Below are positions 1 through 64,000 of a stretch of DNA of 64,000 bases, piece after piece. How positions within the stretch are numbered: position 1 is the first letter of the stretch; each line of letters starts with the position of its first letter. A model generated the notes under the pieces. The model made no database searches, was not told the DNA's origin, and worked only from the letters and a program-made list of their open reading frames with translations. This DNA is from Rhodothermales bacterium (GTDB taxonomy: Bacteria; Bacteroidota; Rhodothermia; Rhodothermales; Bin80): the NCBI GenBank assembly GCA_958296045.1, contig CATQHT010000002.1, forward strand, positions 620,001 to 684,000. The letters are read 5' to 3'. The position numbers and the translations under genes were made by a program.

Positions 1-1071
1 AACAAGCTGGGCGTGACCATCCAAGGCCAGCCGTTTAAGCATATGCTGTTCCACTTCGTTTTGCCCTACTCCAACTGGGAGGCGGGAACGATCTGCACGT
101 CTGAGAGCTTTGAGGCGCTAAGTGCGGGGCTGCAGAATGCGCTCACGCAGCTGGGTGGTGTGCCCCGGCTGCACCAGACCGACTCTATGAGCTGTGCGGT
201 ACGCAATCTAAAGCGTACCGAGAAGGAGGGAGCCCCCTTTACCGACCGATATGGTGCTCTGATGCGGCATTACGGGATGGAGGCGCAGCACACGCAGCCA
301 CGGCGCCCCAACGAGAACGGGAAGATTGAGCAGAGTCACTTTCGGCTCAAGCGCGCGATCGGTAACCAGCTCGCCTTGCGGGGCAGTTCGGACTTTGAAA
401 GCAGGCAAGAATATGAGGCATTTCTGGCCAAGGTGTTTGCGGGGCGCAATGCTAATCGAGAGGCCCGTCTCAAAGAGGATCAGGCCAAGCTGCGCTCGTT
501 ACCCGAGCGGCGCCTGAACAGCTATCAGCGCAGACGTATGCGCGTGAGCAAGGGCGGGTTGGTCCGCGTGAAGAAGAACTGGTATTCGGTTAATAGTCGG
601 CTGATCGGGGAGCTGGTGGATGTACGGATTTATGCGGAGCGGATCGAGGTGTGGTATGCGCAGCGGCGCGTGACGCAGATGCCACGGCTCCACGGCACAG
701 GTAAGGCTCGGGTCGAATACCGCCATGTGATTGACATGCTGGTGCGCAAGCCTGGAGCCTTTGCTCATTATCGGTACAAGGCCGATCTATTTCCGTCTCA
801 TACGTTTCGCATGGCGTATGACGAGCTAAAGCGTGTCCACTCGAGCTCGCTTGCGGCCGACAAGCAATACCTGCGCGTGCTGCATCTGGCGGCCAAAGAG
901 AGCGAAGCCGCCGTATCTGCTGCGCTTAGCCAGTTGCTCAATAGTACGCAGCCGCTTACGCTCGTTTCGGTAAAGACGCTCATGAATCAAGAGATTGAGG
1001 AGCCCTCGGTGCAGGTTTGTGCGGTGGATCTGAGCGCCTATAATAGCCTGTTACACCACGAAGCGCAATGA
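1..1071 (+). CDS. istA: IS21-family transposase IstA, C-terminal part (cut by window edge)
   Basis: The reading frame is open from the first base, so the gene starts outside the window; about 355 residues are present against roughly 500 for a full IstA. The visible part holds the end of the DDE integrase core, including the stretch FVLPYSNWEAG and the region PNENGKIEQSHFRLKRAI that carries the last catalytic Glu, followed by the C-terminal beta domain that binds DNA. IstA cuts and joins the element ends (known for the family). Its stop overlaps the start of istB by four bases (ATGA), the usual translational coupling of IS21. No lesion is visible in this part. The last codons, VDLSAY, recur in the tandem repeats downstream of istB. 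Confidence 0.93.
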   Translation, partial: NKLGVTIQGQPFKHMLFHFVLPYSNWEAGTICTSESFEALSAGLQNALTQLGGVPRLHQTDSMSCAVRNLKRTEKEGAPFTDRYGALMRHYGMEAQHTQPRRPNENGKIEQSHFRLKRAIGNQLALRGSSDFESRQEYEAFLAKVFAGRNANREARLKEDQAKLRSLPERRLNSYQRRRMRVSKGGLVRVKKNWYSVNSRLIGELVDVRIYAERIEVWYAQRRVTQMPRLHGTGKARVEYRHVIDMLVRKPGAFAHYRYKADLFPSHTFRMAYDELKRVHSSSLAADKQYLRVLHLAAKESEAAVSAALSQLLNSTQPLTLVSVKTLMNQEIEEPSVQVCAVDLSAYNSLLHHEAQ

Positions 1072-1868
1072 AGACACTGACCACCGCGCAGCTGGACCGT
1101 GCGCTGCGTGCAGGCTTGAAGGAGCTTCGTTTGCCGAGTATGCGCGACGGCTACCGGGATAGGGCGGACTTGGCTCGACGAGAGTCTTTGAGCTTTGAAC
1201 GGTTCTTGTGGGAACTGGTCGAGACGGAGGTGCACACCCGCCGCAACAACCGGATACAGCGCTGGCTCCGGGAATCCGGGCTACCACTGGAGAAAACCAT
1301 GGACACGTTTGACCGGGGTCGGCTGCCAGTTCGAATCGATCACCATGTGAGCGTGCTCCTAGAAGGTGGCTTTCTGGATCGCAAGGAGAATGTGCTGGCC
1401 TTCGGTCCTCCAGGCAGCGGAAAGACCCATTTGCTGTGTGCGCTGGGCCGGGAGCTCATCTTTCAGCACCGCCGCGTGAAGTTTTATCGCTGCGGCATGC
1501 TCGTCCAGCAACTACTCGCCGCTAAGCGCGACCTGCGATTACCGCAGATGCTGAAGCGCCTGAGGCGATACGAGGCGCTGATCCTGGACGACATCGGCTA
1601 CGTACAGCACAGCCGCGAAGAGATGGAGGTCTTGTTCCACTTGCTGGCCGAACGCTACGAACGCGGCAGCATCCTGATTACCAGCAATCTCGCCTTCAGC
1701 CACTGGGAAAGCATCTTCAAGGATCCGATGACCACCGCCGCTGCCATAGATCGCATCGTGCATCACAGCGTGATCCTGGAGCTCAACCTGCCCAGCTATC
1801 GACTGGAAGCATCCAGGCAGCGGCAACAAGCCCAGCATAAACCTAGCACCAACACAGCAGCCCCATAG
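1068..1868 (+). CDS. istB: IS21-family helper ATPase IstB
   Basis: This 266-residue protein has the normal length for IstB, the AAA+ ATPase that selects target DNA and activates IstA. The Walker A motif GPPGSGKT is at residues 113-120 and Walker B (ALILDDIG) at 171-178; the N-terminal helical region contains the typical LRLPSMRDGYRDRA segment. It overlaps istA by four bases and looks intact. Its stop codon sits exactly where a 302-bp tandem repeat array begins, so the normal short 3' flank of the element has been replaced by repeated DNA. Confidence 0.95.
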   Translation: MKTLTTAQLDRALRAGLKELRLPSMRDGYRDRADLARRESLSFERFLWELVETEVHTRRNNRIQRWLRESGLPLEKTMDTFDRGRLPVRIDHHVSVLLEGGFLDRKENVLAFGPPGSGKTHLLCALGRELIFQHRRVKFYRCGMLVQQLLAAKRDLRLPQMLKRLRRYEALILDDIGYVQHSREEMEVLFHLLAERYERGSILITSNLAFSHWESIFKDPMTTAAAIDRIVHHSVILELNLPSYRLEASRQRQQAQHKPSTNTAAP

Positions 1869-2726
1869 CGGTTCCATGGAGCCGTCGCGAGCGCTTAGCC
1901 GTCGCGGCGGGCTCTGCCCTTACCTAGTGCTGATCCAGATGAGATACTCGCACCCAATAGTGGATCTGAGCGCCTATGACGGCCTGCAGCGTCCATGGAA
2001 CAGGTTGATCGCGATACCGCCGAGCAGAAAGGTCGGTTCACCGGGAGTCTGTCCGGTGTCTCCGAGCTGTTCAGGCCGTCTGCCGAAGCATCGGGTCAAC
2101 AAGCAGCGGAATTGCGGATTCCCGCGTCAACATGCCCAGCAAAATCCCTTGAGAACGCAGCAGCTCCTTAGTGGTTCCATGGAGCCGTCGCGAGCGGCTA
2201 GCGGTCGCAGCGGGTCTGCCCTTACCTAGTGCTGATCCAGATGAGATACTCGCACCCAATAGTGGATCTGAGCGCCTATGACGGCCTACAGCGTCCATGG
2301 AACAGGTTGATCGCGATACCGCCGAGCCGAAAGGCCGGTTCACCGGGAGTTTGTCCGACGTCTCCGAGCTGTTCATGCCGTCTGCCGAAGCATCGGGTCA
2401 ACAAGCAGCGGATTTGCGGATTCCCGCGTCAACATGACCAGCAAAATTTGCCGAGAACGCAGCGGCTCCTTAGTGGTTCCATGGGGTCGTCGCGAGCGGC
2501 TAGCGGTCGCAGCGGGTCTGCCCTTACCTAGTGCTGATCCAGATGAGATACTCGCACCCAATAGTGGATCTGAGCGCCTATGACGGCCTGCAGCGTCCAT
2601 GGAACAGGTTGATCGCGATACCGCCGAGCATACAGCTTCGTTCACCGGGAGTCTGTCCGGTGTCTTCGAGCTGTTCATGCCGTCTGCCGAAGCATCGGGT
2701 CAATAAGCTGCGGAATTGTGGATTCC
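1868..2726 (+). repeat. 302-bp tandem repeat, about 2.8 copies
   Basis: The string TACCTAGTGCTGATCCAGAT begins at 1921, 2223 and 2525, a period of exactly 302 bp both times. Copies start near 1868, 2170 and 2472; the third is cut off near 2726, where istB-like DNA begins. The copies differ by scattered substitutions. Each contains GTGGATCTGAGCGCCTAT, which is also the 3' end of istA (VDLSAY), so the unit seems to be built from the end of an istA copy plus non-coding DNA. The period is 2 modulo 3, so no reading frame runs through it; open frames of about 100 codons inside it are by-products of repetition. Confidence 0.85.
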
Positions 2727-3230
2727 CGCTGGAGAAGATCTCGGGGGTCTGTGATCAAACGCGGCCGCCCACTCGCATCCATCATGACCTGAGCGTGTAC
2801 TTGGAAGGCGGCTGCCGGGACCAGGGAGCACACAGGACCCCCTTCAGTCCACCGAACAGCGGTGAGATGTCCTTGCTGTGTTCTGGGTTGCACGGTTCCG
2901 GATCGCCGTATGATGCTCAGGGACACGTGAGAAAGGCGCTTACGACGGTCTCAGCCCGGACACCCTGGTACGCCTCCAGCACAGGCGAGAGCGCACCGAG
3001 GGCCTGTACGATGGCTACAGAGACCGCACGAAAGCGATCCCGCGAGGAAACGGTATCGACCAAACGGGGCAGCCTACGAACCACCCGCCCCGTTGCCTTC
3101 AGCCAGCCGGAAACCAACGGCACGCCTATGGTGGGGGTGACGGCCGCCCTAAACAGGCTCCAGCAGCACTACCACAGCGGATGACTGGAAGCCTCCAACC
3201 AACGCCAATCAAACAAGGAAATACCTGAAT
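2727..3230 (+). pseudogene. scrambled istB remnant
   Basis: Three pieces of this stretch resemble istB, but out of order. About 2727-2895 matches the middle of IstB (residues near 72-128), reading PLEK...IHHDLSVYLEGG and then PPNSGEM where the Walker A motif should be, with the catalytic Lys lost. About 2930-3050 resembles the N-terminus, with YDGYRDR for MRDGYRDR. About 3150-3225 resembles the C-terminus; DNA near GACTGGAAGCCTCCAA parallels GACTGGAAGCATCCAG at the end of the intact gene. No single frame spans it. It is the remains of a second, older IS21 copy. Confidence 0.75.
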
Positions 3231-3306
3231 CATATGTCTCCCATACAGCAGTATCTTTACCCCGAACGAACGAGGTACGGACCACTGAACGCCTACGAAA
3301 TCGGAC

Positions 3307-3348
3307 AGACTCCCCGGCTTCGCAGCTCGCTGCTCCGCCGGGGAGTCT
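3307..3348. other. perfect 12-bp inverted repeat, stem-loop
   Basis: AGACTCCCCGGC at 3307-3318 is the exact reverse complement of GCCGGGGAGTCT at 3337-3348. The 18-base loop holds a smaller hairpin, GCAG-CTCG-CTGC. It lies just inside the right end of the IS21 remnant. It could be a terminator, though no T-run follows on either strand, or a structural element of the insertion sequence. Confidence 0.6.
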
Positions 3349-3364
3349 CCTCCTCCCGAAACGC

Positions 3365-3407
3365 AATTCTAATTGTCGCTGGTCTCAATTCTAGTTGTCG
3401 TTGGACA
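3365..3407. repeat. right end of the IS21 element with repeated terminal motif
   Basis: Read on the minus strand inwards from 3407, the sequence starts TGTCCAACGACAACTAGAAT and about 23 bp further in repeats it as CAGCGACAATTAGAATT. Ends starting with TG and carrying multiple internal copies of a short motif, which are transposase binding sites, are typical of the IS21 family. This would be the right border of the region starting with istA; the left border lies outside the window. Confidence 0.6.
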
Positions 3408-3410
3408 GTC

Positions 3411-4897
3411 GGCTTAGCCAATTCCCCTTTCTCGTGAGCGGTTCCGTGAAAATCATGTGAACTCCAGTCACATATCGCCCGTTCGGTTGCAAGTGTCCGT
3501 GCTACACCAGTGGGTGAGCTCACCTGCAGACGCTTTCGGGGTATAGATCCAGGCCTCCGAGGTGAAAGTAAATGGCATTGGCAAATCGCCGTTTGTTGCG
3601 GAAGCCGCTACAGCGCACTTTGATTGTTTTGATCCGGCTGTTGATGCTTTCCACAGGGCCATTGCTCACCTTCAGGATGATCGCAGTGAGGATACCCCAT
3701 AGGTGATTCTTGATGGTCCTGGCGGCTGCTTCTACCGGTTTCAGCCGACACCGCATGGCCCACATCAACCATCGCTCCCACCCCTCAGGCGCCCATGGGC
3801 GGTGGACACGGTGCCACAATTGAATAGCCGCTTCCTTGATGGCCCACGCGCGGGCCGTCTTCAGCGTGCTGGTACGCAACTGCTCGAAGCGCGCCTTCTG
3901 CTTGGCAGACTTGTTGACCGAGTGAGTCAACCAATCATACTTAGTTCCCTTAAGGTCGTCGCGGCCTTCCTTCATCAATGCCCAGTGCTCCTGGCGCCGA
4001 ACCTTGTGTACGGCAGTTCCCAGGCTCTTCACTACGTGAAACTTGTCAAAGGCCACCTTCCGCTGCGCCTCTGGTACATGCTGCAGCGTGGCGTTGATGT
4101 AGGCTGGCCACATGTCCATGCTAACACTCTCGATCCCCTCCAGCTGCTCCACAGTGAGTCCAGCATACCATTGCGAAAGTGTTTCTTTCTTACGGTCTTC
4201 GCCCACATGCAGCACCGTACCCGCCTTTGCATCCGAAAAAAATGGTGACATTCGTGTGGCACTTGCGAAAAGAGGGCTCATCCGTGCCAATATGGGCCAC
4301 ATCGGATTCCTCTCTGCGCGCAAGACCGCGTTGCACCGCACGCTGCATGATCCCATCTATCGCATTCCAACTCACCTTCATCAGACGAGATACCGCCGAT
4401 ATGCTCGCCTCCTGCAGCCAATCAATCACCAGCGCCTCAAACTCCGCCGTATACCGTGACATAGGCTCCGCCCACGGAACCGGCACGGTGCGCACTCCAT
4501 GCTTTGAACACGCCATGCGGGGAAGTAGCACAACCGCCATAGTGCGATACCCGCACAGATCCAGGTGGCGCCATTACCGACGACGGTGATCGTAGCCCGG
4601 AGACGGTGAGCCGCACTCTGGACAAGGAAGCTGATGGCCGTCCTCGTAGGATACATGGATCCACGCTTCTCGCGCCTCATGGTCAAAGGTCACGTCGGAA
4701 ACCTCCCAGGGAGCACGGATGCCCAAAAGACAAGCGATATTTTTCTTCAGTTGCGACATATCATGGATGGAGTTGGAAAACATGGGTACCATCGCGATGA
4801 TGGCCTAGAAACAAGCCAGAAACGACAACGAATCCGTATCACCCGAAATCGTTTCCCGGTGGTTACAACATCATACCATCCAATCAGGGGAAGAGCC
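3411..4897 (-). mobile_element. degenerate ISL3-family insertion sequence
   Basis: The element is defined by its broken transposase and by a right-hand end at 4880-4897, which reads GGCTCTTCCCCTGATTGG on the minus strand, a typical ISL3 terminal sequence. On the left only GGCT at 3411 and a nearby CCCC tract resemble it, so the left end is uncertain. It abuts the IS21 end at 3407 almost directly. I could not identify a target duplication. Confidence 0.5.
3520..4792 (-). pseudogene. ISL3-family transposase, broken by a stop and a frameshift
   Basis: The N-terminal piece (4574-4792) has the zinc-ribbon start CPECGSPSPGYDHRRR. It ends at an in-frame TAA at 4574-4576, and the same frame resumes with WRHLDLCGYRTM and CSKHGVRTVPVPWAEP, the usual second Cys/His pair of ISL3. 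Near 4240 the frame shifts, and the DDE domain continues to 3520 with MDMWPAYINA, FDKFHVVKSLG and GPVESINSRIKTIKVRCSGF, all strong ISL3 signatures. The rejoined protein would be about 420 residues, normal for the family. With two lesions it should be inactive. Confidence 0.85.
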
Positions 4898-5803
4898 AAG
4901 AATTAATGGGGAGACCTAGCCCGTTGCGTACGCGGCAGCGGCGATTGCTTCCGAGCTGAAAGCGCTGCAGGCCCGGGAGTTGGACCGGTCGACCTCCCTA
5001 GCGCTTGCCCATAGTGCGCAGCGATTCGTGGCGAGCACGTTCGAAGGCGAAAATGCCCTGTCCATCACCGAGGTAGCAATTGATTTGACCGCTCGTTAGC
5101 GAAGTACATGCGGAAAAGATCGACGCCACAGTGTGCCACTGCAAACCGCTGACACCTTCAGCCGACCACCATGCCGCGCCCAGTTCCAAGCCGCCAATGC
5201 ACTCGAGCGCCAGTGCCACGTCCTCTCTGATTGTACGCTGTGTACTTCGCCTGAATTAAACGCGCTCTACGGGACGGTTACAGATCAATGCCAACGATGG
5301 ACTGTCGCGATCTTCATGTGCTTCGACTCGCACTACGCCGTATAGTGAAGCCGAATCACTTGAAAACAATGGAGGCGGCGCTTACGTATGAGGTCCACCA
5401 GAGACGACAATATGCTTCTGCAGTCCAAATCTGCTTTCCGAGCAACAAAGAATGAAGCAACCCCTTCGATTCCAGCCCCTCCATTATCGCGCCCGGCTCC
5501 TGATATGCGGTACACTGACCGCCCATTCTTTCAGCGGCTTCATGAATGATGCCGTGACGCAATCCTCATCTGGCTACAGATGCTGTGCTCTGGTATGACC
5601 GTGATCGTGTTGGTGATGCTTCGGGAGCAGTGTCCATGAGGACCTTGGTCCGTCGTTGCGCTGAATCTCTCGTGGCGGCCAAGCCTCTGGATTAGAGTGC
5701 CACTGAACGCATTCTTGCGCCAGAATTGCTATCTTGCGTGAAATCTGGCGCTCTGTAGCCGATGAAACTCCGATCTTCCCTGTAACCACGCTTCCTTAAC
5801 GCC
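4898..5803. other. gene-free stretch, possible trace of an integrase
   Basis: No convincing gene is visible. On the plus strand around 5240-5343 a short reading, WTVAIFMCFDSHYAV, loosely recalls the integrase core of IS3/IS481-like transposases, but stops and shifts surround it and no catalytic set can be assembled. I treat it as probable insertion-sequence debris of unknown type. Confidence 0.35.
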
Positions 5804-6937
5804 ATGTCAGAACACCAATACTACGAGTTCATAGCCGTCGACCGGCCACTTTCCGACGAGGATCGGGCCACGTTACGGAAAATGTCGAGCCGGGCGCAGA
5901 TAACCACTGGAAGCTTTGTAAACCATTACAACTGGAGTGACTTCAGAGGGGATCCAATGGAGCTTATGAGGCGGTGGTTTGATTTGCATCTGTATTGGGC
6001 CAACTGGGGAACGCGGCGGTTCGTAGTTCGGATTCCCACTCGCTACGCAGATCATAACGTGCTAGAGGCGTTCAAGAATAACATAGGTCTGCTTACCATC
6101 AGCGAGTTTGACGACCACCTGATCCTTGACATCCATGGCGATGGCGAGCAGCCGGATTACTACGAGGATGTGGAAAACATACCAAGCTCGTTGAGTCAGC
6201 TGGCCCCGCTGCGCCAGGAACTCTTGTCGGGTGATCTGACCGCGCTGTATCTCGTTTGGCTTGAGAGTGTGGCATCCGGCGCGGTACCTGATGAGGCTGA
6301 GGAACCATTACCAGGAATCGGTCGGTTGTCCCCTGCGGCGCAGACTCTCGCCAGATTCTTTCTTGTTGACAGCGAACTGATTGAAGCCGCAGTTCACGAA
6401 AGCTTAGCATTCGGGCCCAGCGCAACTGAACTGCAGTCCGCAGTGCAGTCGCTGCCGCGTTCTGAAATCAATGCGCTGCTCGTTAAGTTTGCCAGCCGTG
6501 ATCCTTATGCGGAGGCAGAATTGCGCAAAATGATTCTGGCTAGGGCCGCGTCGTTGCAAGGCGCCAAAACGCGGCGTACCGCGGCGCAACTTCGAGCCAA
6601 GGCAGAAGCGATCAGGGCTGCCCACAGAGCTGAGGCTGCGAGAAAGGAGGAACAAGAGAGAAAGCGCCGCGAACGTAAGGAAGCCGAAGCACGTGCAATT
6701 CGTGTAGCGGAATTGAAGGAAGCCGGAGAGAAGGCATGGGACGAGGTAGAAGAGAATATCAACCTCAGAAACGCCAAGGGATACCAGTGGGCGGCGAGCC
6801 TGCTGGATGATTTGCGCGCATTGGCTGAGTCCGAAGGTACGCTCGCGGAGTTCTCTGATAGGTTGGCCAATGTGCGTGATGAACACGCCAGAAAGAGAAA
6901 CTTTATGAAGCAGCTGGCCGCACGTGCTCTCAAATAG
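5804..6937 (+). CDS. uncharacterised protein with charged coiled-coil C-terminal half
   Basis: The 377-residue product begins MSEHQYYEFIAVDRPLSDED. It has an N-terminal globular region (about 1-200) rich in aromatic and acidic residues (GDPMELMRRWFDLHLYWANWGTRR). A linker region follows (about 200-250), then a long Arg/Lys/Glu/Ala-rich segment (about 255-330), which predicts a coiled coil. There is no signal peptide or membrane segment, so it should be cytoplasmic. From memory this resembles a widespread family of hypothetical proteins sometimes found beside SWIM zinc-finger proteins; no such neighbour is here. It stands alone between insertion sequences, with a hairpin downstream. No function can be assigned. 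Confidence 0.85.
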   Translation: MSEHQYYEFIAVDRPLSDEDRATLRKMSSRAQITTGSFVNHYNWSDFRGDPMELMRRWFDLHLYWANWGTRRFVVRIPTRYADHNVLEAFKNNIGLLTISEFDDHLILDIHGDGEQPDYYEDVENIPSSLSQLAPLRQELLSGDLTALYLVWLESVASGAVPDEAEEPLPGIGRLSPAAQTLARFFLVDSELIEAAVHESLAFGPSATELQSAVQSLPRSEINALLVKFASRDPYAEAELRKMILARAASLQGAKTRRTAAQLRAKAEAIRAAHRAEAARKEEQERKRRERKEAEARAIRVAELKEAGEKAWDEVEENINLRNAKGYQWAASLLDDLRALAESEGTLAEFSDRLANVRDEHARKRNFMKQLAARALK

Positions 6938-6961
6938 CCCTGTCGGCGCAACTGGGCACGC

Positions 6962-6982
6962 TAAGCCAGCTTTCCAGGCTTA
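6962..6982 (+). terminator. candidate terminator hairpin
   Basis: TAAGCC at 6962-6967 and GGCTTA at 6977-6982 form a 6-bp stem with a 9-base loop, 24 bases after the stop of the preceding gene. There is no T-run, so intrinsic termination is only a possibility. Confidence 0.35.
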
Positions 6983-7649
6983 ACAGGCGACAACCAAGGC
7001 ACCGCGAAACCAGCGTTACTAAGTTTGTAGCGTTCGGTGGGGGAACGGATCTTGTTTTGCGGTAGGCTACGCGCACGCAGGCTGTGAGGGAGGCGCCGGG
7101 TGGACTGAAACGGGCAATAAGAAGCTACATTTGGGGCGCCACCAATTCGCCCGAGACGCACGACGGCCTTCCAGGCCTCTGGAATTCCCGGTTATCCTGC
7201 GCGTAACATACAATCGTTCAGGCTCTGGCAGCGGAATGCACCGGCGGGCGCGAACGACGGTACGACATGCTTTCTCAGAGACTTCGTGCATATTCCGATG
7301 GAAGCGCGCCATCGATTCTGGAGCACGCGTGCCACTTGCATGCACCTATGTGCACGGTTAACTTCGGGGCTTTTGCAGCTGGGGTGATCGGGTGTACAAC
7401 ATGGGGTAGAAGGTCCTGTTATCATGGCCCCGAAAACGCCCGTTAGAACCACAAATAGGTCCTCGTCAAAGGGGCATGCACCCAGATCGCCAGCCAGTCC
7501 CCCAGCGGCCGCTCACGAATTCCAACTGGTGAACAAGATGGGACTAAGAATGACTCCCTTCCTACATGGGCGCTGCACGGACTCTGATGGCGGGAATATG
7601 GTCAATCAAGAAGGTGCACGAAAGCGTCGTAGCACTAGCTGGTGCTTGT
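6983..7649. other. gene-free stretch
   Basis: No gene with believable protein features was found here. The only open frame of note, 7424-7732 on the plus strand, has low-complexity composition, no recognisable motif and no ribosome site, and runs into the insertion sequence starting at about 7650. Confidence 0.5.
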
Positions 7650-9473
7650 CAGAAAATAGGGCATTTTGGGCGTCTGCCTGGCTGGAGCAAGGTCGGGGGC
7701 ACGCTGGGGGCCCGATAGGGACGCTGGTCTGAGCGATGGGAAGGGTAACAGAAGCGCTGCACGGCCATTTCTGACCCTCAACCGGGCTTCGTTAGCTCCT
7801 GGCGGCGCAGAGTGGATACAGCTTACCCGTCGCGGGCTTGTCGGAGACAGAAAAAGAAGGGCTCAGTCGAAGCTGGAGCGGGCGAGCCTTAAGTGGCCTT
7901 CGCGCGAGCGGCATGCCAGGCTCGTCGTTTCGCTTCTTTTTTCCTGACCACTTTGCCTAGTCGGTGAATGTTTGCCGACAGCACCGCCAGCCCTACCGAC
8001 CGATCGAAGCCCTCCTTTCCGTGGGTACGTATGAGCCCCATCCCCCGCTGTTGCAGGTTGTTGATGGCGGACTCGATCGCAGGATGCTGTTGACGCGCCT
8101 TGACAAAATCGGGATGAGACTCCCGCTCGCGTTGTTTCGCATTGCGGTAACCAGGCTTGGGCATGACGTTCAAGTCCAGCAGCTCATCCAAGGCGTCGCG
8201 ATTCTTCGCAGAGTAGAAGCCCTTATCCATGCTGCAGGACGTAAGCGACGGATAGCGCTTCTTTGCTTCGTCTATGAAACCCATGATCATGGCCTTATCG
8301 CCCCCGTCGTGCTGCACGTGGTGCATCAAGATGAATTGATGCTGATCCTCCAGCACGCAGACCGGAATGCCGAGCTCAGCTAACACACCGGCCTTTCCTT
8401 TCCTGACCCACTGCGTATGCGGCTCGAAAACAGAAAATATCTTCTCTTTGTGGTCAATCTCTTCCTTTTTCAGCAAGCGACGGTCCACTTGGTCTACCAG
8501 TTTTTCGCTGGCTTCCAGGTACCACGCCATCTTGTCGGTCACTTCCTTCAGCGTCTTCACCGTCCCTAACGCCTTTGTGATGATCTGGCGCGCAACCGCA
8601 AGGAACTGACGTACGCGGTCGAGGAAGCCATTCTTACGGGCCTTACGGCAACGGCGATACGCTTTCGTTAATCTTTTCACCCACCAGCGGGCCTTGCGCC
8701 AGCCCTTCATTTCTAGCGACTTGCAGTGTCCGTACAACCCGTTAACCAGACTGCGCAATGCATCACAGAGAAGTCGTACGTCCGTGGGCCACTCCACGTT
8801 GGTACGCGCCACAGCCGAATCCGCGCGGCAGCGCAAGGCATCGTTGGCGCCATGCTTACGCTCCTTATGACCCTTTGCTACCACCACTTGGTTGATCTCG
8901 TCGAGCGCCTCCTTCGTCAGCAGGGACACATTGTCGACCAGTGTTTGCACCGAAAACTGCTTCTTACTGGCGTCGCTGATCATGAGCATCTGACGCAGCG
9001 CCCTATGGTGGTTGGCCAGATCCTCCAGACGATCATAATCGCAGTTGAGTGCGAACTTCACTACACCTAGCACAAAGATCTGCCAGAAAGTCATGCCAGG
9101 GCGACCCTTCGTCCGATCTACGTCGGGAAGAATCCTGCGCAAAAGGACCTCCAGCACCTGTTCGCGCACATCCTTATCCGCATACAGGGACTGCAGGCCG
9201 CGCAACACCGCGGGGGTATCGTCCCTTGACTTGGGGTTCAGCTCAATCTGCTCAATGGGCGTGACAGACAGATCCGACTGGTACTTAAGGACCGCTCTCA
9301 TGTGTATGATTCGGGCGAATGTGGGCAGGTTCAGAGCTCAATATCGTGCTTTACGCTGAGACAAGCTAAATCTGAGCCAACATTCGCGGATTCAAGCTCT
9401 TGGCAGGAATTGGCCCACAATGGGTCCAGAGTGAGTTAGACCGACCATTAGCCCGCAAAAACGCCTATTTCTG
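7650..9473 (-). mobile_element. ISNCY-type (ISDol1-like) insertion sequence
   Basis: The element contains one intact transposase gene. Imperfect terminal inverted repeats are visible: CAGAAAATAGGGCATTTTGG from 7650 inwards and CAGAAATAGGCGTTTTTGCG read on the minus strand inwards from 9473, about 16 of 22 positions agreeing with one gap. The length of about 1.82 kb fits a single-gene element with a 470-residue transposase. No clear target duplication was found, so the borders are approximate. Confidence 0.5.
7889..9301 (-). CDS. ISNCY-family transposase
   Basis: The 470-residue protein is full length for this group. The N-terminal part (about 70-115) has the typical GMTFWQIFVLGVVKFALNCD segment. 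DALRCRADSAVARTNVEWPTD near 160 carries an early catalytic Asp, SCSMDKGFYSAKNRD near 365 a second. Near 415 the HPAIESAINNLQQRGMGLIR segment supplies the catalytic Glu, followed by GFDRSVGLAVLSANIHRLG. No frame lesion is seen, so this is the only clearly intact single-gene transposase in the window and the element may still be mobile. Its 3' end lies about 240 bp from the left inverted repeat. Confidence 0.88.
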   Translation of the reverse strand: MRAVLKYQSDLSVTPIEQIELNPKSRDDTPAVLRGLQSLYADKDVREQVLEVLLRRILPDVDRTKGRPGMTFWQIFVLGVVKFALNCDYDRLEDLANHHRALRQMLMISDASKKQFSVQTLVDNVSLLTKEALDEINQVVVAKGHKERKHGANDALRCRADSAVARTNVEWPTDVRLLCDALRSLVNGLYGHCKSLEMKGWRKARWWVKRLTKAYRRCRKARKNGFLDRVRQFLAVARQIITKALGTVKTLKEVTDKMAWYLEASEKLVDQVDRRLLKKEEIDHKEKIFSVFEPHTQWVRKGKAGVLAELGIPVCVLEDQHQFILMHHVQHDGGDKAMIMGFIDEAKKRYPSLTSCSMDKGFYSAKNRDALDELLDLNVMPKPGYRNAKQRERESHPDFVKARQQHPAIESAINNLQQRGMGLIRTHGKEGFDRSVGLAVLSANIHRLGKVVRKKEAKRRAWHAARAKAT

Positions 9474-9823
9474 GCGTACCTCTCCCCCTGCTGGCCCCCA
9501 TGTAGCCATCTACGCAAGGCAGGCCCTGTTTTTCGGACAAGCACTAGCTGCAGCAGTTACCGCGGCCGTAGGCGCTATAGGCCAAACCTTCCCAGGCTCT
9601 TGGGCCAGAGGCTGCACCTGGAATCTGCCCGTTTCAGGCCCAGACCCGTATGTCCCCTGCTCAGTGCTGGCACCGGCAGCTTAACCGTCTGAAGGTTCCT
9701 GGAATGCCCTTCTTGGGTGGGACTTGGCCGCGTGATACCATCCCGGACCGGGGACGCGCCCAGTCAGGCCTTCCAGTGGGCTGCGGCTGAAGGACGGCTC
9801 GGGCCCAAGGCCTGGGCGCCCCA
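9474..9823. other. gene-free spacer before lpdA 3' end
   Basis: No gene seen. A small hairpin, GCCCA-AGGCC-TGGGC at 9803-9817, lies just beyond the stop of the minus-strand dehydrogenase gene and could help end its transcript, but no T-run follows. Confidence 0.4.
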
Positions 9824-11242
9824 TCAGGTGTTGATGGGCATACCGTAGGCGGCGCGTGTTGCCTCAAGCACGGCCTCCGACAGGGTGGGGTGCGGATGCA
9901 TCGTGTCAAGGATCTCGTGATAGGTGGTTTCCAGCTCACGAGCCGCCACGACCTCGGCAATCAGCTCTGTGGCGTCGTGTCCGATGATATGGCAGCCCAA
10001 CAGCTCGCCGTACCTAGCGTCATAGATGACCTTTACAAATCCAGCGGAATGGCCAGCAGCCGCAGCCTTGCCAGACGCGGAGAAGGGAAACTTCCCGACC
10101 TTCAGCTCATAGCCGGCTTCACGCGCCTTCACCTCGGTGAGCCCCACAGAGGCGATCTGGGGCTGGCAATAGGTGCAACCTGGCACGTTACTCTTGTTCA
10201 GGGGGCGGACCTTTTTGCCAGCGATATTCTCCACGCAGAGGATGCCTTCGTGGCTAGCTTTGTGGGCCAGCCACGGCGGTCCAGCCACATCCCCGATAGC
10301 ATAGACGCCGGGCGCTTCCGTAGTGCCGAAATCTCCGGTGACGACAAACCCGCGCTCGGTCTTAACTTCCACATCCTCTAGACCCAGGTCCTCAACATTG
10401 CCAGTGATGCCGACTGCCGACAAGACCTGATCGGCTTCAATAACTTGGCTGCTTCGCTTGCCGCGAATATGCACCTTCAGCGGATGGCTGTCCGTTTCGA
10501 CGCTGCTCACGGCAGAACCCGTCAACACCTTGATGCCTGTCTTGCGAAACGTCCGCTGGAGCTCCCGCGAAACGTCCGCGTCCTCTATCGGAACCAGACG
10601 GTCCACCAGCTCCACCAGTGTTACCTCAGTCCCCATATGGTGGTAGAAGTAGGCGAATTCCACGCCAATGGCGCCAGCGCCTACAATCACCATCCTGTCT
10701 GGACGCATCGTTTGTAGCAGCGCACCCCGGTAGTCAATGATGTGGGTGCCGTCAATGGGAAGAGGTGGAATCTCGCGTGCCCTCGCGCCCGTGGCAAGGA
10801 TCGTGTGGGTGGCCTGCACGGTCTGGCTCTTACCTACGGTCTTACCGTCCATATCGACCGATGGCGTTACCGTTACTTTGCCGCCCGGTTGGAGCTTGGC
10901 CCGGCCCCGAATGACGCCAATCTTGTTCTTTCGCATCAGAAAGTTGACGCCGCGATTCATCTTGCCAGCCACCTTACGGCTGCGCGCGACGACTTTGGCA
11001 AAGTCGGCCGTTACCGCGCCGCTGAGCGCCAGCCCGAAGCGTCGCAGGCTCTTGGCGTATTCCATCAACTCCGCGCTCTTGAGCAGTGCCTTCGTCGGTA
11101 TACATCCAACGTTGAGGCACACGCCCCCAAGCTTGTCCTGTTCGATGATGGCCGTGGAGAAGCCGAGCTGCACCGCGCGGATGGCGGATTCGTATCCCCC
11201 GGGACCGCTTCCGATTACCACGACATCATAGTGCTTGGCCAT
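9824..11242 (-). CDS. lpdA: dihydrolipoyl dehydrogenase (E3)
   Basis: This flavoprotein reoxidises dihydrolipoamide in the 2-oxoacid dehydrogenase complexes, passing electrons through FAD to NAD+. The 472-residue length is standard. Visible motifs are the FAD site GSGPGG at residues 11-16, the redox disulfide in GGVCLNVGCIPTK (C42 and C47), the NAD-binding GAGAIGVEFA, the FAD motif TTEAPGVYAIGDVAG, and the active-site HPHPTLSEA near the C-terminus. The E1 and E2 partners are not nearby, so the gene stands alone. It is read away from the NAD kinase block and is separated from the next gene upstream by about 100 bp. Complete, with no unusual residues at the active site. Confidence 0.96.
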   Translation of the reverse strand: MAKHYDVVVIGSGPGGYESAIRAVQLGFSTAIIEQDKLGGVCLNVGCIPTKALLKSAELMEYAKSLRRFGLALSGAVTADFAKVVARSRKVAGKMNRGVNFLMRKNKIGVIRGRAKLQPGGKVTVTPSVDMDGKTVGKSQTVQATHTILATGARAREIPPLPIDGTHIIDYRGALLQTMRPDRMVIVGAGAIGVEFAYFYHHMGTEVTLVELVDRLVPIEDADVSRELQRTFRKTGIKVLTGSAVSSVETDSHPLKVHIRGKRSSQVIEADQVLSAVGITGNVEDLGLEDVEVKTERGFVVTGDFGTTEAPGVYAIGDVAGPPWLAHKASHEGILCVENIAGKKVRPLNKSNVPGCTYCQPQIASVGLTEVKAREAGYELKVGKFPFSASGKAAAAGHSAGFVKVIYDARYGELLGCHIIGHDATELIAEVVAARELETTYHEILDTMHPHPTLSEAVLEATRAAYGMPINT

Positions 11243-11347
11243 AGAGCAAAGTGGCTGGTTATAGTGGTGTTGAACCTGAACGTCTCAGGGCGGCAATATA
11301 CGCTATGAGGGTGGGGAGCAGTCGACGGCATGTGGCAGTGTGGACAA

Positions 11348-12166
11348 TCACTGGCGACCCGGTGGCATGAGCTGCTCTACCGTGATCCACGGGATGCCCA
11401 ATGGAGCATCCAGCTCAAACTCCAGTCGCTGCGGGTCCATGGTTAAGCTGCGGTACGTGGCCGCCAAAACGATGCCTGCGCTGGGCTGCTGAAAGATTAG
11501 GCGGCCCGGATATGACACGCCATCGGCGACCTGGTAGTCTGCGTATCGCACCGATTCAAGGATCTCACCATCTGGCGCACGGCGTTCGCGCATGAGGACG
11601 CGCCAACGTGCCGGGTCAATCAGATAGCGCTCGTCAGCGTCGTCACTGGTGATAACGACCTCGGGCCCGGCTTGGTCCAGGGTCCAAGAGCCATCTGCGG
11701 CAGGAGTGATCAGCCCCAGAAGGCTTGCAAAGGCATCGGTGACCGCAAATAGGTCTGGAATCAGCTCACTTGCTTGTATCCAGTGACCGTAAACAAGCCT
11801 TCGCTGCACGCGGTCATAGAGAAAAAAGCTGTCGCGTGTGGCCAGCAGCCGACCGGCTTCAATGCGCAAAGCGGTCGCTGTCAAGGAAACAAAGAGTGAG
11901 TCTTGGCGGCGATGTACAATGTGTGCGCGCACGCTTCCGGTGAAGGCTGGGGAACGCAGGGAGAGGTCCGCCTCTAGCACAAAGGCTTGGTGGGGGGTAC
12001 GTGCCTGCGCACGAACCCGGCGCACCACCTCCTCAGCACTGAGTGCCTCACGGGCAGAGGGTCCCGTCGCCGTGCGGCTGGAGGCGCACCCGGTGACCCA
12101 GACCAGGACCCAAGCAGCAAAAAGTGTCGACTTCACGGGATTCGCTGTTGTGGTCCAGAGCCCCAA
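11348..12166 (-). CDS. DUF4292-type lipoprotein
   Basis: The 272-residue product starts with a lipoprotein signal: a hydrophobic run LFAAWVLVWVTG ending at Cys (near residue 27), then Ser-rich sequence. After this come alternating strands such as EADLSLRSPAFTGSVRAHI and DSLFVSLTATALRIEAGRLL. These resemble the DUF4292 family of Bacteroidota lipoproteins, which share the LolA/LolB-like fold that binds lipids (family knowledge; function unproven). It should sit in the envelope facing the periplasm. The ATG at 12166 overlaps the end of the NAD kinase gene by 34 bp; a GTG at 12136 giving a shorter signal is also possible. The two genes probably share one transcript. Confidence 0.8.
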   Translation of the reverse strand: MGLWTTTANPVKSTLFAAWVLVWVTGCASSRTATGPSAREALSAEEVVRRVRAQARTPHQAFVLEADLSLRSPAFTGSVRAHIVHRRQDSLFVSLTATALRIEAGRLLATRDSFFLYDRVQRRLVYGHWIQASELIPDLFAVTDAFASLLGLITPAADGSWTLDQAGPEVVITSDDADERYLIDPARWRVLMRERRAPDGEILESVRYADYQVADGVSYPGRLIFQQPSAGIVLAATYRSLTMDPQRLEFELDAPLGIPWITVEQLMPPGRQ

Positions 12167-12999
12167 GACAGTTTCGACCGGAGAGTCTGGAAATAGTGAT
12201 GCCCCTTAAGTTGTACCAGACGGATACCTCGCGAGGCGCGCGCGATCTGGACCGATGCTCCTTCCGGCAGGGAACGGTTCATGCCGTCTACCGCGAGGAC
12301 ACATCGCTGCCCAGCAGCGGCTACCTGCACTACGAGCACGGTATTGCCGGGAAGCACCACCGGTCGCGCCGTAAGGCCATGGCTGGCGATGGGCGTCACG
12401 ACCAGGGCGTCTGTGCCAGGCGCAACGATGGGTCCGCCCGCCGCCAGCGAGTACGCTGTAGATCCTGTCGGGGTGGCAACAATAAGGCCGTCGGCCCAAT
12501 AGGTGTCCAGCGCTTCGCCATCGGCCTTTACGGTGATTGCAATAAGACCGGCCAGCTCTGCCCGGGCGAGCACCACATCGTTGAGCGCCCACCAAGAAGG
12601 ACCCGAGCCCGACTGGGCACGGACCGACAGCGCCAGACGCGACTCCACGTCAAAAGCGCCTGCCTCAAGCTGCAGCACGGCTTCCTGAACCCGTGTAGCA
12701 TCCACCGCCGCCAGAAAGCCTACGCGCCCCAGGTTGATGCCAAGAATCGGGATGCCGCTGCCCGCCACCTGGTGCGCCGTGCGCAGCAGGGTGCCGTCTC
12801 CGCCAAAGGAGAGCTGGATGTCCGGGGTGGCAGGCGGCACCTCGGTCAGAGCCCGGAATGAGTTCCGGGCGCGAAGGCCGGCGGCCACGTCGTCATGCAG
12901 GCTGTAGGGCAGACCTTGCTGGCACAACCACCGCAACAAAGCAACGACTGGTTCCCATATTTCAGCTCTCTTGGCGTTACCGGAAATGCCGTAAGTCAT
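12133..12999 (-). CDS. nadK: NAD kinase
   Basis: NAD kinase phosphorylates NAD+ to NADP+ with ATP or polyphosphate in the cytoplasm. The 288-residue protein has the diagnostic GGDGT motif at residues 66-70, followed by GIPILGINLGRVGFLA. It also has the ALNDVV segment of the NAD site and the glycine-rich TPTGSTAYSLAAGGPIV. All key residues are present. It is followed on the same strand by the overlapping DUF4292 lipoprotein gene. The flavoprotein gene at 13104 is read in the opposite direction about 100 bp away, so the region 13000-13103 must hold both promoters. Confidence 0.95.
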   Translation of the reverse strand: MTYGISGNAKRAEIWEPVVALLRWLCQQGLPYSLHDDVAAGLRARNSFRALTEVPPATPDIQLSFGGDGTLLRTAHQVAGSGIPILGINLGRVGFLAAVDATRVQEAVLQLEAGAFDVESRLALSVRAQSGSGPSWWALNDVVLARAELAGLIAITVKADGEALDTYWADGLIVATPTGSTAYSLAAGGPIVAPGTDALVVTPIASHGLTARPVVLPGNTVLVVQVAAAGQRCVLAVDGMNRSLPEGASVQIARASRGIRLVQLKGHHYFQTLRSKLSWGSGPQQRIP

Positions 13000-13103
13000 G
13001 GTCCACCTGTGTCTGCGCAGCCGTACCTTTGTACCTTCCAGGGTCGGGCGGCGCGTTCTAGACGATCGAAGCCGCGCATTCGCACGAAACGTCCTAACGC
13101 AGC

Positions 13104-14390
13104 ATGGCGCGGCATGTCGTCATTGTCGGCAACGGCATCGCAGGCATCACGGCCGCACGGTTTGTGCGCAAGCTACGCGCCGATCGCATCACCGTGGTCG
13201 CCGATGAAACGGATCATTTCTACGCCCGAACAGCGCTCATGTACCTGTATATGGGGCATATGCGGTATCAGGATGTCAAGCCGTACGAAGACGGCTTCTG
13301 GGAGCGTAACGGTATCGAGCTGCTGCGGGGCGTCGCCACGCACATAGATACGGCCAAAAAGCGGCTGCAGGTGCACGACGGACGTGTACTGCGGTATGAT
13401 GCGCTGCTGCTGGCCACAGGATCGAGGTCCAACAAGTTCGGCTGGCCGGGGCAAGATCTTGATGGCGTACAAGGCCTGTACGGCATCCCAGACCTCATCA
13501 CGATGGAGCGGTGGACTCGCGACATCGATCGGGCTGTGGTGGTGGGAGGCGGCCTGATTGGCATCGAGATGACCGAGATGCTGCATTCCAGGCATGTCCC
13601 GGTCACCTTCCTGGTGCGCGAACCGCGGTATATGGATTACCTGCTGCCCCAAGCGGAGTCGGACATCATCCACGCGGAAATTCGTCGCCACGACATCGAC
13701 CTCAGACTCCAGACAGAACTGAAGGCTATCCTCGGCGCCGAGCGGTGCGAGGCCGTCACCACGACGGAATCAGAAGTGATTCCTTGCCAGTTTACGGGAC
13801 TTGCCGTTGGAGTGCACCCGAATACTGATCTTGCACGTGCCTCAGACATCCGTACGGGGCGTGGCATCGTGGTGGACGAATACTTCAGGACCAGTGCTCC
13901 AGATGTATATGCGGCAGGGGACTGCGCGGAGTTTATTCGCGACGGAATCGGCGCGCGCCGTATAGAACAGCTCTGGTATACAGGTCGCCAGCACGGTAGG
14001 TGCGTCGCGCGAAACATCTGCGGCCTGCCGACAGCCTATGACAAGGGTGTGTTTTTCAACTCTGCCAAATTCTTTACGATTGAGTATCAGACGTATGGCG
14101 ACATACGGCCCAAGCCTCCAGACGGCGTACGCACAATCGCTTGGAAGGATGGACGCCGTCGGAAGCTGCTGCGCATTGACTACGAAGAAGAGAGCGGCAT
14201 AGTGCGAGGGTTTAATGCACTTGGGACCCGGCTCCGCCACGATGTCTGCGAACATTGGATTCTGAGCGGTGCCACGGTGGCCCAAGTGGTTCGGGAATGG
14301 GATCGGGCGCACTTTGATGCGGAATTCGCGCCGCGCCACCGCCGTGCTCTAGCGCGTGCACTCAAACAATCACCGGTGGCCTATGCGTAG
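13104..14390 (+). CDS. NAD(P)/FAD-dependent oxidoreductase, rubredoxin-reductase type
   Basis: This 428-residue pyridine nucleotide-disulfide oxidoreductase-fold protein starts with the FAD site VIVGNGIAGITAARFVRK. It continues with the ATGSRSNKFGWPG region, the NAD(P)-binding VVVGGGLIGIEMTEML near residue 150, and the second FAD motif APDVYAAGDCAEF near 270. There is no redox CxxxxC, so it fits the class that passes electrons to small or membrane-bound iron-sulfur or rubredoxin-like partners. Its stop overlaps the start of the polyferredoxin gene by eight bases (ATGCGTAG), which argues that the two act together as an electron-transfer unit. The substrate and direction of electron flow cannot be read from sequence. 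Confidence 0.88.
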   Translation: MARHVVIVGNGIAGITAARFVRKLRADRITVVADETDHFYARTALMYLYMGHMRYQDVKPYEDGFWERNGIELLRGVATHIDTAKKRLQVHDGRVLRYDALLLATGSRSNKFGWPGQDLDGVQGLYGIPDLITMERWTRDIDRAVVVGGGLIGIEMTEMLHSRHVPVTFLVREPRYMDYLLPQAESDIIHAEIRRHDIDLRLQTELKAILGAERCEAVTTTESEVIPCQFTGLAVGVHPNTDLARASDIRTGRGIVVDEYFRTSAPDVYAAGDCAEFIRDGIGARRIEQLWYTGRQHGRCVARNICGLPTAYDKGVFFNSAKFFTIEYQTYGDIRPKPPDGVRTIAWKDGRRRKLLRIDYEEESGIVRGFNALGTRLRHDVCEHWILSGATVAQVVREWDRAHFDAEFAPRHRRALARALKQSPVAYA

Positions 14391-15837
14391 CACACCCAGC
14401 CTTCAGCTTACTGCGCCCGGTGCGTCCTACAGCCTGCGCGAAAAGGGCAGCCTTACCCTGTTGGGCGCAGGGCTGCTTGCGCTCCTGTGCCTGCTTCTAG
14501 GAGCAGGTAGCACGGCACGCGTATGGATCCTTTGGTTGGGTATCGGGTGCCTCGCGGGCGGCAGCGCGGTGCTTTTTGGCGGCTATCTGCAGCGCCCAGC
14601 GGGCGTGGACAACAACGGTGTATGGTTTTCGCCCGCTCGCGCGCGCGGCATGGCCGGATGGCTGCTAGGGATCCTATTTACAGGATTCTACGTGATCCTG
14701 TACTGGGCACCTGGCAACTTGGAGCACCTAGTGCGCGGATCGGATGGTCTCAGCTACATGATGCGGGGACAAGCGGCGGACCGGTGGTTCTTGTACGGAC
14801 TCTTCTATACGCTGGCCGTGCTCATCATGGGCGGACGCATGATTCTCAAATACCGGGACAGTGGGTACCAGATTGTCCGCACCATCAGCGTGATGTTTTT
14901 TCAGCTCGGGTTTGCGTTTTTGATTCCCGGGCTGCTCTTGCTCCTGAACCAGCCGGAGTACTACTTCTCCTACTTCTGGCCGCTCAAGTATGACTATATC
15001 TGGCCCTCGAGCTTCTCGTATTTCTCCAGCGCCTCCGGCTTGGGCGTCTTCATGTTGTTCTGGGGTGTGGCGGGCATCACCATCATCACGCCGGTCCTGA
15101 CGTTCTTTTACGGCAAGCGTTGGTATTGCTCCTGGGTATGTGGGTGCGGTGGCCTGGCCGAAACCGCTGGCGACCCGTTCCGGCATCTGTCGGACAAGTC
15201 CGTGCGCGCCTGGAAGGTGGAGCGCTGGATGGTGCACTCGGTCCTGGTGCTAGTGGTGGTGACTACCGGGCTTCTCTGGGGTAATGCCGCGGCTGGGGGA
15301 GCCCTCCTAGGTAGCATTTCCGGGCGATTTGCAGTGTGGTATGGCTTCTTTATCGGGCTGATTTTTGCTGGGGTGATCGGCGTCGGATTCTACCCGATCA
15401 TGGGCTCCCGTGTGTGGTGCCGCTTCGGGTGTCCGATGGCCGCTGTGTTGGGTTTGCTCCAGAAATTCTTTTCGCGTTTCCGCATTACTACGAATGGGGG
15501 GCAGTGCATCTCTTGCGGAAACTGCTCCACCTATTGTGAGATGGGCATCGATGTCCGGTGGTATGCGCAGCGGGGTCAGAACATTGTGCGCGCCTCTTGT
15601 GTGGGTTGCGGCATGTGCGCGGCGGTTTGTCCGCGCGGCGTGCTACGCCTGGAGAACGGTTCTTCCCGCCGCCGCTACAATGGTCCGGTCCTGATTCAGG
15701 AAGACCGAGTCTCGGTACAGCAGGACGACGAGTGGTGGGCACGCCGGCCCGCGATGCCACCGGCGCAGGAAGATATCCCGGTGTTGAATGAGGCCGACGC
15801 GCAGGCGCTTCGGCTAGGGAGTCTCGTGCCGAAGTGA
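14383..15837 (+). CDS. membrane polyferredoxin, NosR/NapH-like 4Fe-4S protein
   Basis: The 484-residue product, counted from the ATG at 14383, has about seven hydrophobic segments spread over residues 20-330. Two cysteine clusters of the NosR/NapH/CcoG type lie at membrane edges: WYCSWVCGCGG near 248 and VWCRFGCPM near 345. The C-terminal domain has two 4Fe-4S motifs, CISCGNCSTYCEMG and CVGCGMCAAVCPRG (about 378-425). Such proteins carry electrons across or along the inner membrane. The start was chosen because it couples with the flavoprotein gene by an eight-base overlap; an upstream in-frame start would overlap it further. A membrane electron-transfer module with the flavoprotein is the likely role (inference). 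Confidence 0.87.
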   Translation: MRSTPSLQLTAPGASYSLREKGSLTLLGAGLLALLCLLLGAGSTARVWILWLGIGCLAGGSAVLFGGYLQRPAGVDNNGVWFSPARARGMAGWLLGILFTGFYVILYWAPGNLEHLVRGSDGLSYMMRGQAADRWFLYGLFYTLAVLIMGGRMILKYRDSGYQIVRTISVMFFQLGFAFLIPGLLLLLNQPEYYFSYFWPLKYDYIWPSSFSYFSSASGLGVFMLFWGVAGITIITPVLTFFYGKRWYCSWVCGCGGLAETAGDPFRHLSDKSVRAWKVERWMVHSVLVLVVVTTGLLWGNAAAGGALLGSISGRFAVWYGFFIGLIFAGVIGVGFYPIMGSRVWCRFGCPMAAVLGLLQKFFSRFRITTNGGQCISCGNCSTYCEMGIDVRWYAQRGQNIVRASCVGCGMCAAVCPRGVLRLENGSSRRRYNGPVLIQEDRVSVQQDDEWWARRPAMPPAQEDIPVLNEADAQALRLGSLVPK

Positions 15838-15947
15838 CCTGCGTTGGCTGATCTGACTCCTAATGTGGCTTCGCGGAAGGTTGTGTCTATCAATCCACCA
15901 AGGCCTGTCCTCGGACCGCGCAGTGGATGCAATTGCGGAGCAGTGTG

Positions 15948-16793
15948 ATGCGCAGTCCGCTGGTTTTGTTTCTGTGTCTGGCGTTGTTGGGCTGCCGGGA
16001 AGCACCGCGCCCACAGGGCACCGCAGATAGTCTGACAATCGCAGTACAGGTGCTCCTAAACGACGCAAAGCGTATGGGAGCGTGCTCGGCACTTTCCGCA
16101 CGCATATCGCCAGAGGCGGTCGTGCTCGCACGTGTGCCCATCGCTGCCGGTACATGGCGTTGCGACTGGCCCGATTCGCTCGGATGGCTCAGCAGAGTTG
16201 AGGTCGCATCCGATAGCGACTTCGGCTACAGTGTGGGAGCGTGGGAGGCGTCTGACTCCTCAGCGTGGTGGATCGCTGTTTGGCGGCGGCCTCCAGAAGG
16301 AGTGTGGATGGTGGAAGCCGCGGCTTTGACACGCCACCCCAGGACATCGGGCGTTGGTGGCTTCAAGGCGTATGCGGGGCTGGGAGCGATCCGTGCGACC
16401 CGGCAGTTGTACCAGGAAGCCGCGAGAGTTTCAATGCTAAAGTCCGATCGTGACTTGGCTGTCGCTTCCACTGATGTGGGTCTTGAATCTGCGCTGGATG
16501 TTGCGATGGCGGATTCTGTGCTTCTATTGCACGCAGGGCGCCCCCCGGCCGTTGGCCGCGACTCCGCTCAAAGTAGCCTGCGGCGCCTGCAAGGGATGGG
16601 CATTGTGACGTGGCTCCCCATTGGCGGCAGGGTAGCGCGTGCTGGCGACCTGGGGTACACATACGGCATTGCGACACTTCGGCCATCCGCTGCCGACTCA
16701 GCGCTTACTTCGAGCACCTACTTGCGCCTCTGGCGCTCAAGTGATCAGGGCCAGTGGAAGCTCGTGCTCGATGCCCAAGGCAGCGGACAGTAA
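15948..16793 (+). CDS. uncharacterised lipoprotein with NTF2/DUF4440-like C-terminus
   Basis: Counted from the ATG at 15948 the product has 281 residues and opens with a lipoprotein signal, hydrophobic LVLFLCLALLG then Cys near residue 15. The mature part begins with a helix and contains DSLGWLSRVEVASDSDFGYSVGAW, and near the C-terminus GDLGYTYGIATL...LRLWRSSDQGQWKLVLDAQG. These pieces resemble two copies of the DUF4440/SnoaL-like alpha-beta barrel fold, which ends in exactly such a W-K-L-V-L-D strand. No catalytic residues can be named. The gene starts about 110 bp after the polyferredoxin gene and precedes the MBL-fold gene by 99 bp. It is on the plus strand like both neighbours, but operon membership is not certain. 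Confidence 0.75.
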   Translation: MRSPLVLFLCLALLGCREAPRPQGTADSLTIAVQVLLNDAKRMGACSALSARISPEAVVLARVPIAAGTWRCDWPDSLGWLSRVEVASDSDFGYSVGAWEASDSSAWWIAVWRRPPEGVWMVEAAALTRHPRTSGVGGFKAYAGLGAIRATRQLYQEAARVSMLKSDRDLAVASTDVGLESALDVAMADSVLLLHAGRPPAVGRDSAQSSLRRLQGMGIVTWLPIGGRVARAGDLGYTYGIATLRPSAADSALTSSTYLRLWRSSDQGQWKLVLDAQGSGQ

Positions 16794-16892
16794 GGGGGAG
16801 AGGCTGCCAGTCTTGCTGCAAGCCACGTTGAGACTAGTGAATATTTGGGCGCGTTGCGCGTTTAACAGTCCGTCGCCAACCATTGCACGCCG

Positions 16893-17855
16893 ATGACCGT
16901 CAAGACCGCTGCTGCACTGCTTCCTGCTGGGGCATCCACCTGGCTGGCCGATGTGCACTACCGCGACATGCCGCGCCTGATTGCCTGCGCGCTTCTGGAA
17001 ACCTCCCAGGGGCTGGTGCTGGTGGATCCTGGGCCCTCCGTGTCGTTGCCCAACCTGGAAGCGGCTATGGCTTTAGCGGGTACGGGGTTACAGGAGGTGT
17101 GCGCTGTACTTCTGACGCATATCCACCTGGATCACGCCGGCGCGACCGGTACTATCGTGAGGGCCAACCCCGATGTCAGGGTATATGTTCACGGCCGGGG
17201 CGCTCCCCATGTCGCGCAGCCCGGGCGGCTCTTAGCAAGCGTACGGCGCATCTATGGGGATCGGATGGATGCCATGTTTGGGGCGGTCTACCAGATTCCA
17301 GAAGCCAACATCAGAGTGGTTGACGGTGGTGATCGCCTAGCTTTCGGGGACTTGTCGCTGCAGGTGGCCTATACTCCCGGCCATGCTATCCACCACGTAT
17401 GCTACCTGAATGACGGGACCGGGATGGTTTTTGCTGGTGATGCCACCGGGATGCGCGTAGCAGGTACTTGCTTCCTCGTGCCGGTGGCCCTGCCGCCCGA
17501 CATTGATCTGGAGGCGTGGCGGAGCACCTTGGCGCTATTGCGCTCATGGGATGCATCACAGCTATTTCTGACGCATTTTGGCGTGATGACCGATGTGGCC
17601 TGGCATCTTGACCATGCCGAAGATCGGCTTAATCAGTGGGCAACGGCAGTGCGCGCCACGCTTGACGAAGAAGGGGACGATACGGCGCGTGCGGCGCGAT
17701 TTCATGAGCAGGAGATGGCACATGTGCACGCATCGCTGAGCCAACAAGACCGCGAACCTTACCTCCACATGGGGCAGCCTCGCGAAAGCTGGTATGGTCT
17801 CGCACGGTACTGGCGCAAACGGTATGGTGTCGCACTACAGGACCAGCACGCGTGA
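16893..17855 (+). CDS. MBL-fold metallo-hydrolase
   Basis: The 320-residue protein has the metallo-beta-lactamase fold signature THIHLDHAG (HxHxDH, about residues 77-82). It also shows a metal-binding His in TPGHAIHHVCY, the Asp in FAGDATGM, and a later His in LTHFGVM; all metal ligands appear present. The C-terminal 80 residues are helical and charged, as in MBL proteins with an added helical lid. There is no signal peptide, so it is cytoplasmic. Substrate unknown; glyoxalase II-like or lactonase-like thioester or ester hydrolysis would be typical. Its last bases overlap the next gene by GTGA, a coupled arrangement with a thioesterase. Confidence 0.88.
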   Translation: MTVKTAAALLPAGASTWLADVHYRDMPRLIACALLETSQGLVLVDPGPSVSLPNLEAAMALAGTGLQEVCAVLLTHIHLDHAGATGTIVRANPDVRVYVHGRGAPHVAQPGRLLASVRRIYGDRMDAMFGAVYQIPEANIRVVDGGDRLAFGDLSLQVAYTPGHAIHHVCYLNDGTGMVFAGDATGMRVAGTCFLVPVALPPDIDLEAWRSTLALLRSWDASQLFLTHFGVMTDVAWHLDHAEDRLNQWATAVRATLDEEGDDTARAARFHEQEMAHVHASLSQQDREPYLHMGQPRESWYGLARYWRKRYGVALQDQHA

Positions 17856-18283
17856 TCGGTATCTGGACTCAGCAAGTAACGCCGGAGCAGCTCAACCTGG
17901 GGCGGACTGGCACGCTTGTGGATGCGCTAGGCATCGTGTTTACGGAGGTGGGGGAGGACTTTATTCGGGGCACTATGCCTGTAGATGCGCGCACCAAGCA
18001 ACCTGCGGGGCTCTTGCACGGAGGCGCCTCTGTGGCATTGGCGGAGTCCCTTGGCAGTGTGGCAGCCTGGATGTGCGTGGACGCCGAGCGCCAGACGATT
18101 GTAGGACTCGAGGTGAACGCGAACCATGTTCGCGCCGTACGCGAAGGCATTGTCATCGGCACAGCGCGTCCAGCGCATGTGGGGCGCACGACCCACGTGT
18201 GGATGATCGACATCCACGATGAAAAGCAGCGGCTCGTGGCCACAAGTCGCCTTACCGTGGCCGTCTTGCCGAAGAACTGGTGA
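17852..18283 (+). CDS. hotdog-fold acyl-CoA thioesterase (PaaI/YdiI type)
   Basis: The 143-residue protein has the length and motifs of PaaI/MenI-type thioesterases: QPAGLLHGGASVALAESLGS holds the HGG of the hotdog helix and the catalytic acid. LEVNANHVRAVREGIVIGTA and the final RLTVAVL strand complete the fold. It probably hydrolyses a CoA thioester such as 1,4-dihydroxy-2-naphthoyl-CoA in menaquinone synthesis, but that substrate is inference from family only. The GTG start overlaps the stop of the MBL gene, so the two hydrolases are translationally coupled; queE follows after three bases. Confidence 0.9.
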   Translation: MIGIWTQQVTPEQLNLGRTGTLVDALGIVFTEVGEDFIRGTMPVDARTKQPAGLLHGGASVALAESLGSVAAWMCVDAERQTIVGLEVNANHVRAVREGIVIGTARPAHVGRTTHVWMIDIHDEKQRLVATSRLTVAVLPKNW

Positions 18284-18286
18284 CCG

Positions 18287-18928
18287 ATGGGGTATGCCGT
18301 TAAGGAGGTGTTTTATACGCTTCAGGGCGAGGGTGCGCGTGCCGGGCGCCCAGCGGTGTTTGTGCGCTTTGCGGGATGCAACCTGTGGTCAGGTCATGAA
18401 CGGGACCGCATGCATGCGATATGCCGATTCTGTGACACCGACTTTGTAGGCATAGACGGGCCCGGGGGAGGCCGTTTCAGGTCGGCTGAGTCGTTGGTGG
18501 CCGCTGCAGTTAAGGTATGGCCCGGTCCTGTGATCCCCGCTACGCGGCCCTACGTGGTCTGCACAGGTGGTGAGCCGCTGTTGCAGCTTGATGAGGCGCT
18601 TGTGCGTGCCCTGCATTCAGCAGGTTTTGAGGTAGCCATTGAGACAAATGGCACCTTGCTTCCGCCCGATGGTGTGGACTGGATCTGCGTGAGTCCCAAA
18701 GCCGGGGCGCCGCTGGTGGTGCATCAGGGGCATGAATTGAAGCTGGTCTTTCCTCAAGAGGACGCGCCACCGCCGGACTTTCTTGGGCTGACCTTTGACC
18801 ACTTCTTTTTGCAGCCGATGGATGGTCCTTCGGTGGAGGCGCATACGGAGGCGGCCGCAGCCTACTGCTTGCGGCATCCGCCCTGGAAGCTGAGTCTGCA
18901 GACGCATAAGATTCTGGGTCTGCCATAG
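18287..18928 (+). CDS. queE: 7-carboxy-7-deazaguanine synthase, radical SAM
   Basis: QueE makes the 7-deazaguanine ring of queuosine and related modified bases from 6-carboxy-tetrahydropterin. The protein of 213 residues starts with VKEVFYTLQGEGARAGRPAVFVRFAGCNLW, diagnostic for QueE. Its iron-sulfur cluster motif is extended: the first Cys in GCNLW is separated by about 14 residues from CRFCDTDF, as in the Escherichia coli type. CTGGEPLLQ supplies the SAM-binding GGE motif, and SPKAG follows. Other queuosine genes (queC, queD, queF) are absent from the window. It ends a three-gene run of overlapping or nearly touching genes (from 16893). Confidence 0.94.
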   Translation: MGYAVKEVFYTLQGEGARAGRPAVFVRFAGCNLWSGHERDRMHAICRFCDTDFVGIDGPGGGRFRSAESLVAAAVKVWPGPVIPATRPYVVCTGGEPLLQLDEALVRALHSAGFEVAIETNGTLLPPDGVDWICVSPKAGAPLVVHQGHELKLVFPQEDAPPPDFLGLTFDHFFLQPMDGPSVEAHTEAAAAYCLRHPPWKLSLQTHKILGLP

Positions 18929-19089
18929 TGCGCTTCACAGTGGCTGTTGCAGCAGTCAGGCGGCACCGGCTTCTGGCTTCTCGGGGGCCTCAGGTGGCGC
19001 CAGCCGAACATAGGGTGGACCAATCAATCGCGCCGATATTGGCCACACCCACCAGCATGCTGGCTATCTCTCCCACTTAATGTTATAAA

Positions 19090-20150
19090 CGACTTAACAA
19101 CGGAGCTTACATCCGTTACCTCGCGGACATGCAGGGGCAACTTGGGATCTTGGTGTGCGAGAGAAGCCGCTTGGTCGATGCGCGTGGCAAGAAGCGGCTG
19201 GCGGGCTGCATGAAGGCACTCAGGGTGCTGCATTCTGAAGACCAGATAGCATTGCCTCCGTCACAGGTGAAGCTTCAAATCGCCCAGCCGCGGCTATTGG
19301 ATGCCCCGGTAGGGCGGTGGATGTTTCGGCTGATGTGCGTCAGATCGAGGATCTTGAGATCGTCCGTGTAGAAAACCCACAAGATCGCGCCATCTGGACC
19401 ACGCTTATGGACCACGAGCATCCGCAGGGGGTGACCACCTGTGCGGGAGCATAGATGCGCTACCTGATTAAGAGCGCCCACGGTTCTCTGGGGCCGTCGG
19501 TTTCTCTGCCGCTGCGCGTTATCTCATGGCGCGGGCCCAGTGGATGGCCTGGAGTCATGAGCAGCGCAGCGACCATCTTAAGCGCGTAGTTAACCTGGGT
19601 TGTTTTCTGATTCGCCCAGGTGTTCGGTGCAAGAATCTGGCGAGCTTCGTGCTGGGTCGCGCGTTTCTGTGATTGCCCTCCGACTTCAGGGCCCGGTACA
19701 AGTATGTACGTTACGTGGTGGAGACCTTTGTGGGTCCGCGTTACGAGGGTACGTGTTTCAAGGCAGCAGGCTTCCAATAATTGGGTCTCACCCAGGGGTG
19801 CGGTTGGCATGCACCGAACGGTGTAAGAAAGTGTTCACGGAAGAAGGTATTCGCATATGAACTGGACCCTGCGTGGCGCGAGCTGCTGTGCGTACCACAC
19901 GTGGAATTGCGACCCCGGCTCGAGGTGGGCGCTGGGCTGGCCAGCGACTCTTGGGCGGAACAGGAATTTGGCGGTGTAGCGTTGGGCGAATTCTGGTCGG
20001 ATCACGCACAAGGGCCGTTCGAAGCGTAATGCACGCATGGAGGTGCGTTTTCGCCAGGTGACGCTGCCAGCAACAGGCGGGTTTTTCGAATGTCCCGTCA
20101 AGGTCTCTGCGGTCCACGTTCGTGAGATAGCGCCGCCCAAAGGTGCAGGG
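19090..20150 (+). pseudogene. dead transposase with DruA (DUF4338) domain fused to IS4-type domain
   Basis: Pieces of one long protein can be followed on the plus strand through several stops and shifts. They run from MQGQLGIL and GCMKALRVLHSEDQIALP at about 19129-19260, then MRYLIKSAHGSLG near 19455, and YVVETF...EGTCFKAAGF near 19700-19780. KVFAYELDPAWRELL follows near 19845, then an IS4/Tn5-like DNA-binding start WAEQEFGGVALG near 19955, and finally VSAVHVREIAPPKG near 20115, a segment of IS4 transposase catalytic domains. The first half matches the DUF4338 domain shared with the Druantia protein DruA. The remnant stops just before the aminotransferase gene end. A second, partial copy is at 58180. 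Confidence 0.72.
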
Positions 20151-20153
20151 GGA

Positions 20154-21059
20154 TCACCAGGGTAGCGGCGTACCGTCCTTCTTGGTGCGTTCCCAGTACA
20201 GGTCGCGCAGACGCACCGTGAGAGGGCCCGCAGCGCCCTGGCCAATCACCCGCCCATCGACCTCAAGAACGGGAGAAAGCTCGCCCATCGTGCCGGTCGT
20301 GAACACCTCGTCCGCGTTGTATACCTGTGACAAAGAGACATTACACTCATTGACATGTATGCGGGCACCCTTTGCCAGTGACAGGACCTGTGCGCGAGTG
20401 ATGCCCGGGAGACAGCTGTCCGCATGCGGCGTCAGCAAGATGCCCCGCTTAACGACAAACACGTTCGTGGCATTGGTTTCCGACACAAACCCGTGAATAT
20501 CCAGCATCAGGGCGTCATTAACCCCAGCCACGTTGGCCTCCACCTTGGCGAGGATGTTGTTGATGAGGTTGTTATGGTGGATCTTAGAATCCAAACATTG
20601 CGGCGTGTTGCGCCGTACAGAAGCAGTAATCAGGCGGATGCCGCTCTTAGCGTACACCGGCTTTTTCCATTCTGCCAGAACAATTAGTGTGCAGCCGAAT
20701 CGGTTCAGGCGTGGATCCATGCCCGACGTCGTCTTGCGGCCGCGGGTAAGGGTCAAACGCACATGGGTCTCGTCGCGCATGCCGTTGGCCTTTAGCGTGT
20801 CAAATAGCGCTGTGCAGACCTCGTCTCGGCTGGGAATGCCCGCAAACGCCATCGCTTTGGCCGAATCCATGAGGCGATCGAGATGGGCATCGAGCAAAAA
20901 GACGCGCCCGTCATACACGCGCAGTCCCTCCCACACGGCGTCGCCCCCTTGGACGACGCTGTCAAAGACCGATACCTTGGCCTCTTCACGCGGCAGCAGG
21001 TTGCCATCGACGTGCACCAGAAGCTTGTCATTGCGGGCATCAGGAAGGCTGATATGCAT
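20154..21059 (-). CDS. class IV aminotransferase (branched-chain/D-amino acid type)
   Basis: The 301-residue PLP enzyme has the fold-type IV pattern. It begins with LVHVDGNLLPREEAKVSVFDS and GDAVWEGLRVYDGRVFLLDAHLDRL. The cofactor Lys is K159 in SKIHHNNLINNI, then MLDIHGFVSETNATNVFVV and CLPGITRAQVL follow, and TGTMGELSPV binds the PLP phosphate. It should transfer an amino group between an amino acid and a 2-oxoacid; the exact substrate is open. It is read 26 bp after a sulfotransferase-like gene, in the same order as the two domains of plant proteins annotated as branched-chain aminotransferase-like 1 and 2, so the two products may act on one compound (inference). Confidence 0.88.
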   Translation of the reverse strand: MHISLPDARNDKLLVHVDGNLLPREEAKVSVFDSVVQGGDAVWEGLRVYDGRVFLLDAHLDRLMDSAKAMAFAGIPSRDEVCTALFDTLKANGMRDETHVRLTLTRGRKTTSGMDPRLNRFGCTLIVLAEWKKPVYAKSGIRLITASVRRNTPQCLDSKIHHNNLINNILAKVEANVAGVNDALMLDIHGFVSETNATNVFVVKRGILLTPHADSCLPGITRAQVLSLAKGARIHVNECNVSLSQVYNADEVFTTGTMGELSPVLEVDGRVIGQGAAGPLTVRLRDLYWERTKKDGTPLPW

Positions 21060-21085
21060 TGGTCAGCATGCAGTGGTCTAGTGGA

Positions 21086-21817
21086 TCAGGCGTCGATAGC
21101 GAACCGGTAAAGGTACCTATAGTAGGGCACGCATTCCTTGAGCAAAGGCTCCAGGAATTCCGGGAAGGGCGCGGTCTTCGCGCGATATGACTTGAACCCC
21201 GTAGTTGTATGAATGACATGGTACCAGTGCGGTGCCCACACGCCTTCTTCAGGCCTGCGTCTGGCAGGCCACTGCAGCATGCTCGGATCAAAGCTGAGTC
21301 CGACACGCTCGCACAGCTGTACCAGCACATGCTCGGGGTTAAGCAGGAGCAGCCGTGCGTCCAGAACGGCTGGATGATGGCCGCGTGCGCGCAGATAGTC
21401 CATGATATCCACCTGGCGATCAAGCGCCGTGTCGGCCAAGGCCGGCTGCGGTACCTGATTGATCAGAGAAGGAAGCATCTCTTTCGGGTCCCTTATCAGG
21501 AAAACTGTCGTCATCTGCGTCAGAAAGTCCCAGTCCAGCTCCACCAGATGATGCGCCATATTCTTGACGAAGAGCACCGGCTGCTGACACGGACCCAACA
21601 GCACCTCGCGCACTACGCGCTTGCCCTCCTGGTCCATATTCGCCAAAATTTCGTGGCGGCCCGGGTGCTGGGCGCCGGTGCAACGCAGGTAGTGCGCGTA
21701 GAGCGGCTCGTCTACAACCCTGGTGTCGGACCGCTGCGCGAACGCATACATAAGTGCGGTCGACACGTTGCGCGGGCCAGACCAGAGGTTGATCCTAAGG
21801 CTGTTCACAGCGTGCAT
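21086..21817 (-). CDS. sulfotransferase-like P-loop protein
   Basis: Counted from the ATG at 21817 the protein has 243 residues. It begins INLWSGPRNVSTALMYAFAQ, the 5'-phosphosulfate loop of sulfotransferases in the variant found in plant aminotransferase-like fusions. TTVFLIRDPKEMLPSL near residue 133 is the 3'-phosphate site. Cytoplasmic, no signal. A longer open frame reaches 21883 but its first 22 codons look non-coding. The product may be a PAPS-dependent sulfotransferase or a nucleotide-binding relative. It heads a two-gene unit with the class IV aminotransferase. Confidence 0.8.
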   Translation of the reverse strand: MHAVNSLRINLWSGPRNVSTALMYAFAQRSDTRVVDEPLYAHYLRCTGAQHPGRHEILANMDQEGKRVVREVLLGPCQQPVLFVKNMAHHLVELDWDFLTQMTTVFLIRDPKEMLPSLINQVPQPALADTALDRQVDIMDYLRARGHHPAVLDARLLLLNPEHVLVQLCERVGLSFDPSMLQWPARRRPEEGVWAPHWYHVIHTTTGFKSYRAKTAPFPEFLEPLLKECVPYYRYLYRFAIDA

Positions 21818-21942
21818 GTCGTCAGCAGATTGGCCAGAATAGGAATCCCCGCGTACGCGGCAGCACCGGAAAGTTGCACACATGAACGCGTTTGTGCAAC
21901 AGACCTGCGGTCACTGCCGCGCGCAACCTCAGCCCTTACCTG

Positions 21943-22692
21943 ATGCAGGACCTGAAACGACTAGAGCCCCTCATAACATCTTTGGGCGTGAAGGCCGTTA
22001 GGGCCCGTGCGGGTGTCACATCCAGAGAAAAACAAGACCGAACGCTCGTGACGGACGTGGACCTAATGGTCCAGCGGAAGCTGGTGGGTACGCTGAAGCA
22101 GCTTTTTCCGCATAACGGCATCATCGCGGAGGAAGAAGGAGTACGTAAACCTTCGTAAAATGGTCGTTACTGGACCATTGGCCCCATTGACGGTACCGTG
22201 CCATATCTGGCTGGCATTGTGACCTGGTGCATTGCACTGGGATTGCTGGAAAACGCCGTTCCGATTGGTGGTTACATACTATTGCCTGCTTCTGGAGACT
22301 TCTTCCACGTCCATCCAGGCCAGGTGCCGCGGCGTAACGGTCTGGCATTGAAGCTGCAACCTCCCGGCCCCGTCGGGTCGCACAGCTTTTTGTTGGGTCT
22401 AGCCACCGTCCACGAGACGCTCGAGCTAAAGCGCACGCTGCTCGGACGTCGATTCGTGCTGGGTTTGGCCTCTGCCCACCTGGCACTCGTGGCCGCCGGA
22501 AGCGCGGATGCGGTGCTTATTGGGTACGACAAGACCTGAGACCTGGTGCTGGGTATGGCAATGCTCAGAGTTGCTGGTGGGATCCTCCACTATCTTGATG
22601 GCACAGAGGTGATGCTGGACGACCTGATGGACGGCAGTGTCGTTCCGCTGCCCATGCTCGGCGGTCACCCTGAAGCCGTTCGCCGCATGTGA
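21943..22692 (+). pseudogene. inositol monophosphatase paralogue with two in-frame stops
   Basis: One frame runs from MQDLKRLEPL to GHPEAVRRM at the TGA of 22690-22692, interrupted by TAA at 22156-22158 and TGA at 22537-22539. It aligns throughout with the intact gene just downstream: PHNGIIAEEEG for PRDGIIAEED, and GHPEAVRRM for GHPEAVRRY. The metal-binding motif DPIDGT reads GPIDGT, so a catalytic Asp is lost as well. The TGA stands where the intact paralogue has Trp in VWIWDLLPG. This is a decayed tandem duplicate of an inositol-monophosphatase-family enzyme. Confidence 0.85.
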
Positions 22693-22747
22693 GTGCATAT
22701 CCGCTTCCATAGCCCGTTCACAGGTAGCAAAGAGCCGGAGTACTTCC

Positions 22748-23521
22748 ATGGGTGAGGCGCAGGCCATCAGAGAGGCGCTGGTCCAGGCGGGCGTGACGGC
22801 CATGGAGCACTTCCGCCATGTGACGCCACGCTGGAAGGAATCCCGGTCCTATGTCACCGAGGCGGACCTTGCCGTACAGGCCTCCCTGGTGGCGTGGCTA
22901 AGAGCACGATACCCGCGAGACGGCATCATTGCCGAAGAAGATGGATGCCGCGTGAAGCCGCAGGGATCTGGCCGAGTATGGACGCTGGACCCTATCGACG
23001 GCACCGCCTCTTTCGTTGCCGGATTGCCACTCTGGGGTTTGGGTCTGGGCATGATGGTGGGCGCACAAGCACGCGCGGGGTACTTCTATATTCCCATGAC
23101 CGGCGACTTCTATGCTTGCGTCCCGGGTGTAGGTGTCCGTCGCAACGGACAAAAGGCGGGTCTGAAGGATCCGGCGCCGCTGCACCGGGAGTCGGTACTG
23201 CTGTCGATCTCCAGGACCCACCAAGCGGTGCATGTGCATGACGCGTATCCAGGCAAGATCCGGAGCCTGGGGTCAACCATTGGGCATATGTGCTTTGTGG
23301 CCACGGGCAGCGCTGATGCTGCGCTCCTGGGTCGCGTATGGATCTGGGATCTCTTGCCAGGGTGGGCTCTCCTTAAGGCCGCTGGCGGAGTACTCAAATA
23401 CCTACATGGACCCCGAGTCGATCTGTCGGCGCTGCGCGATGGCTCGCGGGCCAAAGGGCTGATGCTGTGCGGCCACCCAGAGGCGGTGCGGCGCTACGAA
23501 AAGCTGTTACGCGCGGCGTAG
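22748..23521 (+). CDS. inositol monophosphatase family protein
   Basis: The 257-residue enzyme belongs to the metal-dependent phosphatase family that includes inositol monophosphatase, HisN and CysQ. Seen motifs are YVTEADLAVQ, GIIAEED with metal-binding Glu, WTLDPIDGTASFVAGLPLWG with the catalytic Asp pair, and VWIWDLLPGWALLKAAGGVL near the C-terminus. The ATG at 22748 was chosen because it aligns with the paralogue start and removes an unlikely leader. Substrate is not determined; HisN-type histidinol phosphatase, as in actinobacterial IMPase-like HisN, is an alternative. It is the functional member of a tandem pair. Confidence 0.88.
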   Translation: MGEAQAIREALVQAGVTAMEHFRHVTPRWKESRSYVTEADLAVQASLVAWLRARYPRDGIIAEEDGCRVKPQGSGRVWTLDPIDGTASFVAGLPLWGLGLGMMVGAQARAGYFYIPMTGDFYACVPGVGVRRNGQKAGLKDPAPLHRESVLLSISRTHQAVHVHDAYPGKIRSLGSTIGHMCFVATGSADAALLGRVWIWDLLPGWALLKAAGGVLKYLHGPRVDLSALRDGSRAKGLMLCGHPEAVRRYEKLLRAA

Positions 23522-23563
23522 CAGAAGGCGGCTTGTACTCAGCTCCCTCGCGAATACTGTGCG

Positions 23564-25105
23564 TCATTCGACGCCGCGCCCCAGTCCTATAGCCTTTATG
23601 GCGTCCGCTAACGTGTGGTCTTCACTCATACGGGGGACCTTCGCCTGGATGTTCACACGCTCGCGCGAAGCCTCCAGCCACCGGGTAAACGTGCCGGAAG
23701 GGAGCACAGTTAGCAGAGCAGCGCCATAAGCCCCCGCGTTCCTTCGGATCTGGTAATGCCTATTGATTTGGAGCAGGATAGCATCCAGATCCTGCTCAAA
23801 CTGCCCGCGGTCTTGGGGCGGATCTGCAAACTCCACCAGCCATTCCAGAAAAGACATCCGCGCCTTCGACGGCGGCCGTGCGGTGACGTGAAAGTCGGCC
23901 ACATGAGCGCCCGAACGCCGACACGCTAGCTCCATCACTTTGCGGACATGCTCCCCGAACACCTTCTCCCCGTAGCGGTCCAGCACCTCAGCAGTCCGTC
24001 CAACCACCTGCACCTTGGGCGGGCGCAGATCCGTGAATCGGACCACATCGCCTACAGAGTATGCCCAGAGTCCGCTGCAGGTTGTGACGTGCGGTACATA
24101 CCGCACGCCAAGCTCTACATCGGCTACGGTGAAACGATCAGGCGCTGGCGAATGCAGGTCTTCCAGGCGCACAAATTCGTAAAAGATGCCGTTGTCCAGA
24201 TGCAGCATCATGGAGGTGTCCTCCTGGGCCACCTGGTAGGCAAAGAAGCCTTCTGAGGCACCGTAGGTCTCCATAAAGTGCATGTCAGGCAGGCCGATGA
24301 TCGACTCTAGCAGCCTACGGTAGGTGCGCAGTGCCACCCCGCCGGAAATAAACAGCTGCAGATTGGGCCAGATCGCGCCGATAGTCTGCACAGACGTGCC
24401 ATAGCGCTGGTAGTAGCGCTCACGGACGGATTGGAATAATGCCAGCGCCCATGTGGGCACTGTGGTGATGACGCGGATGTCCAAGTCCAGCGCATGCGCG
24501 GCTACCGCTTCAATCTTGTTCTTCCAGTGCGGCATCAGCGCGATCCTGCGCGGCACATTCCGATATAAGAAACGGAACTGCGCGGGGACAACGTCAAGCA
24601 GGAATCCGCTCACCTCGCCCACGCGCGTGCCCGGATACTGCGAATCCTCGCCCGCATAACCCGGCATGCTGATCTGGCGGCCACGCAAAACGCGAAGGTT
24701 GCGGGTCGTCCACAGATAGTCAAGCGCCGCACCGTACCCGAAACGGATGTTGCGCCGAATCATTTCATCGCTAAGCGGCAGCAACCTGCCTGCGGATGCT
24801 GTTCCGCTTGAAATAGCAAACTGCCGTATATGGCCTGGCCACAACACGTTGGCTGCTCCCTGACGAATACGCTGCATATCGTCGGCGATGCGGTCGTAGC
24901 TGCTAAGAGGCATGGCCGCCTGGTAGGCCGCCACCACATCGGGCGCACGCGCAAGGGAATCGAACCGGTAACGATGGCCCCATTCCGTGTGTCTGGCCTG
25001 CAACAGAAGACGCCGAAGAACCTTGGCCTGAACCAGGCTAGGCGCTTGGGTGAAACGCCGGATGCGTTGCCCCAGAACCATGGGCATAGAGAGTGAGATA
25101 GGCAC
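23564..25105 (-). CDS. GH3-family acyl-adenylating enzyme
   Basis: The 513-residue protein matches the GH3 family, named for plant auxin-responsive acyl-acid amido synthetases, which adenylate a carboxylic acid and join it to an amino acid. Motifs visible are the ATP-loop-like FAISSGTASAGRLLPLSDEM near residue 112, MHFMETYGASEGFFAYQ near 275, and WAYSVGDVVRFTDLRPP near 345. KVFGEHVRKVMELA near 370 and the lysine-containing C-terminal domain follow. The start could also be 18 bp further in at 25087. It is read convergent with the phosphatase gene, 42 bp away. Bacterial GH3 proteins exist in Bacteroidota but their substrates are mostly unknown. Confidence 0.87.
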   Translation of the reverse strand: MPISLSMPMVLGQRIRRFTQAPSLVQAKVLRRLLLQARHTEWGHRYRFDSLARAPDVVAAYQAAMPLSSYDRIADDMQRIRQGAANVLWPGHIRQFAISSGTASAGRLLPLSDEMIRRNIRFGYGAALDYLWTTRNLRVLRGRQISMPGYAGEDSQYPGTRVGEVSGFLLDVVPAQFRFLYRNVPRRIALMPHWKNKIEAVAAHALDLDIRVITTVPTWALALFQSVRERYYQRYGTSVQTIGAIWPNLQLFISGGVALRTYRRLLESIIGLPDMHFMETYGASEGFFAYQVAQEDTSMMLHLDNGIFYEFVRLEDLHSPAPDRFTVADVELGVRYVPHVTTCSGLWAYSVGDVVRFTDLRPPKVQVVGRTAEVLDRYGEKVFGEHVRKVMELACRRSGAHVADFHVTARPPSKARMSFLEWLVEFADPPQDRGQFEQDLDAILLQINRHYQIRRNAGAYGAALLTVLPSGTFTRWLEASRERVNIQAKVPRMSEDHTLADAIKAIGLGRGVE

Positions 25106-25188
25106 CGATTAATCGCCCCCCTGCAAACCCCATAGACGGATCCGTGATCCCAACGATCGAAGGTGCCCCGCGCGGAGGCGATCTCGCT

Positions 25189-26082
25189 ATGGCGAGTATG
25201 AATATGGCTCCTGACCTGCTGCGCTGCCGTGGGTTATCGCTGGACCTGCGCCACCGTGCCCATGTCGTGGGGATCCTGAATGTGACGCCCGACTCGTTTT
25301 CTGATGGTGGCCAGTATATGCAGGTAGAGAATGCGCTGCGTCGCGCGCTCAAGATGGCATCAGAAGGCGTTCGGATGATCGACGTCGGCGGGGCTTCTTC
25401 CCGGCCCCGAGGGACGGTCTATGGCGAAGGAGCCCAGGTAGTGTCACCACACGAGGAGATGGCGCGCATTGTGCCCGTCATCGAGCGTATCGCCGCCGCG
25501 CTGCCGGGGATGATTATTTCCGCAGATACGTACCATCCAGATGTAGCACACGCAGCGCTTGATGCCGGAGCCCACCTCATCAATGATATCACCGGACTGC
25601 GGCGCTACCCGGCGATGGCAGAGCTGGTAGCTTCCTATGATGCCGCGCTGGTGCTGATGCACTCGACGGGCCATCCTGGGGAGATGCCGCATGAGGTCAA
25701 GAGCGCGGACGTCGTGGAAGACGTCGTCCGGTCTCTTGCGCGGTCGGTGCATGTAGCCGAAGTGGCAGGTGTAACGCAAATAGTGGTGGATCCCGGCTTC
25801 GGGTTTGGCAAGACGCCTGCGGACAACCTGCGCCTCATCGGCCGGTTGGATCGGCTGCACGAACTGAATAAGCCCATCATGGTTGGCATATCGCGCAAGA
25901 GTACGATCGGACGGGTCCTGGCGCGGGGTAGCTCGGCCGCTCCCATTGCACAGCGGCTGCACGGCACACTGGGCGCGACCGCCGTGGCAGTGTTGCGTGG
26001 CGCACACCTGGTGCGGACGCATGACGTGAAGCCGACTATGGATCTGCTACAAGTGATGAGCGCTATAACGGAAAGCCTGTGA
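25189..26082 (+). CDS. folP: dihydropteroate synthase
   Basis: FolP joins p-aminobenzoate to 6-hydroxymethyl-dihydropterin diphosphate in folate synthesis. The 297-residue protein shows VVGILNVTPDSFSDGG at residues 24-39, IDVGGASSRPRG, a central ISADTYHPDVA, VDPGFGFGKT, and the final GISRKSTIG. The start at 25189 has GGAGG ten bases upstream; a GTG at 25144 would add an unlikely leader. Its end overlaps the GTG start of cdaA by four bases. A folP gene before the diadenylate cyclase gene is a common order in Bacteroidota (family knowledge). Confidence 0.94.
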   Translation: MASMNMAPDLLRCRGLSLDLRHRAHVVGILNVTPDSFSDGGQYMQVENALRRALKMASEGVRMIDVGGASSRPRGTVYGEGAQVVSPHEEMARIVPVIERIAAALPGMIISADTYHPDVAHAALDAGAHLINDITGLRRYPAMAELVASYDAALVLMHSTGHPGEMPHEVKSADVVEDVVRSLARSVHVAEVAGVTQIVVDPGFGFGKTPADNLRLIGRLDRLHELNKPIMVGISRKSTIGRVLARGSSAAPIAQRLHGTLGATAVAVLRGAHLVRTHDVKPTMDLLQVMSAITESL

Positions 26083-26891
26083 GCATCTTTGGCGTCATCC
26101 CGATAGAGCTGATCGATCTCATTGAGATCGCGCTGGTGTCGTTTATCTTGTTCCGGCTCTATTACATGATGCGCGGCACCCTGGTGTGGTCGATCCTTGC
26201 GGGTGCACTGGCGCTGTTTGTTCTACAGCTGATCGTTCAGCTGACCGACATGAAGATCCTGTCGGCCATGTTCGGAGCGCTCAGCGATGTGTATCTTCTA
26301 GGGGCGATTGTGGTGTTTCATCCAGAGATCCGGCGACTCCTGCGGATGATCGTGCAGAATCCGCTGGTAAGGCGCTTTTTCGGGTCGGATGCTCAGGAAG
26401 TCGAGATCACCGAAACGGTTGCTGCCGTCACCGAAATGAGTCGCCAGAAAATCGGTGCTCTGATAGCTTTTCAGCGCGTAGAGGGGCTGCGCGTCTACAT
26501 CGAGTCTGGTCAGCAAGTGCATGCGGATATGAGCAGGGACCTGTTGACCACCATCTTTTACGGCAAAAACCCGCTGCATGACGGCGCGGTGGTCGTGGCC
26601 AACGGGCGCATCGCGGCGGCCCGATGCATCTTACCGGTGTCAAAAAATAGGAGCCTTGATCCCGCCTTTGGGACCCGCCATCGGGCAGCTATTGGGCTGT
26701 CGGAAGAGACCGACGCCTTTCTCGTTGTAGTTTCTGAAGAGTCTGGAAGGATCTCTGCGGTCGAGGGTGGGGAGATCACCTCTGGCCTGACCCCTGCTGC
26801 GCTGCGCGCACGGCTCAACAAGGCACTGAGCCCGGCGACGTTGTCGTTTGAATCCGGCGCAAGCGCCGCCGCCGAGGCGGCTCCTGCCTAA
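26079..26891 (+). CDS. cdaA: diadenylate cyclase CdaA
   Basis: CdaA makes the second messenger cyclic di-AMP from two ATP at the inner membrane, linked to osmolyte and cell-wall control. The 270-residue protein has three N-terminal membrane segments within residues 1-75 and a DisA_N (DAC) domain from about 100 to 250. Both catalytic signatures are intact: DGA in NPLHDGAVVVANGRIAAARC and RHR in FGTRHRAAIGLSE. It starts with GTG overlapping the folP stop and is followed three bases later by pcm, giving a folP-cdaA-pcm operon. No cdaR-type regulator follows, as expected outside Firmicutes. Confidence 0.94.
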   Translation: MSIFGVIPIELIDLIEIALVSFILFRLYYMMRGTLVWSILAGALALFVLQLIVQLTDMKILSAMFGALSDVYLLGAIVVFHPEIRRLLRMIVQNPLVRRFFGSDAQEVEITETVAAVTEMSRQKIGALIAFQRVEGLRVYIESGQQVHADMSRDLLTTIFYGKNPLHDGAVVVANGRIAAARCILPVSKNRSLDPAFGTRHRAAIGLSEETDAFLVVVSEESGRISAVEGGEITSGLTPAALRARLNKALSPATLSFESGASAAAEAAPA

Positions 26892-26894
26892 TCC

Positions 26895-27554
26895 ATGGCT
26901 GACTCCGAACACTTTTATGTGCGCCGCCGCGCGGCGCTGGTGGAGCTGCTGGGCCAATTAGGGATCACCGATGAAGCGGTGCTCAATGCCGTGGGCACCG
27001 TACGCCGGGAGCTGTTTGTAAGCCCGGCATTGCGCAGTCGAGCATACCAGGATGTCCCGCTGCCTATCGGGTTGAAGCAGACCATCTCGCAGCCCTATAC
27101 GGTGGCCTTTCAGACCATGCTGCTCGGCTTAAAGGCGGGCGACAAGGTGCTGGAGGTGGGTACAGGCAGCGGATACCAGGCGGCTATCCTTTGCGCTATG
27201 GGAGCACACGTTTTTTCCGTGGAGCGCCACCGCGCGCTGCATTTGCGTGCTCGCGCCATTCTTCAGCAGCTGGGCTACCGTGCGCTGACCCGCCACGGTG
27301 ACGGCACAATGGGATGGAAAGCTTGCGCGCCCTTTGATGCGATTGTGGTCACGGCCGGCGCACCGGTCATTCCCGAAGCGCTAAAGAATCAGTTGCGCGA
27401 ACCAGCGGGGGATCAGCCAGGAGGACGACTGGTGATTCCTGTCGGTGGACGCCTACAGCAGCAGATTATGACACGCATTGTCTGCACCGGGCCGGAGCAG
27501 TTCAGCGAAGAACGGCTGGGCGCTTTTCAGTTTGTCCCGCTAGTCTGCGGCTGA
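26895..27554 (+). CDS. pcm: protein-L-isoaspartate O-methyltransferase
   Basis: Pcm methylates isoaspartyl residues in damaged proteins with S-adenosylmethionine so that they can revert to aspartate. The 219-residue protein has the family start RRELFVSPALRSRAYQDVPLPIG, the catalytic-site TISQPYTVAFQ, SAM motif I VLEVGTGSGYQAA, and motif II-like FDAIVVTAGAPVIPEAL, with GGRLVIPVG near the end. Third gene of the folP-cdaA-pcm run. Its last 28 bp overlap the 3' end of the convergent gene on the minus strand. Confidence 0.94.
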   Translation: MADSEHFYVRRRAALVELLGQLGITDEAVLNAVGTVRRELFVSPALRSRAYQDVPLPIGLKQTISQPYTVAFQTMLLGLKAGDKVLEVGTGSGYQAAILCAMGAHVFSVERHRALHLRARAILQQLGYRALTRHGDGTMGWKACAPFDAIVVTAGAPVIPEALKNQLREPAGDQPGGRLVIPVGGRLQQQIMTRIVCTGPEQFSEERLGAFQFVPLVCG

Positions 27555-28795
27555 TGATCCCGCGGATCGTCAATGACAATGCCGCCACCCTGGATGTAGG
27601 CTTCTTCTAGTGCTCCCTGAGCGGTCCGGTACAGCACTTTGCCGTCCGCTTCCACATCCGCCTCTGAGTCGCGCCATACCGCCGCGCCGACAGCCATAGG
27701 TCCACCGAGTACGCCCTTTTCCTCATCGAAGCTGGACTTGACCTGCTTATGCCACCGCGCGGCACCGCTGGCGTCCTGATAGAGAAAGACGCCTGCCATC
27801 AGCGGGCCCGTTGAAATGACGGTGCATTCCTTCCACGCAGACACCAGCCTGCTCTTGAGCTTGAAGCCGACTTCTTTGACGACCCCGTCGCCAAGCTCCA
27901 CCAGCTGATCATAGTTGACTGGCGTGACCAGTGCCAGTGTAAGGTCCCTTTTCGCAGCGCGAGCCAGCACCATCTGGTGCGAGATTTGTTCATGCACCTT
28001 CCTGGCGGGATTCTCCTGCTGAAACAGTACCCGGATAATCTCTGTGTAGAGGTGTACCAGGTTTCGCGTCATCCGGTGCGAGAGCCCGCGCGGCACGGTG
28101 GTGTGTGCTAACAGGATCAAGGGTGTATCCGGTACTCTGGCTGCTACGATGCGCTCAACGGAGCCCGGCGTGCGCGTGTATTTAAGTGCGCGCGGCGTGA
28201 GATCATCGGGCACCGCCTTTATTGCCATCTCCTCGCCTTCGAGCAAGATGGGCGCCGGGGTATCGAATGATTCACCGGCCTGTTTGACGAAGTTGTCTCC
28301 AGCGGTGCCCACCACGACGTACTGATCCTCTGGATGCTGGCGCAAGATGCACACGACATCGGATCCCAGCGCCGCGCGGATCCCTTCCAGCACAGGCGAA
28401 AGCACATCCGCGTGGTAAGCATCTGGCAAGCCGCCGGCTTCGATGACGGCGGCCGCGGAAGGCAGCAGGCTGGGTTCCGCGTCGGGAGTCGGGGTTTCGG
28501 TCCCGTCTGGTTGCAAGGCTATCGGGTTGGGCTTGGGCAATGATGGCGGTGGCCGCTTCTCCGTGATGCTCATGATGCCCAGCGTTTCCAGGTCTTCCTC
28601 TTGGTCCTGGGGCGCTGACTCGGGCACGACACGCTCCCTGTTCCTGTTTGCTTTGCGGTGGCGCAACCCCCGTTGCACTACGAGGAACACCGTGATGGCG
28701 ACCAAGAGTGCTGCAGCGATAATCAGGTACTGCTGCCGCAGCACTACGGCGAGCACCAGCGATGTCACCGCCAACATGCCAAGCAGACTACGCAT
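27527..28795 (-). CDS. membrane-anchored protein with probable GAF-like domain
   Basis: The 422-residue product starts with two hydrophobic segments (about 5-45), then an acidic, proline-rich linker (about 55-110) and a globular C-terminal part. Residues near 115-245 read like a GAF-type sensory domain (VIEAGGLPDAYHADVLSPVLEGI, VVCILRQHPEDQYVVVGTAG). Residues 285-400 include DLTLALVTPVNYDQLVELG and FKLKSRLVSAWKECTVIS...AGVFLY, which resemble a degenerate diguanylate-cyclase (GGDEF)-like fold lacking the GGDEF motif. No catalytic motif is seen, so a signalling or scaffold role at the inner membrane is only a guess. It is convergent with pcm and overlaps it by 28 bp. Confidence 0.75.
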   Translation of the reverse strand: MRSLLGMLAVTSLVLAVVLRQQYLIIAAALLVAITVFLVVQRGLRHRKANRNRERVVPESAPQDQEEDLETLGIMSITEKRPPPSLPKPNPIALQPDGTETPTPDAEPSLLPSAAAVIEAGGLPDAYHADVLSPVLEGIRAALGSDVVCILRQHPEDQYVVVGTAGDNFVKQAGESFDTPAPILLEGEEMAIKAVPDDLTPRALKYTRTPGSVERIVAARVPDTPLILLAHTTVPRGLSHRMTRNLVHLYTEIIRVLFQQENPARKVHEQISHQMVLARAAKRDLTLALVTPVNYDQLVELGDGVVKEVGFKLKSRLVSAWKECTVISTGPLMAGVFLYQDASGAARWHKQVKSSFDEEKGVLGGPMAVGAAVWRDSEADVEADGKVLYRTAQGALEEAYIQGGGIVIDDPRDHQPQTSGTN

Positions 28796-28872
28796 CGGCG
28801 TTCCAATCGATTAATTCTGCGCAAAAGGTAGGAACTCAGGCCGCCACATTCAACATTCGTCAGGGCGCGTTC

Positions 28873-29286
28873 TTATGTTGAGACCGTTGCCATCGGCTCG
28901 TGGCTGATGTACAGCCCGTCTGGAAGGTCGTTGCGCTGCGGCCGATAGTTGATCAGGCCCCCTGTTAGGGGGAGCTCAAACGCGGTCAGGAAAGGTGCAA
29001 TCGCAGAAAACCAGAACTCTTGCTGAAATTCCACAAAGGTGTCCTCACAGTCGCCGCGTGCGTTGCGGTGGCCTTCGATATCGAGATACATTATGCGAGG
29101 CCAGCCGGGATAGCGGTCTTCGGCTTCTTGGATAATGCTGAAGGCGGCCTGCGCCGCCGAATCGAAGCTGTCCGCAGCGCTGACGACAAGGTAAATGGAC
29201 ACGGAGTTGTCGAAATTCATCCACATGCCCGGGTGATCAGGCTTGCTGTAGGCAGGCACCACCGGGGGCTCTGGGAGTCGATCCAT
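28873..29286 (-). CDS. small conserved protein of unknown function
   Basis: The 137-residue product starts MDRLPEPPVVPAYSKPDHPGMWMNFDNS and has an alpha/beta look (VSIYLVVSAADSFDSAAQAAFSIIQEAEDRYPGWPRIMYLDIEGHRN). No signal peptide, no membrane segment, no motif I recognise. The ATG at 29286 was preferred to a TTG nine bases upstream; neither has a clear ribosome site. It lies 77 bp upstream of the membrane protein gene on the same strand, and divergent from the citrate synthase gene with about 157 bp between them. Confidence 0.65.
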   Translation of the reverse strand: MDRLPEPPVVPAYSKPDHPGMWMNFDNSVSIYLVVSAADSFDSAAQAAFSIIQEAEDRYPGWPRIMYLDIEGHRNARGDCEDTFVEFQQEFWFSAIAPFLTAFELPLTGGLINYRPQRNDLPDGLYISHEPMATVST

Positions 29287-29443
29287 TGAGCGCAAAGGAA
29301 TTCAGGGCATAAGGTGGACATCACAGCTGGGCAACACGTAGGAAACGGCTATCCAGACACCAGGCAGCGGATCGCGAATCATTTCTGCACCATAACGTAC
29401 TTTATGCCTTACCCGCTAACTCTGTAAAATAGGCATTTGCCAC

Positions 29444-30700
29444 ATGACCCAGGCTACCCTTTCTCTGCACGATGGCGACCTTGCGCTGCCGGTCCGAACG
29501 GGCACGGAGCAGGAGGTGGGCATCGACATAACGATGCTGCGCGGATCCACCGGAGCGATCACTTTAGACCCGGGCTATGGCAACACCGGCTCGTGCCTCA
29601 GCGCCATCACGTATATCGATGGCGAGGCCGGTGTGCTGCGGTACCGGGGGTATGCCATTGAAGATCTGGCCAGCCATGCGTCGTTTGTGGAAGTCATGTA
29701 CCTGTTGATCCACGGCGAGCTGCCTTCGGCTGCGCAGCTGTCGTCGTTCAAGTCGCAGCTGTCGTTGCACACGCTGCTGCATGAGGATATGAAGAAATTT
29801 TACGAGGGGTTTCCGCCTAGGGCGCAGCCGATGAGCGTGCTTTCGGCCATGGTCGCATCGCTCTCGACGTACTACGACGCGGAGGACGACCTCAACTTTG
29901 TGCGGATGCTCGCGAAGCTCAAGACGATCGCGGCGTTCTCGTACAAGAAGTCTATTGGTCAGCCGTTCATCTATCCGCGCAACGATCTCGATTTCGTCGA
30001 GGACTTTTTGCACATGATGTTCGCGGTGCCGTCAGAGCGGTACGAGGTTTCGCCGGTGGTTCGTAGGACGCTGGACATGCTTCTGATCCTTCATGCGGAT
30101 CATGAGCAGAACTGCAGCACTTCTACGGTCCGTATGGTGGGCAGCAGTGGTGCGGACCTGTTTTCGACGATTTCCACGGGGATCAGCGCTCTATCGGGTC
30201 CGTTGCACGGCGGTGCAAACACGGCAGTGATAAGCATGCTGCGTGCCATTCGTGCCGATGGCGCCGACTATGGCAAGTACGTAGCGAAGGCCAAGGATCG
30301 CAGTGACCCTTTTCGGCTTATGGGATTCGGGCACCGGGTGTACAAGAATTTTGATCCGCGCGCCCGCCTTATCAAGGCGGCAGCGGACCGGTTGTTAGAG
30401 GAGCTAGACCGGACGGATCCACTGCTCGATATCGCTAAGAATCTGGAGCGCGTAGCGCTCGAAGATGAGTACTTCATCAAGCGCCGGCTGTATCCGAACC
30501 TCGACTTTTACAGCGGCATCGTGTACCGCGCGATGGGGTTGCCGACGAGCATGTTTACTGTGCTCTTTGCGCTGGGTCGACTGCCAGGCTGGATCGCCCA
30601 TTACAAGGAGATGCGTGAGAATCGTGACCGGCTGCACCGGCCCCGGCAGATCTATGTCGGCTCGACGCTACGGCCCTATGTGCCAGTAAGTCACCGCTAA
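29444..30700 (+). CDS. gltA: citrate synthase
   Basis: Citrate synthase condenses oxaloacetate and acetyl-CoA at the entry to the citric acid cycle. The 418-residue protein has the bacterial GltA-type N-terminus, with STGAITLDPGYGNTGSC and the VLRYRGYAIEDLA segment. The catalytic residues lie in LSGPLHGGANTAV (His), GFGHRVYKNFDPRA (His), and the Asp-containing NLDFYSGIVYRAMG. The C-terminus is RPRQIYVGSTLRPYVP. Length and motifs are complete. It has its own upstream region of about 157 bp; a small lipoprotein gene follows five bases after its stop and may be co-transcribed. Confidence 0.96.
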   Translation: MTQATLSLHDGDLALPVRTGTEQEVGIDITMLRGSTGAITLDPGYGNTGSCLSAITYIDGEAGVLRYRGYAIEDLASHASFVEVMYLLIHGELPSAAQLSSFKSQLSLHTLLHEDMKKFYEGFPPRAQPMSVLSAMVASLSTYYDAEDDLNFVRMLAKLKTIAAFSYKKSIGQPFIYPRNDLDFVEDFLHMMFAVPSERYEVSPVVRRTLDMLLILHADHEQNCSTSTVRMVGSSGADLFSTISTGISALSGPLHGGANTAVISMLRAIRADGADYGKYVAKAKDRSDPFRLMGFGHRVYKNFDPRARLIKAAADRLLEELDRTDPLLDIAKNLERVALEDEYFIKRRLYPNLDFYSGIVYRAMGLPTSMFTVLFALGRLPGWIAHYKEMRENRDRLHRPRQIYVGSTLRPYVPVSHR

Positions 30701-30705
30701 TTACC

Positions 30706-31308
30706 ATGTATATGATTGCCGTACGCAATGGGGCGCTCTTGTGCCTTGCAGCAGCGCTGGTGGCTGGATGCGGTGCCTTGGACAAGCGTCAGTTTTCCAG
30801 CGTGATCGCTACGCATATGACGCGGTATCCGATTCAGGAGGTGCAGGACTTGTACAAGTTTGTGTGGCAGGCGGCGATGGGCGACGAGTTCTGGGTGGCA
30901 GACTCTTCAATGGCGGTCCGGCTCATGATGAAGGACCTGAGGGGGTTGCCAGGGCCAGAGAATGAGTGGGTATGTGACCCGGTGTCGCCGCACGGGGGCT
31001 TGGTGCGCGTCAACTTCCGGCAGACCATCCTTATAGGTCAGGATGCCGACGCTTTGGTAAGGGTCTATGAGAAGTCTTCGCGCAGTATTGAACCTTCCGT
31101 GGCAAAGCTGGAGCGATACTGGGGCTACGCCGAGTCCATGGCCTTAGCAGGCGCATTGCCCTACACCTTGACTGAGATGCAGGCCTACTTCAAGGAGCGT
31201 GCCGTGGACCATCATTCCCCCGTGACACATTCCAGCCGGTACGGTGTGGCCTACCGGCCTGCGTATCGGGTGATGCGGCGCAGCATGTTGCCTTTCAAGT
31301 GCCAGTAG
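30706..31308 (+). CDS. uncharacterised lipoprotein
   Basis: The 200-residue product begins with a lipoprotein signal (ALLCLAAALVAG, then Cys near residue 22). After this it contains YPIQEVQDLYKFVWQAAMGDEFWVADSSMAVRLMMKDL and a Gly/Pro region, with several Trp and Tyr but no known domain. It starts five bases after gltA, so it is probably on the same transcript although its role need not be metabolic. Exported to the periplasm or outer membrane. Confidence 0.72.
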   Translation: MYMIAVRNGALLCLAAALVAGCGALDKRQFSSVIATHMTRYPIQEVQDLYKFVWQAAMGDEFWVADSSMAVRLMMKDLRGLPGPENEWVCDPVSPHGGLVRVNFRQTILIGQDADALVRVYEKSSRSIEPSVAKLERYWGYAESMALAGALPYTLTEMQAYFKERAVDHHSPVTHSSRYGVAYRPAYRVMRRSMLPFKCQ

Positions 31309-31329
31309 CCGTTGGCCAGCTGGGCGGCA

Positions 31330-32523
31330 TTAGTCCGTAGCGGCCAGGATTAGCGCATCGAGGAAGTCGCCGAGCATGTTCCTGGTGCGGGCGCCGAACA
31401 CGTTCCATGCGTTCACCACGCCTATGAGGTCATGGGCTGGCAGGACTAGGAGCGCCTGCCCGCCGAAGCCAAGCGCGGCCCAGACCACGGTGTCGTTGCG
31501 ATCCAGGCGCCACCATTGGTACCCGTAGCCCCAGCCCCCGGAATTGACCCTTATCACCTGCCGTGCGGTGGCGGCATGGACGAATGATTCGTCAATGATG
31601 CGCTGTCCGTTCCATTCGCCTCCGCGCAGGTACAGGAGCCCGATCTTAGCGAGCTGCTCCGCTTCGAGGTAGAGTCCGCCTTCGGTATCGGCAAAGCCTT
31701 GCGGCGTCTTTTTCCAGTGGTGGTCCAGGACCTGTAGCGGCCCGAACAGATGGGCCTGGGCATAGGCATCCAGATGGAGGCCGGTGGCGGACTTTATGAC
31801 TCCAGACATGAGGTGGCTGCCTCCGCTGTTGTAGACCCATCGTTCACCAGGCGCAGCGTCGGACGGCTGGTTGAGCGTGAACTGGATCCAATCTTCGCTT
31901 TGCTCAAGCTGCAGCGTTGTGTTGGTATGGTCCAGTGGTCGGTCCTGCTCATGCCATTCGATGCCCGTCCGCATAGTCAGCAGGTCTTCCAGGGTGGCCT
32001 GGCGAAGCCGAGGGTCCGTGCGTTGCGTGTTGTACTCTTGGAAGAATGAAAGCAGTGGCACACCCAGGCTGTCGATCGCTCCTTTGGTCAGTGCGATTCC
32101 TATGACGGTGGCCGCAACCGATTTAGTGACTGACTGCAGCGAATGCACCGCGCGGCCATAGTAATAGGGGTGCGTGTTGGGGTGGAAATAGTTGTAGGGG
32201 TCGTCCTCTTGGTCTTCGGTGCATGTCTGGTATCCGCAGCCGAGCGCACCGCTGTGTCCAGCGCTGATGGTGTCGTAGTTCCGCTCGTAATGTTGGCTAA
32301 GCACCAAGTATCCGCCTTTTGCTACCACCAGGCGGTCCACGTTGCCGTAGTGACCAGTACGAATCGCAGCATCGAGCGTCTCCAGGGGGGTAGGAGACAG
32401 GGCCAGCGATTCCGGGGTGGCGGTGATCCAGGTGGAGTTAGGCCAGATCGGCTGCGCCGCCGAATACAAAGGTGCCAGAGCCCAAAGCAGGGCGAGAAAG
32501 ACAATCGAGGCACGGCCTATCAT
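31330..32523 (-). CDS. secreted serine hydrolase, beta-lactamase class C fold
   Basis: Counted from the ATG at 32523 the protein has 397 residues with a signal peptide (IVFLALLWALAPLYSAAQ). The beta-lactamase/D-Ala-D-Ala peptidase fold is shown by SxxK in LQSVTKSVAATVIG near 137, with the second-site Tyr in WVYNSGGSHLMSG near 240. The class-typical GYGYQWWRL and a GFGGQ segment near 355 replace the KTG box. It probably acts as an esterase or peptidase in the periplasm; a drug-resistance role cannot be claimed. A longer open frame upstream runs through the tRNA-Leu gene and is not used. Confidence 0.88.
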   Translation of the reverse strand: MIGRASIVFLALLWALAPLYSAAQPIWPNSTWITATPESLALSPTPLETLDAAIRTGHYGNVDRLVVAKGGYLVLSQHYERNYDTISAGHSGALGCGYQTCTEDQEDDPYNYFHPNTHPYYYGRAVHSLQSVTKSVAATVIGIALTKGAIDSLGVPLLSFFQEYNTQRTDPRLRQATLEDLLTMRTGIEWHEQDRPLDHTNTTLQLEQSEDWIQFTLNQPSDAAPGERWVYNSGGSHLMSGVIKSATGLHLDAYAQAHLFGPLQVLDHHWKKTPQGFADTEGGLYLEAEQLAKIGLLYLRGGEWNGQRIIDESFVHAATARQVIRVNSGGWGYGYQWWRLDRNDTVVWAALGFGGQALLVLPAHDLIGVVNAWNVFGARTRNMLGDFLDALILAATD

Positions 32524-32574
32524 GGCAAGGCCCGTGCCACGGAATTGCGCGCACAGGCGGCTGCGTCGGACGGG

Positions 32575-32658
32575 TGCCCGGGACTGGAGTCGAACCAGCA
32601 CGCCCACGAGGGCACTGCCCCCTCAAGACAGCGCGTCTACCTATTCCGCCACCCGGGC
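32575..32658 (-). tRNA. tRNA-Leu(GAG)
   Basis: Read on the minus strand, the 7-bp acceptor stem is GCCCGGG/CCCGGGC with discriminator A at 32575. The D arm is of Leu type (GGCGGAATAGGTAGACGC) and the anticodon stem is CTGTC/GGCAG with loop TTGAGGG, giving anticodon GAG. A long variable arm (TGCCCTCGTGGGCG) marks a class II tRNA. CCA is not encoded. It lies 31 bp downstream of the split tRNA-Lys on the same strand. Confidence 0.95.
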
Positions 32659-32689
32659 AATGGATGCAATGCGCCAAATGGCGCCGCGG

Positions 32690-33156
32690 TGATCCCACCA
32701 GGGCTCGAACCTGGGACCCTCTGATTAACCTGCCACACCGGCTTTCACCGGCCGCTTGCAACGTTGTGGTCTGGACCATCTCTTCACCCGTTCCCTGCAA
32801 GAATTCTGCATCTGCAGGGGGAGGGTGGGCTGCGTATGGCCTCTGAGGGCTCTCCCGTTTGCGCTATCCGCACGGAGTGCAGCGCGCCAATGGCGGCAGC
32901 GTGCCACTGGGCGGCGCTGCGCCAATCGGAGGTGGCCAGACCTGCGCAGGACATCCTTCAGCAGTCACGGCTGAGGGTGCGCGGCTCCAGCCTACGGGGT
33001 TGCCTGCTGATTACCCACGTATCCTTGACATTTTTACGCGTGACGGCGTAGCCAAGGCTTTAGGGCGTTCCAGCATACAGCAGCCTCCACTTGTACGGTT
33101 TCCCGCACAAGGCTCCATCTTGAAGTCAGATGCTCTACCAACTGAGCTATGGGATC
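32690..33156 (-). tRNA. tRNA-Lys(UUU), interrupted in the anticodon loop
   Basis: The exons are 33123-33156 (34 nt) and 32690-32728 (39 nt) on the minus strand. Joined, they give a complete 73-nt tRNA. The acceptor stem GATCCCA/TGGGATC is perfect and the D arm is GCTCAGTTGGTAGAGC. The anticodon stem TCTGA/TCAGA is perfect with loop CTT-TTAA, so anticodon TTT. The T arm is CCAGG-TTCGAGC-CCTGG and the discriminator A is at 32690. CCA is not encoded. The break lies between U34 and U35 and is filled by a 394-nt intron. The typical GACTTTTAATC core identifies it as lysine tRNA. Confidence 0.92.
32729..33122 (-). ncRNA. group I self-splicing intron in tRNA-Lys(UUU)
   Basis: The 394-nt insertion follows a U at the 5' junction and ends in G, as group I introns do. 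On the minus strand: P1 pairs the exon end CUU with GAG of an internal guide (GGAGCC), with the U-G wobble at the splice site. P2 is a 9-bp hairpin CUUGUGCGG-GAAA-CCGUACAAG. P3 is GGAGG/CCUCC. P4 is UGCUG/CAGCA with joining AA and AAU, and P5 is GCCC/GGGU. P7 is GGUCUGG/CCAGACC. An extended P8 has an added hairpin closed by CCCUGCA/UGCAGGG, J8/7 contains AAGAGAU, and P9 is a CCGG hairpin. The order of elements matches the Anabaena tRNA-Leu intron (IC3 type). There is no room for an endonuclease gene. Confidence 0.88.
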
Positions 33157-33232
33157 AGCATGTACGAGAACAGCCGCGCTGTGCGGCAGTGGGTAATGTA
33201 ACGCTAAGTAGCCGCAGGGGTTCGCTAAGTGT

Positions 33233-33679
33233 CTACGGTGGCACCTCTGTTGCGCGCACACCGAGCGCGTCCCACAGGGTATGCATAGGCTGACGCAGCA
33301 CGAGGAACCCTGCCATCCTGGTTTGATCAAAGTTGAGAAACCCTTGCGCCGTGTAGATCTCCCCTGGCGCGCAGTCGTAGAGGAGCTTCACTTCGCGGTC
33401 CCCTTTGCGCACATCGTATGTCACGATAAGTCCGACTAGGCCAAGCGGCTCGGTTCCTACGAAGATGTCCACGCCTTCGCCGTCAGATGCGGTTGTTCCG
33501 TTGACGAATCCGTAGTTCATGGGGTACACGATTTCCTTCCACACCGGGTGTGCGGCCAGAAGGGGCCGGTCTATTGTGAGGCCTGCGGCGCGAATCCATT
33601 GCTCCCAGGCTTGCCACCGAAAGTGCTTTCGGAGCACCTTGCCTAGAGCTGGGACGTTATTCAGGGAGCCTAAGTGCAA
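33233..33679 (-). CDS. inorganic pyrophosphatase-like protein
   Basis: The 148-residue product resembles a short, divergent branch of the soluble inorganic pyrophosphatase family: [13 protein letters not shown] matches the IIYPLDYGY strand, and [13 protein letters not shown] holds the metal-binding Asp pair of the DGDPLDV-type motif. [13 protein letters not shown] corresponds to the DxKLI segment. Normal bacterial enzymes are about 175 residues with more acidic ligands, so catalytic capacity is uncertain. Its start lies inside the end of aspS (23-bp overlap), suggesting co-translation. It might remove the pyrophosphate released by aminoacylation, but that link is inference. Confidence 0.72.
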
Positions 33680-35501
33680 TGTGGAGGTCGGCCAGGTTGT
33701 GCGGATCTACCGTGGACGGCGTGCCAGACATGGGTTCTTGCGCGCTCTGCGTCTTCGGAAAGGCGATGACGTCTCGCAATGAGGGTGTGCCCGTCATCAG
33801 CATGATGATGCGGTCGAGGCCGAGCGCGATGCCGCCGTGGGGGGGAGCACCATAGCGCAATGCCTCCAGAAAGAAGCCGAAACGGCCTCGTGCCTGTTCC
33901 TCATCCAGACCTAGGAGCCGAAACATGTCTTCCTGCATCCCGGGATCGTGGATACGTATGGAGCCACCGCCAAGCTCGTTGCCGTTGAGCACTAGGTCAT
34001 AGGCGCGTGCCCGCACCTGGCCGGGCTTCGATTCCAGGTTGTGGGCGTCTTCCGGGTGTACCGAGGTGAACGGGTGATGCACCGAGGTGAAGCGTTCCTC
34101 TTCCGCGCTCCACTCCAGAAGCGGAAACTCCGTGACCCACAGAAAATTCCATGCCTCCCTGCCTTCTGTCAGACGCAGCTCGCGGGACATGTGCAGGCGC
34201 AGCGCGCCCATCTGCAAGAACACCTTCGGAATAGGGCCACAGAGTATCAGCAGTAGGTCGCCGGCTTGGGCGCCGGTTTGACTGATGGCGGCCTCCACAT
34301 ACGGACGTGGAAGGATTCGTGGATTGACCGAGCAGGTTGGCTCCGCACCATTTGAGGGAAGGCGGACATATACGAGGCCGCCGGCACCGATCTTGCCGCG
34401 TACCACACCCTTGTCCAGGCGATCCATGTATCCGCGGCCGCGGTCCCCCATACCGGGAGCCACCAGCCCCATGACCGCGCCATTGCGGGCGAGCGTCGAC
34501 TCAAAGACACGAAAGCCGCATCCTATAAAACACTTGCCTAGTTCCTCAATCTCCAAACCGAAGCGCGTGTCAGGTCTGTCGGTGCCGTAGCGGCGTAGCG
34601 CCTCGTTATACGTGAGGTGTGGGAAGGGCACCTTGAGCCGGACCCTGAGCAGCTCACTCCAGAGCTCGCACATAAGCCCTTCGGTGATGGACTGCACCTC
34701 CTGCTCATTAGTGAAGCTGAGCTCCACGTCGATCTGGGTGAATTCCGGTTGGCGGTCGGCGCGCAGATCTTCATCGCGAAAGCACTTGACGATCTGCATA
34801 TAGCGGTCCATCCCTGCAAGCATGAGCAGCTGCTTATAGGTCTGCGGGCTTTGCGGTAGCGCATAGAAGCGACCAGGATGGACACGACTTGGCACGAGGT
34901 AGTCGCGCGCGCCTTCCGGCGTGGACTTCATCAGTACCGGGGTTTCCACCTCCACAAACCTGTGCGCATCGAAGTAGCGGCGAGTAATCTGGTACGCCTG
35001 GTGGCGCACCATCAGTCGGTGCTGCATGGCTGGCCGCCGAAGGTCCAGGTACCGGTGGCGCAGACGTCGCTCCTCGGTCGAATGCTGACTCTTCTGGACA
35101 TGTGCCGACACGCCGAACGGTACGGGCGCGGACTCTGCCAGAACAGCCAGGTCAGACACGCGCACTTCGAGTGTTCCGGTCGGCAGAAGGGGGTTGACCG
35201 TTGCGGGAGACCGCCGTTGTACGCGGCCCCGGATGCTGATAACATATTCACTGCGGAGCTGTTCAGCCGTTGCGTGACTGGGCGTATCGTCCTGCGGAGA
35301 AAAGACGACCTGTGTGAGCCCGTAGCGGTCGCGCAGGTCGACGAATATTACTCCCCCCAGGTCGCGGCGCGTGTCCACCCAGCCTTTGAGGACTACGCGG
35401 CGCCCGATGTCTTCGGTGGTCAGAGAGCCGCAAGTATGGGTGCGCAAGGGGTGCGGGTCCGTCCCGGGAAACGCGGTCGGAGGTGTTGGCTGGGCAGTCA
35501 A
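33657..35501 (-). CDS. aspS: aspartyl-tRNA synthetase
   Basis: The 614-residue class II synthetase charges tRNA-Asp. The N-terminal OB-fold anticodon domain (about 20-115) contains [20 protein letters not shown]. Motif 2 is [19 protein letters not shown] near 225-245. The bacterial-type insertion (GAD) domain lies at about 290-430. Motif 3 is [15 protein letters not shown] near 550, followed by [11 protein letters not shown]. It is the full-length bacterial type. Without further analysis I cannot say whether it also charges tRNA-Asn. Followed on the same strand by the overlapping pyrophosphatase-like gene. Confidence 0.95.
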
Positions 35502-35652
35502 AGCATGTGGGATTAGAGGTGAGCCGGCGGCCTTCTGACAGCACCTTGAACGACTGCTGTCAAAGGCTGTGTTTCACCGGGAATCTGAATTATCCGGTAA
35601 ACTGCCCACCGGAATCGCTATCTTGCCTGTGTACCGTCAAGAGCGCAAGTCC

Positions 35653-37191
35653 ATGAATGAACGCACAGCGGCTGCCAATGGTGGCGAAGCAACGTGGTTC
35701 GGCCACCCTCGCGGGCTGGGCACCCTCTTCTTTACCGAGATGTGGGAGCGATTCAGCTACTACGGCATGCGCGCGCTTCTGGTGTTGTTTATGACAACGG
35801 AGACTATGGGTGCAAATCCGGGTCTCGAGTTTGACATTGCCACCGCGACCGCCATCTACGGGCTCTACACCTTCTTCGTGTATGTGCTGGCGCTGCCTGG
35901 CGGCTGGATCGCAGACAACCTGTGGGGGCAGCGCAAGGCGGTGTTCGTAGGTGGTTGCGTCATTGCGCTCGGGCACTTCACTATGGCGGGCCCGATGGTG
36001 GGGTTGCCGGACGAGTTGTGCTTTTTCCTAGGTCTTTTCTTCATCATTATCGGGACCGGGTTGCTCAAGCCGAACGTCAGCACGATGGTCGGCGACCTGT
36101 ACCCGGAGGGTGGTGCGCGGCGCGACGCGGGGTTTTCCGTCTTCTATACTGGCATCAACCTGGGCGCGTTTCTGGGTCCGATCCTTACGGGACTTCTTGG
36201 AGAAGGGGGTTTGGAAGTTTTTGGGATTGAGGCCAGTTGGCATTGGGGATTTTCCCTGGCTGGCATAGGCATGGTGCTGGGTTTGATTCAGTATAGGCTG
36301 GGCGGCAAGCATCTGGGGACGGCTGGCCTTCTGACTAATGCGCCGCCGCCTGCGCAGCTGAAGAAGCGGGCGCAGACCACCTATGTCACTGCCGCTGGCG
36401 CAGTGGCGGTGCTGGGCATTCTGGGATGGCTGTTCTTGTCGCAATTGGGGTTTGAGCTGTCTCGCGTGGCGGGGTGGATGGGGTATGCTGTGATCGCCAT
36501 TGCGGTCCTGTATTTCGCTTATCTGCTGCTTCTTACCGATCACACGCCACTGGAGAAGCGGCGGTTTGGCGTCATCTTCTGGCTGTTCGTCTTGTCGGCG
36601 ATCTTCTGGTCGGGCTTTGAGCAGGCGGGTTCGTCGCTGAACCTGTTTGCGCGGGACTTTACTGACCGCGGCATCGGTTCGTGGACGGTGCCCGCGAGCA
36701 TGCTTCAGTCCATCAACTCCACGTTCATCATCATTCTGGCTCCCGTGTTTGGATCCTTGTGGGTCTTTCTTGCCAGGATCAAGCGCAACCCGTCTATACC
36801 GGTCAAGTTCGGGCTTGGCCTGTTGGGCTTAGCTGCGGGCTTCTTTGTTATCGCGTGGGGTGCGGCCAATGCCAGCACGGAGAACCTTGTTTCTCCGGCG
36901 TGGCTTGTGGTGATGTATTTCCTGCACACCGTTGGTGAGTTGTGTCTCAGTCCGGTGGGGTTGTCATCGGTGACGAAGCTGGCGCCGGCTTCTCGGGTGG
37001 GTCAGATGATGGGCGTATGGTTTATCGGCACTGCGCTAGGCAACCTGTTTGCGGGTCTGGTGGCTGGTCGGCTGGAGTCGCTGGCACCGGCGGCGGTGTT
37101 TCAGACGGTGGCGATGATCATTGGTGCTGCGGGTCTGGTGGCGCTTCTGGTCTACAAGCCGGTGAAGAAACTGATGGGCGACATCGATTGA
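35653..37191 (+). CDS. POT-family proton-coupled peptide transporter
   Basis: The 512-residue inner-membrane protein of the major facilitator type imports di- and tripeptides with protons. The family signature is near the N-terminus: TEMWERFSYYGMRALLVLFM, which contains the ExxERFxYYG proton-site motif. GTGLLKPNVSTMVGDLYPEG follows near residue 135, then FSVFYTGINLGAFLGP. About 12 to 14 hydrophobic segments are spread along it, with LCLSPVGLSSVTKLAPA near 445. The start at 35653 was chosen because the preceding 28 codons look non-coding. It is divergent from aspS and stands alone. Confidence 0.93.
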   Translation: MNERTAAANGGEATWFGHPRGLGTLFFTEMWERFSYYGMRALLVLFMTTETMGANPGLEFDIATATAIYGLYTFFVYVLALPGGWIADNLWGQRKAVFVGGCVIALGHFTMAGPMVGLPDELCFFLGLFFIIIGTGLLKPNVSTMVGDLYPEGGARRDAGFSVFYTGINLGAFLGPILTGLLGEGGLEVFGIEASWHWGFSLAGIGMVLGLIQYRLGGKHLGTAGLLTNAPPPAQLKKRAQTTYVTAAGAVAVLGILGWLFLSQLGFELSRVAGWMGYAVIAIAVLYFAYLLLLTDHTPLEKRRFGVIFWLFVLSAIFWSGFEQAGSSLNLFARDFTDRGIGSWTVPASMLQSINSTFIIILAPVFGSLWVFLARIKRNPSIPVKFGLGLLGLAAGFFVIAWGAANASTENLVSPAWLVVMYFLHTVGELCLSPVGLSSVTKLAPASRVGQMMGVWFIGTALGNLFAGLVAGRLESLAPAAVFQTVAMIIGAAGLVALLVYKPVKKLMGDID

Positions 37192-37784
37192 CCCTGACTG
37201 GTGGGCGCCGAGTGTCCTGGGCACTGCCGGGCAGGGTCTTTGGACGCTGCTGCGGCCACGGTCGTGTGCTGCGCGCTTCGCAGGCACGGATGCAGCATCA
37301 GCTGAGCGTTGGATGCGAAGGGGGTCTTGCGCCACCATGGCTGCTATTTGATGGAATCGCGCACGCTCGGCTGCAGGCAGCCATGTGAATGCTTGGGTCG
37401 TATAAGTGCGAGTGAGCACGAGGCAGCCACATCAACGGTGGTCGGATGCACATGCCGACCTGTGCCGTTTGGGGTGTGCCTTTCGCGCTCAATCCTTTCG
37501 CGTGGGGTCGGCGTATTCCGCACACGATTTGTACGGCGACGAGCGAAGATGTGGGAGCCAATACGCTGTGGATGCTCGTGGTGCACCATGGCGAGTCGTA
37601 CGTGTCCTCCCTAGAAGGGTAGGGCAGCGGTGTAGCTATGGGCTATGGTATGCCCACAGCCTGCCGTCATGGATAGTGATAGCAAAAAGCGCAGACGGGC
37701 GTCTTGGCCTAGGCGATGCGGCACGCCAATCGCGGGCCATACCAGCGCTGTATCGATCGCCGTGCCGTTTGACTGATTCTATCT
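37192..37784. other. gene-free stretch
   Basis: No recognisable gene. A plus-strand reading at about 37446-37620 (AVWGVPFALNPFAWGRRIPH) looks faintly protein-like but has no match I know, no start site, and ends quickly. It may be debris. Confidence 0.45.
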
Positions 37785-38643
37785 TTGGCCGAGCCCAACG
37801 GGAAGAACCGCACGCTATTTCACGCAGATAACCTGGATGTACTGCGTGGCATGAACAGCACCGCGGCGGCCCTGATCGCTACCGATCCGCGATTCAACAT
37901 GGGCTGGGCATTCCATGCTACGCGCGGTTTGTTGGCCAGAGGCGCTGGTTTCTCGGATAGATGGGTATGGACCGACGTCCACGAAGCGTAGAAGGACACC
38001 ATCGACCATGCCAACAGATCCCTGGCGGAAGCGGTTGGATCTGCTCGACATACGCAATACGCACTCGAAAGAAATGGGGGCGTACCTGTGCTTCATGTCC
38101 GTGCGTCTCATAGAGATGCATCGTGTCCTGAAGCTACCGGCAGCATCAATCTGCACTGTGACCCGACAGAGCCCCATTGCCTGAAACCCCACATGGACGT
38201 CATACTCCGGCGCAGCTGCTTCCGCAATGAAATTATCTGGGGGTACGGGCTCGGAGGGAGCAGCAACCGAATCTGGTCCAGAAAGCATGATATAGTTCTG
38301 TGCCCTACCCAGGCTGAATCGCGAAGGGTGCTCACTTTTCACAAGCCGACCGTTCCGGCGACCAGTAGGGTGAAGGGCATGCAGAAAGGCTGTACAGATA
38401 CGTGGATGGACATCCCATCACTGAACAATGCGGCCAAGGAGCGCACCGGGTACCTAGCACAGAAGCCGGCCGCACTCTATGGGCGCATCATCAGGGCCAG
38501 TTCCGACGAAGGAGATTTGATCCATTCGCTGGTTCCGGGACCACATGTGTAGCCGCTGAGCAGTTGGGCCGTCGGTGGGCAGGTATGGATATCTGGCCGA
38601 AGGCCCATGAGGCCGTACTCGAGCGGTTTGTCTGGTTGGGATG
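37785..38643 (+). pseudogene. DNA adenine/cytosine-N4 methyltransferase, broken
   Basis: The gene reads in one frame to about 38515 with a TAG at 37989-37991, then shifts. Motifs of the beta-class N6/N4 methyltransferases remain: NRTLFHADNLDVLRGM, TDPRFNMG where DPPFxTG is expected (the catalytic Pro-Pro is damaged), GSINLHCDPT, FRNEIIWGYG, and AKERTGYLAQKPAALYGRII. In the new frame DPFAGSGTTCVAAEQLGRRW (38519 onwards) is the SAM-binding motif. This is type II/III modification debris with no partner endonuclease visible. It carries one stop, one frameshift and a mutated motif. Confidence 0.85.
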
Positions 38644-39082
38644 AGCATCAGCGGCACGAAGAACGCGGTCCCGGAAATCACATGCATGGCGAGGTGTGCT
38701 ACACACGCAGGCTGCCTAGTCGAACAGACACAGAATAGCACGCTGGTGAGAAGCCGGATTCCGTTCTGAAACGGACGACTGGGTCTTAGCATCACCGTAC
38801 AGACTGTGTCTGGTATGTGCAGTCGATGGAGCTCATTACTGAATGAGGCATCAAGCCCTGACAGGTGTCGCAGATTGCCCAACCTCAGTCCCAACATATG
38901 CACAGAGGGCGTGTGTGTAGCCTATCGCAAAAAGACCCGTTCCTCCACCGAAAACCTCAAACTCAGAAATGCTGGTGAGATGTGCGAGCTAACACCATAA
39001 AGCATGCGCGTACGTATTTTGACACTGGTATGCAGCTGCCGATACGGATAGGTAATCCGTCTGCCGCCAGATCTCCAATAGT
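38644..39082. other. gene-free region upstream of the LacI-type gene
   Basis: No gene seen. The last 100 bases should contain the promoter of the LacI-type regulator; I could not pick out clear promoter boxes. Confidence 0.45.
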
Positions 39083-40087
39083 ATGAGCACGATCCTTGAC
39101 GTTGCCCAGCAAGCAGGTGTAAGCGCGATGACCGTGTCAAGATATTTCAACCAGCCTGAAAGGCTGGCACCCGCCACCTATGAACGGGTTCGGACGGCCA
39201 TCGAGCAGCTGCAGTACGTACCGAACGCGGCTGCGCGCAGTCTGATCAGTGGCCGAACCAAGACAGTTGCCCTAATTCTGACTGACATCACCAACCCCTT
39301 TTACACAACCATCGTCCGCGGCGTTGAGGACATTGCGCAGCAGCACGACTATACCCTCATTCTGGGCAACACAGACGAAAAGCTCGAAAAGGAACGCTGC
39401 TACATTGACATCATGATTTCCCGGCGCGTTGACGGGGTCATTATTGCCTCTGCTCCAGGCAACAACCATTATCTGCAGAGAGTTTTCCGGCGAGGCATTC
39501 CGGTCGTGCTGATCGATCGCACTGTTAAGGATATCGATGCCGATGTGGTAAGAGGTGATATCTACACCGGCGGCAAGCGTTTGACCGAGCATCTCGTCAA
39601 CCAAGGATTCCAAGACATCGCACTTATTGGCGGCTTCACGGGAGTATCATCGCTGGAGGAGCGCCAAGCGGGTTTTAGATTTGCAATGGAAGCCGCTGGC
39701 CTCACGCCGAAAGTACATCCAGGTCGCACGGACCAGCTAAGTGGCGAAGAAATCACGGAACGGCTTTGGAAGGAGGGGAAACTTCCTGAGGCCATCGTAG
39801 CCGCCAACAATCATGTGGCCGTGGGTGCGCTCGTGGCACTCCGGCGCCTCGGACTGCGCGTACCTGAAGACATCGCGCTCGCAACGTTTGACGACATCGA
39901 AAGCGCGGCGGCAATCTATCCGTTCCTTACCGTAGCTGCTCAGCCGGCTTACGACATGGGCACACAGGCCATGGAGTTGCTGCTTGATCGTATGCAGGGA
40001 TATGCCGGCCCTTCGCGCAACCGACTGCTTCCCACCGAACTGATTATCCGGCGATCATCGATTGCCCCTACCGTTGTAGCCCATTGA
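39083..40087 (+). CDS. LacI-family transcription regulator
   Basis: The 334-residue protein has the N-terminal helix-turn-helix ILDVAQQAGVSAMTVSRYFN and hinge YVPNAAARSLISGRT, then a periplasmic-binding-protein-like sensor domain (residues 60-325). The sensor shows ITNPFYTTIVRGVEDIAQ, VDGVIIAS, LIDRTV, AIVAANNHVAVGAL and LATFDDIESAAAIYPFLT. These regulators bind palindromic operators and respond to sugars. It lies 3' to 3' with the GH116 gene, 252 bp away, at the edge of the glycan-degradation genes, and is their most likely regulator (inference). The palindrome at 57782 is one possible operator. Confidence 0.92.
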   Translation: MSTILDVAQQAGVSAMTVSRYFNQPERLAPATYERVRTAIEQLQYVPNAAARSLISGRTKTVALILTDITNPFYTTIVRGVEDIAQQHDYTLILGNTDEKLEKERCYIDIMISRRVDGVIIASAPGNNHYLQRVFRRGIPVVLIDRTVKDIDADVVRGDIYTGGKRLTEHLVNQGFQDIALIGGFTGVSSLEERQAGFRFAMEAAGLTPKVHPGRTDQLSGEEITERLWKEGKLPEAIVAANNHVAVGALVALRRLGLRVPEDIALATFDDIESAAAIYPFLTVAAQPAYDMGTQAMELLLDRMQGYAGPSRNRLLPTELIIRRSSIAPTVVAH

Positions 40088-40339
40088 TCGACAACATGAA
40101 CGGCTTGGTCGTCGCACCGTGGCACTGTCCGACAACGGCACGCGCTGGCGGTTTGGAGTCTGCTCCATAGGAGAACAGTCTTCCAGGGGACCGGATTACG
40201 TCGATTTCAATACGCTCGAAGGGGCTTGATCCCGATTCTGACCCGCCATTGCACCGATTTCCGGGTCTTATTGGAAATCGAAGCACCCGATACCTCCGCG
40301 TCTCGGACTGCTGCCGCAAGCGACGCGTGTTCGCACGGA

Positions 40340-42940
40340 CTACAACTCGTTCACCTGCACCGTGAATGTTATCTCGTCGCCTTCGGCAAACACCTGCCGC
40401 TCGCCAAAGTCATGGTGCCCGTATCCATTCAACGTAACTCGCGCCAACGTCAGATCTCCATTCAGCGAGCGCAGCGTGACCAATCTCTGTCTGCCCCCTC
40501 CCGAAATGACTACATTTCCGTACTGATACCCATTTGACCAGAAGTATGCACCCACGTTCGCGTTGAACGCCATGCGGCCTTCCACTGCGGAATACTGGAA
40601 TCCGGTGTAGGCCAACAGGCCAGCCCAGGCCGCCATCGCTCTTGCGTAGCGGTGCCCGTATTCGCCTTCATTGAAGGGGTTCCGCTTGTGGCCGTCATAG
40701 CGGTTGCGGATGGCGCGAAATACCTTAAGGCCCGCGTCCACTTGGCCCTCGTAGATCATGTGCGCGGCGGTGCTGTACTCGAATCCCGTCATGATTTCCG
40801 TGTAGTACGGAAACGGAAAATCAAGCAGGTCTCCCCGCGGATAGCTGGCCATCAGCAACCCAGCTTCGCTTCCCAGCCCGAAGCTCCTGAACGTATTGAA
40901 GTGCTCATTGAAGTCTTCAATGTAGTTGTACTTCATGATGCTCTGGAGCGTCGTCTGCACGTTCTCCTTATCCAGCAGATAGCCCAGCCCCGCCGTATGG
41001 GCCAAGTATTGACCGACCAATTGATCGACGAGGCACCCCTTCCCGAGTTGGGCCACCGTGCTGGTACCTTCGGGAATGTGGTGCTCATAGTATTCGCCGT
41101 TAAAGATGTTGCCGTCAATCCAAGCACTGCCTCGCTCAAACAGCTCCGCGGTCTCATTGGCAAAGGCGTCGTCCCCAACGTGCCGGGCCATCTCTTCCGA
41201 TGCGCGCAGAGCACCCAAATACCAGCCAGCCATCTGCGGATTGGGGCCTCGGTAGTTGATATCCATGGTGTTGTGCTGACTGCCTTCCATCACCCCATCT
41301 TTGTCCTGATCCCAAATGCCTGTCCATGCAAAGCGCATCGCCTTGCGGATGTTGGGCCACATTGCCTGCAACACCTGGTCGTCCCCGGAAAGCTGCCAGT
41401 CACGATAGATCTTGATCAGCGTGCCCATCTGGCCGTCTGCTGCCCAAGCCTGGAAACTTCTGGCCCGCTGGTCGATCGGAAGTCCGACACGGTGGCTCAT
41501 TGCGCCATCGTCATTGACCGAGTGCATGAACTCCACTTCGCGGAACTTCAGGGCCAATTCTCCGAACAGAAAGGGAACGGTGGACTCGTAGTTCCAGACG
41601 TGAAAGCAGGAACCGAACCCCCACCCGGAACTCTTGGATGCACCGATTTTGGTCCCGTGGATGCTGCCAGTACCCTCGAAGCCGAACGGCAGGCCATCCG
41701 CCGTCCGAAAGACGGTCTGGCTCCTGAGGTGGTTGAGGTTGAACAATCCGGCCTCCTTCAGTACGTCCGGCACATCGCTATCTACCAGCGTCTGGACGAA
41801 TTGCACCGTTTCTGCCTCCAAGTCCGCCAATTCAGCCGCCGTCTTTACGGCGACATCCCACGCGTCTTCATACTGCGTCGTGTAGTAGTTCCCTACAATC
41901 TCGGGACCCCCATAGGCACCCGCATGGTGGACTCCATGATCCCACGCGCGGCGATTGGGAAAATGCCAAGTTAGCATGAATGTGATAGCCCGGGACTCGC
42001 CCGGTTCCAAGGCAACCTTGACAGCAACCGTGGCGGGAGGCGTCTGAATAGCATGAGCGGTATCAGGGTGGTCTACCAATTCACCGTCTGCAACAAAGTC
42101 GTCCCAGAATTCTCTGAACGTCCAGTTCCAGCCAAGTGGCGCCCACGAGGTGCGATACGTTATGTCGTCCGATGTTGATGTGAGCGCCATAGAGCCCCAG
42201 TTAACATCCATGGAATCCACACCATCGGAGGTCATGAAGATGCCGGACACGCCAGCCCCGGTACGATACGTGTTCACATTCCGGGACGGCGCGCCGCTCC
42301 AGCCATCGGCGCCGATGTAGTTGGGTACCATGCCGACCACAGCCGCCTCCAGTGAGTCGCTGGAAGCATTGGTGAGCACATAACGGAGAATCGCAACGGG
42401 GATGCCGCTCTTATCAGCGTCCCCAACGATGAGTGGATTAAAGGCTTCAAGGCGCACACGCATGGGCATGTCTGCGTGCTCGAATTCCACTTGGGCAAGC
42501 GGATACGCCGCCGCGAATGTTGTAGACTGAAACCGTGGAAAGCCTGAATTGACCGCGTCGGCACCCCAGTCTCCACTGTGTTCCCGTGCTGGAACCGGCC
42601 CCTCCAGCACCCGAATCTGACCGGTGCTCCCCGGCTGCTTGTAGTAGAGGGCAAAAAACGGGCCATTGGCAATGGTTGGCTGGACCAGCTTGAACGCAGG
42701 CAGGTAACCCAGTGCACCTCTGTTCATGAGTTCCCAGTCGCGCAGATCACCACGACCACCTAGCGAAACCGTGCCCGTACCAATGCCGCCGAGTGGCATC
42801 GCGACTTCGTCCAGGTACTTGCCCGAGTAGGTCTTGAGGATGGGCCACCCTGACCCTTGGAATCGTTGCACTTGGGCTCTCTCGCAAGCCGGGAAGGTGG
42901 CCAATGCGGCCAAGGCAATCAGTATAGCCAGCTTTGACAT
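40340..42940 (-). CDS. GH116 (DUF608) glycoside hydrolase, GBA2-like
   Basis: The 866-residue protein has an export signal ([16 protein letters not shown], possibly a lipoprotein). The N-terminal beta domain of GBA2-type glucosylceramidases begins with [34 protein letters not shown]. The C-terminal (alpha/alpha)6 domain contains [15 protein letters not shown], with the expected nucleophile Glu, [14 protein letters not shown], and the characteristic [25 protein letters not shown]116 enzymes remove beta-glucose or beta-xylose with retention. The ATG at 42940 has GGAG nearby; an ATG at 42958 is possible. It is read after the DUF6786-type gene, 87 bp downstream, forming a two-gene unit. Confidence 0.87.
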
Positions 42941-43027
42941 CGTATGGCTCCGATTCATGAGGTGGAACTGCAAGGAGGTAGGGGTGACGCAATAGAGCCT
43001 TGGCTGGGCACAATCGCCATGCAGCGG

Positions 43028-44272
43028 CTACTGCGCAAAGGCCGAGCGTATTTCCGCGATCGACTTGCCGAGGACCGCAACGGCAACGACATCCAGCGCC
43101 CCTTCGTCTCCCTGCAGATGAAACGTCCGGTGAACGTGCGTATGCGAGGCACCGGGCTCCAGTGCCATGGCGGGCGAGGAGGTTTCAAGCTCATAGAATG
43201 GTCCCAAAGGCGCGACTCCCGGGGCCGGTGGGCCATCATTGTAGCTGTTGATCACGTCCCCGGAATAGGGATTCTCCTGCAGCTCCCACATCGAGTTGAC
43301 GTAATCAGCGGCACCTTCCGGCGCCGTGTACTGCACAAGAGTAAGCACATGGTTTATATCATCATAGCTGCCAAATGTGGGCATGCTTCGGTACTTGGAC
43401 AGTCCAATCTTGCTGCGATACTCCCCATCGCCCTTGAAAAAGACGGCATCGTCGTCAACGGCCAGTCGGTCCAGTGGAACGTTACCAAAATAGCCTGCAT
43501 TCACGATTGGTCCGCGTTCCTCCTCACTGCCGGCAGCATATGGAACGACGATGGTTGTCGCGGGAGACGGGTTGTACATACCCAATATCCAAACCGATAG
43601 CAAGCCTCCCGCTCGCGTCCACGCTGCTTCACCGGTGTTCGTGACCGTATTTATGGTTTCGAATGCTACAACTTTGACGGACGGATCCGTCTCAAGACCC
43701 AGGTGCTCATGAATCAGCGCCCTACCAACCAGGCGCACCTCGCGGTTCACCTGCAGCTCAAAATCCGTCCCGGAATAGTTTTGCAGCTGCATGGATTTCT
43801 CGAACGAGACGCTGCCCATCTCCTGCTCCACGACGGGCCACGGGTCCCAGTCAATGGCCGCCGGTACATACCAGTGATCCAAGTCAAATGGGTCACCTTC
43901 CTGGAAGTAGATGGAGTACTGACCACCCTCGGGCCCGAGCCAGAAGCGGTCCTCGCCCCCGAATACGTTGATATGTTCTTGGCGCACGCTGGATGCAATC
44001 ACCGCTCGGTTGATCCATCCAAAGCCAAGTCCGTCAGTACCCGAAGCGGTGCTGGTCAGCACCCGCCCCTGCATCTCTGGGCTGACAGCGACCTGTACCT
44101 CACCGGTTTCATCGGAGAGTAGCACCAAGTCCGTATGCTCCTTCAGAAAGGCCACGTCATCTCCGAACGTGGGAACGTCAGTCTGCTGATCTACTTCCAT
44201 CGTGGTTTCCGGCTGGTTGCACGCCAAAAGCAGCGCAAGCACGAGCACACTGTGACTGAACCGATTCATCAT
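43028..44272 (-). CDS. DUF6786-type lipoprotein
   Basis: The 414-residue product starts with a lipoprotein signal (LVLALLLAC, Cys near 18). Its mature part resembles what is annotated as DUF6786 in Bacteroidota, a beta-rich fold similar to galactose mutarotase-like or GH-associated beta-sandwich domains: VAVSPEMQGRVLTSTASGTDGLGFGWINR, GGEDRFWLGPEGGQYSIYF, GHT-like GASHTHVHRTFHLQGD near the C-terminus. Catalysis is not established. GGAGG six bases upstream supports the ATG at 44272. It is the first gene of a unit with GH116, so it probably helps to process the same glycan. Confidence 0.75.
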   Translation of the reverse strand: MMNRFSHSVLVLALLLACNQPETTMEVDQQTDVPTFGDDVAFLKEHTDLVLLSDETGEVQVAVSPEMQGRVLTSTASGTDGLGFGWINRAVIASSVRQEHINVFGGEDRFWLGPEGGQYSIYFQEGDPFDLDHWYVPAAIDWDPWPVVEQEMGSVSFEKSMQLQNYSGTDFELQVNREVRLVGRALIHEHLGLETDPSVKVVAFETINTVTNTGEAAWTRAGGLLSVWILGMYNPSPATTIVVPYAAGSEEERGPIVNAGYFGNVPLDRLAVDDDAVFFKGDGEYRSKIGLSKYRSMPTFGSYDDINHVLTLVQYTAPEGAADYVNSMWELQENPYSGDVINSYNDGPPAPGVAPLGPFYELETSSPAMALEPGASHTHVHRTFHLQGDEGALDVVAVAVLGKSIAEIRSAFAQ

Positions 44273-44786
44273 GGTCTACCTCCATCTTTTACGGTGCATG
44301 GAATTGTGGTGCTGCGGTCCGTCCTGGCTCTGCCGCCTAGCGCTGCCCAGTATTTACCCTAGTAGCTGAGTCCTCAAGGTGCATAGGGCGGGCACAGCTT
44401 GGCCCTCAGCCACGCGGTTACCTGACAAGTAGCATAGCCCTCGTAGCGGGAGGCCGGAGCTTCACGCAAGAGGCGAATTTCACGCTGTGCTAAGTGGTAG
44501 ACGCGAAAGGTCAAGGCCCTGCGCGTAGCGGGCGTGGGTCAAGGGTGTATGCGTCGACCGCGATGGACGCGTGCACCCCCTCACATTGCGGGCATACACA
44601 TCTGGCTCGGTATTGCGAAGCGTTTGCAAGATCCCGAGTTGCCCCTGCATGCCCGAAAGGGAACGGATGCAAACGCCGTTGTCTAGAAGTACCAAAACTA
44701 GATGGGAGACCTAGCGGGAACCCGCCCATCGGATAGCCGCCTCCAGTGGGACTTCACGGGATCCCAAGCCCATGTGGCGAAGCATT
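44273..44786. other. intergenic region between two glycan gene units
   Basis: No gene seen. It must hold the promoter of the DUF6786/GH116 pair and the end of the long upstream unit, plus a fragment of a DruA-type element near 44628-44690. No clear promoter boxes were picked out. Confidence 0.5.
44628..44690 (-). repeat. 60-bp fragment of the DruA-type element 5' end
   Basis: On the minus strand this stretch matches 19090-19151: the segment CATGCAGGGGCAACTCGGGA and flanks agree at 23 of 24 positions, and weaker agreement continues upstream (CAACGG...CATCCGTT). The codons read GMQGQLGIL as in the larger remnant. Downstream similarity stops, so only the start of the element remains here. Confidence 0.6.
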
Positions 44787-47504
44787 TCATGGCAGGATCT
44801 CGACCGGAAAGTCCGCAAGTTGTGCCCTGGTGAGAGCAGCGTACGCCTGATTGCCGATCACCAGATCATATGGACCCTCATCTGGCAGGCCCTCAACCTT
44901 GAGGTGTACGCGGTATGGCTTTTCGTATGGCACCGGGAGCGCTGACAGAAGCCTCGAGACCTCTATGGTCAGCGTTTGACCCTCCAGCGCATATCGCCGG
45001 ACTGCAAGCCCATCCACACCCACCGCGAGGCCACGCTCCACATCAACATACAGTCCGCCCAACAGCCGGAGCACATCGGCTGCGGCCATGAGTCCACCAA
45101 CTTCAGCCCAACTTGGGCCGGAGCGCAGCGGAGTCTGTGGAAAACCCTCATGATCGATGTTTTCCGGCCCCAGCCCCAGTGGAAACGTCGGGGCGTTATA
45201 GATGCCATTCTGTACGTGACGAGGATGGGTGACCAGCGTCAGCGAGGAGCGCGCAGCCGCGACTCCACGTTCCATCAGATCTTGCCGGCCAGCCAGAAGT
45301 CCCAAGCGTACCAGTATGCCAGCAAAACGGTGATCGCGCTGATCCAGCCATTCCGCGTCGCCAATCTGTGAGGAAAAACCGCCAAACGGGTACGCCGTGA
45401 TGATGTAGTGCGGCGCCCACACCGTCTGCAGCAGGCTGGCGTAGTCCGCAACAGCCACTGCGGCATCCAGGAATTGGCGGTCGCCGCTTGTTTCGAAGAG
45501 GGACACGAACCCTTGCAGGGCCCAAGACATCGCCATGGCATTGCGTGGCGGCTGCCCAGTACGTTCATCAAAAAAGGTTTCAGCCTTCACTGCGCACGAA
45601 TAGAGCGCTTCGAAATCAACCCACCGCTGCGTAGGCAGCACTTCGTTTATCAGGAATAGCGCGGCGCGCGTGGCTGCGGACAGATAGTGCTCTTCTCCCG
45701 TAGCGCGATAGAGCTCGCTCAAAACCCACACATTCGCGCCGCCTTCCGCATTCCACCGCATGCTGGGTCGCGGCACAAGGTGTTCGTCGAACCAAGCAGG
45801 TACGCTTCCGTCCGGCTCCATGCGGTCGATCAAGAAGTCTCCAAATCGGCGGACATACGTCAGAATGCGCGGATCCTTCTCAAAGAGACGATGAAATTCC
45901 ATCAGATATCCGGCGGTAACGCTCGCTGATGCCGTATGGTAGTCAGACTCTTCCCAGTTCCAATACGTCCGCGTTTCGTCCGGGTCATATCCCTGGCTCG
46001 GGAACTGCCATAGGCTGCGCTTCCAGCGACGCGCATCGAGGTCATACAGAGCAGGAAACAGTCCCTCGCTCTGCGGAGCCGTAAGCGTTAGGTTGACGAT
46101 GCGCCGCGCCTTATCAATGAGCTTGGCATCGCCCAGCTCTTGTCCCCAATAATAGAGTCCGCTCGCATCGGCCATGTTGTTCCACCAAGCGGTGTTGTAC
46201 GTCAGGTGAAACCACTGCGGTGCCGTCAATCGCAGCATACCCACCGGCAGGTCATCCATCTCCCACTCCTGCCAGGAATTCCAGTCATCGGGACCTTCTG
46301 GATCCCTGTGGACCATTTCGGGCACGCCAGCGGAGAATTCAACAGTGTAGCCCTTGTACGAAAAACTGGCCGGATACAGTGTGGTCGCGTAGTCCGCAAG
46401 CGGCATGGCCTGCGGCCTGGGCCGCTGCATATGACGTGAACCATAACGCTCCCATAGAAACCTTGACGCCCGCCGGTATCCGAGGTTTGGCTCCGCGTCG
46501 GCAGCTAAGAGCAAATCCATGCCGTAGCGCACTACACGGTTGGACAGCGTGCGAACCAGCGTGCCGCCCGCGTTTTCGTGGCGCCAGTAGACATGCTGCT
46601 CCGTGATGACATCCATCATGCCATAGGCCACAAGCGGGTGGTTGGTCATGCCTGAAACAAGCTCCAAGTCAAGTACGGCCGGCAGGGAAATCCTGGACGA
46701 ATCAATCGGTACGCCGAATATCCAGCGATGCTTTTGCGGGCGGGCTTCCTGCGCATACACCACGTGCGCATTGATCTTGTCCACATCAGGGACAATGGCG
46801 GCAAACAGACCGCCTTTCTGTACAATGGCGGCGGGCGAAAAGAATGCCCGGTCCCCGACAACGTCGCCCGGCGAGCGCTTGTACGCCGGCAGGTGCGTGA
46901 AATCGGGTGCTCCTGCTTCGGCAAATGCGAATGGGGATAGCAAATACTCAAGGCGTGGCGGATCATCCTGCAGCTCTCCACGCACATCAATGTGGACGGA
47001 CGCTTCTTGTGCTCGCAGCGTCATCGTTTGCTGCACATGTACTTTTTCGGTCGTACCGGACAACGTGATCTGCACCTGGTCGCGTTCATGGACCGTAACT
47101 TCCACCGCATCGAGCACTTCGGACACAATGATCCGATAGGCTTCCGCCACGCGTAGCGCGCGTCCGTGCTCGTTGGAGCGGTCCAAGTATAATTCCGTCG
47201 TGCTGGTAGGCCGGGGACTGGGCGGCCTGAATGCTTCCGCAACACGCACCCACTCGCCGCCCTTTGCCGCGAAGAACGTCTGGCTTATCCCAACCGAATC
47301 CGGCTCGACAACGATCTTTACAAAGTCATTGGCAATAGTTACGCGCCCATCGGCCTCATGCACCGTGACCTGACCCCAGACCGATCCAGTTGCCATGACT
47401 GCAACCAGCGTGGCTAGGCCAGCACGCCGCAGCGTGGCTGCCGCACAGGCGAGTATGCTGCTAAGTGCGGCGTGGGGTGTCCATGAGTATGCAGCGTGAC
47501 GCAT
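44787..47504 (-). CDS. secreted (alpha/alpha)-toroid protein, probable polysaccharide-active enzyme
   Basis: Counted from the ATG at 47504 the product has 905 residues with a signal peptide (LATLVAVMATGSVWGQ). An N-terminal beta domain (about 45-330) is followed by a helical toroid (about 380-770), with repeats like WWNNMADASGLYYWGQELGDAKLIDKARR and GANVWVLSELYRATGEEHYLSAATRAALFLINEVLP. A small beta C-terminus closes it. This layout occurs in polysaccharide lyases and glycoside hydrolases with an (alpha/alpha)6 barrel. I cannot name the family, and catalytic residues are not identified. It is the last gene of the sulfatase-containing unit, which supports a role in glycan breakdown. A longer frame to 47603 exists, but its N-terminus would spoil the signal. 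Confidence 0.75.
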   Translation of the reverse strand: MRHAAYSWTPHAALSSILACAAATLRRAGLATLVAVMATGSVWGQVTVHEADGRVTIANDFVKIVVEPDSVGISQTFFAAKGGEWVRVAEAFRPPSPRPTSTTELYLDRSNEHGRALRVAEAYRIIVSEVLDAVEVTVHERDQVQITLSGTTEKVHVQQTMTLRAQEASVHIDVRGELQDDPPRLEYLLSPFAFAEAGAPDFTHLPAYKRSPGDVVGDRAFFSPAAIVQKGGLFAAIVPDVDKINAHVVYAQEARPQKHRWIFGVPIDSSRISLPAVLDLELVSGMTNHPLVAYGMMDVITEQHVYWRHENAGGTLVRTLSNRVVRYGMDLLLAADAEPNLGYRRASRFLWERYGSRHMQRPRPQAMPLADYATTLYPASFSYKGYTVEFSAGVPEMVHRDPEGPDDWNSWQEWEMDDLPVGMLRLTAPQWFHLTYNTAWWNNMADASGLYYWGQELGDAKLIDKARRIVNLTLTAPQSEGLFPALYDLDARRWKRSLWQFPSQGYDPDETRTYWNWEESDYHTASASVTAGYLMEFHRLFEKDPRILTYVRRFGDFLIDRMEPDGSVPAWFDEHLVPRPSMRWNAEGGANVWVLSELYRATGEEHYLSAATRAALFLINEVLPTQRWVDFEALYSCAVKAETFFDERTGQPPRNAMAMSWALQGFVSLFETSGDRQFLDAAVAVADYASLLQTVWAPHYIITAYPFGGFSSQIGDAEWLDQRDHRFAGILVRLGLLAGRQDLMERGVAAARSSLTLVTHPRHVQNGIYNAPTFPLGLGPENIDHEGFPQTPLRSGPSWAEVGGLMAAADVLRLLGGLYVDVERGLAVGVDGLAVRRYALEGQTLTIEVSRLLSALPVPYEKPYRVHLKVEGLPDEGPYDLVIGNQAYAALTRAQLADFPVEILP

Positions 47505-47602
47505 CGTATCGACCTTAGTTCGGTGGTGGGCGGTACCGGTAGAAGTCAGGTGTTCATGGGCGCTCGCCGCCGCCGCTGGGTGCGGGCTCCGCGCCGGTTG
47601 CA

Positions 47603-49111
47603 TCAGTCAGGTGTGACATCACGGCCTAGGTTGTGGTGACCTTGCTGCGTGCGCAGGTGCCGAAGGCGCCTGCGATCGTCCATCAAGTGCCTGATACGAC
47701 GCTGGTCGCGCCCTGCCCGCTCCCAGGACCCTAGCTCATCCCGGGCTCGCGCTGCTTCTGCGAGCAACCGTTGTACGATCCCCGGATGCTGAGACGCCAC
47801 ATCACGTGACTCGCCAGGATCTTCATTCAGGTCGAACAGAAGTGGCTCTGCAAGCTCACGCAAACCGGTTTCCCACCAAACCAGCATTTCAGTGCGACGC
47901 GGCAGGTGCAGTTTCCACCTTCCCTCACGCACAGCCTGCAGGTTCAGCCCGTTGTAGTAGTAGAACACGCGGGTTCCGGCGGTCATTGACGCGTCTCCGT
48001 ACAGCAGCGGGCCAAGGTCAATGCCGTCGATGATGCGGTCCTCGGGCAATTGTGCACCCGCGAGCGTGGCTATAGTTGGCAGAAGGTCCATCGCATTTGC
48101 CATCGCATGGCTGGTCCGCCCTGCCGTGATACGCGCAGACCAGCGCATGATGCAAGGTACGCGCATTCCTCCTTCAAACGTACTACCCTTGCCGCCACGC
48201 AGCGGCCCGTTCGAGCCGTAGGCAGCGGAGGGGCTCGACCCATTGTCGGAGGCGAAGATCACTAGCGTATCCGCGGCAATTCCGGTGTCCACCAACGCGT
48301 CTAGGATCTCACCCGTGCTCCAGTCCATTTCCTCCACCATATCACCGTAGACACCGCCCTGGGACCTTCCCGCAAACCGCGGATTTGGCATCCATGGGGC
48401 ATGCGCCCGGGTGTGCGGCAGATAAAGAAAGAATGGTCGTCCGGGTTTCGCACGTATGAATTCCACGGCACGCCGCGTAAAGTGCTCGGTCACGGTAGTC
48501 ACATGGGCATCTGGATCTACGATGCCGTCGTCTTCCAATAGCGGAGTGGATCCATCGGGGTTCGTGTTGCCCACCATCCCGTAAAACAGGTCGAACCCAT
48601 GTCTTTTGGGGTGGAACTCTGACTTGGAAGTAAAGCCGGCATGTGTGCGGTAGTCGAATCCTGCGGGAATGCCTAGGTGCCACTTTCCAATGCAGGCCGT
48701 TCGGTACCCTTGCGCTTTCAGCAATTCGGCCACCGTTACTTCGCTTTCCTGCAATCCCAGGTCAGAATAAACGCCGCCGACAGCAAAAGGCATACCACAG
48801 CGTGACGGGTAGCGCCCGGTAAGCAGGGAGGCACGCGAAGGGCTGCACACCGAACACAGGGAGTGATAGTCTGTGAATCGAATCCCCTGCTCCGCCAAGC
48901 GGTCAAGATGCGGCGTCCTGATGGTGGAAGATCCGTAACATCCCAGATCGCCATAGCCTAAGTCATCGGCATAGATGATAATGATGCTGGGGCCTTTCGC
49001 CTGCGACGCTGCACCCCAGCAGCCAGCACCAGTAGCGACCGCGGCGCAAGCTACCGACTTGAGAAAACTCCGGCGGGTAACGCTTCCCAGATGTTTTGGC
49101 CGACTACTCAT
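47603..49111 (-). CDS. type I sulfatase, Tat-exported
   Basis: The 502-residue protein starts with a twin-arginine signal (TRRSFLKSVACAAVATGAG). The alkaline-phosphatase-like core follows: IIIIYADDLGYGDLGCYG binds calcium. Cys89 lies in CSVCSPSRASLLTGR, the C-S-P-S-R site in which Cys is converted to formylglycine. Further signatures are GKWHLG, PFFLYLPHTRAHAPWM, and FASDNGSSPSAAYG. It removes sulfate esters in the periplasm or outside. The ATG at 49111 has AGGAGG just upstream and overlaps the end of the ankyrin gene by eight bases. The maturation enzyme (anSME or FGE) is not in the window. Confidence 0.94.
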   Translation of the reverse strand: MSSRPKHLGSVTRRSFLKSVACAAVATGAGCWGAASQAKGPSIIIIYADDLGYGDLGCYGSSTIRTPHLDRLAEQGIRFTDYHSLCSVCSPSRASLLTGRYPSRCGMPFAVGGVYSDLGLQESEVTVAELLKAQGYRTACIGKWHLGIPAGFDYRTHAGFTSKSEFHPKRHGFDLFYGMVGNTNPDGSTPLLEDDGIVDPDAHVTTVTEHFTRRAVEFIRAKPGRPFFLYLPHTRAHAPWMPNPRFAGRSQGGVYGDMVEEMDWSTGEILDALVDTGIAADTLVIFASDNGSSPSAAYGSNGPLRGGKGSTFEGGMRVPCIMRWSARITAGRTSHAMANAMDLLPTIATLAGAQLPEDRIIDGIDLGPLLYGDASMTAGTRVFYYYNGLNLQAVREGRWKLHLPRRTEMLVWWETGLRELAEPLLFDLNEDPGESRDVASQHPGIVQRLLAEAARARDELGSWERAGRDQRRIRHLMDDRRRLRHLRTQQGHHNLGRDVTPD

Positions 49112-49718
49112 TTCCACCTCCTATCGCCGGGGCATCGTCCATATAATCTTTGAGAAACCGCGCCACATGGTCATGGCCGTAGTGCGTGGCAAGTTCCAAC
49201 GGCGTTGGCCCGGTCCCGCTCTGCGTGCCTGCGTCCGCTCCTGCGGCCACCAATTCCTTGGCCAAGACCAGACTTCCGCTGAAGGCTGCCCAGTGAAGCG
49301 GTGTCCAGCGGTGCGCGCCGTTCTTGGCAGAAATGTCTGCTCCGGCCGCGATCAGTACGCGACCTGTGCCCTCTTGTCCTGCCATCGCCGCCCGCAACAG
49401 CGGCGTCCAGCCGTCGATACCTTCGGCCTGCACATTAGCACCCCACTCGAGAAGGTGCACAGCCATTTCCTCATGGCCGAGCTTTGCTGCGCGGTGCAAG
49501 GGAGTCCAGCCACCTGTCCCCGTGAGATCCACCGTGGCCCCGACTTCGAGCAGCGCACGTGCTACTACCACATTGCCCGTAGCCGCCGCGCGGTGCAGCG
49601 GAGCCCAGTCTCCTAGAATACCATCCGCATTGGCACCCCCTTCCAGCAGGGCGGTGACCCTCTCGAGGTCGCCGGTTTCCACAGCGAGATGCAGCGCGTT
49701 GTCTACTTGGCTTTGCAT
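49104..49718 (-). CDS. ankyrin-repeat protein
   Basis: The 204-residue product counted from ATG 49718 consists almost wholly of about six ankyrin repeats of 33 residues, seen as G-ADG...WAPLHRAAATGNVVVARALLEVGA, GGWTPLHRAAKLGHEEMAVHLLEWGA, GWTPLLRAAMAGQEGTGRVLIAAGA, WTPLHWAAFSGSLVLAKELVAAGA and TPLELATHYGHDHVARFLKDY. No signal peptide is visible, so it is probably cytoplasmic unless exported by an unknown route. It lies between two sulfatase genes on the same strand, 44 bp after one and overlapping the other. A protein-binding role is expected; its partner is unknown. Confidence 0.85.
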   Translation of the reverse strand: MQSQVDNALHLAVETGDLERVTALLEGGANADGILGDWAPLHRAAATGNVVVARALLEVGATVDLTGTGGWTPLHRAAKLGHEEMAVHLLEWGANVQAEGIDGWTPLLRAAMAGQEGTGRVLIAAGADISAKNGAHRWTPLHWAAFSGSLVLAKELVAAGADAGTQSGTGPTPLELATHYGHDHVARFLKDYMDDAPAIGGGNE

Positions 49719-49762
49719 TAAAGCCCTGGAAGTTGGCTTTGCTTTAAGCGTCCTGATGCATA

Positions 49763-51436
49763 CTACTCGAACACCAGTTCCATGTGGTTCCGATACCACT
49801 GTAATTCAAGCTGCTCGCGGGCATCGAGGCCGTCTTGCCGGTTCAATAGCTGAAAACGATACTGCCTGAATGCTCGCATATCTTCTTGCATGCTGCGACT
49901 GGCTTCACGCCAGTGCTCGCTCCCGAGCCACTGCTTCGGGTCTGGGTAGGCCGGATGGGAGAAGCCGGTCGGCCGCACACCGATCCCTTGTTGGTCGTAG
50001 TCCCCCAGTTCCTCGCGCGCCCGGTCGGCCAACGCTGACAGTCGAGCTACGATTGCTGGATGCTGTGCTGCCAGATCGTGCTCCTCACCGATATCAGCCT
50101 GCAAGTCATAGAGCTGCGGCGACTGCATCAATGTAGTATTTACCGTGAACCAATCGGCACACTCTCCATATATGCCATCTCGCGGCTCGGGCCGCGCAAG
50201 ATGCAGCTTCCAGCGGCCTGCCCGAACAGCTTGCAGCCATGTGCCCGCGTAATAGTAGTAGACCTCATGTGGGCTCCGTGCACCTTTGTCCGCCTGCATC
50301 AGCGGCCAGAGATTCTTACCGTCTATTGTGCGGTCCTGCGGCAGCTGTGCCCCGGCCAAGTGGGCGAACGTAGGCATGAAGTCCATTACGGTTGCCAACT
50401 CACTGCACACCGTGCCAGCCGGAATATGTCCCGGCCACCGCATCACACATGGTACACGAATACCACCCTCCCATGTCGTCAACTTACCGCCGCGCAGGGG
50501 AATGGCCGAGCCTGACTGATCTCCAAAGCCCAGCCAAGGTCCGTTGTCAGAGGTGTAGACTACCAGTGTTCGGTTATCCAGGCCAAGGTCCTGCAGTGCA
50601 TCAAGAATGCGCCCGGTGCACCAGTCAATCTCTTCAATGGCGTCGCCGTACAGGCCAGTGTTGGAGGCCCCCGCAAACTCCTTCCCAGGATAAATCGGGA
50701 TGTGCGGCATGGGGTGCGCCAGATACAGAAAGAAGGGGCGCTCGCGATGCTGCTCGATAAACCGTATGCTCTCACTGGTGTAGTCCTGCGTGAAGCGAAA
50801 AAAGTCGGGCCTTTCGGTAAGTTTTCTGTCGTTGTAGAAAAGGGGCACCGCGAAGTTTTCGAATGGTTGCGTCCCGGTCACAATTCGCGTTCCGTAGAAC
50901 AGGTCAAAGCCCTGGCGATTCGGTGCGAAGAGATCGTCTTGGCCCAAATGCCACTTGCCAACGCAGGCTGTAGCATACCCGTGGCTCTTGAGCATGTCCG
51001 CTATCGTCACCTCTTGCGGACTCATGCCGAATGGTGCACCATACAGGTGGACATCAGGAACACCGGCTCGTACTGGGTAACTGCCGGTTAGCAGCGCAGC
51101 CCTTGAAGGCGAACAAATGGGGCTTGCGTAGAAGTCGGTGAATCGGATCCCTTCTTCAGCCATGCGATCAATGCGGGGCGTCTGGATGTTTGGCGAGCCG
51201 TACACACCCAAGTCATTGTAGCCTTGGTCATCGGTAAAGATGATGACAAAGTTGGGTGCCTCGCCGCGCGCCGATCGGCACGCCTGAAGCAAACCGGACA
51301 GGCCCAGCGCTGCGGCGCCGACTCCGAGCGTCTGTAGAAAGTTGCGTCGACTTCGTGGCTTATGCGTCTTTATCGTATCAGCAGGCTGCAGCGCAACGTT
51401 CCGTGATCCAGCCGCTTGGTGAAGGTGGTAGGCCAT
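49763..51436 (-). CDS. type I sulfatase, Tat-exported
   Basis: The 557-residue protein starts with a twin-arginine signal (SRRNFLQTLGVGAAALGLSG, then a lipobox-like QAC). The catalytic Cys108 in PICSPSRAALLTGSYP gives the C-S-P-S-R motif. FVIIFTDDQGYNDLGVYG binds calcium, and CVGKWHLGQDD, FLYLAHPMPHIP and YTSDNGPWLGFGD complete the active site. It is a second sulfatase, clearly different in sequence from the one at 47603 and longer at its C-terminus, so it may act on another sulfate position. It follows the PorV-type gene on the same strand. Confidence 0.94.
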   Translation of the reverse strand: MAYHLHQAAGSRNVALQPADTIKTHKPRSRRNFLQTLGVGAAALGLSGLLQACRSARGEAPNFVIIFTDDQGYNDLGVYGSPNIQTPRIDRMAEEGIRFTDFYASPICSPSRAALLTGSYPVRAGVPDVHLYGAPFGMSPQEVTIADMLKSHGYATACVGKWHLGQDDLFAPNRQGFDLFYGTRIVTGTQPFENFAVPLFYNDRKLTERPDFFRFTQDYTSESIRFIEQHRERPFFLYLAHPMPHIPIYPGKEFAGASNTGLYGDAIEEIDWCTGRILDALQDLGLDNRTLVVYTSDNGPWLGFGDQSGSAIPLRGGKLTTWEGGIRVPCVMRWPGHIPAGTVCSELATVMDFMPTFAHLAGAQLPQDRTIDGKNLWPLMQADKGARSPHEVYYYYAGTWLQAVRAGRWKLHLARPEPRDGIYGECADWFTVNTTLMQSPQLYDLQADIGEEHDLAAQHPAIVARLSALADRAREELGDYDQQGIGVRPTGFSHPAYPDPKQWLGSEHWREASRSMQEDMRAFRQYRFQLLNRQDGLDAREQLELQWYRNHMELVFE

Positions 51437-51502
51437 GGAATCCTACAGAGCTCGCACTGCCGCATAAGAGTTCTTCACCCAAAGCGCGCCCGACTTGTCC
51501 CG

Positions 51503-52558
51503 CTAAAGGCTGAATGCCATGGATACGAGGTGCACCGCACCGAGCTTGCCGAAGGCCCAATAGGCGTAGCCTACCGATAGCTCGTAACCTCCGACGCCGG
51601 CGTTCACGCCCGTACCGAGGGTCAGGCCTTCCTCGTCATAATTGTAGCGGTACCCTGCGCGGAGCTTCAGCAGATCACGAAAGGAATACTCCGTTCCAAC
51701 GTTAACCTTTTCTGGGCCATCGTTCGGGTGCACGAATTCCACTGCCATTGTCCACAGATGCATACTGCCCGCGCCTCCTTCCAGCAGGTCGTAGGCCGCG
51801 CCGAAGCTGAAGTTGACGGGCATCCGGATGTCCGCCGGCTCGTAGCCTATGCGCTCATCGAACTCGGCAATCTGCGTGTCAGGGCCAATGTTGCGTCCCA
51901 CCATGGTGACGCGCAGGCTCCGAATTCCGGTATAGAAAACCGTGCCGATGTCTATAGCCCAGGCGCCGACCGTAGCATCATCCAGCGTCTCAGAGATGTA
52001 TTTGGCGTTCACACCGAAGTGCAACTGGTCGGTGACCCTGCGCGCAATACTTGCTCCGATGGCCAAGTCTTGTGCCGTGACTGTGCCCAAGTCTGTCAGC
52101 ACATCGACCCGGCCGGTAGGCAGGCCGTCCTGCAGGATGGGTCTGTTTTCTGTTCGGGGCATGTCCCCGTAATCCAGGAAAAGGACGTTGACTCCGATCG
52201 TACCGATGCCCTCGAAGTACCGCGCAGCCGCTGCGCTCGAATAGTTGATGTCGGCAAACCAGCGCACATGGTTCAGGCTTATGTCGATGTTCTCCACGCC
52301 CACCGTTGCGGCCGGATTGGAAAACGCGGACGATGCACCACTGTAGCCCAGCGATGAGTTGATACCACCCATGCCCGCCTGGCGTGCACTGGAAGGCAGT
52401 TTCAGAAACTGGAAGCCGGCCTGTCCGACACGGCTAAAGTCCTGCGGCGGAACGCCCTTGCCTATGTTGGGATCTCCCTGCCCGTACGCGATGGAGTACG
52501 GGGCCGCAATCATGAGTGCGGCGCAGGCCAGACAAAGGAGGCATGTTGATCGTTTCAT
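51503..52558 (-). CDS. PorV/PorQ-family outer-membrane beta-barrel protein
   Basis: The 351-residue product has a signal peptide (LLCLACAALMIAAPYSIAYGQ). It then has the diagnostic PorV/PorQ stretch QAGFQFLKLPSSARQAGMGGINSSLGYSGASSAFSNPAA, where most members read ARAAGMG and NPA. Beta strands fill the rest. PorV shuttles type IX cargo to the sortase attachment complex in the outer membrane; PorV paralogues near cargo genes are often dedicated to them (family knowledge). It sits directly between a type IX-like cargo gene and a sulfatase gene, which fits that role. Confidence 0.85.
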   Translation of the reverse strand: MKRSTCLLCLACAALMIAAPYSIAYGQGDPNIGKGVPPQDFSRVGQAGFQFLKLPSSARQAGMGGINSSLGYSGASSAFSNPAATVGVENIDISLNHVRWFADINYSSAAAARYFEGIGTIGVNVLFLDYGDMPRTENRPILQDGLPTGRVDVLTDLGTVTAQDLAIGASIARRVTDQLHFGVNAKYISETLDDATVGAWAIDIGTVFYTGIRSLRVTMVGRNIGPDTQIAEFDERIGYEPADIRMPVNFSFGAAYDLLEGGAGSMHLWTMAVEFVHPNDGPEKVNVGTEYSFRDLLKLRAGYRYNYDEEGLTLGTGVNAGVGGYELSVGYAYWAFGKLGAVHLVSMAFSL

Positions 52559-52603
52559 GACGTACCCCGGTAAATTATGCCAGCGAAATGGACCATTCCG
52601 CCA

Positions 52604-54586
52604 TCACTTGATGATGATGAACTTGCCCGTACTGGACTCACCTACGTGGCCCGGTACTCGTGATTCGATGTGATAGATGTAGACCCCAGGCTGCACGTTC
52701 TGGAAAAAGCGTGTCAACAGGTAGTCACCGTGCAGCGCCGATCCCCAGGCCTCTTCACCAAATCCGTCATCGTGCTCGATCATCCGTATAAGCTCCCCGG
52801 CTACGGTGTAGATGCTGATCGTACACTGTCCAGGAATGTTCAGGAAGCTTATTCGCTTCTCTTCGGACGGATCGGTCAGCCCGCTTACCTGCCGAAATGG
52901 GTTAGGCACTACCAGCACCTGGGACTGATCGTTGCTTGGCGCGGGCTTGGCCGCCAGCGCGTGGTACGTATAGGCAGTAAACCCGCTTTCGAGCCCCTCC
53001 GAGTCATATGAGGTAACCCAGTGACGGTAGGGGATGCCGGGCTTTGCCGACAGGCGGTATGTTACCTTACCCCCAGAGGTCAGCGCCGCTGCCGCCGCCC
53101 GCGGCATGTCGGCGGCCTCTATCCACGGGCCTTCGATGCGCGATTCGGAATGGTACACCTTGTATCCAGCAAAATCGTTTGATCCAGTCAGTGGATCAAC
53201 ATAGTTGGCTGGCACGGCATTCCAGGTAAGTTCAAACCCTTGGGTTCCCGCCTCGATGTCGACGAACAGCTTCACATCGAGTTCGTCCTGGTTGCTGGCA
53301 AATGGCGCATCAGCCACGGTGGGCGGCGGAAACCCGGTGATGCCCTCATTCCAGTTCCCGGTACGCTTGAATCCGTCAACGATGCTAAGGGCCGCCTCCC
53401 AGTTCGCCTTCAGATTGGCAAGTCCCTGCTGCAGGTACTTCTGTGTGGCGTCCAGGCCGCCCAACTCGCTGACGTTGCGGTCCATCGCGCCCAGCGCCAC
53501 TACGCGAATGAGTTCCACCGAGTCTCCTGGAGCAATGTCGTAGGGCCCGATGCCCAGATTGAATGACGGAACACGCTCGTACAGGTTACCATCAATCGTG
53601 CTGCCGTCCCCACTGGCCTGCTGCCAGTCCATTCGCGCCTGCTGCGTGGTCATGCGCGTAAAGACATAGGAAGGATCCCTGTTGGTGGGTTGCCAGAACT
53701 CCGCATCGGGCGCGCCGGGATTCTCATTGAGTATCCTGTGAAAGATGCCCTGATAGACGGTGGTTTCGCCGTGCTTATTCGGTGTTAAGTACACAATGTT
53801 GTCGGTAAACAACTGGGGCGAATAGAGCCGGCGGTCAATGGAGTTCTGGATCGTGATGTTGCCCGGATCCCCCCGGTCGCCCGTCACGTCGCCCGGCGAG
53901 ATACCATAGGCTACTGGCTGCTGGTTCGGCGGCATGGACGTATCGTCATAGAAGACGAAGTTACCTTGCTCAGTGCGGAAATTTCTGAACTCGGTGTCCC
54001 AGATGTATTCGTCATCAAAGGACACGCCGTACGGGATACCGGTGCTGATGTTGATGCCGTAGGCCACGCTGTAGTACCAGTTCTCGATAGCACTTGCGCT
54101 TTCGTTGATGAAGACCTCGCGGTGAATGATGAAGTCGTCGTATTTCGGAAGGCTCCAGACCATGCGCTTGCGCGAGACGGTCAGCGGTATTATCGGATCT
54201 TCCGCCCCTCCAGGGTCAACCGACGACACGGTCTCATAGGAGTATTCTTCGGCTTCGGTGAGGCTCTTGGAGAAGTTGTAGTTCTTAACCTGCGTATGGT
54301 GGACGACGTTGAAGCTCGGCCACCCGGCGGTTATCACTTGCGTGCCCTCAACGTCTCCCGCCCAAAAGCTCATGGTGTTGAACCAATTCGTCGGTGCCTC
54401 GAAGTAACCTGGATATGATGCCAACCAGATCGGCGGGTTGGGCACCGCCTCGCTGATGACGGTCCAGAACTTGCCGCGGGTGAATTGGTGGTCCGTACTT
54501 GCCTGGCCTGAGGCCACCATCGACTGAGCGACCGCCAGCAGGGCGACCGCCAGTATAGCGGAGCAGTTTCGTTTCAGTGTGCTCAT
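52604..54586 (-). CDS. secreted protein with fibronectin-like and type IX-like C-terminal regions
   Basis: The 660-residue product begins with a signal peptide (AILAVALLAVAQSMVASGQA). Its body (30-440) contains aromatic-rich segments with many DPG/PGD turns. A fibronectin type III-like domain follows near 455-560 (GFELTWNAVPANYVDPLTG, AGYKVYHSES). The C-terminus (about 565-660) reads VLVVPNPFRQVSG...TISIYTVAGELIRMIEHDDGF...GVYIYHIESR...GKFIIIK, the pattern of type IX (TIGR04183-like) or FlgD-like sorting domains. Probably a cell-surface protein, perhaps glycan-binding. It lies between the TonB receptor and the PorV-type gene. Confidence 0.78.
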   Translation of the reverse strand: MSTLKRNCSAILAVALLAVAQSMVASGQASTDHQFTRGKFWTVISEAVPNPPIWLASYPGYFEAPTNWFNTMSFWAGDVEGTQVITAGWPSFNVVHHTQVKNYNFSKSLTEAEEYSYETVSSVDPGGAEDPIIPLTVSRKRMVWSLPKYDDFIIHREVFINESASAIENWYYSVAYGINISTGIPYGVSFDDEYIWDTEFRNFRTEQGNFVFYDDTSMPPNQQPVAYGISPGDVTGDRGDPGNITIQNSIDRRLYSPQLFTDNIVYLTPNKHGETTVYQGIFHRILNENPGAPDAEFWQPTNRDPSYVFTRMTTQQARMDWQQASGDGSTIDGNLYERVPSFNLGIGPYDIAPGDSVELIRVVALGAMDRNVSELGGLDATQKYLQQGLANLKANWEAALSIVDGFKRTGNWNEGITGFPPPTVADAPFASNQDELDVKLFVDIEAGTQGFELTWNAVPANYVDPLTGSNDFAGYKVYHSESRIEGPWIEAADMPRAAAAALTSGGKVTYRLSAKPGIPYRHWVTSYDSEGLESGFTAYTYHALAAKPAPSNDQSQVLVVPNPFRQVSGLTDPSEEKRISFLNIPGQCTISIYTVAGELIRMIEHDDGFGEEAWGSALHGDYLLTRFFQNVQPGVYIYHIESRVPGHVGESSTGKFIIIK

Positions 54587-54632
54587 CTATCCCGACTCCG
54601 GTTAAGGGTTAATGGAACAATTCCAGGGAGGC

Positions 54633-57600
54633 CTAGAAGGTTACCTGAAGTCCGAAGTAGACCTGCCGCGGCAACTGCCCCTGGTTGTACCAGTCCCACT
54701 CACTTTCTTCGCCCGTGGTGGGGTTGACCGGCAGCTTGCCTTCCTCGTGGTACGTCTCCAGGGCATTTCCCGTCAGGACGTTGAGGCGTTTCGTATTGAA
54801 GAGGTTGTGTACGTCAACACTGAACTCCACGGCCGCGGATCCGGCTACCTCTATCGCCTTGGAGAGGCGCAGGTTGGTGTTGTGGTAAGGTTTCCACCGC
54901 CGGTTGTTGGGCTCCGTTGAGAAGTCCCCTGGAGAGTGATAGGTATAACGGTGTCCGCTGGCATAGACGTAGTAGGCATTGACGTGCCAGTCCGCCAGCG
55001 GATAGAATCCGCCAATGCCGGGGCCGAATTCTTTCGGAGAAAACAGGTCGGCGACCACTTTGATACTGGAAGTCGGGTTCCAACGGTCGTTGTTTGTGCC
55101 GGATACGCCTTTGTCGGTCAGGCTTACGCCATGCAGCGTATTAGGACGCACTGGGTCTCCGTTCTCATCCTCGATAAAAATCTGCCGGAACCCGTACTGA
55201 CCCGACCGCACGATGGACCGGCTGAAGATCAATCTGGCCCGGGCATGCCGAAGGAAAAGCGACTGGAGCGAAACCTCAAGTCCCCTTACATCTACATAGC
55301 CGCCATTGATCGTTACGCGGCTACGCCCGCCTCCAGGGGCAAAGCCGAGCGGGTTGGCTGCATCCCAATGAACCTCTGCCGTGACAGATCCTCCGATGCC
55401 AAACACATTGGCGCCAAGGGTGTTGGGCGATTGCCGTACGCCGAGTGAGGTAAGGTTTTTTCCATCCCTGTAGTAGACCGTTGCATCGAGGTTGGCGATG
55501 CCCGGAATGTGCTGATCGAATCCGAGCTCGTACTGGATGATCTTCTCGAAGGAGAGGTCTGGGTTGCCTGTGTTCGTGTTCGGATGATAGAACACGAACA
55601 CGTACTGCGCCGTGTCCGGCGAGGCGTGGGGCGCTCCGGCCGAGCTGCCGAAGACGTGAAATATCGTAGGTCCGCCGCCGATGAGTTGCCAGGCTGCTCG
55701 CTGGTTGAAGTGTCCATACGAAAAGTGCAGCACTGTTAGGTCCGTGATGGGATGGGAGATGCCGAAACGGGGTGACAACACGGCCTTAGCCGTGGTCTTC
55801 ACGCCATGCAACTCGTCGGAGTACGTTACAATCTCGTTGGGCGGTACTCCCGTCATGTTGGTGATCATGGCGGGATCAAATATGGAAGGTGCCACTTTCG
55901 TGTTGGCATCAAATGCGTCTAGGCGCAAGCCGGCGTTGATTACCATCCCGTTCGCCTCGATTCTGCCTTGGAGATACGCTGCGGCGTCCCACGGATTGAA
56001 GTCCGGCTTTGTGCCATGGTTAGAGTAGATGGCCCCGGGCATGGCACCCGCCTTGAATCGCTTCGAGACGTACTGGGGCGAGAACATGGCTCCGGTTTTC
56101 AGCTGGAAAAACCGATTGATCTGGTTGGTGTAGTCCGCCTTGAATACCGCAGCCTCCGAGCGCACACGAATCTGGAAGATGCCTGGGTGCTCGCGATGGA
56201 AGATTGGGGGCAGCAGAAATAGCGGATTGCCCGGAATCATCGTTTCGTCCCAGATCGTCCCAAACTGCTCAGACTCAGGGTCGTACGCGTCGCTCTCTTC
56301 CAGCTGCCTGAAGTTATTCCGATCCAGCTGCATCGTGGTGTAGCTGCCTTGAACATCCAGGTAAGAAGACGGGCCAAAAACGTGCGACCACTTCAATTGC
56401 CCGCTCTTGAGCCGCATGTACTCCGGTGGCGATGGTACCTGGAAGATGTGCGAGGTTCCATACGGCCAGTACTTGAATTCAGAGTAGCCAGAGTAATAGA
56501 ACGGAGCAGGTCCCCAGAGGCCAGCAATGAACGAGTCCTCGCTTGACCAGTAGCTGAGGCGTGCTCCCTCCGTGTTGTTGAATCCCTGGAGCATTCCAGA
56601 CAGCTCAATCCTGTCACTCCTGGTGAGTCGGAGATCGACCTTACCCTGGTAGTTCCAGTCTTGCGAGTACGGCAGGAAGGCTGGAAACTCTGGAGCATCC
56701 TTCAGGAACTTGCCTGACAGCAAAAAGCCAACTCGGTCTGTGATGGGACCATAGATGGTTGCCTCCGTTTCCCATGTCGCACGTTCCGCGTAGCGCTGCA
56801 TATTCTTAGACGGTTCGCCGAACAGCTCGCCGGAAATAAATCGCGTCCACGCATCTAGGCGCTCTTGCGGTGTCTTGTCGGCCCAGGCACCCCCACCGGT
56901 ATTCTCTGTCCAGTACTGCAGCGTTGCCATGGTGGACCACTCATAGTTGTCTCTGCTGTAGATGTTACGACCCCAGTGATACAGGCCTGCCGGTCGTAGG
57001 CGGGCTCTGACGATACCGTGTATGCGATCCGTGGCGGACTTGGTCACGATATTGATGACCGAGCCCATCGCGCGCCCATATTCCGCATTCCAGCCCCCGG
57101 TGAGCACTTCCAATTCGGAGATAGCCGTGGTGTTGATACCGGTGAAATTGCCGCCCGAGACATTGTCGCGCAAGCTGAGCCCATCTACGTAGTAGGCATC
57201 TTCCAATCCGAATCCGCCTCTGATACCTCCGTTGATGTTGGTGGCAGCTTGGATCTGGATGGCCTCCAGAACCGTCTTGGCCCAGCTGTTTGCCAACTCT
57301 TCCCCGCTCATTCGCTCCTTGCTGCCTGTCAGGTCGACCTCAACGGGTGGCCGTTCGGCCACCACAACGATCTCTTCGGACTCGAGGTCGGCTTCGGCCA
57401 GCGCAAAGTCAACGCGCGCGGTCTGGTCAATGTGGACCTGAGCATCGGTCTTCGTCACGGTGCCGTACCCAAGAATTGACGCCCGTACGGCATGCAGCCC
57501 GGGCGGAACCTTCAGTATGAAGTAGTTGCCGTCTTCATCGGTGGGAGCCCCGAGGAGTGTGCCGATGACCACCACGTTAACGCCGACAAGCGGCTCTCCC

Positions 57601-57713
57601 GTATCTGCATCCGTGACGGCGCCGACGATCTTGCCGGTCTGGGACTGGGCCATGGCAATGCCCTGGCATGCAAACAGCCCAGCGAGGATAAAGGAAGCAA
57701 GTCTTTTTGCCAT
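54633..57713 (-). CDS. TonB-dependent receptor with carboxypeptidase-like regulatory domain
   Basis: Counted from ATG 57713 (GGAGG five to seven bases upstream) the protein has 1026 residues. A signal peptide (LASFILAGLFACQGIAMAQ) precedes the carboxypeptidase-like domain (about 25-100: GKIVGAVTDADTGEPLVGVNVV). A plug domain (about 115-230) follows with GFGLEDAYYVDGLSLRDNVSGG and the NAEYGRAMGSVINIVTKS strand, then a 22-strand outer-membrane barrel to the end, finishing QLPRQVYFGLQVTF. It imports large substrates with TonB energy. There is no SusD partner next to it. It heads the glycan-degradation unit, and a candidate promoter lies at 57871-57899. Confidence 0.93.
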   Translation of the reverse strand: MAKRLASFILAGLFACQGIAMAQSQTGKIVGAVTDADTGEPLVGVNVVVIGTLLGAPTDEDGNYFILKVPPGLHAVRASILGYGTVTKTDAQVHIDQTARVDFALAEADLESEEIVVVAERPPVEVDLTGSKERMSGEELANSWAKTVLEAIQIQAATNINGGIRGGFGLEDAYYVDGLSLRDNVSGGNFTGINTTAISELEVLTGGWNAEYGRAMGSVINIVTKSATDRIHGIVRARLRPAGLYHWGRNIYSRDNYEWSTMATLQYWTENTGGGAWADKTPQERLDAWTRFISGELFGEPSKNMQRYAERATWETEATIYGPITDRVGFLLSGKFLKDAPEFPAFLPYSQDWNYQGKVDLRLTRSDRIELSGMLQGFNNTEGARLSYWSSEDSFIAGLWGPAPFYYSGYSEFKYWPYGTSHIFQVPSPPEYMRLKSGQLKWSHVFGPSSYLDVQGSYTTMQLDRNNFRQLEESDAYDPESEQFGTIWDETMIPGNPLFLLPPIFHREHPGIFQIRVRSEAAVFKADYTNQINRFFQLKTGAMFSPQYVSKRFKAGAMPGAIYSNHGTKPDFNPWDAAAYLQGRIEANGMVINAGLRLDAFDANTKVAPSIFDPAMITNMTGVPPNEIVTYSDELHGVKTTAKAVLSPRFGISHPITDLTVLHFSYGHFNQRAAWQLIGGGPTIFHVFGSSAGAPHASPDTAQYVFVFYHPNTNTGNPDLSFEKIIQYELGFDQHIPGIANLDATVYYRDGKNLTSLGVRQSPNTLGANVFGIGGSVTAEVHWDAANPLGFAPGGGRSRVTINGGYVDVRGLEVSLQSLFLRHARARLIFSRSIVRSGQYGFRQIFIEDENGDPVRPNTLHGVSLTDKGVSGTNNDRWNPTSSIKVVADLFSPKEFGPGIGGFYPLADWHVNAYYVYASGHRYTYHSPGDFSTEPNNRRWKPYHNTNLRLSKAIEVAGSAAVEFSVDVHNLFNTKRLNVLTGNALETYHEEGKLPVNPTTGEESEWDWYNQGQLPRQVYFGLQVTF

Positions 57714-57781
57714 GATCGACCTCCGCTTTCTGGATCGAGGAACCGGTAAGTGGCGATGGTGCAGCGCCAGCATAGCTCGCT

Positions 57782-57797
57782 ATGTTAAGGTTAACAT
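57782..57797. promoter_or_regulatory. 16-bp palindrome, candidate operator
   Basis: ATGTTAA-GG-TTAACAT forms two perfect 7-bp arms. It lies between the candidate promoter and the TonB receptor start (57713), where a repressor such as the LacI-type protein at 39083 could block transcription. LacI operators usually have a central CG; here it is GG, so the match to that family is not ideal. Confidence 0.4.
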
Positions 57798-57870
57798 TGG
57801 CACGTCAGACCGAAGGATCACCCATCTGCGCACGCGCAAGGTGGCGTCCAGCTGAGCCAAGCCACCCTAT

Positions 57871-57899
57871 AACATAAAGCACTCTACAGTAAATGTCAA
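57871..57899 (-). promoter_or_regulatory. candidate sigma-70-like promoter of the TonB receptor unit
   Basis: On the minus strand TTGACA (57899-57894) is followed after exactly 17 bases by TATGTT (57876-57871), close to the standard -35/-10 boxes. It lies about 160 bp upstream of the receptor start in an AT-rich island. Many Bacteroidota use a different promoter (TTG, TAxxTTTG), so this remains a guess until a transcript start is mapped. Confidence 0.45.
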
Positions 57900-58179
57900 G
57901 ATTTGGTGATTTTTTTTCTCCCTCTGACCTGGCTGGATGGAGGCCTCGTGGGTGAGCAATCACCGCGGTGCGTACTCAGTGTTGGTCTGACCGCAACCTT
58001 CCCCTCCTTCACAGGTCCCTGGCGTTGCCCTGTCCGCACATGCGGCCCTTAACATCGTATTCCGTGCTTGTTAGTTTGCCGGTGTGGAAGCACAACGCGG
58101 AGTTCTCACAACACTTCCCAGGGCCGTACCAGCCCTGTCGACGACACTGGCAGCACACCTGGATCAGAGCCGCCGGACC

Positions 58180-58690
58180 CTGGAGGGCGTATATGGGTGG
58201 CCAGTTTGGCTTTTTCGATGTGCGTGGCCGCAATCAGCGCTCCCCCTGCATGAAAGCATTGCGAGTGCTGGAAGCCGAATGGCACATTACGCTCCCGCAG
58301 CCACAGCGCATGCCGCGTTCCTTTGGGCCACGCCTGTTGGAGGCACCGGTGCCGGAGGCGGTGGATGTGCCTGCGGATGTGCGACAGATCAAGGATCTGA
58401 AGGTCGCCGTGGTGGAGCGTGCAGAGGATGTGCGCTTTGGAACACGCTGATGGATCGGCAGCATCCGCGGGGGACGACCATCTTTGCAGGGGCACAGCTG
58501 CGCTATCTGATAAAGAGCGCCCACGGCTATCTCGGGGCGGTCGGCTCTTGCGCCGCTGCGCTGTATCTGAAGCCCCGGGACGCGTGGATGCCGCGCGGCC
58601 TGAGGTACTTGGAGCCGGGCATGCTTCGCCGTGGGACAGGGTCACGCTATGATGATCGCCTGAACCCGGTCCTTCACTCACCTTGTGGCC
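58180..58690 (+). pseudogene. second DruA-domain transposase remnant
   Basis: Two frames on the plus strand rebuild part of the same protein as the remnant at 19090. MGGQFGFFDVRGRNQRSPCMKALRVLEAEWHITLP comes first (58190-58300). After a shift near 58435, TLMDRQHPRGTTIFAGAQLR and YLIKSAHGYLGAVGSCAAAL follow, then LKPRDAWMP. The latter is the best-preserved core of the DUF4338/DruA domain. The IS4-type half is missing. The copy ends where the glycosyltransferase remnant begins. Confidence 0.7.
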
Positions 58691-59110
58691 CGGTATGGAT
58701 TCATCGCGCGGCGCTTGGCCCCCGACTGGGCGGTGCGAGTTCTTGCTTGGTTTGCCTCAGCGAAAGCCACAGCGCGGAGGATGCCATCTACCATGACATC
58801 CAGTCCCAGTTGGGCGCGTGCGAACGCCAAAGCGTTGCCTGCAAAACGCCCCCGGTCATCTAGGATTTGCGTCGCGGCCTCCGCCATGGCTTCAACGCTG
58901 CCGTAGGGCGTAAGGAGGCCGTTTTCGCGAGAGGCGTTAGGTAGTCGATCTGGGGGCTGTGATAATGGATGTGCGGACCAGGAGAGACCAGTGACACCAT
59001 CGGCAGCCCCAACGCGAACGCGTGATTGATCGTGCGCCAGGCTACCTGGTGCCAGTACAGGGAGTGAAAGTCTCCCGATGTGAAGGACTAACCATTCACG
59101 CATCTCCTCG
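58690..59110 (-). pseudogene. glycosyltransferase C-terminal remnant, frameshifted
   Basis: On the minus strand one frame gives HSLYWHQVAWRTINHAFALG and LPMVSLVSPGPHIHYHSPQI (about 59100-58950). The next frame continues ENGLLTPYGSVEAMAEAATQ and ILDDRGRFAGNALAFARAQLGLDVM (58930-58730). The last part resembles the end of GT4/GT1-type glycosyltransferases (NGLLVPYGD...EA). The N-terminal half is missing. A frameshift near 58940 and missing sequence mark it as dead. Confidence 0.55.
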
Positions 59111-59300
59111 AGCCGTGCGTTGGTACTCGCGAGGGTGCAGGCGAAGCGTCGGTAGAGGTGCGGGTGGGCAGAGCTAATGAGCACCGAAAATGCTATTGTC
59201 CGGGATGCCGAGGCTTTGATCTTGGTCGAAGGCAACACCTTCTTCGCCACTTCGCAGGCGCAGGAGGTCGCGCCATGCCTGGCGAGGCATCGGCCGATCC

Positions 59301-60257
59301 TTACTCGTCAAACGGGATCGGGAGAAAGCGTGTGGTATTGGAATAACCTGCAAACACTCCCAGTGCCCCGTCAACGTTGGAGTAGATATTCTGGGGGATG
59401 GAAAAGGTCGGATCCCAGGAGGTCTGGGTTTGCAGTGTGCGTTGGTATTCGAAATAGTCTTCGCTCAGCGTTGAGAGCAGCAGCAGTATTTCGTTTCTAG
59501 AACGTCCCTGGTCGAGCGTTATTGTAGCAGCGAACTGGTATGTCTGCCCATCGAAAAGTCGATCCGTTACAATCCCTTCGTAGCAATAAGAGCCTGGCTC
59601 GATTGGCGTAGTGCTATCCGCAAAATCATATCCGCAAAACCAAGAGACCTCACCAGTCTGCATGGGTATGATGTTGTACGTGCTGTCTGGATGACTGTAT
59701 TCCGGCCATTGGTGCACATCGGAGTTATAACCGTACCGGTAAATCGCGAGCCTATAAAAGTTCTTCCCCGGTGCATCTTTGATGCGAAACTGGAGTCGGA
59801 AGTCGTATTCCTCAAAGCCTGGAACACTGACGACGTTGCCCAGCGAAAAGAAGTCCGTTTCGATTATTGGCGCAGGTACAGGTGCTGCCGATACCGCGCT
59901 GACCGAGGGCCATTCGGGTGCTTCGACGCTTAACCGGTACGACCTGCCAGCCTCTGGGTACGTGTCGCTGCCAGACACATAGCGGCCGCGACCATCATAT
60001 ACGAGTTCGTCCACAACACCGCCAGCATGCAGAATTTTGACAACCGCATCATTGACCACCTGCAGTCTGGGATTCACGGCAACGGCAGCGCCCAGACTCG
60101 TGTGAATGAGTGTTGACCAGACGCTGTCAGGCGCAAAGTGGCTGGTGACAACCAGCAGTGGATCATATGCCGGTGGGTCAATTTCAATCACTGACTCACA
60201 GCCTGCCAACAGCAGGCTGCCGATAGCGGCCAACAGGTAAGAAAAATGGATCTTCAT
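59301..60257 (-). CDS. DUF4249 lipoprotein, partner of TonB receptor
   Basis: The 318-residue product has a lipoprotein signal (YLLAAIGSLLLAGC, Cys near 19) and a mature part typical of DUF4249: EIDPPAYDPLLVVTSHFAPDSVWSTLIHTSLGA, GRYVSGSDTYPEAGRSYRLSVEAPEW, and a C-terminal EILLLLSTLSEDYFEYQRTLQTQ. DUF4249 proteins are outer-membrane-linked lipoproteins of Bacteroidota usually encoded right after a TonB-dependent receptor (family knowledge). Here the ATG follows the receptor stop directly. It probably assists capture of the receptor's ligand, which is unknown. Confidence 0.86.
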   Translation of the reverse strand: MKIHFSYLLAAIGSLLLAGCESVIEIDPPAYDPLLVVTSHFAPDSVWSTLIHTSLGAAVAVNPRLQVVNDAVVKILHAGGVVDELVYDGRGRYVSGSDTYPEAGRSYRLSVEAPEWPSVSAVSAAPVPAPIIETDFFSLGNVVSVPGFEEYDFRLQFRIKDAPGKNFYRLAIYRYGYNSDVHQWPEYSHPDSTYNIIPMQTGEVSWFCGYDFADSTTPIEPGSYCYEGIVTDRLFDGQTYQFAATITLDQGRSRNEILLLLSTLSEDYFEYQRTLQTQTSWDPTFSIPQNIYSNVDGALGVFAGYSNTTRFLPIPFDE

Positions 60258-62741
60258 CTACCACTCCAGCCTGAACGTGACGAACGGAATGATCGGGAAC
60301 AGGGTGATCTTCTTGTACTCCATGTGGCTTGGGCCCCCGTCTTCAGCAGCTACTGCCGTGGGCGCTACCGCAAACGCATTCCGGCGATTATAGGCGTTGT
60401 ACAACCCGAATGACCAAGTCTGCCTGGTTCGTCGTCTTTCTTTATGTAGTCGCACGGCGATATCAAGGCGGTGATACGCGGGCATGCGCGACGAATTCCG
60501 TGGGCCGAACGCGAGAATAGTTTCTGTCTCCCTTGGGTTGACGAATGGATCGCCTGCGTCGTGCAAGAGACCGTAATACTGTCCGACAGGCAGCCACAGC
60601 GCCTGGCCGGTCCCATACACCCACGTCCCCGTTAATTCCAACGATGGGCGTAGTCTGTGCGTTACCACAAGTGAGGCATCGTGCAGACGGTCGTACGTGT
60701 ACGGAAAAGGTCTGCCGCCGTTAAGGTGTTCAAATCTCCGCATCGACCTTGACAGCGTGTATCCGATCCAGCCTGTCGTTCGCCCCAACCGTTTTTGAAC
60801 GAACGCCTCGATCCCGTAGGACCACCCGCGCCCGCTTGTCACTTTGTCCTGCCATTCGCCAGAAACTGACGTCGTCGTTTCAACGCCATCCTTGTATTCG
60901 ATCACGTGCCGCATACGCTTGGAATACCCTTCCAGCGTGACGGCAAAGCGGTCATCGAGCAAGGTCGTAGCTATCCCTACCGCCACCTGGTTGGCCGCCT
61001 GGGGCTGTATCCGCTCGGTAGCCGGCACCCATAGATCCGATGGCAGTGTGAGGCCGGTTCCAGAAGGCAGCAGGTGAATGTACTGCTGCATCGTTGCAAA
61101 CGAAGCCTTCAGCGCTGTTTTTGGTGCGAGGCCCCACCAGAGGCTGAATCGCGGCTGCACTGAGCTATATGTAGTCGCTCCAACTCCGAATGCCGAGAGA
61201 TGCACTCCTGCATTGACCTTCAGTTGCGGTGCGATGCGAGCCTCTATCTCAGAATAAGCGCTGGCCTCAGCACTCGCCGTTAGATGGTCTGGGACAAGAA
61301 GCGTATCAACTGGCGTAATGCCCACTCCCGAGAGCCGTTGCTGAAGGGAGCCCGTATTGTACTGGTGCAAAGTCCCTGCGGCGCCAGCCCTGATGACGTG
61401 ATCACGTCCCAGCGTGTACTGAAAATCCGCACGCAGCAGGCCATCGGAAATTCCGCTCACTCGGCTTGAAAAATAGTAATCCGTCAGGCTATCGGGATCG
61501 GATTCGTGCCGGGAGACTGATTCGCTTCGATTGCGAAGGCGGAAACGGGTGTAGCCGCCAAGAACGCTCAAAAAGAGCTTAGAGCCTAGAATGCGGGTCC
61601 ACCTTGCAGTGGCTGTCACGTTGCGCCAGCCGATGTCCGTATCGGAGCGGAAGCTGGTGGGTTCGCCAGATTGCGATGTCCGATGGGATGAGATGTGGTC
61701 GTGCCCCGAATAGAAGGCCACAAACACGCGGTCCCGATTAGAGAGAATCGCACTCACTTTAGCGTTCACGTCATAGAAGTTGTACCCCTGCTTTTCATGA
61801 CTTGGCATCAGCGGCCAGGCGAGAAGGTCCAGATAGGTACGACGCGCAGAAACCAGAAACGAGGCGCGATCTTTGCGCAGCGGCCCTTCGACGGTTGCTC
61901 CAGCAGCTACGATTCCCGCATAGGCCGATCCCGTGAATTCCTTCCGGTTGCCTTCTTTCGTCGTAATGTTAACGACCGAGGAGAGACGGCCCCCATATCG
62001 CGACGGGAATCCTCCCTTAATTAGCGAAACGTCCTTTATGGCGTCTCCATTGAATGCACTGAGAAAGCCGAAAAGGTGAAAAACGTTGTAGACCGTCGCG
62101 CCGTCCAAGAGAATCAGGTTCTGATCCGGTCCGCCACCACGAACGTAGATTCCGCTGGTTGCCTCGCGTCCGGATGCTACGCCTGGAAGAAGCTGCAACA
62201 CTCTTAAGAGGTCGGATTCACCCAGAAGCGCGGGAACAGACTGCAGCGCCTGCGTGGGTAGCGTGATCTGGCTCATCTGCACGGCCTGGACAATATCGTC
62301 GGCTTCTCCTACGACCTGGAGCGTATCAAGCCCCACCGAACGTAGTGGCATCTTGACGTCGAGGCGCAGGTCTTGCTCCAGCCAGATGCGCCGAGTCTGT
62401 GGAGTATACGAGATGTGGGAGAACACGAGTGTGACCGAATCAGCTTCCAGGGAGAGGCTGAAGTAGCCGAACGAATTCGTTATTGTGCCGCGTTCACGGA
62501 CACGTACATACACGGTTGCACCAACGATGGTCTCCCCGCTTTCGGCGTCAGTGACATACCCGCTCACCGTGAACGTAGTGGCTTGCGATGCACGCGTGTC
62601 GCTCTGGACACCTGGCATTGTCGTGCCGTTGGCTCCAGCGAAACCGGCCGCAGCATAGGGCAGTAGCCAAACGCAGGTCCAAGCGACCAGAAGCCAAAAG
62701 CAGTAGAACCTCTGCGCCGACGACCGAAAATCAGGCCTCAT
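60258..62741 (-). CDS. TonB-dependent receptor, FecA/CarboxypepD-reg type
   Basis: Counted from ATG 62741 the protein has 827 residues. A signal peptide (FWLLVAWTCVWLLPYAAA) precedes the carboxypeptidase-like domain (TFTVSGYVTDAESGETIVGATVYV, 45-125). The plug (about 150-260) contains LGESDLLRVLQLLPGV and TSGIYVRGGGPDQNLILLDG plus VYNVFHLFGF. The outer-membrane barrel follows, ending PIIPFVTFRLEW. The plug motif with RGG..DQNLILLDG is usual for DUF4249-paired receptors. Ligand unknown. An earlier ATG would add about 30 residues without a signal. Confidence 0.92.
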   Translation of the reverse strand: MRPDFRSSAQRFYCFWLLVAWTCVWLLPYAAAGFAGANGTTMPGVQSDTRASQATTFTVSGYVTDAESGETIVGATVYVRVRERGTITNSFGYFSLSLEADSVTLVFSHISYTPQTRRIWLEQDLRLDVKMPLRSVGLDTLQVVGEADDIVQAVQMSQITLPTQALQSVPALLGESDLLRVLQLLPGVASGREATSGIYVRGGGPDQNLILLDGATVYNVFHLFGFLSAFNGDAIKDVSLIKGGFPSRYGGRLSSVVNITTKEGNRKEFTGSAYAGIVAAGATVEGPLRKDRASFLVSARRTYLDLLAWPLMPSHEKQGYNFYDVNAKVSAILSNRDRVFVAFYSGHDHISSHRTSQSGEPTSFRSDTDIGWRNVTATARWTRILGSKLFLSVLGGYTRFRLRNRSESVSRHESDPDSLTDYYFSSRVSGISDGLLRADFQYTLGRDHVIRAGAAGTLHQYNTGSLQQRLSGVGITPVDTLLVPDHLTASAEASAYSEIEARIAPQLKVNAGVHLSAFGVGATTYSSVQPRFSLWWGLAPKTALKASFATMQQYIHLLPSGTGLTLPSDLWVPATERIQPQAANQVAVGIATTLLDDRFAVTLEGYSKRMRHVIEYKDGVETTTSVSGEWQDKVTSGRGWSYGIEAFVQKRLGRTTGWIGYTLSRSMRRFEHLNGGRPFPYTYDRLHDASLVVTHRLRPSLELTGTWVYGTGQALWLPVGQYYGLLHDAGDPFVNPRETETILAFGPRNSSRMPAYHRLDIAVRLHKERRRTRQTWSFGLYNAYNRRNAFAVAPTAVAAEDGGPSHMEYKKITLFPIIPFVTFRLEW

Positions 62742-62827
62742 AGAGCTATTCCCAGTGTTTATGGAAGGCAACATGGTCAGCATATCATGCTGCCCAAGAA
62801 GCGATAGATTGCGAGGCCCGTTAGGAA

Positions 62828-63890
62828 TCAATGGATGGGATAGTTATCGGGAAGCATCGACACAGCGGTCATGAATGCCGCATGCTGGCTCCACATCCCG
62901 GTTCCAGCACATCTGGCGATGGACGCTCGCACGGCCAGTCCATCCCAATCCCGCGCCGAGCGTAAATCTCTGCACGCCCCCCACCAACGCCGTTTCTGCG
63001 TATCCACCTTGGCGTACATGGAATAAGCCATTCCTTGCGGCAAATCACTTCCGCTTTCGGTAGCAAGCTTCAAGTCAGACCCCACCTCCTGTACTTGTAG
63101 AATACAGTATAAGCTTCTCCCCAAGGCCGGTATGTCCACGTCCTGTACGATGTGTTCCACATCACAACGGCACCGGGAGCATTAGGCGTGAAACCCAAGT
63201 CTTCTGGATCCACCTTAATGCCGGGATATCTGAAATCAGCCACACACATGTCCGTCGTACTCGTCGCGCCGAGCAGGGTTTCTAAGAAAGTCAAAGTCAT
63301 TCGAACGTCCGCAACCCGACAGTTCTCCAGTGGCACCCTGCGCCCCAAACAGCTCCACCACGCTGGACAACTGCCTTTTCGTCAGTTCCGCGTTCAGGCG
63401 ACTTTCCATGGTCGCCGATGGATCGAACTTCTCCAGCGGAAATGTCGCCTCCTCCTGAGAGGCTATATGCCGCTTCGAATATGAAGCGTTGCGCAGGGTG
63501 TAGAGCGTGTCGCCAACAATCAGCTGGCCATCCTGATTCACCATGGCGAGCTCAATCATCGGCACCATACGACTGAACTTCACGTATCGTCTTAGCGCGT
63601 GATGGATCTTGATCGGTACACCGCGCAAGGTGGATTCCTCCATCGTAAAATCTAGGGCGCCCTCATATTCTGCAGCTGAGGCAAACCTCTGAACAGGTCG
63701 ATTTCCGGCATTGAATTCGAACGTTGGGGCCTGTGCCTGAGCACCCGACGCAGCCAGCGCTTCGAGGGACTCAATCTCCTGCGCATCTATCGTCACATAT
63801 TCGAAGTCAGGCACCGTGTACGCATCCGATACCGTGGTCTGGTCGCATCCAGCCAAGAAAAGCACTGCGGCAACGGCATGTTACTCCTCA
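62828..63890 (-). pseudogene. lipoprotein gene of unknown function with compensating frameshifts
   Basis: The product can be followed through three frame segments. A signal-like VLFLAGC (Cys near the start) and NQDGQLIVGDTLYTLRNASY lie in the first. After a shift near 63300 comes TLTFLETLLGATSTTDMCVA...IKVDPEDLGFTPNAPGAVVM; after a second shift near 63075, SDLKLATESGSDLPQGMAYS and SARDWDGLAVRASIARCAG run to 62828. The first and third segments share a frame, so the two shifts compensate. A further shift close to the start would join it to an upstream MRSNMPLP. Either a dying gene or sequencing errors. It precedes the receptor gene by about 90 bp. Confidence 0.6.
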
Positions 63891-64000
63891 TGATTCCGTT
63901 CTTGTTTGTGGGCACCTGCCACTGCCCGGTGACTTGGTACGGCCTATTACGAACATGCACCGCCCCAAGATTGAAGTGTTTCGGCGCAACAGTATGAAGA

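Follow-up and report, generated by a model that had tools for sequence, protein, structure and literature searches.

DruA-transposase remnants within the window

Within the window, that is the whole 64-kb stretch of DNA analysed here, sequences of an element in which a DruA (DUF4338, PF14236) domain is joined to a Tn5-type transposase were located at three places, with the following features.

19070..20148, + strand: remnant of a family A DruA-Tn5 element (blastn against an intact family A element, left end and flank)
19481..19825, + strand: DruA (PF14236) match within this remnant, frame broken (E 1.2e-14, 54.9 bits, above cut-off)
19986..20147, + strand: Tn5-type catalytic piece, residues 563-616 of the intact protein (tblastn 88.9% identity, E 2e-22)
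44343..44708, - strand: family A derivative of 366 bp, non-autonomous (MITE-like), with an internal deletion and both ends kept (blastn, ends read)
58184..58590, + strand: N-terminal and DruA fragment, diverged, from a family A-like element (residues 50-135 and 137-189 of P0004 by tblastn)

The longest copy starts with a left end at 19070, next to the flank GGCTATCT, and still contains the N-terminal segment and DruA, followed by the first portion of the Tn5-type DNA-binding part and a catalytic piece, while its right end is absent and the sequence is cut off at 20148. When aligned by blastn to an intact family A element, element positions 412-1253 correspond to 19151-19987 (89% nucleotide identity, 842 bases) and positions 1930-2094 to 19984-20148 (92% identity), the element stretch in between (1253|1930, about 680 bases) being deleted at a junction at 19984-19987. 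The DruA match was obtained unaided in a six-frame search of the genome (C2:639481-639825) and has one TGA and one TAA inside. Using the intact protein as query, tblastn recovered the frame pieces as four stretches in three frames over 19087-20147, covering residues 7-109, 112-171, 169-338 and 563-616 at 56-89% identity. The 366-bp derivative consists of element positions 31-121 (44686-44596) and 2656-2928 (44599-44337) and is flanked by an imperfect 8-bp duplication, CGCTAGGT / CGCTAGGC. The fragment at 58184-58590 matches family A at 75.8% nucleotide identity along 265 bases, and its PF14236 match (E 1.2e-4) is under the Pfam cut-off.

The proposal of the initial annotation that DruA is joined here to an IS4/Tn5-type DNA-binding and catalytic region is borne out by the domain matches. 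Its decayed copy at 19090-20150 is real, but the left end lies at 19070 rather than at 19090. What it had taken for a 60-bp piece at 44628-44690 is also a real copy, but larger, since it forms part of the 366-bp element with both ends, and the copy that it had placed at 58180-58690 is retained as the diverged fragment described above.

The element family in the genome and its protein architecture

In the 4.78-Mb genome that contains the window (G000), 41 DruA (PF14236) matches were found, 40 of them above the Pfam cut-off and 26 in open frames of 683-814 aa, and 42 stretches were taken for analysis. The whole-genome search for an intact copy with inverted repeats, which the initial annotation had suggested, revealed intact copies in three subfamilies, A (represented by protein P0001), B (P0002) and C (P0003). 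Two family A copies, L009 and L010, share 99.9% identity across 2,933 bases and lie at different sites, indicating recent movement. The window copies are therefore members of a large bacterial insertion-sequence family with recent activity; the initial annotation had the family dying out in this genome, but more than half of the DruA matches lie in long open frames and near-identical copies occupy different sites. Elements measure 2676 bp in family A (2915 bp with a duplicated left end), 2546 bp in family B and either 3269 bp or 2724 bp (L028) in family C. In three family A copies (L009, L010 and L011) the left end is repeated in tandem over 237 bp (92.8% identity), a feature common to copies that moved with the outer end. 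The longer, 3269-bp C elements (for example L024:160-740) contain a reversed fragment of a Mutator-type (PF00872) transposase near the right end (E 2.5e-16), a fragment that L028 does not have.

Intact proteins of all three subfamilies have the same order, a conserved N-terminal segment of about 85 residues followed by DruA and by a complete Tn5-type transposase, and each is encoded in a single open frame with no frameshift. In P0001, DruA covers residues 121-277, Tnp_DNA_bind 324-378, DDE_Tnp_1 413-677 and Dimer_Tnp_Tn5 681-761, with a like arrangement in B and C; the Tnp_DNA_bind match is under cut-off in P0001 and above it in C. PF14236 matches intact copies with E 1e-19 to 1e-27 (70-100 bits against a cut-off of 27), and all 10 rows of the DruA alignment A2 are above the cut-off, while NF033590, the IS4 model of NCBIfam, gives 272-287 bits, its cut-off being 160 (E ~1e-80 to 1e-85). 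Residues 323-765 align to residues 14-463 of the solved Tn5 transposase in the PDB (E 4e-37), and hence a whole Tn5-type transposase lies downstream of the DruA part. Its catalytic residues are intact in A (D413/D502/E649), B (D393/D485/E625) and C (D403/D495/E641), along with the Y-2-R-3-E-6-K signature. The roughly 85 residues preceding DruA are conserved in the fused proteins and also in the separate druA genes of L044 and L052; in P0001, P0002 and P0003 this segment gave no Pfam match at E 0.1, and a helix-turn-helix would be a guess. At the left ends of L009 and L019 a TTGACA/TTGGCA-like box, read by eye, lies some 30 bases upstream of the start codon (ATG) of the fused gene, and the leader could accordingly be very short.

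Selection was estimated as dN/dS by the Nei-Gojobori method on 11 fused ORFs from six genomes, where many of the 55 pairs were saturated and gave no value. For pairs with unsaturated dS, the ratio was 0.13-0.39 in the DruA part and 0.11-0.46 in the Tn5 part, so that, judged from these sequences, purifying selection on the DruA part is as strong as that on the transposase.

Terminal repeats, target sites and insertion

Element ends were mapped in the 42 genomic stretches and in the window, and both ends could be placed in 23 copies (A 9, B 5 and C 9). The three subfamilies have terminal inverted repeats with CTGCC or CTCCC ends, and identical 8-bp flanks surround 13 of the 23 copies (A 5, B 3, C 5). 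In the remaining 10 the flanks differ, and among these are copies interrupted by other insertions (L018-C, L073 and L074). The sequence CTAG occupies positions 3-6 in 23 of 42 listed flanks and in 7 of the 13 duplicated ones, as compared to its occurrence at 76 of 63,997 positions of the window. A nested insertion was observed in L018: a C end is interrupted there by a B element that has GACTAGGT on either side, and the corresponding empty site is present as an uninterrupted stretch in 11 other C-end loci with 0-7 mismatches of 56. In another genus (G013), the fusion element L132 is flanked by the 8-bp duplication GGCTAGCC and has 12-bp ends with 3 mismatches. The spread of the DruA-transposase as a mobile element, which the initial annotation had also claimed, is borne out by these inverted repeats and target-site duplications.

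These features resemble those of IS50/Tn5, with homology over the whole length of Tn5 transposase, DDE and YREK residues, 5'-CT ends and an 8-bp duplication; the IS50 subgroup of the IS4 family, which has 5'-CT/CA ends, is given an 8-9 bp target duplication in the accessible text of PMC2266710. However, at 2546-3269 bp the DruA elements exceed the 1350-1550 bp typical of the IS50 subgroup, and they differ further in the additional N-terminal module of about 320 residues that includes DruA and in the CTAG-like target.

DruA joined to other transposases

DruA was also found with transposases of other families. A plasmid of Candidatus Thiodictyon syntrophicum (pTs417, L053) encodes a 444-aa protein with DruA at residues 18-171 and an ISAs1 transposase at 247-434, in an element (3847-5903) that has CAGGG-type ends with 3/14 mismatches and a 10-bp duplication, CCTCGCAGGC; the same DruA-ISAs1 fusion occurs in L045 (G350), with a frame break further on. 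Both transposases match the ISAs1 model NF033564, and the ends and duplication of L053 likewise recall the ISAs1 family, but DruA precedes the start of the complete ISAs1 model, at residue 247 of the L053 protein. On a second Thiodictyon plasmid (pTs485, L052), a separate druA gene has its stop overlapping the start of a Tn5-type transposase gene as ATGA (GCATGAGC), and the pair is inserted in a DUF2235 gene between 14-bp ends (1 mismatch) with the 9-bp duplication GGCCCTGGG. In the same locus (L052:4700-7250), a unit of an IS91-type transposase and an integrase interrupts the Tn5-type transposase gene of this two-gene element. A third arrangement is that of L124 (G199), in which a separate druA precedes, again with an ATGA overlap, a DDE_Tnp_1_assoc / weakly IS1380-like transposase, the pair lying between 16-bp inverted repeats (1 mismatch) on a contig that starts at one end. 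Across three transposase families DruA is always upstream of the transposase, fused or ATGA-overlapping. The CTAG preference is not general for DruA-linked elements, as the targets of the Thiodictyon two-gene element and the ISAs1 element demonstrate. A search for inverted repeats and target duplications on L125, L127, L128, L129, L130 and L131 found none.

In the transposase tree, the fused Tn5-type proteins constitute one group (100/100) and the Thiodictyon one is placed with DruA-less Tn5-type transposases (99/98); no DruA was present in the vicinity of the six DruA-less loci used for comparison. A single clade for all DruA-linked Tn5-type transposases is rejected by the AU test (p-AU 0.0045, for a hypothesis framed after the tree had been seen). 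The split tree together with this rejection indicates that DruA was joined to, or lost from, Tn5-type transposases more than once. L046 was considered as a fourth transposase partner and rejected, since it has a truncated DruA facing a Transposase_29 ORF in convergent orientation, an arrangement better explained by an insertion. In L126 (G176; 323-2635 and 2531-3217), the DruA ORF breaks off after its first third and converges on a Transposase_29 (PF21804) ORF, so that a druA gene may have been hit by an insertion here.

Relationship of DruA to phage Mom and to Druantia

DUF4338 is described as a GNAT-like domain in the part of PMC10853773 that was available, and Mom, according to a portion of PMC7824862, adds an acyl group at N6 of adenine. 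The Pfam Mom model (PF25680) matches 7 of 10 transposon DruA domains (best E 7.2e-6), with all matches under the Pfam cut-off (the highest bit score listed is that of L045, 23.9 vs 27.1), and PHROG 1384, a Mom-like DNA modification protein family, matches the DruA of L052 (E 3e-5). When profiles were compared by hhalign, transposon DruA matched seven phage Mom proteins with E 3.9e-6 and five Druantia-type DruA proteins with E 9e-11, and no match was obtained between Mom and Druantia DruA (0.47). Since the transposon form matches both and these two do not match each other, it is placed between them.

At the level of residues, DruA aligns with phage Mu Mom and Mom-like proteins in the HY/HP motif, an arginine and the G..Y.A.NF.Y.G motif. 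Counted over 38 non-redundant DruA domains, the Mom-like histidine is kept in 34 of 38, the arginine in 36 of 36 and the glutamate of ETF in 33 of 33, and the glycine-rich motifs are strongly kept. In contrast, the column that holds D139 of Mom, a residue found in all of 7 Mom proteins, is not conserved, with D in 15 of 33 DruA domains, and Mom is not fused to a transposase. A PDB sequence search with the A2 DruA profile gave no match, and the fold of a stand-alone phage DruA (L054), predicted without an alignment, had a mean pLDDT of 36, so that the GNAT fold proposed for DruA rests on the consulted part of PMC10853773 and on sequence similarity. From the Mom matches and the kept residues a DNA-acting module is proposed: DruA is probably a Mom-like GNAT acting on DNA, with a chemistry that we infer, and catalysis would be the likelier of two close readings, the other being a role in binding or as a scaffold.

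To our knowledge, no biochemical role is established for the DruA of Druantia. Its likeness to the transposon proteins is the same Pfam domain, found in the latter above cut-off; the difference is that the match of transposon DruA extends over no more than about positions 46-223 of the 297 in the model. The PADLOC DruA model matches one of three proteins of the window's genome (E 0.027), and Druantia partner genes (DruB-DruE) are absent within the A and B elements, which contain one long ORF and measure at most 2.9 kb. A true Druantia locus was considered for the window copies and rejected.

A DruA tree was built from 25 domains, leaving out three plasmid DruA proteins of greater length (L080, L081 and L084) and one of the four Mom rows (PAN70), and its root is not fixed. 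Druantia DruA forms a group (100/99), as do the ISAs1 fusions with the phage protein (98/97) and, weakly, the fused Tn5 proteins (84/81); two-gene forms are at the base with a branching that is not settled, and L098, a long row, grouped with Druantia, perhaps wrongly. With the root unfixed, Druantia DruA appears as a separate group on a long branch, next to the transposon DruA domains and not nested in one transposon lineage. That the DruA of Druantia descends from transposon DruA domains by domestication, an origin that the initial annotation had raised, is favoured by the intermediate position of the transposon form in the profile comparisons, but the placement of Druantia DruA beside a transposon lineage in this tree of unfixed root speaks against such a descent, and we regard it as rather unlikely.

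Proposed role of the DruA module and alternative explanations

With modest confidence, we favour the reading that these elements are insertion sequences of IS50/Tn5 type, in which the N-terminal segment and DruA would serve as a portable transposition accessory, DruA being a GNAT-fold relative of phage Mom. They are cut-and-paste elements of the IS4 family, 2.5-3.3 kb long, encoding one protein with the order N-terminal segment, DruA and Tn5-type transposase. The transposase part would cut at the inverted repeats with CTGCC or CTCCC ends and insert with an 8-bp stagger at CTAG-like sites. The accessory module may work together with the transposase on DNA, binding and perhaps acylating, as a GNAT-fold Mom relative could, bases at the element ends, the target or a transposition intermediate. 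It would have been joined independently to other transposases, either as a fusion or as an upstream coupled gene, and DruA thus looks like a recurrent, reusable accessory module of transposases related to a phage DNA-modifying enzyme.

A lesser possibility, somewhat on the unlikely side, is that DruA acts purely as an additional DNA-binding or protein-protein scaffold for end or target recognition or multimerisation, with no enzymatic function. The D139 column, where fewer than half of the DruA domains have an aspartate, would fit such a scaffold, as would the CTAG-like target common to this clade and the position of DruA immediately ahead of the Tn5 DNA-binding part within a single chain. However, the histidine, arginine, glutamate and glycine-rich motifs are kept beyond the apparent needs of binding, and DruA exists as a separate gene as well, both of which argue against a mere scaffold. 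Passenger genes in insertion sequences are known generally, and DruA might accordingly be captured cargo with a defence, toxin or counter-restriction function, fused by chance and without a role in transposition. DruA homologues do belong to Druantia defence systems, according to the accessible part of PMC8565338, and record annotations name them as Druantia. Against a passenger, the same upstream order recurs with three different transposase families, fused or overlapping, and the selection on DruA is as strong as that on the transposase. Moreover, the IS4 model has 56 matches in the window's genome, and among the long matches checked there that have no DruA in frame (L072-L077) no full-length Tn5-type copy without DruA was seen; they proved to be truncated copies, copies broken by other sequence or parts of elements of A, B or C, with L076 matching only a short B piece. 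Cargo of this kind is therefore quite improbable.

The favoured accessory module could be taken further, in that a Mom-like DNA-modifying module, repeatedly joined to unrelated DDE transposases (Tn5-type at least twice, ISAs1 and an IS1380-like one), might put a chemical mark on the element ends or the target DNA while transposition takes place, with the DruA of Druantia drawn from this pool; we consider this wider proposal unlikely. No report of a DruA/DUF4338 or GNAT/Mom-like domain fused to a transposase was found in a literature search with thin coverage of subscription papers and with ISfinder outside its scope, which included the available parts of PMC10853773, PMC8565338, PMC12774648, PMC12458937, PMC7251935, PMC2266710 and PMC7824862. 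Intact and multiplying transposases that keep DruA under selection, together with a sequence path from DruA to Mom, would give DruA a concrete and testable role, that of acting on DNA, and would add another case of parts common to mobile elements and anti-phage defence.

Distribution

PF14236 was found in 10 of the 16 genomes of the window's family and in 9 of 395 genomes of a phylum sample. The A2 profile matched 14 of 244 genomes of the class, 12 of these within the 16 genomes of the family, and in another class 2 of 395 genomes, both weakly and to Druantia-type proteins of 403-404 aa. Recurrence in 12 of the 16 family genomes by A2, and in 10 by PF14236, led to the rejection of DruA as an assembly artefact. 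Five further genomes of this family (G001, G005, G008, G011 and G014) have fused frames of at least 690 aa, and among named relatives the closest is a contig of a Rhodothermales MAG (L042; 67% in the best segment, one genome contig matched). In plasmid searches with the DruA domain, only the two plasmids of Candidatus Thiodictyon syntrophicum were retrieved. The phage records searched with this domain gave no match, and the viral contigs, from a thin wider sampling, gave one, IMGVR_UViG_3300010938_000097 (L054). This phage contig encodes at 4977-5558 a stand-alone DruA domain of 193 aa, which groups with the ISAs1-linked ones.

What the first reader, a model, noticed from the sequence alone, without database searches (positions are those of the whole stretch)
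32690..33156. Group I intron in the anticodon loop of tRNA-Lys(UUU)
Seen directly: two exons fold into a perfect tRNA-Lys with anticodon TTT when joined. The 394-nt insert between U34 and U35 begins after U, ends in G, and supplies P1 with a U-G wobble, P2 with a GAAA loop, P3, P4, P5, P7 (7 bp), P8 and P9 in the order of the Anabaena tRNA-Leu(UAA) intron, which also interrupts between positions 34 and 35. Known hosts I can name among bacterial tRNAs are Leu(UAA), Arg(CCU), Ile(CAU) and fMet; I do not know of a described group I intron in bacterial tRNA-Lys(UUU), least of all in Bacteroidota. It carries no endonuclease gene. An intact second tRNA-Lys elsewhere would show whether splicing is essential.
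Basis: partly seen in the sequence, partly recalled or inferred. Interest (0 to 1): 0.88.

Follow-up and report, generated by a model that had tools for sequence, protein, structure and literature searches.

The report
Self-splicing intron splits lysine tRNA gene
[quoted passage not shown] the same insertion turns up in two other bacterial phyla and on phages, and it resembles ribosomal RNA introns rather than the tRNA introns known from cyanobacteria.

Summary
On the minus strand, 33156-33123 and 32728-32690 join into a standard 73-nt tRNA-Lys(UUU); the 394-nt insert (33122-32729) lies between U34 and U35. Rfam Intron_gpI covers it end to end (35.8 bits, E 2.4e-7, below the curated cut-off of 50). 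Among 28 homologues from three phyla, all with the same junction, the P1-P9 core pairs in 96% of cells and 14 pairs have compensatory changes. The core groups with 23S rRNA introns (site L1931, called IB4), whereas the fMet and Arg(UCU) introns of the same genome are IC3-like. The intron is in all 16 genomes searched of this Rhodothermales family, and sporadic in Solirubrobacterales and Chloroflexota. It also sits in tRNA-Lys genes on IMG/VR phage contigs, one copy encoding a PD-(D/E)XK endonuclease. No intact tRNA-Lys was found in this genome or in a single-contig relative, so splicing is probably essential. I found no published report of a group I intron in bacterial tRNA-Lys(UUU) in the library I could search. 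Splicing itself was not tested.

The parts
33123..33156 (-). 5' exon of tRNA-Lys(UUU), positions 1-34 (ends ...CTGACTT)
32729..33122 (-). group I intron, 394 nt, starts after U34, ends in G before U35
32690..32728 (-). 3' exon of tRNA-Lys(UUU), starts TTAATCAG (U35, U36, A37, A38)
33113..33125 (-). P1: exon C32 U33 U34 plus intron CA pair with UGGAG; U34-G wobble at the 5' splice site
   Evidence: U-G pair kept in 28 of 28 sequences; coordinates
33090..33111 (-). P2, 9 bp, GAAA tetraloop
   Evidence: 7 of 9 pairs with changes on both sides
33080..33085 (-). P3 5' strand GGCUGC (pairs with 32828-32833)
   Evidence: 2 pairs with compensatory changes, 100% paired
32828..32833 (-). P3 3' strand GCAGCC
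33005..33075 (-). P4 (33070-33075 with 33005-33010), P5 (33063-33065 with 33014-33016) and the P5 extension between them
   Evidence: P4 and P5 pairs are invariant in 28 sequences; extension seen
32848..33004 (-). P6 (33002-33004 with 32848-32850) with a long non-coding extension 32860-32996 that is found in the Rhodothermales copies only
32836..32843 (-). P7 5' strand with bulged A (pairs with 32773-32779)
   Evidence: 7 pairs, invariant in 28 sequences
32773..32779 (-). P7 3' strand AUGGUCC
32786..32826 (-). P8 (32823-32826 with 32786-32789) and its loop
32732..32770 (-). P9.0/P9 region: 32765-32770 with 32732-32737, and hairpin 32738-32751
   Evidence: compensatory changes in both helices
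32572..32659 (-). tRNA-Leu(GAG), 30 bases downstream on the same strand; neighbour of the split tRNA-Lys in every family member whose locus was scanned with ARAGORN

Best explanation
[quoted passage not shown] Inferred mechanism: the pre-tRNA folds with its exon halves paired. P1 forms between anticodon-loop bases C32-U33-U34 and the guide UGGAG, with a U34-G wobble. Guanosine bound at P7 cuts after U34, U34 attacks after the terminal G, and the exons join to restore anticodon UUU. The unspliced RNA has no continuous anticodon, so lysyl-tRNA synthetase and U34-modifying enzymes can probably act only after splicing. By sequence it belongs with the LSU rRNA L1931-type (IB4-like) introns, not with the IC3 tRNA introns. 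It was most likely acquired once by the ancestor of this Rhodothermales family and then inherited; it is now probably immobile, having no endonuclease gene. Shown here: exons, junction, covarying structure, distribution and absence of a detected intact copy. Inferred: splicing, essentiality, direction of transfer.
For: Exon joining gives a perfect tRNA-Lys. RF00028 matches end to end at E 2.4e-7. With 28 homologues, 96.0% of cells pair against 89.8% shuffled and 34-44% when slid; 14 pairs change on both sides against 9.3; P2, P3 and P9 covary. Junction, U-G pair and terminal G are conserved in Rhodothermales, Solirubrobacterales and Chloroflexota. All 16 genomes of the family are split. No intact tRNA-Lys in G000 or among the tRNAs read in the single-contig relative G002. 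The core groups with 23S L1931-site introns of the same order and away from the fMet, Arg and Leu introns. Archaeal L1931 introns are catalogued as IB4 (PMC6125680).
Against: RF00028 stays below its curated cut-off. P4-P8 pairs are nearly invariant, so only P1, P2, P3 and P9 give covariation. No RNA data. No convincing P10 was found by eye. The Rhodothermales 23S introns fall inside the Lys set on a long branch, probably an artefact, so the exact kinship and direction are unresolved. rRNA genes were not found in G000 or G002, so a few stretches of these genomes are missing or masked, and a hidden tRNA-Lys cannot be wholly excluded.
Confidence: 0.93

Rival explanations
1. It is an IC3 intron of the cyanobacterial tRNA-Leu(UAA) lineage that moved to tRNA-Lys.
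For: Same insertion point relative to the anticodon (34/35). IC3-like Leu(UAA) introns at that position exist in other families of the same order.
Against: The core motifs differ, the Lys introns have a long P5 extension, and the tree separates IC3-like rows from the Lys plus LSU set with 100/100.
Confidence: 0.04
2. The intron is decayed and the tRNA-Lys is a pseudogene; lysine codons are read by another tRNA that was not found.
For: The Rfam score is below the cut-off and there is no endonuclease gene.
Against: Exons and ribozyme core are strictly conserved while the P6 and P8 loops vary freely, and compensatory changes keep helices. No other tRNA-Lys is seen in two genomes.
Confidence: 0.03
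3. The intron is removed mainly by host proteins (endonuclease and ligase), not by its own catalysis.
For: None found. Bacteria are not known to have the archaeal/eukaryotic tRNA splicing endonuclease (general knowledge).
Against: The complete conserved catalytic core including P7, the U-G pair and the terminal G.
Confidence: 0.02

Closest known systems
LSU rRNA group I introns at site L1931 (IB4 in archaea, PMC6125680; also Thermotoga, Simkania, Synechococcus C9, PMC1995217)
   Same: Core layout and motifs (P4 TGC.GG/..GCA, P5 extension, CAGAGGCCATACG before P3'); present in the same order of bacteria (L059, L060, L077)
   Different: Host gene is a tRNA, a P2 hairpin is present, and there is no LAGLIDADG gene in the cellular copies
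Cyanobacterial/plastid tRNA-Leu(UAA) intron (IC3)
   Same: Bacterial tRNA host, insertion after U34, no open reading frame
   Different: Different core subgroup and tRNA; the tree separates IC3-like introns from it
Other bacterial tRNA introns: fMet, Arg(CCU), Ile(CAU)
   Same: Group I introns in anticodon loops; this genome has fMet and Arg(UCU) examples as well
   Different: Different host tRNA and position; the two in this genome are of the IC3-like type
I-Ssp6803I intron in Synechocystis tRNA-fMet
   Same: A PD-(D/E)XK endonuclease gene inside a tRNA group I intron, as in the phage copy on L233 (PF11645)
   Different: Other tRNA; the copy in the window has no such gene

Membership tests
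group I introns | conserved P3-P8 core with P7 guanosine site | tested here: met
   RF00028 full-length match E 2.4e-7, below the gathering score; P3-P8 pair in 100% of cells in 28 homologues
group I introns | U-G wobble in P1 at the 5' splice site and terminal G | tested here: met
   U-G in 28 of 28 sequences; G at the end in all extracted introns
group I introns | guanosine-initiated self-splicing with exact exon joining | not testable with these tools
   no RNA data or bench work
IB4-type (LSU L1931-like) introns | core groups with L1931-site introns | tested here: met
   shared motifs; Lys and L1931 rows together, apart from IC3-like rows at 100/100; exact branching unresolved, and no catalogued IB4 reference sequence was in the tree
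IC3 introns (Anabaena tRNA-Leu type) | IC3 core | tested here: not met
   IC3-like rows from the same genomes and order form a separate group; their IC3 label is by motif, not by a catalogue
mobile (homing) introns | endonuclease gene in the intron | tested here: not met
   no such reading frame in the window copy; present in the phage copy L233

The most novel reading that the evidence does not exclude
tRNA-Lys(UUU) is a recurrent home for an IB4-like intron family that jumped from 23S rRNA to a tRNA. Phages that carry tRNA genes spread it between phyla with a PD-(D/E)XK homing endonuclease, and it then became fixed and essential in a bacterial family whose only tRNA-Lys depends on the ribozyme.
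Probability: 0.4. Interest if true: 0.78.

Novelty: new variant of a known kind. Interest (0 to 1): 0.62.

Why it matters
Reviews list few bacterial tRNAs as group I hosts, and one states that phage introns had been seen only in protein-coding genes despite the many phage tRNA genes (PMC3984707). Here a tRNA-Lys intron of the ribosomal type is shared by three phyla and by phages, is missed by standard tRNA finding, and may make all lysine decoding in a bacterial family depend on a ribozyme. Genome quality checks that count tRNAs would score these genomes as lacking lysine. A named strain with a complete chromosome (Svornostia abyssi J379) makes the splicing directly testable.

Tried and rejected
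IC3 kinship: rejected on motifs and tree. A published claim of a group I intron in cyanobacterial tRNA-Lys(CTT) (PMC5733544) concerns inserts of 22-49 nt, far too short to hold a group I core, so it is not a precedent. A remnant of the phage endonuclease in the Rhodothermales P6 extension was sought: the tblastn hits fall on the ORF's C-terminal tail, which overlaps the ribozyme core, so no remnant is shown. Plasmids gave no intron match, and named phages only a 29-base tRNA match. More relatives of the phage endonuclease gene in viral contigs: none beyond itself. No covariance model of my own was built: the intron is long for calibration and the homologue alignment already gave the structural test.

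Full report
Observation. The finding is real at the stated coordinates. On the minus strand the exons 33156-33123 and 32728-32690 join into a 73-nt tRNA with a full set of stems, loop CTTTTAA and anticodon UUU. The insert is 394 nt, begins after U34 and ends in G. ARAGORN without intron search does not see the gene; with intron search it reports Asn(GTT), because one base is ambiguous at the junction. RF00028 matches the insert from the first to the last model position with 35.8 bits, E 2.4e-7, under the curated cut-off of 50 bits.

Structure. I extracted tRNA-Lys introns from 43 loci (29 distinct sequences) and aligned 28. A structure with P1, P2, P3, P4, P5, P6, P7 (7 bp with a bulged A), P8, P9.0 and P9 was counted on this alignment. 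96.0% of cells form standard pairs, against 89.8% with shuffled partners and 34-44% with slid partners. 14 pairs have changes on both sides, against 9.3 expected from shuffles; none of 500 shuffles reached either value. P2, P3 and P9 carry most of the covariation. P4 to P8 are almost invariant and therefore add conservation, not covariation. The U-G pair at the 5' splice site is present in all 28.

Dependence on splicing. The genome holding the window (G000, four contigs, 96.7% complete) has 39 uninterrupted tRNA genes by Rfam. ARAGORN reads none of them as tRNA-Lys, neither UUU nor CUU. The single-contig relative G002 also has 39 uninterrupted tRNAs, and no tRNA-Lys among those read (some of the longer Ser/Leu/Tyr-sized ones were not read). 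In six window genes 71 of 2625 codons are lysine. If the assemblies are representative, all of these are read by one tRNA that must be spliced. A caution: no 16S rRNA was found in either genome, and tRNA-Ile(GAU) and tRNA-Ala(UGC) were also absent from the lists, so some stretches are missing or masked.

Distribution. A search with the spliced tRNA-Lys over 99 genomes of the order shows split halves in the genomes of the family, and introns were extracted from all 16 of them (G000-G015). Outside the family most best matches are full-length or nearly so, and none that I saw in the listed rows breaks at 34/35, apart from a match cut by a contig end. In the family loci scanned with ARAGORN, tRNA-Leu(GAG) is always next to it. 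A pattern from the intron core scanned over the collection of 84,980 species genomes gave 65 stretches. Joining exons puts tRNA-Lys(UUU) introns at the identical junction in Rhodothermales, in Solirubrobacterales and other Thermoleophilia (including the named strain Svornostia abyssi J379) and in Chloroflexota/Anaerolineae. One sits in tRNA-Thr(UGU) of a Patescibacterium. For the rest no tRNA was recognised around them, and most lie near 23S rRNA motifs. In 151 genomes of the order of Svornostia only a few split genes are seen; intact genes dominate the listed matches. So the intron looks fixed in the Rhodothermales family and sporadic elsewhere.

Kinship. The core differs from that of the fMet(CAU) and Arg(UCU) introns in the same genome and from Leu(UAA) introns in the same order. 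It resembles 23S rRNA introns inserted after GGTCCTAAGGT, site L1931 by E. coli numbering (my own count), in this order. In a tree of the shared core the IC3-like introns are separated with 100/100, and the Lys introns of three phyla stand with LSU introns. Archaeal introns at this LSU site are catalogued as IB4, all in rRNA genes (PMC6125680); the Synechococcus L1917 and L1931 introns have been described as IC1-like without P2 (PMC1995217). The placing of the Rhodothermales 23S introns inside the Lys group rests on a long branch and should not be trusted.

Phages. The same core pattern in IMG/VR gave three contigs, and two further patterns gave 46 and 68 stretches. Exon joining shows tRNA-Lys(UUU) introns on L232 (74 kb contig, tRNA cluster), L233 (180 kb contig), L296/L299 (apparently the same intron), L313, L302 and L349, after U34 or U35. 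That these contigs are viral rests on the collection's own call; I checked only a few neighbouring genes by eye. The L233 intron (708 nt) has a 164-codon gene matching PF11645 PD-(D/E)XK endonuclease at E 2.3e-18. The end of that gene runs through the ribozyme core, as described for some LSU introns (PMC1995217). This makes phage-borne homing a plausible route, but no event was shown.

Literature. Papers that could be read name fMet, Leu(UAA), Ile(CAU) and other tRNAs among bacterial hosts (PMC4033280, PMC3984707, PMC8450103), and one counts four tRNA genes (PMC1995217). The only tRNA-Lys report found is for 22-49-nt inserts in cyanobacteria (PMC5733544), too short for a group I core. Most subscription papers and preprints were not searchable, so priority cannot be certified.

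Verdict. New variant of a known kind: a new host tRNA in a ribosomal-type intron lineage, shared across phyla and phages, and probably essential here.

Noticed in passing
L001 (G000:C3:1081635-1081833): The same genome has a group I intron in what looks like initiator tRNA-fMet(CAU), after U33; most family members have one too (in L001 itself the tRNA was read by eye).
   Followed up: partly
L002 (G000:C3:2122611-2122849): A group I intron in tRNA-Arg(UCU) after U36, between tRNA-Pro(UGG) and tRNA-Cys(GCA), present in most of the family and in family f12.
   Followed up: partly
window 59067-59288 +: Rfam group-II-D1D4-6 match, 110 bits; no reverse transcriptase gene recognised among the long reading frames around it.
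   Followed up: no
L233 3567-4061 -: Phage tRNA-Lys intron with a PD-(D/E)XK endonuclease gene that overlaps the ribozyme core.
   Followed up: partly
L231: Viral contig with a similar intron holding a LAGLIDADG-like gene, apparently inside a protein-coding gene.
   Followed up: no
L153: Patescibacteria tRNA-Thr(UGU) with a 517-nt group I-like intron that seems to hold an HNH-type reading frame.
   Followed up: no
L162: A contig labelled Bifidobacterium breve carries a tRNA-Lys intron nearly identical to that of Svornostia; probably a mislabelled or mixed MAG.
   Followed up: no
G000 and G002 whole genomes: No 16S rRNA, tRNA-Ile(GAU) or tRNA-Ala(UGC) found; probably masked or missing stretches.
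   Followed up: partly
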